A stretch of 16,036 bases of DNA from Ignavibacteriaceae bacterium (GTDB lineage Bacteria > Bacteroidota > Ignavibacteria > Ignavibacteriales > Ignavibacteriaceae). The position numbers and the translations under genes were made by a program. How positions within the stretch are numbered: the first letter of the stretch is position 1; each line of letters starts with the position of its first letter. This document shows positions 1 through 16,036 of the stretch, piece by piece. Below the pieces are notes generated by a model. That model had not been told where the DNA came from. It saw nothing but the letters and a program-made list of their open reading frames with translations, and made no database searches. The stretch spans positions 1 to 16,036 of the forward strand of contig JALHTS010000388.1 in assembly GCA_022865965.1 (NCBI GenBank), in the 5' to 3' direction.

Positions 1-657
1 AAGCAAGTCCTTTCTCATAATCACCAAGGTTACACCGGAGGGACCAATATTTTTTTGTGCACCGGCATATAGCATTCCGTATTTCGTCACATCAATTTTC
101 TTGTAAAGAATATCTGAAGATGCGTCGCATATTAATGGAACATTTCCAACTTCCGGCTCGGTGTGAAATTGTGTTCCGAAAATCGTATTGTTGGAAGTAA
201 AGTGAACATACGCTGCATCCGGATCAAGTTTCAGTTCACTTTGTTTTGGAATTCTTTTAAAATATTTTTTATCGCCCTCAGCTTCTTCAGTTGTAGCAGC
301 AATGTTCACAGTTCCAACACGTTTTGCTTCTTTAATTGCTTTCTTGGACCAGCTTCCTGTTGAAATATAATCTGCTTTATTTTTTGGAGGCATTAAGTTT
401 AACGGAACCATTGAAAACTGCAAACTGGCACCACCCTGAAGAAAGAGAATCGTATAATCATCAGGAATATCAAGAAGCTTCTTTAAGTTTTCTTTTGCTT
501 CTTGAAGTATTGCATCGAATGTTTTGGAACGGTGACTGATTTCCATAACCGACATTCCCACTCCGGGTAAGGTAAATAATTCTTTTTGAGCTTCAAGCAA
601 AACTTTTTCCGGTAAAACTGCCGGACCAGCACTGAAGTTATAAATTCTTTTTTCCAT
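1..657 (-). CDS. serC: Phosphoserine aminotransferase SerC (N-terminal 219 residues, cut by window edge)
   Basis: PLP-dependent enzyme that converts 3-phosphohydroxypyruvate and glutamate to phosphoserine and 2-oxoglutarate, the second step of serine synthesis, in the cytoplasm; it also acts in pyridoxal phosphate synthesis in many bacteria. The translated minus strand opens with MEKRIYNFSAGPAVLP, the classic SerC start. It then shows SHRSK (residues 41-45), FLQGGAS (73-79, phosphate and cofactor binding), NNTIFGTQF (156-164) and AGAQKNIGPSG (198-208), in which Lys202 is the expected Schiff-base lysine. The family is about 355-370 residues, so roughly 140 C-terminal residues lie beyond position 1. 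The ATG at 655-657 is preceded by AAAAGGAAT, a plausible ribosome binding site. The gene follows the DUF1015 gene by 59 bp on the same strand, so the two are probably co-transcribed, perhaps with serA outside the window. Confidence 0.96.
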   Translation of the reverse strand, partial: MEKRIYNFSAGPAVLPEKVLLEAQKELFTLPGVGMSVMEISHRSKTFDAILQEAKENLKKLLDIPDDYTILFLQGGASLQFSMVPLNLMPPKNKADYISTGSWSKKAIKEAKRVGTVNIAATTEEAEGDKKYFKRIPKQSELKLDPDAAYVHFTSNNTIFGTQFHTEPEVGNVPLICDASSDILYKKIDVTKYGMLYAGAQKNIGPSGVTLVIMRKDLL

Positions 658-716
658 GATAATATTCCTTTTATAATTTTGATTTTCTTAGTGAATCTTT
701 ATGCTCTTAGTTGCAT

Positions 717-1964
717 TTAGATTAAATGTGTTAATAATCCATCTCTTAATTTAGGTTCAAACCATGTTGATTTAGGCGGCATTACTTCGCCAGCATCTGA
801 GATGTTTATAAGATCATTGAGACTAACAGGATAAAGTGAAAATGCCACTGCAGCTTTACCCGAATCAACTAATCTCTCAAGTTCCTTTGTTCCGCGTATT
901 CCACCTATGAAATCTATTTTATTGCTTGTGCGGATGTCTTCAATTCCCAAAATTGGTCGGAGTAAAAAGTTTTCCAATATGCTTGTATCAAGTTTTTCAC
1001 CGACAGATTTTTCAAGCGACAAGCTTGCGAGAATAGAATCACGTGATTTAAGCAAATACCATTTTTTATTCAGATACAGACCAAAGTGTTTCTGAACTTT
1101 TGGTTCTTTCTCTGTGGTTTGAGTTATTTCAAATTTTTCACTTACAGCGTTTAGAAAATCTTCTTTGCTTAATCCGTTAAGATCAAACACAACACGATTG
1201 TAAGGAAGAATTTTTAATTGATCTTCCGGAAAGATCACAGCAATAAAATAGTTATATTCTTCATTACCTTTGTGATTCGGATTTGATTTCATCTTTTCTT
1301 CTTTAGCACGAGAAGCACTTTTTGCACGGTGGTGTCCATCTGCAATGTAAAACTTTTCAATTTTCTTAAACTCATTTACAATCATTTCATTGTATGCATC
1401 GGGCATTATCCAAATAGAATGCTTAATACCGTCTGGCGCAGTAAAATCATACTCCGGTTTAACTTCTTTCATCGTTTTATCAACAAGTTCGTTAACAGGT
1501 TTAACTCCGCGATAAGTTAAAAACACTATACCGGTTTGTGCTTCAGTAGTAACGATGTGATTCGTTCTGTCATCTTCTTTTACTTTACGAGTTTTTTCGT
1601 GCTTAAGGATCACATCATTTTCATAATCATCAACAGAAAAAGTTGCGCAAATTCCCGTTTGTGCTCTTCCATCCATTATCAAGCGATAAAGATAGAAGTG
1701 AGGGTTTTCATCAATCTTTAAAGGAGCTTGCTTGATTATCTTATCAAGATTTTCTTTTGCTTTCAGATAAACATCTTTTGAGTAAACATCTTTAACATCG
1801 GGCAAATCAATTTCTGATCTGGTGATGTGTAGATAACTTAATGGATTTGCTTCGGCAAACTGTTTTGCTTCTTCACGGTTAACAACATCGTATGGAACGC
1901 TTGCAACAAGTTGAGCTTTTTCTTTTGTAGGTCTTAGTGCTTTGAAGGGTCTAATGACAGCCAT
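717..1964 (-). CDS. DUF1015 family protein, probable serine-metabolism partner of SerC
   Basis: A 415-residue soluble protein of the DUF1015 (COG4198) family, whose biochemical role I cannot state from sequence. Conserved-looking blocks are IRPFKALRP (4-12), SVPYDVV (22-28), a charged KHEKTRKVKEDDR (121-133), IADGHHRAKSA (207-217) and LPYNRVV (253-259). The length is normal for the family. The ADGHHR block resembles the DGHxR-type motif of ParB/sulfiredoxin-fold enzymes that includes free-serine kinases (SerK, SbnI); that comparison is from memory and is an inference. The gene lies 59 bp upstream of serC on the same strand, and members of this family are often seen beside serC/serA in Bacteroidota and Thermotogae. 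This supports a role in serine or phosphoserine metabolism. No signal peptide or membrane segment is visible. The start ATG at 1962-1964 gives the conserved N-terminus. Confidence 0.88.
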   Translation of the reverse strand: MAVIRPFKALRPTKEKAQLVASVPYDVVNREEAKQFAEANPLSYLHITRSEIDLPDVKDVYSKDVYLKAKENLDKIIKQAPLKIDENPHFYLYRLIMDGRAQTGICATFSVDDYENDVILKHEKTRKVKEDDRTNHIVTTEAQTGIVFLTYRGVKPVNELVDKTMKEVKPEYDFTAPDGIKHSIWIMPDAYNEMIVNEFKKIEKFYIADGHHRAKSASRAKEEKMKSNPNHKGNEEYNYFIAVIFPEDQLKILPYNRVVFDLNGLSKEDFLNAVSEKFEITQTTEKEPKVQKHFGLYLNKKWYLLKSRDSILASLSLEKSVGEKLDTSILENFLLRPILGIEDIRTSNKIDFIGGIRGTKELERLVDSGKAAVAFSLYPVSLNDLINISDAGEVMPPKSTWFEPKLRDGLLTHLI

Positions 1965-2287
1965 AAAATCAATTTCCGTTTTTAGAAAATATTGTTAAAA
2001 TTTCACCACCTAAAAATCCGCAAAATAAACGGAATAGTCCACTAAAAAAGAGCGGTTTTCAGCTTTTATTTGCCGAGATTTTGTCCAATGTTCATTTTAT
2101 CAAGTTGCTCATCAAATGAATTTATGAATCTCAGAACCACAAAAGATTCAGTTCAGCATCATTTTGATTCGGGTAAATATGATGAGAAATGAATTTTATA
2201 ACTAAAGAAATAAATAATATCGAAAAATAGAGAGCAATGAAAATAGTTCGTTAAATGAATTCATTGCTCTTTATACTTGATGGAATT
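1965..2287. other. 323-bp intergenic stretch with a possible coding remnant
   Basis: This gap holds the leader of the DUF1015 gene and the terminator of the carbonic anhydrase gene (annotated separately). On the minus strand, 2066-2152 reads as 28 uninterrupted residues before a TAA, ending FDEQLDKMNIGQNLGK. That looks protein-like but has two in-frame stops just upstream (within 2153-2161) and no ATG start at its beginning. It may be the tail of a decayed gene or chance. I see no RNA gene or clear consensus promoter here, although the DUF1015-serC promoter should lie in this stretch. Confidence 0.3.
2221..2271 (-). terminator. Hairpin terminator downstream of the carbonic anhydrase gene
   Basis: An 11-bp perfect inverted repeat, AGAGCAATGAA (2231-2241) and TTCATTGCTCT (2260-2270), with an 18-nt loop, begins 18 bp past the carbonic anhydrase stop codon. 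Read on the minus strand, the stem is followed by CTATTTTTCG, a short T-run, as expected for intrinsic termination. The stem is AT-rich and the loop long, so efficiency is uncertain. It separates the carbonic anhydrase transcript from the DUF1015-serC unit. Confidence 0.6.
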
Positions 2288-3067
2288 TTACTCGGCAAAT
2301 TCCTGCGTTATCTTATTTGGAGAAGCTTCAACCATTTCTAATATTTCATTAGTTTTTTCTATTGGCAGCCAATTTATTTTGCCTGTTGAAATATCATAAA
2401 TTGCTCCAACAACCATTACTTTTCCGGAAGCAACTAATCTTCTTGTTGAAGCACTGTGCATAAATAAATCCTCAATGCTTTGCCATACATTTTCTTCAAT
2501 TGCGAAAGGCACAATATCATATCCATGAATGTCTTTGTGCTTTTCCATAGTCTTTTTTACAGCCGGTATAATGTTATCAACAAGGGGTGGAATGTTGTAC
2601 TCAAGTTTATGATGCTCGCCATTAACTACTTGAGTTACTGCAGTTACTGCCCCGCATTTAGTATGACCCAATACAACGAGCACAGGTGTATTTACGTGAG
2701 CAAGTCCGTATTCTATTGTTCCAATTTCATCAGTGTCTGCCACATTACCCGCAACTCTTACTACAAAAAGATCCATGACACCAGCATCAAATATAATTTC
2801 TACCGGGACTCTGGAATCGGAACAAGAAAGAATTGTTGCGTAAGCATAGTTTCCCTGGTCTTCTTTTCCTGCTAATTGAAGTCGTACAGCATCACTATTG
2901 GGGAAAGTAGATTTTCCACTAGAGAATCTTTCATTTCCTTCTTTAAGCATTTGTATAATTTGATCCAGAGATGGTTTTTCCTTTTTATCATCACCCGCAA
3001 AAGAAGGTTGAAGATAAGTTAATGATAACAGGACGATTAGGATTAGAATATTTATTGTGCTTTTCAT
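2288..3067 (-). CDS. Exported beta-class carbonic anhydrase
   Basis: Zinc enzyme that interconverts CO2 and bicarbonate. The 259-residue protein begins with a Sec-type signal peptide: lysine at position 2, a hydrophobic core at residues 6-20 and a likely cut after SFA at residue 24. The mature enzyme should therefore be periplasmic. The beta-class zinc site is complete: SCSDSRVP gives Cys82 with the Asp84-Arg86 dyad, and LGHTKCGAV gives His135 and Cys138. RVAGNV (104-109) and the C-terminal VVGAIYDISTGKINWL block are also typical of the family. The ATG is preceded by AAGAGG at good spacing. The gene stands alone, divergent from the acid phosphatase across a 125-bp gap and ended by a hairpin. 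Possible roles are supply of bicarbonate or pH buffering at the envelope. I do not assign a symbol, as periplasmic beta enzymes have no settled name. Confidence 0.95.
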   Translation of the reverse strand: MKSTINILILIVLLSLTYLQPSFAGDDKKEKPSLDQIIQMLKEGNERFSSGKSTFPNSDAVRLQLAGKEDQGNYAYATILSCSDSRVPVEIIFDAGVMDLFVVRVAGNVADTDEIGTIEYGLAHVNTPVLVVLGHTKCGAVTAVTQVVNGEHHKLEYNIPPLVDNIIPAVKKTMEKHKDIHGYDIVPFAIEENVWQSIEDLFMHSASTRRLVASGKVMVVGAIYDISTGKINWLPIEKTNEILEMVEASPNKITQEFAE

Positions 3068-3192
3068 TTGAACCTCTTTAATTTTTTTACTAAACCTTAA
3101 ACTTAATTATATGATTTATTTGTTTATTGTGAATGTAGTTTAAGTTATTTTGATTTGCAATGAAATAAGAATTAAATATTTAGTTTAACAAT

Positions 3193-3837
3193 ATGAAAAA
3201 ATATATTCTTTTAATCCTGCTTGTAATTATTCCATCTTGTTCGCCTGAAATTGTAAATCTCAGAGCAGCAAAAGACATTGTTAAAGATTATTATGAATCC
3301 GGCAAGTATGATGAAGAGATGAACGAAATAATTAATGATGCAAAAGAAAAGTTTAGTAAAATTGAGATTAAGAAATCCGCCTCAGGCGGATCAGTAGTAA
3401 TTTTTGATGTTGATGATACGGCATTATCAAATTATGAGATAAGTAAAAGATTAGATTTTGGATACGACAAAAAGATAATTGATGATTGGGTATTAAGCGC
3501 ACAACTTCCCGCAATCAAACAGACAAAAGAACTTTATGATTATCTAAAATCAAAAAATATAAAACTTATTTTTATTACTGGAAGGCTTACTGAGGAATAT
3601 GAGGCTACTTCTAAAAATCTAATCTCTCAAGGTTACACAGGATTTGATACTTTAATTGTAAGAAATGAACAAGAAAAGAAAATCAATTCTCAAATCTTCA
3701 AATCGAGAGTTAGAGAAAATCTCACCAAAGCTGGATATAAGATTATAGGAACCGTTGGCGACCAATGGCCTGACCTTAACGGACCATATTCAGGAATTCA
3801 AATAAAAGTTCCGAATTATCTTTATGAAGTGAAGTAA
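3193..3837 (+). CDS. Lipoprotein acid phosphatase, HAD superfamily (class B/e(P4)-like)
   Basis: A 214-residue predicted lipoprotein phosphomonoesterase, probably hydrolysing nucleotides or other phosphate esters outside the cytoplasm. Residues 1-16 form a lipoprotein signal (basic start, hydrophobic core, lipobox-like IPSC with Cys16; Pro at -2 is unusual). HAD motif I is FDVDDTALSN (71-80) with the nucleophile Asp72 and acid/base Asp74. Motif II is IFITGR (126-131), and the final acidic motif is GDQWPDLNG (189-197). The pattern DxDDT plus GDxxxDL matches the HAD subfamily IIIB acid phosphatases (PF03767). Residues 62-66 (SASGG), just before motif I, are encoded by a short palindrome that looks like an insertion. 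No Shine-Dalgarno is visible before the ATG, but it gives the complete signal peptide. The gene stands alone between the divergent carbonic anhydrase gene and a repeat preceding valS. Confidence 0.9.
   Translation: MKKYILLILLVIIPSCSPEIVNLRAAKDIVKDYYESGKYDEEMNEIINDAKEKFSKIEIKKSASGGSVVIFDVDDTALSNYEISKRLDFGYDKKIIDDWVLSAQLPAIKQTKELYDYLKSKNIKLIFITGRLTEEYEATSKNLISQGYTGFDTLIVRNEQEKKINSQIFKSRVRENLTKAGYKIIGTVGDQWPDLNGPYSGIQIKVPNYLYEVK
3375..3391. repeat. Short palindrome (TCCGCC/GGCGGA family) inside the acid phosphatase gene
   Basis: ATCCGCCTCAGGCGGAT is an 8-bp-arm palindrome around a single central base. It is GC-rich against an AT-rich gene and encodes SASGG in frame. The same arms occur twice in valS at 5110-5139, so this is a dispersed element and not a chance hairpin. 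Confidence 0.75.
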
Positions 3838-3845
3838 AGCAAATG

Positions 3846-3934
3846 CAATAGCACGCAGATTTCACTGATTGTGCTGATTTACACAGATTTAATCTATGAG
3901 GATCTGTTGAATCTGCGTTATCAGCGTTCTATTG
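3846..3934. repeat. 89-bp imperfect inverted-repeat element between acid phosphatase and valS
   Basis: Outer arms CAATAG (3846-3851) and CTATTG (3929-3934) enclose a second pair, ACGCAGATT (3853-3861) and AATCTGCGT (3910-3918). Between them are further GATT/CAGATT-type words. The whole can fold into a long interrupted hairpin. This type of CGCAGATT/AATCTGCG repeat is widely dispersed in Bacteroidota-like genomes. It might act as a transcription boundary between the phosphatase and valS, but there is no T-run to call it a standard terminator. Confidence 0.6.
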
Positions 3935-3999
3935 GTCTTATTCCGCACTCGCTAAAAATTCTTATATTTACACCTCAATTTTCACCAATAGAGATATAG

Positions 4000-6672
4000 A
4001 TGTCCGCAAAAAGTTTTTCAGAGATTCCAAAGGCATACGATCCTGCCCAAGTTGAGGATAAATGGTATAAATACTGGCTCGATAATGAAATTTTTCACTC
4101 CGAAATAGATGAAACAAAAAAGCCATATACAATTGCAATTCCGCCGCCGAACATAACTGGTATGCTTACGATGGGACACGTCCTTAACAACACGTTACAA
4201 GATATTTTCATCCGGACAAAACGTATGCAGGGTTATAATGCCTGTTGGGTTCCCGGAACAGATCACGCTTCAATTGCTACTGAAACTAAGGTAACAAAGT
4301 TTTTAGATGATAAAGGTATTAAGAAATATGAAATTGGTCGTGATGCATTTTTAGAGTACTGCCAAGAATGGAGAAAAGAGTACGGCGGAATAATTATTCA
4401 GCAGTTAAAAAAACTTGGTGTTAGCTGCGACTGGCGAAGAGAAGTCTTCACAATGGATGATCAATACTATTACGAAGTAATAAAAGCGTTTGTTGATCTT
4501 TATAAAGAAGGAAAGATTTATCGAGGCTACAGGATGGTTAACTGGGATCCTGCAAATAAATCTGCCATATCTGACGAAGAAGTTATTTACAAAACAGTAA
4601 ATGGAAAGCTTTGGTATTTTAAATATCCCGTTGTTGGTAGTGATGAGTATATTGTTGTTGCAACTACACGACCGGAAACAATGCTTGGCGATACAGGCGT
4701 TGCTGTTAATCCTAATGATGATCGTTATAAACATTTAATAGGAAAGAAAGTAAAACTTCCTATTGCAGAAAGAGAAATTCCAATTTTTGCAGATGAATAT
4801 GTTGATATGGAATTCGGTACGGGTGCAGTCAAGGTTACTCCCGCTCACGATGTTAATGATTATAATATGGGAATGCGTCACAAACTTGAGTTCATAAATA
4901 TTTTTAATGACGCCGCAACGACAAATAGTAATGTGCCTAAATGGCTGCGCGGACAAGATCGTTTTGAAGTTCGTAAAAAAGTAATTGCAAAGTTTGAAGA
5001 ACTTGGATTGATGCATAAGATTGAAGATTATCAGAATAAGGTTGGTTACTCTGAACGCGGCAACGTTCCTATCGAACCTTATTTATCTGAACAATGGTTT
5101 ATGAAAATGTCCGCCGAAGGCGGATCCGCCTCTGGCGGAGATGATCTTGTTACTCCAGCAATTAATGCTGTTAAGAGTGGTCGAATAAGATTTTATCCGA
5201 AGCACTGGGAAAAAACTTATTCTCACTGGATGGAAAATATTAGAGATTGGTGTATCTCACGCCAGCTTTGGTGGGGGCATCGAATTCCAGTTTGGTATAA
5301 CAAACAAACCAACGAAATTTATTGTGATGTAAATCCTCCGCAAGACACCGAAAATTGGACGCAGGACGAAGATGTGCTTGATACGTGGGCATCAAGCTGG
5401 TTGTGGGCGCATGCAATTTTCAGAACAGAAGAGGAAAGAAAATATTATTATCCAACAAACACACTTGTAACAGCCCCTGATATAATTTTCTTCTGGGTTG
5501 CAAGAATGATTATGGCAGGAATGCATTTTAGGAAGGATATTCCTTTCAGCGATGTTTACTTTACAAGCATTATTCGTGATGTGCAGGGAAGAAAAATGAG
5601 TAAGTCGCTCGGCAACTCCCCCAATCCTCTCGTCGTTATTAAAGATTATGGTGCCGATGCTTTGCGGTTCACGGTTATCTATCTTGCACCGCTTGGACAG
5701 GATGTTCTTTTCAGCACAGATAAATGCGAGCTTGGAAGAAATTTTGCAAACAAGATATGGAATGCCGGAAGATTTTTGTTAATGAACCTGCCTGACCGGC
5801 AGGCAGGTCGTGAAAATATTCAATTAGATAAATCACTCTTAGATAAGCATAAAGATTTTGCCGATGAATGGATAATCTCGCGATTGAACAAGACCCTTAT
5901 TCAGTTCAACAAAGCAATGGATGAATTTGAGGTGAACAATACAATCAAACTTGTTTACTCGTTTATATGGAATGATTACTGCGACTGGTATGTTGAGATG
6001 ATTAAAAACAGATTATATGGAGATAATGAAGAAATTAAATCAGCAGTTCTCACACGTGCTATTTCCATATTTGAAGATGCGTTAAAAATGCTTCATCCTT
6101 TTATGCCTTTTATAACGGAAGAATTATGGCAGTTAACCAACGAACGCAAAGAGGGTGAAAGTATCTCAACTTCGGTTTTTCCAAAAGCAGATGAAAAGAT
6201 GATAAATGAATCTGCCGAAAAAGAAATGGATTTTGTAAAAGATATAATCACCGCAATAAGAAACATCCGCGGCGAGATGAATATTGCACCATCTAAAAAA
6301 GTTAATGCAATGATAAAATCTTCATCGGTAAAATACTATCAGATTGAGTACATTAAAAAGCTCGCAAAAGTTGAAGACATAAAAGTTGATTCGAATATTC
6401 AAAAACCAAAAGCCAGTGTATCGGCAGTTTTAAGTAATTGTGAAATATTTATTCCTCTTGAAGGACTAATTGACCTTGAAGTTGAACGACAGAGAATGCA
6501 AAAAGAAATAACCCGGCTTGAAGGCTCACTTGCAGGAATTGAAAAGAAGCTTTCCAATGAAAAATTTGTTGCCAACGCTGCTGCAGAAGTTGTCGAAAAG
6601 GAAAGAGCCAAGCAAAAAGATTGGCAGGAAAATATTGGCAAACTTAAGGAGATTTTAAATAATTTGAATTAG
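4000..6672 (+). CDS. valS: Valyl-tRNA synthetase
   Basis: Class I aminoacyl-tRNA synthetase that charges tRNA-Val and edits mischarged threonine, in the cytoplasm. The 890-residue protein is full length. Visible signatures are PPPNITGMLTMGH (48-60, HIGH motif, with Thr in place of the first His), the CP1 editing region in the middle (TTRPETMLGDTGVAV), DWCISRQLWWGHRIP (from 416), GRKMSKSLGN (KMSKS at 532-536), the anticodon-binding domain, and a C-terminal coiled coil (about 827-890) typical of ValRS. Two insertions interrupt conserved stretches: residues 371-380 (SAEGGSASGG) after EQWFMKM, and 597-603 (LPDRQAG) after the RFLLMN segment. Both are encoded by palindromic repeats and keep the frame. 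The ATG at 4000 gives the normal N-terminus; only a weak AGAGATA precedes it. It appears monocistronic, preceded by a repeat and followed by the paired-palindrome unit. Confidence 0.98.
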   Translation: MSAKSFSEIPKAYDPAQVEDKWYKYWLDNEIFHSEIDETKKPYTIAIPPPNITGMLTMGHVLNNTLQDIFIRTKRMQGYNACWVPGTDHASIATETKVTKFLDDKGIKKYEIGRDAFLEYCQEWRKEYGGIIIQQLKKLGVSCDWRREVFTMDDQYYYEVIKAFVDLYKEGKIYRGYRMVNWDPANKSAISDEEVIYKTVNGKLWYFKYPVVGSDEYIVVATTRPETMLGDTGVAVNPNDDRYKHLIGKKVKLPIAEREIPIFADEYVDMEFGTGAVKVTPAHDVNDYNMGMRHKLEFINIFNDAATTNSNVPKWLRGQDRFEVRKKVIAKFEELGLMHKIEDYQNKVGYSERGNVPIEPYLSEQWFMKMSAEGGSASGGDDLVTPAINAVKSGRIRFYPKHWEKTYSHWMENIRDWCISRQLWWGHRIPVWYNKQTNEIYCDVNPPQDTENWTQDEDVLDTWASSWLWAHAIFRTEEERKYYYPTNTLVTAPDIIFFWVARMIMAGMHFRKDIPFSDVYFTSIIRDVQGRKMSKSLGNSPNPLVVIKDYGADALRFTVIYLAPLGQDVLFSTDKCELGRNFANKIWNAGRFLLMNLPDRQAGRENIQLDKSLLDKHKDFADEWIISRLNKTLIQFNKAMDEFEVNNTIKLVYSFIWNDYCDWYVEMIKNRLYGDNEEIKSAVLTRAISIFEDALKMLHPFMPFITEELWQLTNERKEGESISTSVFPKADEKMINESAEKEMDFVKDIITAIRNIRGEMNIAPSKKVNAMIKSSSVKYYQIEYIKKLAKVEDIKVDSNIQKPKASVSAVLSNCEIFIPLEGLIDLEVERQRMQKEITRLEGSLAGIEKKLSNEKFVANAAAEVVEKERAKQKDWQENIGKLKEILNNLN
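5110..5139. repeat. Tandem pair of 15-bp palindromes inserted in frame in valS
   Basis: Two abutting units, TCCGCCGAAGGCGGA (5110-5124) and TCCGCCTCTGGCGGA (5125-5139), share 6-bp arms and differ only in the 3-nt centre. They encode SAEGGSASGG, which replaces the usual short linker after the EQWF motif of ValRS. The 30-bp length keeps the frame. The same arms occur at 3376-3390. Confidence 0.85.
5786..5808. repeat. Second palindrome family (CCTGCCTG/CAGGCAGG) in frame in valS
   Basis: Nine-bp arms ACCTGCCTG (5786-5794) and CAGGCAGGT (5800-5808) enclose the 5-nt loop ACCGG. The unit encodes LPDRQAG at residues 597-603 of ValRS, an addition between the conserved RFLLMN segment and the anticodon-binding domain. 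It is much more GC-rich than the gene around it. Its sequence is unrelated to the TCCGCC family, so a second element family has used the same gene. Confidence 0.8.
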
Positions 6673-6683
6673 GTTTAACCTTT

Positions 6684-6759
6684 GTCATCCTTCGACAAGC
6701 TCAGGATGACATTTGAAAGCTCAAAACAATTTGTCACACTGAGCTTGTCGAAGTGTGAC
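6684..6759. repeat. Paired-palindrome (BIME-like) unit, left copy
   Basis: Two 27-nt palindromes, 6684-6710 and 6733-6759, lie in opposite orientation around a 22-nt spacer. They share the core CTTCGACAAGCTCAG, forward in the first and inverted in the second. Flanking hexamers are GTCATC/GATGAC in the first and GTCACA/TGTGAC in the second, so each palindrome can form its own 8-bp stem, and the pair can also fold on each other (23 of 27 positions complementary). It begins 11 bp after the valS stop codon and may also help end that transcript. Confidence 0.88.
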
Positions 6760-6769
6760 CTATAATTAA

Positions 6770-7057
6770 ATGATAGATTACTTTGTTTACATATTAAAAT
6801 GCTCTGATGATAGTTATTATACCGGGGTAACAAATGATTTGGAAAGAAGAATTGGTGAACATCAAAATGGAGTTATAAAGGGTTATACATCAAGTAGATT
6901 ACCCGTAAGATTAGTTTATTCGGAAAGATTCTCTGATATAAATCAGGCAATCAAAGTTGAGAAGCAAATAAAAGGTTGGAGTAGAAAAAAGAAAGAAGCA
7001 TTGATGGAAGGAAACTTTGATTTGTTAGTTGAGTTATCGAATCAAAAAAGCAAATAG
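6770..7057 (+). CDS. Small single-domain GIY-YIG endonuclease (YhbQ/UPF0213-like)
   Basis: A 95-residue protein consisting almost entirely of one GIY-YIG nuclease fold. Residues 4-11 (YFVYILKC) supply the first motif strand with Tyr7, YYTGVTNDLERRIGEH (16-31) supplies the second motif tyrosine and the catalytic arginine region (Arg26/27, His31), and Glu64 in VEKQIKGW is the likely metal ligand. The segment WSRKKKEALMEGN (70-82) is typical of the stand-alone bacterial branch, whose members are thought to be DNA nucleases of uncertain role. All expected active-site residues appear present. The ATG follows an A/T-rich leader without a clear Shine-Dalgarno, only 10 bp after the left repeat; the right repeat begins 9 bp after the stop. 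The tight fit between two repeat units suggests gene and repeats form one unit. Confidence 0.9.
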   Translation: MIDYFVYILKCSDDSYYTGVTNDLERRIGEHQNGVIKGYTSSRLPVRLVYSERFSDINQAIKVEKQIKGWSRKKKEALMEGNFDLLVELSNQKSK

Positions 7058-7066
7058 AAGATTAAT

Positions 7067-7142
7067 GTCATCCTTCGACAGGCTCAGGATGACATTTGAA
7101 TACACAAAATAATTTGTTACGCTGAACCTGTCGAAGTGTGAC
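7067..7142. repeat. Paired-palindrome (BIME-like) unit, right copy
   Basis: Same architecture and length as the left copy: palindromes at 7067-7093 and 7116-7142 around a 22-nt spacer. The cores are CTTCGACAGGCTCAG and CTGAACCTGTCGAAG, each one or two bases from the left copy. The outer bases of the second palindrome are GTTACG/TGTGAC, where two changes turn Watson-Crick pairs into G-U wobble pairs, so the stem would still fold as RNA. Its right end supplies the in-frame stop that limits the 5' extension of the DinB reading frame. Confidence 0.88.
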
Positions 7143-7162
7143 ACAAGAACAGAGTAAATATT

Positions 7163-7662
7163 TTGTATCGCAAATTAGAAGACTTTATAAAGGATTGGAC
7201 TTACGAGTCTGAATCTACGCTTAAAATATTTAACAATCTTACAGATGAGTCTTTAAAAAAAAAGTTAATGATAATGTTAGAACAGCAGGAAGACTTGCAT
7301 GGCATATGACAACGTCGGTTGTACAAATGGCGCATCGTACCGGATTGATATTTAAAACAGTGGATGAAGATTCTCCAGTTCCTGCAACTGCAAAAGAAAT
7401 TGTTAGTGCCTACAAAGAAGTGTCTGAAAATATTATTACGGAGATCAAGGCAAAGTGGAATGATGAAACTCTTAATCTGGAAGATGATATGTTTAGTGAA
7501 AAATGGAAAAGGGGAATGACGCTTGCAATAATTATCTCACATCAAATTCACCATCGTGCGCAGCTTACTGTGGTAATGAGATTAAACGGACTTAAAGTTC
7601 CCGGAATTTATGGTCCATCAAAAGAAGAGTGGATAAGTTATGGAAAGCCGGCACAGGATTAA
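7163..7662 (+). pseudogene. DinB-family protein, frameshifted in an A9 tract
   Basis: DinB-like four-helix-bundle proteins are putative metal-dependent enzymes, often thiol-dependent transferases, with a three-histidine metal site. The downstream frame (7264-7662) contains RLAWHM and a C-terminal ISHQIHHRAQL, giving all three histidines, and ends YGKPAQD. The N-terminal helix lies in a different frame: from TTG at 7163 it reads LYRKLEDFIKDWTYESEST and continues to NNLTDESL before a run of nine A (7255-7263). One extra A would join the halves into a normal protein of about 166 residues reading ESLKKKVNDNVRTAGRLAWHM. As sequenced, only a fragment starting at the ATG at 7306 (118 residues, lacking the first metal-ligand segment) would be made. 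The TTG start is chosen because no ATG exists between the stop at 7139 and the tract. A sequencing error, slippage or true decay all fit. Confidence 0.75.
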
Positions 7663-7766
7663 TTTTATATTCTTTAGGTAGTAATATTTTTAATTTGGGG
7701 TGATTCAATCCCAACAGAACTATCCACAAGGTTCTTAGAGTCTAAAATAATAAACGAATATTTTAA

Positions 7767-7795
7767 TTGAAGAAGTTTATTGTTTTGTGTATAAT
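7767..7795 (+). promoter_or_regulatory. Sigma-70-like promoter for the permease gene
   Basis: TTGAAG (7767-7772) and TATAAT (7790-7795) are separated by 17 bp. Transcription would start near 7802, leaving an 85-nt leader before the ATG at 7887. The remaining intergenic DNA (7663-7847) is AT-rich and shows no other feature. FCB-group primary sigma factors can prefer other boxes, so this is a pattern match only. Confidence 0.45.
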
Positions 7796-7886
7796 AACAT
7801 TAAAATAAATTTAAGATTCAACAATTCCCTCTAAATTTATTTGATAATTGTTCTATACTTGTTTTATCACAAGCAGAGACATTTAT

Positions 7887-10160
7887 ATGAAAAAATTTGA
7901 CACTGAAGTTCATCTTAGCCGAGAGATGGGCTTGATGGATGCAACTCTTATCGGTGTTGGTGCAATGATTGGTGCCGGAATTTTTGTTCTTACTGGCATC
8001 GCAGCCGGAGTAGCGGGTCCGGGATTAATAATTGTATTCTCTCTTAATGGACTTGTTGCTCTCCTTACAGCATTCGCTTATGCTGAGCTTGGGTCCTGCT
8101 ATCATGATGCTGGTGGCGGCTATCTTTGGGTTAAAGAAGGTCTGCCAAAATGGAATGGATTTATTTCCGGCTGGATGAGCTGGTTTGCGCATGCTGTTGC
8201 GTGCAGTCTTTACGCGTTAGGATTTGGAGCTTATTTTGATTTAGTTCTTCGTGAATTCAATATCGTTATGCCTCACTGGGGATTTTTTTCACCTCAAAAA
8301 ATTCTTGCAGCTGTTACAGCAGTTGTTTTCGCTTATGTTAATTTTCGCGGAGCTTCTGAAACAGGTAAAGTGGGAAACATAGTAACTATTGCCAAAATTA
8401 TTATACTATTTATATTCATAGGCTTTGGTTTAAATTTGGTTTTCCATCTACCTGATTGGCAGGATGCTTTTACTCCTTTTCTTCCCAATGGCTGGGGAGG
8501 AGTTTTTAAAGCGATGGGATTAACATTTATTGCATTCCAGGGATTTGAAGTTATATCACAATGTTCTGAAGAAATTAAAAACCCTAAGAAGAATATTCCG
8601 AGAGCTGTCTTCCTTTCACTCTTAATCGTAGTTCCAATTTATCTTCTAATTTCTGTTACTGCCTTAGGAGCAGTGAAACCAGAAGGCGGTATAACGCCCT
8701 GGGATTATTTGGCATCACACAAAGAAACTGCGCTTGTTGAAGTTGCAAAGACATTTTTTGTCGGTGGTGGAATTATGCTTCTTGTCGGTGGTATCATTTC
8801 TACAATGTCTGCTCTAAATGCAACAATTTTTTCATCTTCCCGCGTAGCATTTGCAATGGGGAGAGACAGGAATTTCCCAACATTATTTAGTAAAGTTCAT
8901 AAGAAAAATTTTACTCCGCACCTTTCAATTATCTTTTCGTTAATCATTGTTGTAATTATGGCTATCTCTTTGCCGATTGAAGATGTTGCAAGTGCTGCTG
9001 ATCTTATGTTCCTTTTATTATTCCTTCAGGTTAACATTACTCTAATTCGATTAAGGAAGAAAAGACCGGATTTAGATCGCGGTTTTGTTACGCCGTTATT
9101 TCCTTACTTATCTATTGTAGGAATTCTATTGTTATTATTCCTTGCCATATACATGTTTAATTACAGCCCTACGGCTTGGATAGTTACAATAGTTTGGGTA
9201 AGTGTAGGATTAATTACTTATAAATTTTATGCTGCGGATAGAGAAATTGAGCATGTAAGAAAAGTAAAATCTTTAGAAAGACTTGAACGGAAAGAATATA
9301 GGGTATTGCTCCCCCTAGCAAACAAGAAATCAGTTGCTAGCCTTACACATATTGCAATTGCAGTTGCTAAAAAATCAAATGCCGAAATTCTGTTTTTGAA
9401 TATTAATGAAGTTCGGGAGAAAAGTCCTTTAGTAACAGAGTTAGGTGATAGAGAAAAGGCTAAGCCGCTTTTTGATACTGCCAATGAAATTGCTGAGGAA
9501 GCGGGTATTCCAGCTAGGTCGATTTTAAATGTATCTCATAGAATTTCTCAGGGAATTGTAAACACCGCAGAAGAAGAAGAATGTAATTTTATTGTAGTTG
9601 GACGACAAAAAAATCCTGATTTTCTTGAAAGATTTTTTTCATCAGTTATCGATAGTGTTATTCATAAGTTTCCCGGAGAGGTTGCCGTTCTTCATGGCAG
9701 ATTTGAAAAGGAAAATATAAAAACCATTTTAATACCGTTTACGATTGATATCCATGCAATATTGGCAACCGAAATCGCACCTGCGTTAATTAATTACTTT
9801 AATTGTAAACTTAAAATCCTGCTTGTCTACGATCCAGAAACATCAAAGCAGGAAAGAGAAGAAAGGGAATTAAAAGTAAAAGAACTAATTAAGCAAAATT
9901 CACTCGATGCAGAAATTATTATTATTAAAGATGCTGATATCGTTAAAGCAATTGTAGATCAATCAAGTAAAGTTGATCTTATGTTAATGGGTGGCAAGAC
10001 GGGAGATTTTCTTGAATTATTGCTCGGGCGATCACTTGCCCAAGAAATAACAGAACAATCCTCTTGTCCGGTTCTTTGGGTAAAAGAGTACGAGGAAAGA
10101 GAACCTCTATGGAAACTTTTATTAAAATCACCTAAGCAAATAGGAGTTGAAAATGGATAA
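7887..10160 (+). CDS. APC-family amino acid permease fused to two universal stress protein domains
   Basis: A 757-residue inner-membrane transporter with a cytoplasmic regulatory tail. Residues 1 to about 440 carry roughly twelve hydrophobic helices of the APC superfamily, starting with the substrate-binding helix signature GVGAMIGAGIFVLTG; other family features are FAYAELG and the QCSEEIKNPKKNIPRA loop. The tail holds two UspA-like domains, from about residue 469 (YRVLLPLANKKSVASLTHIA) and about 609 (IKTILIPF). The second ends with MGGKTGDFLELLLGRSLAQEI and CPVLWV, close to the G-x2-G-x9-G(S/T) nucleotide-binding pattern. The tail likely senses nucleotide or stress state, an inference from the fusion. 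I chose ATG 7887 (MKKFDTEVHLSREMG) over the in-frame ATG 39 bp upstream because the extra residues do not look conserved. Its stop overlaps the next gene, so translation is probably coupled. Confidence 0.92.
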   Translation: MKKFDTEVHLSREMGLMDATLIGVGAMIGAGIFVLTGIAAGVAGPGLIIVFSLNGLVALLTAFAYAELGSCYHDAGGGYLWVKEGLPKWNGFISGWMSWFAHAVACSLYALGFGAYFDLVLREFNIVMPHWGFFSPQKILAAVTAVVFAYVNFRGASETGKVGNIVTIAKIIILFIFIGFGLNLVFHLPDWQDAFTPFLPNGWGGVFKAMGLTFIAFQGFEVISQCSEEIKNPKKNIPRAVFLSLLIVVPIYLLISVTALGAVKPEGGITPWDYLASHKETALVEVAKTFFVGGGIMLLVGGIISTMSALNATIFSSSRVAFAMGRDRNFPTLFSKVHKKNFTPHLSIIFSLIIVVIMAISLPIEDVASAADLMFLLLFLQVNITLIRLRKKRPDLDRGFVTPLFPYLSIVGILLLLFLAIYMFNYSPTAWIVTIVWVSVGLITYKFYAADREIEHVRKVKSLERLERKEYRVLLPLANKKSVASLTHIAIAVAKKSNAEILFLNINEVREKSPLVTELGDREKAKPLFDTANEIAEEAGIPARSILNVSHRISQGIVNTAEEEECNFIVVGRQKNPDFLERFFSSVIDSVIHKFPGEVAVLHGRFEKENIKTILIPFTIDIHAILATEIAPALINYFNCKLKILLVYDPETSKQEREERELKVKELIKQNSLDAEIIIIKDADIVKAIVDQSSKVDLMLMGGKTGDFLELLLGRSLAQEITEQSSCPVLWVKEYEEREPLWKLLLKSPKQIGVENG
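10142..10146 (+). promoter_or_regulatory. Ribosome binding site that sets the start of the small membrane protein
   Basis: AGGAG lies 6 nt before the ATG at 10153, ideal spacing. This favours 10153 over the in-frame TTG at 10147, which directly abuts the AGGAG. The site lies inside the end of the permease gene, consistent with coupled translation. Confidence 0.75.
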
Positions 10161-10809
10161 GAATTTAGAAAGTCCGTTTCTGGACTTTGGCACTCAAATA
10201 ATCAATTATTTGCCAAGCCTGTTAGCAGGATTTATTTTGTTATTAATTGGATGGCTTGTTGGTTGGCTTGCTAAAAGAATAACTATTCAATTGCTGGTTG
10301 TTCTTAGATTTGAAAAACTTTTTATGAGAATGCAATGGAGGAGAGCGCTTTCTAAAGCTGATATTAGATATGCTGTATTTAACATGATAGGGAATGTAGT
10401 GTTTTTTATTGTGTTTCTAATATTCCTCAACTCGGCTCTGGATGCGATGAAACTCACAGTACTCTCAGTATTAATTCAGCAAGGTGTAGTTTTTATACCA
10501 AAATTAATTATTGCACTTTTAATTATGGGATTGGGTTGGATTATTGCCGCGCGGGTATCAAACAGTGTTTATAATGCACTGCTTAAAGAAAATTTACCTC
10601 ACTACTCAATTATTTCCCGCTTTGTAAAATTTGTTGCAATTCTATTTTTCTCATCAATGGCTCTGGTTGAGATAGATATTGCACCTCAGATTGTAATTAT
10701 TGGGTTTACAACTATAATGATAACGTTGGGAATAATACTTATTGCTATCACAGTGTTTAGCGGTAAATCTTCGGTAAATAACTTTTTAAATATTGTTGAT
10801 AAAAAATAA
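10153..10809 (+). CDS. Small integral membrane protein with mechanosensitive-channel TM-helix repeats
   Basis: A 218-residue membrane protein resembling the conserved TM_helix family (PF05552), related to the transmembrane part of mechanosensitive channels. Four to five hydrophobic helices are visible at about residues 18-40, 76-93, 102-132, 155-172 and 178-203. Helices one and three carry glycine-rich faces (LLIGWLVGWLAKR; LIIALLIMGLGWIIAARV), as in pore-lining or packing helices, each followed by a basic end. There is no MscS beta domain, so it is not a complete channel of that type. It overlaps the permease-USP gene by 8 bp and surely shares its transcript, so it may assemble with or regulate that transporter, or respond to membrane tension. 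It converges with the mscS operon across a 165-bp gap in which I see only weak hairpins. Confidence 0.8.
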   Translation: MDKNLESPFLDFGTQIINYLPSLLAGFILLLIGWLVGWLAKRITIQLLVVLRFEKLFMRMQWRRALSKADIRYAVFNMIGNVVFFIVFLIFLNSALDAMKLTVLSVLIQQGVVFIPKLIIALLIMGLGWIIAARVSNSVYNALLKENLPHYSIISRFVKFVAILFFSSMALVEIDIAPQIVIIGFTTIMITLGIILIAITVFSGKSSVNNFLNIVDKK

Positions 10810-10974
10810 AAGATAGTTAAGACTTATATCAGGGTATTATAATTTTTTCTTTTACCTCTGAATATTATTATAAATTTTTTGGATGCATATATTTATCAAC
10901 GCTTTAGAGCAATAATAGATCTTAATATTTATTTTCTCATCAATCTAAGCTTGATTTAGTAAATAGATATTAGC

Positions 10975-11946
10975 CTAACTCATCTGTTCTGGCTTGATTA
11001 TTTCCTTTTTTATTAATTCACGCATAACTATTTCTGTCATATCACTTTTAAAAGTAAATTCATATCGAATATCCATCACATAAGCTTTTAGTCTCATTTT
11101 CAAGTAAGATCTATCTTCTTTTACTTCATTAAAAAAGAGAACAACTATAGGTTTGTTCAAATAAACATATCTCGAGACCTGTGCGGCTTCCAATGCGATT
11201 TGTCTTACTTTTTCGGCATCAACATTTATAGGCAGATACAATTCGGCAACAACTTGGCAATTAGGTTCTCCCGAATTGGAATTTGAAACTGATTTACTCA
11301 TCAGATCACCGTTCGGTATTGTAACAACGGAATCATCAGGTGTTACGATCCGAGTTGAGCGCAAGCCAATCTTTATTACTTCACCATAATGACTATCAAT
11401 TTCAATTTTATCTCCAATCTGAAAAGGACGATCAAATATTATCATTATTCCGCCGAAAATATTTTTAAATATATCCTGAGAGGCAAAACCTACTGCAATA
11501 CCCAAAGAAGCGAGAATAGCAATTAATGTTTCAGCAGGCGGGCTAAAAATGCCGTTAATAATTAAATAAAAAATAAAAGCCCAGCCAAGGATTCGGATAA
11601 CTGGTATAAAACCCTTGATTGTAATTCGGTAATTAGTACTTTTCTCGGCAAACAGGTCAAGAATTTTGGTAATAAATTTTATAATAAAGGCGCCAACAAT
11701 AAAGAACACAATTGCCCAGAAAATTTTTCCAACTGAAATGATATCCTCAATAGATGGCGGTGTTAAATTGATTTTGTTATCCGCTTTTGTTTTTTCTGTT
11801 TTTGTAACCTGCACATTCAAGGTTGTTTGAGATACAGTATCTTTTTGAAGAGTTTTGTTTAGTGAATCAGTTTGCGGCTGAATGCTTTTACTAAAAAGTA
11901 AAAAAGAACAAACAAGTAAAATCGTTATTGTTTTTAAGTTTCGCAT
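10975..11946 (-). CDS. MscS-family mechanosensitive channel (third gene of the operon)
   Basis: A 323-residue small-conductance mechanosensitive channel that would open under membrane tension and release solutes. Residues 1-24 look like a signal peptide or first helix, followed by a polar stretch rich in Thr, Lys and Asp (25-65). Transmembrane helices lie at about 75-98 and 112-134, and the pore helix at 140-170 has the MscS pattern of alternating small residues (LIAILASLGIAVGFASQDIFKNIFGG, about 141-166). The beta domain follows with DRPFQIGDKIEI (172-183) and TIPNGDLM (209-216), then the alpha/beta C-terminal cytoplasmic domain. Its ATG is only 4 bp past the stop of the ATPase gene and no Shine-Dalgarno is visible, so translation is probably coupled to that gene. 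Confidence 0.93.
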   Translation of the reverse strand: MRNLKTITILLVCSFLLFSKSIQPQTDSLNKTLQKDTVSQTTLNVQVTKTEKTKADNKINLTPPSIEDIISVGKIFWAIVFFIVGAFIIKFITKILDLFAEKSTNYRITIKGFIPVIRILGWAFIFYLIINGIFSPPAETLIAILASLGIAVGFASQDIFKNIFGGIMIIFDRPFQIGDKIEIDSHYGEVIKIGLRSTRIVTPDDSVVTIPNGDLMSKSVSNSNSGEPNCQVVAELYLPINVDAEKVRQIALEAAQVSRYVYLNKPIVVLFFNEVKEDRSYLKMRLKAYVMDIRYEFTFKSDMTEIVMRELIKKEIIKPEQMS

Positions 11947-11950
11947 AATT

Positions 11951-14900
11951 TTAATGTATTATATTTTTTGATTTCAATAGACTGACTATTTGCCTGAATA
12001 AAAGAGGATTTACTATATATAAATCATTCTGTTTAACTATGATTCCGTCATCATGCAACAATAAAAAAAGCAATCTGGATTTGTTTAATGGTACACTAAA
12101 TATCTCTGAATGATCCTCTTCGTGTAAACCATCATGAAGCAATAAAGCACTTAGAGTAAAAATTTTATCACTCGAAAGGTTAGCTAAGAATGAATAATCC
12201 AGATCAGGCGGTGAACCAATTTTAATTTCATCATCAACAATTTCTTTTGCAGAACGCAACCAGAAAATTAGTGCAAGGCTAATATTCCCTTGAGCAAAAT
12301 TATTTAGCTCTATAAAATATTTCTTCATAAGATATGGTTGTTTTTCTTCCTCAGTGAGTTTCTTAAATGATTTTGATTTTAATATACTTTGATCTGCCTC
12401 ATATTCAATATTATAACCGCTAACCCGATGTCGTTTTGAGACAAGGTTTGTAATTTGATCTTCGTCAAGCTTTGTAAGGTTTATTACATAACCGAAATAA
12501 TCAAATGCATGAATAGTTTTATCAAGATAAACCCATCCATAAATTGTACAGGTGGAAATCCAGAAGATATTCTTATTGGTTTTTGATATAATTTCAAAAA
12601 ATGCTTTTAGTACATAAAACCCATCTACTTTGCGAAGGAACAACCGCTGAAGATTTTCTAAAATAATAACTTTTTTAGCGGGCAGCTTGTTCAGGTATTC
12701 AATTATTTCTTCTATTGAGTTGAACTTTGGTACTTTTAATATTCCGGACAATAACTTAAAAAACGAATCCAGATCTGGAATAGGTTCTAATACGGAAGAT
12801 CTGATGATATCATATGGATCTGCATTATTTGCAAGAAAATAATTTATTAGCGAGGTTGAACCACTTCCTTTTTCGCCGACTATTATTGTTGATGCAAATT
12901 TTTCTTTTTGCCAATTTGTTAATGCCTTATTCAGTTTGCTTAACTCAGGTTCTCTGCCAAAAAAGAACCTGGCATCATTTAGCGGTTTAACTTCAAATAA
13001 TCTTTGGTAGACAAACGGAAGCCTGTGAATTGCTAATTGAGTTTCGGCAAGATAGTCAGAAACTTCGCTGGCAATTACTTTTGCGGCAGGAGCGAGACCA
13101 ATTAGTTCCCGAATTTTTTGATAAGATTCTGAAGTTTTTCTTAACCCTTTTTGCGCTAATGATAAAAGTTGCGGCAGAGCATTTTTAATATTTTGTACAA
13201 TTTTTTCTCTAACATGCTTAGATCTTTTTATAGCTTTTGCCTTAGCGAGGGTTAGCTTTATATTAAAAATCTTTTCGGTTTCAGTTAAGCTTTTTAAATC
13301 AGAATTAAATTCAGAGGTTGCAGAACTCAGTTCACTATCAAATATAATTGATAGGTTGTCAAATTTATTTTTAATTTCGACTATTTTTTTAACAGCACGA
13401 TCCAATCCTTCTAAGGCAATAGTTTTAGATTTCTCAGTGTCATTTTCGGATTCGAGTAAATTTAAAGCCGACTCAACATTAAAATCAGATATGTGGTCAA
13501 TCTCAGCTAATTCGTTCTGAATTTGTTGGACCTGAGAGTTAATGAATGTTCTTAATTTTCCGGTTGCACTAAAAAATTTGGGGGCTGTAGAATACTCAAG
13601 AATCTCTCGTGGAGAAAATATATTTATTTCTGAATCTTTTATTTCTTTATCATATTCATCAGTCTTAACCAACACTCTCTTTTGTTTGACATTATTAATC
13701 TCCTCTCTTATTAGATTGTCAAACTCGGCCACTATACCGGTGAGATTCTGATCTAAAATAATGGCAGTGATTTCCGGAATAAGTTTGTTTGTTAATTCTT
13801 GATTTATTTGACTTTTAGTTTCTCTATATGAATTTAAAAGATCATTTTTATTTTTGGATAAATCTAATTCCGTATTTAATTTCTTTATAAAAGAAGCTAA
13901 TTCATTTGATCGAGGGATTAGATTTTTTTCAATACCAGATTTGAAAACAGAACTATATTTATCAAGCTGAATTAAAGTGTTGTATCTTATTTGATAAAGC
14001 TCATTATTCATCTCCCAATCATCACCGAGGGATGTAAAATTATTTTTCCAGCCATTGAAAACTCTTGAAGCGCTCTCTGAAATTTGTTTGTTTTTTCTCT
14101 TTAGAACACCTTTTCTTAATTTCCATCCCGGATTTTCAATAGTTCCTGCTGTTAAATAATCGGCTTCATATGCTGCAAAAACAGGTTCAAATGAGTTGTC
14201 AATCTCATTGATCAAAGATTCTTCAAACTGATTTAGCCGTACAAGTAATTCACTAATCTTTTGTTGAATATTTAATTCATTAATTTTATCTAAAGAATTA
14301 TTATCACCAGAAGGATAATGTTTTTGATTAATATTTTCATCAAGCGATTCATATACGCTCCATAATTCTTTAGCTGTACTGCTTCTCAGCTGAAATAATT
14401 TACGTGTGATTTCAATAAGTTTAAGAGATAAATTATTATATAGATGGTATTGTCGCAAGTTTTTTAATAAAACAAATTGCTTCCAGACTTTCTTTTCTTT
14501 AATAGGTTTGCGAAATAATTTTCTAAACAAATTGCTGATTGAGATTGGGATATTTGAGATTTTGTAAAAGAATTTCTTAACCGGTTTACGAATTTTTATG
14601 TGAAGTTTATCAGTCTGTTTTTTTACAAATCTTTCAGGATCCTGGAATTCAATTACCCTTTTGTCAGATTCTGTAATAAATTTCTCTAGAGCAATATAAA
14701 AATCCGGAAATGACTCTTGTAAACTTGTCCTATTACCAAGTTCAAAATATGGAGTAATCAGCTTTTCAATTTTTTTATTTACAGTTAGTACATTTTCTAA
14801 GTAAGTCGTTTTATCTGAACTTAAATCAGTTTCCGAAGCCTGCTGTAGTTGTATTAATAAATTTCTGCTTTTATCAATAAATTCGCGTTGTAATTTTATT

Positions 14901-14980
14901 TGATTTTTTAGGACAGGTAAGAATTTTAGTTTAACTAATGAATCGACAACTTGCCTTACTTCCATAAAATTTTCTTTCAT
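11951..14980 (-). CDS. Large coiled-coil P-loop ATPase (STAND/ORC-like) between two mscS genes
   Basis: A 1009-residue protein I cannot name. Residues 1 to about 670 are long charged helices with coiled-coil character and no transmembrane helix. Residues 119-168 form a strongly basic, partly amphipathic stretch (KKFFYKISNIPISISNLFRK at 135-154) that could touch membrane. From about 678 an AAA_16/STAND-type ATPase starts with RFFFGREPELSKL. The P-loop at 702-710 reads GEKGSGSTS, with Ser where the Walker A Lys should be, and Walker B is KKVIILEN (about 766-773). A sensor-like NIFWISTCTIYG follows. The last 80 or so residues resemble a winged helix (LLHDDGIIVKQNDLYIVNP). It starts 21 bp after the upstream mscS and stops 4 bp before the downstream mscS, so it very likely works with the channels. 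The start ATG (14978-14980) has AGGAA upstream; a second ATG five codons in is less supported. Confidence 0.85.
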   Translation of the reverse strand: MKENFMEVRQVVDSLVKLKFLPVLKNQIKLQREFIDKSRNLLIQLQQASETDLSSDKTTYLENVLTVNKKIEKLITPYFELGNRTSLQESFPDFYIALEKFITESDKRVIEFQDPERFVKKQTDKLHIKIRKPVKKFFYKISNIPISISNLFRKLFRKPIKEKKVWKQFVLLKNLRQYHLYNNLSLKLIEITRKLFQLRSSTAKELWSVYESLDENINQKHYPSGDNNSLDKINELNIQQKISELLVRLNQFEESLINEIDNSFEPVFAAYEADYLTAGTIENPGWKLRKGVLKRKNKQISESASRVFNGWKNNFTSLGDDWEMNNELYQIRYNTLIQLDKYSSVFKSGIEKNLIPRSNELASFIKKLNTELDLSKNKNDLLNSYRETKSQINQELTNKLIPEITAIILDQNLTGIVAEFDNLIREEINNVKQKRVLVKTDEYDKEIKDSEINIFSPREILEYSTAPKFFSATGKLRTFINSQVQQIQNELAEIDHISDFNVESALNLLESENDTEKSKTIALEGLDRAVKKIVEIKNKFDNLSIIFDSELSSATSEFNSDLKSLTETEKIFNIKLTLAKAKAIKRSKHVREKIVQNIKNALPQLLSLAQKGLRKTSESYQKIRELIGLAPAAKVIASEVSDYLAETQLAIHRLPFVYQRLFEVKPLNDARFFFGREPELSKLNKALTNWQKEKFASTIIVGEKGSGSTSLINYFLANNADPYDIIRSSVLEPIPDLDSFFKLLSGILKVPKFNSIEEIIEYLNKLPAKKVIILENLQRLFLRKVDGFYVLKAFFEIISKTNKNIFWISTCTIYGWVYLDKTIHAFDYFGYVINLTKLDEDQITNLVSKRHRVSGYNIEYEADQSILKSKSFKKLTEEEKQPYLMKKYFIELNNFAQGNISLALIFWLRSAKEIVDDEIKIGSPPDLDYSFLANLSSDKIFTLSALLLHDGLHEEDHSEIFSVPLNKSRLLFLLLHDDGIIVKQNDLYIVNPLLFRQIVSLLKSKNIIH

Positions 14981-15001
14981 AAACCATTATTTCCTAATAC
15001 T

Positions 15002-15916
15002 TTATTTTTTGTCTGGTTGTAGATCTTTTTTACCCTCAGTAGAATTATTATAAAACCTCTGTGTTGGATAGGCGAAATCAATATCGTCACATTCTGCAAA
15101 TTTGTTAAGTATATCTTCCCAAATTTTTTCTTCAATTGATCTTCTTTCTCTTGGATCACACATATATCGCATTGTCAGCATTACTCCGCTGTCTTTTACT
15201 GAAGTATAAACAATTGGTGTCAGTTTATTGTAAAATATTAAAAATCTTTTCGCAGCCTCTTTAATTTGTTTTTCTGCTTCCGTACTTAATAATATGCCGT
15301 GATGATTTACGATATCAGCTAATATCTTCTTTGCTTTTTTCCAATCACTTTCAAATGTTACCAAAACTGGAATCTCATTCCAGATGTATTGAAATTCAGC
15401 ATTGTAATTAGCTTGTGGCTCAGTAAAAACTATACCGTTAGGAATATGTATTATTCTGCCGGTGCTTTGTTCTGCATCAACCCAGTTGCCTATTTCCATT
15501 ATCGAGAACTGGAAGAGTCTGATATCAATTATATCTCCTGCCACTTTCCCTATTTGTATTCTATCCCCAACTTTGAAAGGCTGACGAATCAATATGAATG
15601 CCCAAGAAACCATGTTCACCAATGGATCTTTGAGAGCAATTGCAATACCTGCAGATAGCAAACCCAAAAAAGTTCCCATCGAACCGAAAAGCTTTAACCA
15701 AACATTCAACAAAAAGATGATTATCAGAAAAACTGCCAGATACAATGATATCTTCTGCCATTGGTAGCGTACTTTTAAATCTACAATTCTATGAATAAAT
15801 AACTTTTTAAGAAGCCGCTGAATTATCAAAATTACAATAATGACGATGACTGATACTATAATCTTGTATTGAAGATCCGGGGAAAGACCTAAATAATTTT
15901 TTAGAAATTCTTGCAT
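15002..15916 (-). CDS. MscS-family mechanosensitive channel (first gene of the operon)
   Basis: A 304-residue MscS-type channel without a signal peptide. Hydrophobic helices at about 17-36 and 56-76 precede the pore-lining helix (GTFLGLLSAGIAIALKDPLV, 81-100). The beta-domain signature FILIRQPFKVGDRIQIGKVAG follows (107-127), then IIHIPNGIVFTEP (155-167). The C-terminal cytoplasmic part is longer than in the third-gene channel and ends in a charged tail (EGKKDLQPDKK). The two channels share a fold but clearly differ in sequence, so they are not a recent duplication. The ATG at 15916 is the only in-frame start after the stop at about 15935; no good Shine-Dalgarno precedes it. It is followed after 21 bp by the ATPase gene, making it the first clear member of the channel-ATPase-channel operon. 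Confidence 0.93.
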   Translation of the reverse strand: MQEFLKNYLGLSPDLQYKIIVSVIVIIVILIIQRLLKKLFIHRIVDLKVRYQWQKISLYLAVFLIIIFLLNVWLKLFGSMGTFLGLLSAGIAIALKDPLVNMVSWAFILIRQPFKVGDRIQIGKVAGDIIDIRLFQFSIMEIGNWVDAEQSTGRIIHIPNGIVFTEPQANYNAEFQYIWNEIPVLVTFESDWKKAKKILADIVNHHGILLSTEAEKQIKEAAKRFLIFYNKLTPIVYTSVKDSGVMLTMRYMCDPRERRSIEEKIWEDILNKFAECDDIDFAYPTQRFYNNSTEGKKDLQPDKK

Positions 15917-15964
15917 AGGAGAATCATTGTTTAATTATAACTTTAAAATTTAGCACGATATAAT

Positions 15965-16036
15965 TTATTGTTTTTTAAGAACAACTTCATAAAGATCTTG
16001 TCTTCTATCAAACCAATTTAGCGTACTTCCTTGCGA
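15965..16036 (-). CDS. C-terminal end of an unrecognised gene cut by the window edge
   Basis: The minus strand from 16036 reads SQGSTLNWFDRRQDLYEVVL followed by KKQ and a TAA stop (15965-15967), giving 23 residues in frame. The composition is protein-like and it ends 48 bp upstream of the mscS start on the same strand, so it could be the gene preceding, or part of, that operon. Too little is present to name a family. Confidence 0.55.
   Translation of the reverse strand, partial: SQGSTLNWFDRRQDLYEVVLKKQ

Follow-up and report, generated by a model that had tools for sequence, protein, structure and literature searches.

A helical-AAA+ protein and an adjoining MscS channel as a conserved gene pair with a putative role in bacterial potassium and osmotic homeostasis

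A large soluble protein combining a long helical part with an AAA+ domain (P0002) and the MscS channel encoded beside it almost certainly form a functional unit, judging from their gene order and sequence relationships. We somewhat favour the reading that proteins of the P0002 type act as cytosolic regulatory subunits of an MscS channel in K+ and osmotic homeostasis. The pair was analysed in a 16,036-nt stretch of Ignavibacteriaceae DNA (the window, meaning the whole stretch), where the coordinates, strand and gaps (21 bp and 4 bp) of three consecutive ORFs agreed with those of the preliminary description. The features of the window discussed here are as follows:

7848-10160: APC-Usp permease, neighbour
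10147-10809: protein with TM helices, neighbour
10975..11946, minus strand: P0001, MscS channel of 323 aa, conserved partner of P0002 (ORF, Pfam)
11951..14980, minus strand: P0002, coiled-coil/AAA+ partner protein of 1009 aa (ORF)
12647..12676, minus strand: Walker B-like stretch of P0002, residues 769-778 (KKVIILENLQ), with Glu-Asn instead of Asp-Glu
12854..12877, minus strand: P-loop of P0002, residues 702-709 (GEKGSGST), with Ser708 at the expected Walker A lysine position
14483..14611, minus strand: basic amphipathic segment of P0002, residues 124-166, candidate membrane- or channel-facing surface
15002..15916, minus strand: P0003, second MscS of 304 aa, generic and optional, 21 bp upstream of P0002

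We tabulated the neighbours of the ATPase gene in 155 loci with non-identical proteins, covering Bacteroidota, Calditrichota and one Novosphingobium plasmid, and found a same-strand mscS gene within 400 bp in 154 of them (the loci are not independent, type II coming from few genera), with a contig end as the sole exception. This is not the pattern, ATPase homologs mostly without mscS neighbours, that the preliminary description had named as speaking against a functional unit; its proposal is supported for P0002 with one MscS channel, and is not supported for all three genes as one unit. The gap between the two genes in the 154 loci had a median of 1.5 bp, measured 50 bp or less in 147 and was an overlap in 65. 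Among the named loci, an MscS ORF directly followed the ATPase gene on the same strand in 71 of 72, the contig of the remaining one (L089) ending 2 bp past the ATPase gene, and adjacency to mscS was also seen in 16/16 further relatives and 28/28 additional loci. The reversed, mscS-first order was confined to 13 loci forming a single clade (support 1.0 in the ATPase tree and 0.93 in the MscS tree; L133, with mscS upstream of the ATPase gene, is counted as reversed), and the gene order thus appears to have been inverted once with the pair kept together.

The same association was evident at the level of whole genomes. Of 395 genomes surveyed in the phylum, 64 contained one match each to a model built for the partner channel (A4) at E 1e-60 or better, scoring being limited to the best 2 and 5 preliminary candidates of each genome. 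All 64 fall among the 75 genomes with an ATPase hit and none among the 320 others, the genomes being related and so not 395 separate trials. These partner genes were located downstream (48), upstream (14) or on a different contig (2) relative to the ATPase gene; no genome was seen with the two genes far apart, and two pairs (G361, G273) were split over contig ends. The 11 ATPase-only genomes comprised eight with types II or III, whose MscS is divergent, and three with weak hits left out of the family (G013, G241 and G295; E 1e-4 to 4e-4); the G013 hit was rejected as a family member, its locus encoding a generic 862-aa ATPase without MscS. The distance matrices of ATPase and MscS correlated at 0.77 over the 154 loci and at 0.63 within type I (permutation maximum 0.21), a statistic that ignores species phylogeny. 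Across Bacteroidota and Calditrichota, the sampled sequences show the pair to be inseparable and mutually specific. A conserved operon with shared regulation only, and without direct functional contact between the products, is very improbable, given that adjacency outlasts the inversion of gene order and recurs across three or more deep subtypes and on one plasmid of another phylum, and that the channel subfamily is absent wherever the ATPase is absent.

The preliminary description had put forward a channel-ATPase-channel composition, which does not extend beyond the window: among 116 other loci with at least 1.2 kb of upstream sequence, a same-strand mscS directly upstream recurred in only one (L071), and a two-channel unit was ruled out as a general feature. 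In L022, at 59% identity the nearest relative fetched, the generic MscS gene is on the opposite strand at a distance of 2.2 kb. An ATPase-mscS-mscS order was found in 4 of 103 loci (L047, L062, L273 and L278); a further candidate, L093, proved to have a broken partner gene. Clustered in 16 of 92 flanks, or about 14 once L093 and L146 (which look like partner pieces) are removed, a generic second MscS is commoner near the pair than the base rate of 2.7 per genome predicts, so a loose clustering of channels is real. Taken together, the gene neighbourhoods identify the downstream channel P0001 as the true partner of P0002 and the upstream P0003 as a generic, optional MscS.

The family of P0002 has no named entry in Pfam, NCBIfam, PADLOC or PDB. 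We retrieved 98 homologs by protein search, mostly near 1000 aa and down to 27% identity, and Pfam gave only AAA hits, all sub-threshold. An AlphaFold2 model built from 92 sequences (mean pLDDT 86.9) begins with long helices, which extend to about residue 626 and are followed by an AAA+ domain and a winged helix, corresponding to a helical part at ~1-650, AAA+ at ~650-930 and the winged helix to 1009. Fold matches covered residues 649-986 and were best to Orc1/Cdc6, TnsC and NSF chains, and the AAA+ fold with a C-terminal winged helix is that of Orc1/Cdc6-type proteins; a profile of 92 homologs found no related solved structure except one weak helical match. P0002 did not qualify as a STAND NTPase: nSTAND1 scored 18.8 bits, under the cut-off of 27.1, and the Walker A lysine is replaced by Ser708. 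Unlike initiator-type AAA+ proteins such as Orc1/Cdc6 and TnsC, P0002 has a helical N-terminal part of ~650 residues, has lost the P-loop lysine in the window's branch, and is tied to a membrane channel with no DNA-related context at its loci. No transmembrane helix was predicted in P0002 (maximum 19-residue hydropathy 1.28). The conserved segment equivalent to residues 124-166 carries a mean net charge of +9.4 in 92 homologs (+5 or more in 91 of them), against an average of +0.3 for windows of the same size.

Pfam assigned both P0001 and P0003 to MscS, with the MS_channel_2nd beta domain of P0001 at 82.6 bits (cut-off 20.2). The layout of P0001 comprises a signal-like helix (2-21), a disordered periplasmic stretch, three TM helices, of which TM3 is the pore helix, and the beta and alpha/beta domains of a cytoplasmic cage. 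Its PDB sequence matches were MscK (2e-18), MscM and MscS, and its fold matches were MscS-type structures, in line with the MscS superfamily (MscS, MscK, MscM, YnaI). In contrast to these channels, P0001 has a dedicated soluble AAA+ partner gene and adds the N-terminal signal-like helix and disordered stretch. Its model terminates in a helix and can be aligned to E. coli MscS only as far as residue ~267-271, after which we take the E. coli end barrel to start; P0001 would thus stop ahead of that barrel. The alpha/beta bottom domain is well conserved among partner channels, the compared sets being unequal in diversity. In types II and III, the MscS-like partners have diverged strongly and may not be conducting.

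We then compared the nucleotide site across the family. The Walker A lysine is retained in all type II (8/8), type III (12/12) and Novosphingobium (1/1) proteins and in the five AAA-only mini forms with data, and in 36/114 type I and 0/13 reversed-order members, the count for type I including L131, which is cut by a contig start and unsure in type; parsimony requires 10 changes of state. Since the lysine is kept in all fused forms but mostly absent in type I, the site is likely ancestral and was relaxed repeatedly in the stand-alone form, to which the window's copy belongs; it is predicted to be functional in the fused forms. Ser708 in place of the lysine makes ATP hydrolysis by P0002 of the window doubtful. 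Arg850 and Gly787 are invariant in 154/154, indicating that the nucleotide-site region is under constraint. Nucleotide-dependent control, as suggested in the preliminary description, is consequently plausible for the family and weakened for the window's branch, where the P-loop lysine is mostly lost.

These patterns bear on two further explanations. The AAA+ protein might be an assembly or quality-control factor, a dedicated chaperone or loader for MscS (and for the fused transporter) rather than a gating subunit; this fits the one-to-one specificity of ATPase and MscS and a fold of the Orc/Cdc6/TnsC/NSF type, typical of machines that remodel protein or DNA complexes. We regard it as unlikely, as the scarcity of the lysine in type I and its loss in reversed-order members would be unexpected in a remodelling motor, and a permanent fusion to a transporter argues for a structural subunit. 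Less likely still is a non-enzymatic scaffold or a sensor of turgor or crowding, in which a pseudo-AAA rod bridges membrane and channel and nucleotide has no role: the strongly basic amphipathic segment, Ser708, the Glu-Asn of the Walker B-like stretch and the lysine missing from most type I proteins would all suit such a rod, whereas the retention of the lysine throughout the other forms and the constraint on Arg850 and Gly787 would not.

The favoured reading, a regulatory subunit, draws on the transporter-fused relatives. Type II (8 loci, ~1500 aa) carries an N-terminal membrane domain, in which Na_H_Exchanger exceeded the Pfam cut-off in 5 of the 7 proteins scanned (L124, L125, L126, L127 and L132; for L125, 75.8 bits against 26.2) and was absent in L122 and L135. 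The first 470 residues of L122 match those of L125 at 33%, and the N-terminus of L135 has 11 predicted TM helices and no Pfam transporter hit; L125 reached 36.3 bits with the NCBIfam CPA2 model, under its cut-off of 238.3. Type III (12 loci, ~1700 aa) has an AA_permease/SLC12 N-terminus: both proteins scanned contained AA_permease and one the SLC12 domain (L129; 150.5 and 32.9 bits, both over cut-off). The NCBIfam K-Cl cotransporter model matched L129 at E 1.4e-115 and 387.5 bits, which is under its cut-off of 953.4, and we therefore do not claim K-Cl transport. An MscS-like gene adjoins 12/12 type III and 8/8 type II genes, that of L281 being split into two ORFs and that of L244 cut by a contig end. 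The N-terminal halves of types III and II correspond to SLC12 cotransporters and CPA2 antiporters, from which they differ in the fused helical-AAA+ module and in the MscS-like gene that follows; no MscS was found near the stand-alone SLC12 genes of L223, L224 and L225. Compared by BLASTP with the free-standing antiporter of L025 and with the ORF preceding the type II gene in L122, the type II N-terminus showed no similarity to either, which gives no support for the fused domain being the unfused neighbour. Among the best 120 type III homologs listed, 119 were about 1700 aa and the lineages included Ignavibacteriaceae, Calditrichaceae, Lentisphaeria, Marinimicrobia, Latescibacteria, Desulfobacteraceae and others, neighbours having been inspected in the 12 loci. 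The remaining forms were AAA-only mini proteins with mscS (L140-L145) and a ~1111-aa relative on plasmid Mpl of Novosphingobium PP1Y (24.5% identity), which has a signal-like start, predicted TM helices and an AAA domain, is followed by mscS, and has 14 homologs, mainly Sphingomonadales where named.

The wider surroundings were surveyed in 92 loci with long flanks, in which ten neighbour families were identified. Besides generic MscS, the commonest were RimK (14), TrkH (14), Zn_protease (13), CorA (12), TrkA/K+ channel (12) and AstE/AspA (9); RimK and the zinc-protease gene are as frequent as TrkH and not obviously osmotic. Twelve of the 14 TrkH genes lie on the same strand within 1.8 kb, against a base rate of 43 matches in 61 whole genomes (25 of which have any), and TrkH is present in 7/7 type II loci of this set. 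Five type I loci share the one-strand order TrkH, antiporter, ATPase, mscS, which was checked in L025 as TrkA-TrkH-Na_H_Exchanger-ATPase-mscS. Overall, an ion-transport neighbour was found in 35 of the 92 loci and none of those looked for in 57. The permease and the TM-helix protein of the window had no relatives in the 92 flanks. The gene orders show that some loci are apparent K+-transport operons.

The preliminary description had also raised a defence device with the channels as effectors, a proposal that gained no support from PADLOC, phage records, viral contigs or neighbours. P0001, P0002 and P0003 gave no PADLOC match up to E 0.1, neither 50,697 phage records nor the viral contigs searched contained a relative of P0002, the one hit of a plasmid search was the Novosphingobium relative, and the ten neighbour families included no defence genes, the frequent neighbours of the pair being ion transporters and housekeeping genes. 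An anti-phage or conflict device, with an NLR/STAND-like sensor and MscS as membrane effector, could appeal to Foldseek hits that include plant NLR NB-ARC domains as distant structural matches and to weak generic AAA hits of PADLOC in 3 of 7 relatives (mad8 6e-6, PtuA 3e-4, AbiLi 9e-4). It is nevertheless highly unlikely in view of these negative searches and of the fusions and operons with ion transporters.

A K+/osmotic role of the pair is probable on the evidence of neighbours and fusions. The ATPase-like protein and the adjoining MscS would jointly adjust the flux of ions, mainly K+, and osmolytes, with the soluble AAA+ protein binding the cytoplasmic side of its MscS heptamer. Docking at this side is suggested by the well-conserved alpha/beta bottom domain of the partners together with the missing end barrel; direct docking and gating is a possibility to which we give slightly less than an even chance. 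The opening threshold of the channel might be set by the helical part, whose basic amphipathic segment would lie near the membrane, or this part might instead make the channel responsive to nucleotide, ionic strength or crowding. Fusion would attach this module to a transporter such that uptake and release are set together, while in the window's branch it probably works by binding and conformational change and not by ATP hydrolysis, and the upstream generic MscS would be an optional co-expressed channel. More tentatively, one shared helical-AAA+ module may control MscS channels and, when fused, SLC12-like or Na+/H+-type transporters in several phyla, acting as a cell-volume controller with one sensor for K+/salt uptake and pressure release, of which the window-type branch would be a lysine-less sensor that binds nucleotide without burning it.

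MscS is the textbook channel that requires lipid tension alone, and TrkA/KtrA already illustrate that ion flux can be controlled from the cytosol. TrkA/KtrA, KefF and SUR of Kir6 are soluble or accessory nucleotide-binding subunits that set a channel or transporter; their folds are unrelated to the present one, in which the partner is an AAA+ protein and the channel an MscS, although TrkA/TrkH genes themselves adjoin the pair in some loci. The component folds are likewise known, whereas a dedicated AAA+ partner for MscS, and the attachment of this module to SLC12-like and antiporter proteins, appear new as a system within the families, structures and open-access papers searched. Titles and abstract openings of the open-access literature yielded no paper describing an MscS-AAA+ pair; PMC13192273 deals with separate genes.

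The MscS subfamily of the pair never occurred without its AAA+ partner in the sampled genomes, which would imply cytosolic control of some MscS channels. Very large transporter fusions annotated merely as 'amino acid permease' likewise gain a candidate function from this family. These transporter-fused relatives suggest an unrecognised control of cell water and potassium balance, and the pair would provide a handle on how bacteria couple K+ uptake to pressure release.

At six loci (L140-L145), the ATPase partner of MscS was a short, AAA-only form of about 300-430 aa, with mscS still adjoining, and the Novosphingobium-type partner (L162) carried a signal-like start and predicted TM helices N-terminal to its AAA domain. 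Fusions of about 1700 aa, in which an SLC12/permease region is joined to the helical-AAA+ module, were found in several phyla (L128, L129, L130, L226, L240, L241, L242, L244, and L279-L282), and their sole label, where named, was "amino acid permease".

Seven loci (L024, L027, L029, L035, L037, L039, and L051) contained a Zn_protease-RimK-AstE/AspA trio immediately 5' of the ATPase-mscS pair. In the window, two genes that overlap by 14 bp are convergent with the window's own ATPase-mscS pair:

7848-10809, + strand: APC permease with Usp domains, then a protein that carries "conserved TM helix" repeats of the MscS type

Elsewhere in the same genome (G000:C362:1407-4169), two tandem TrkH matches lie within a single 982-aa open frame, which may represent a single-chain K+ transporter dimer.
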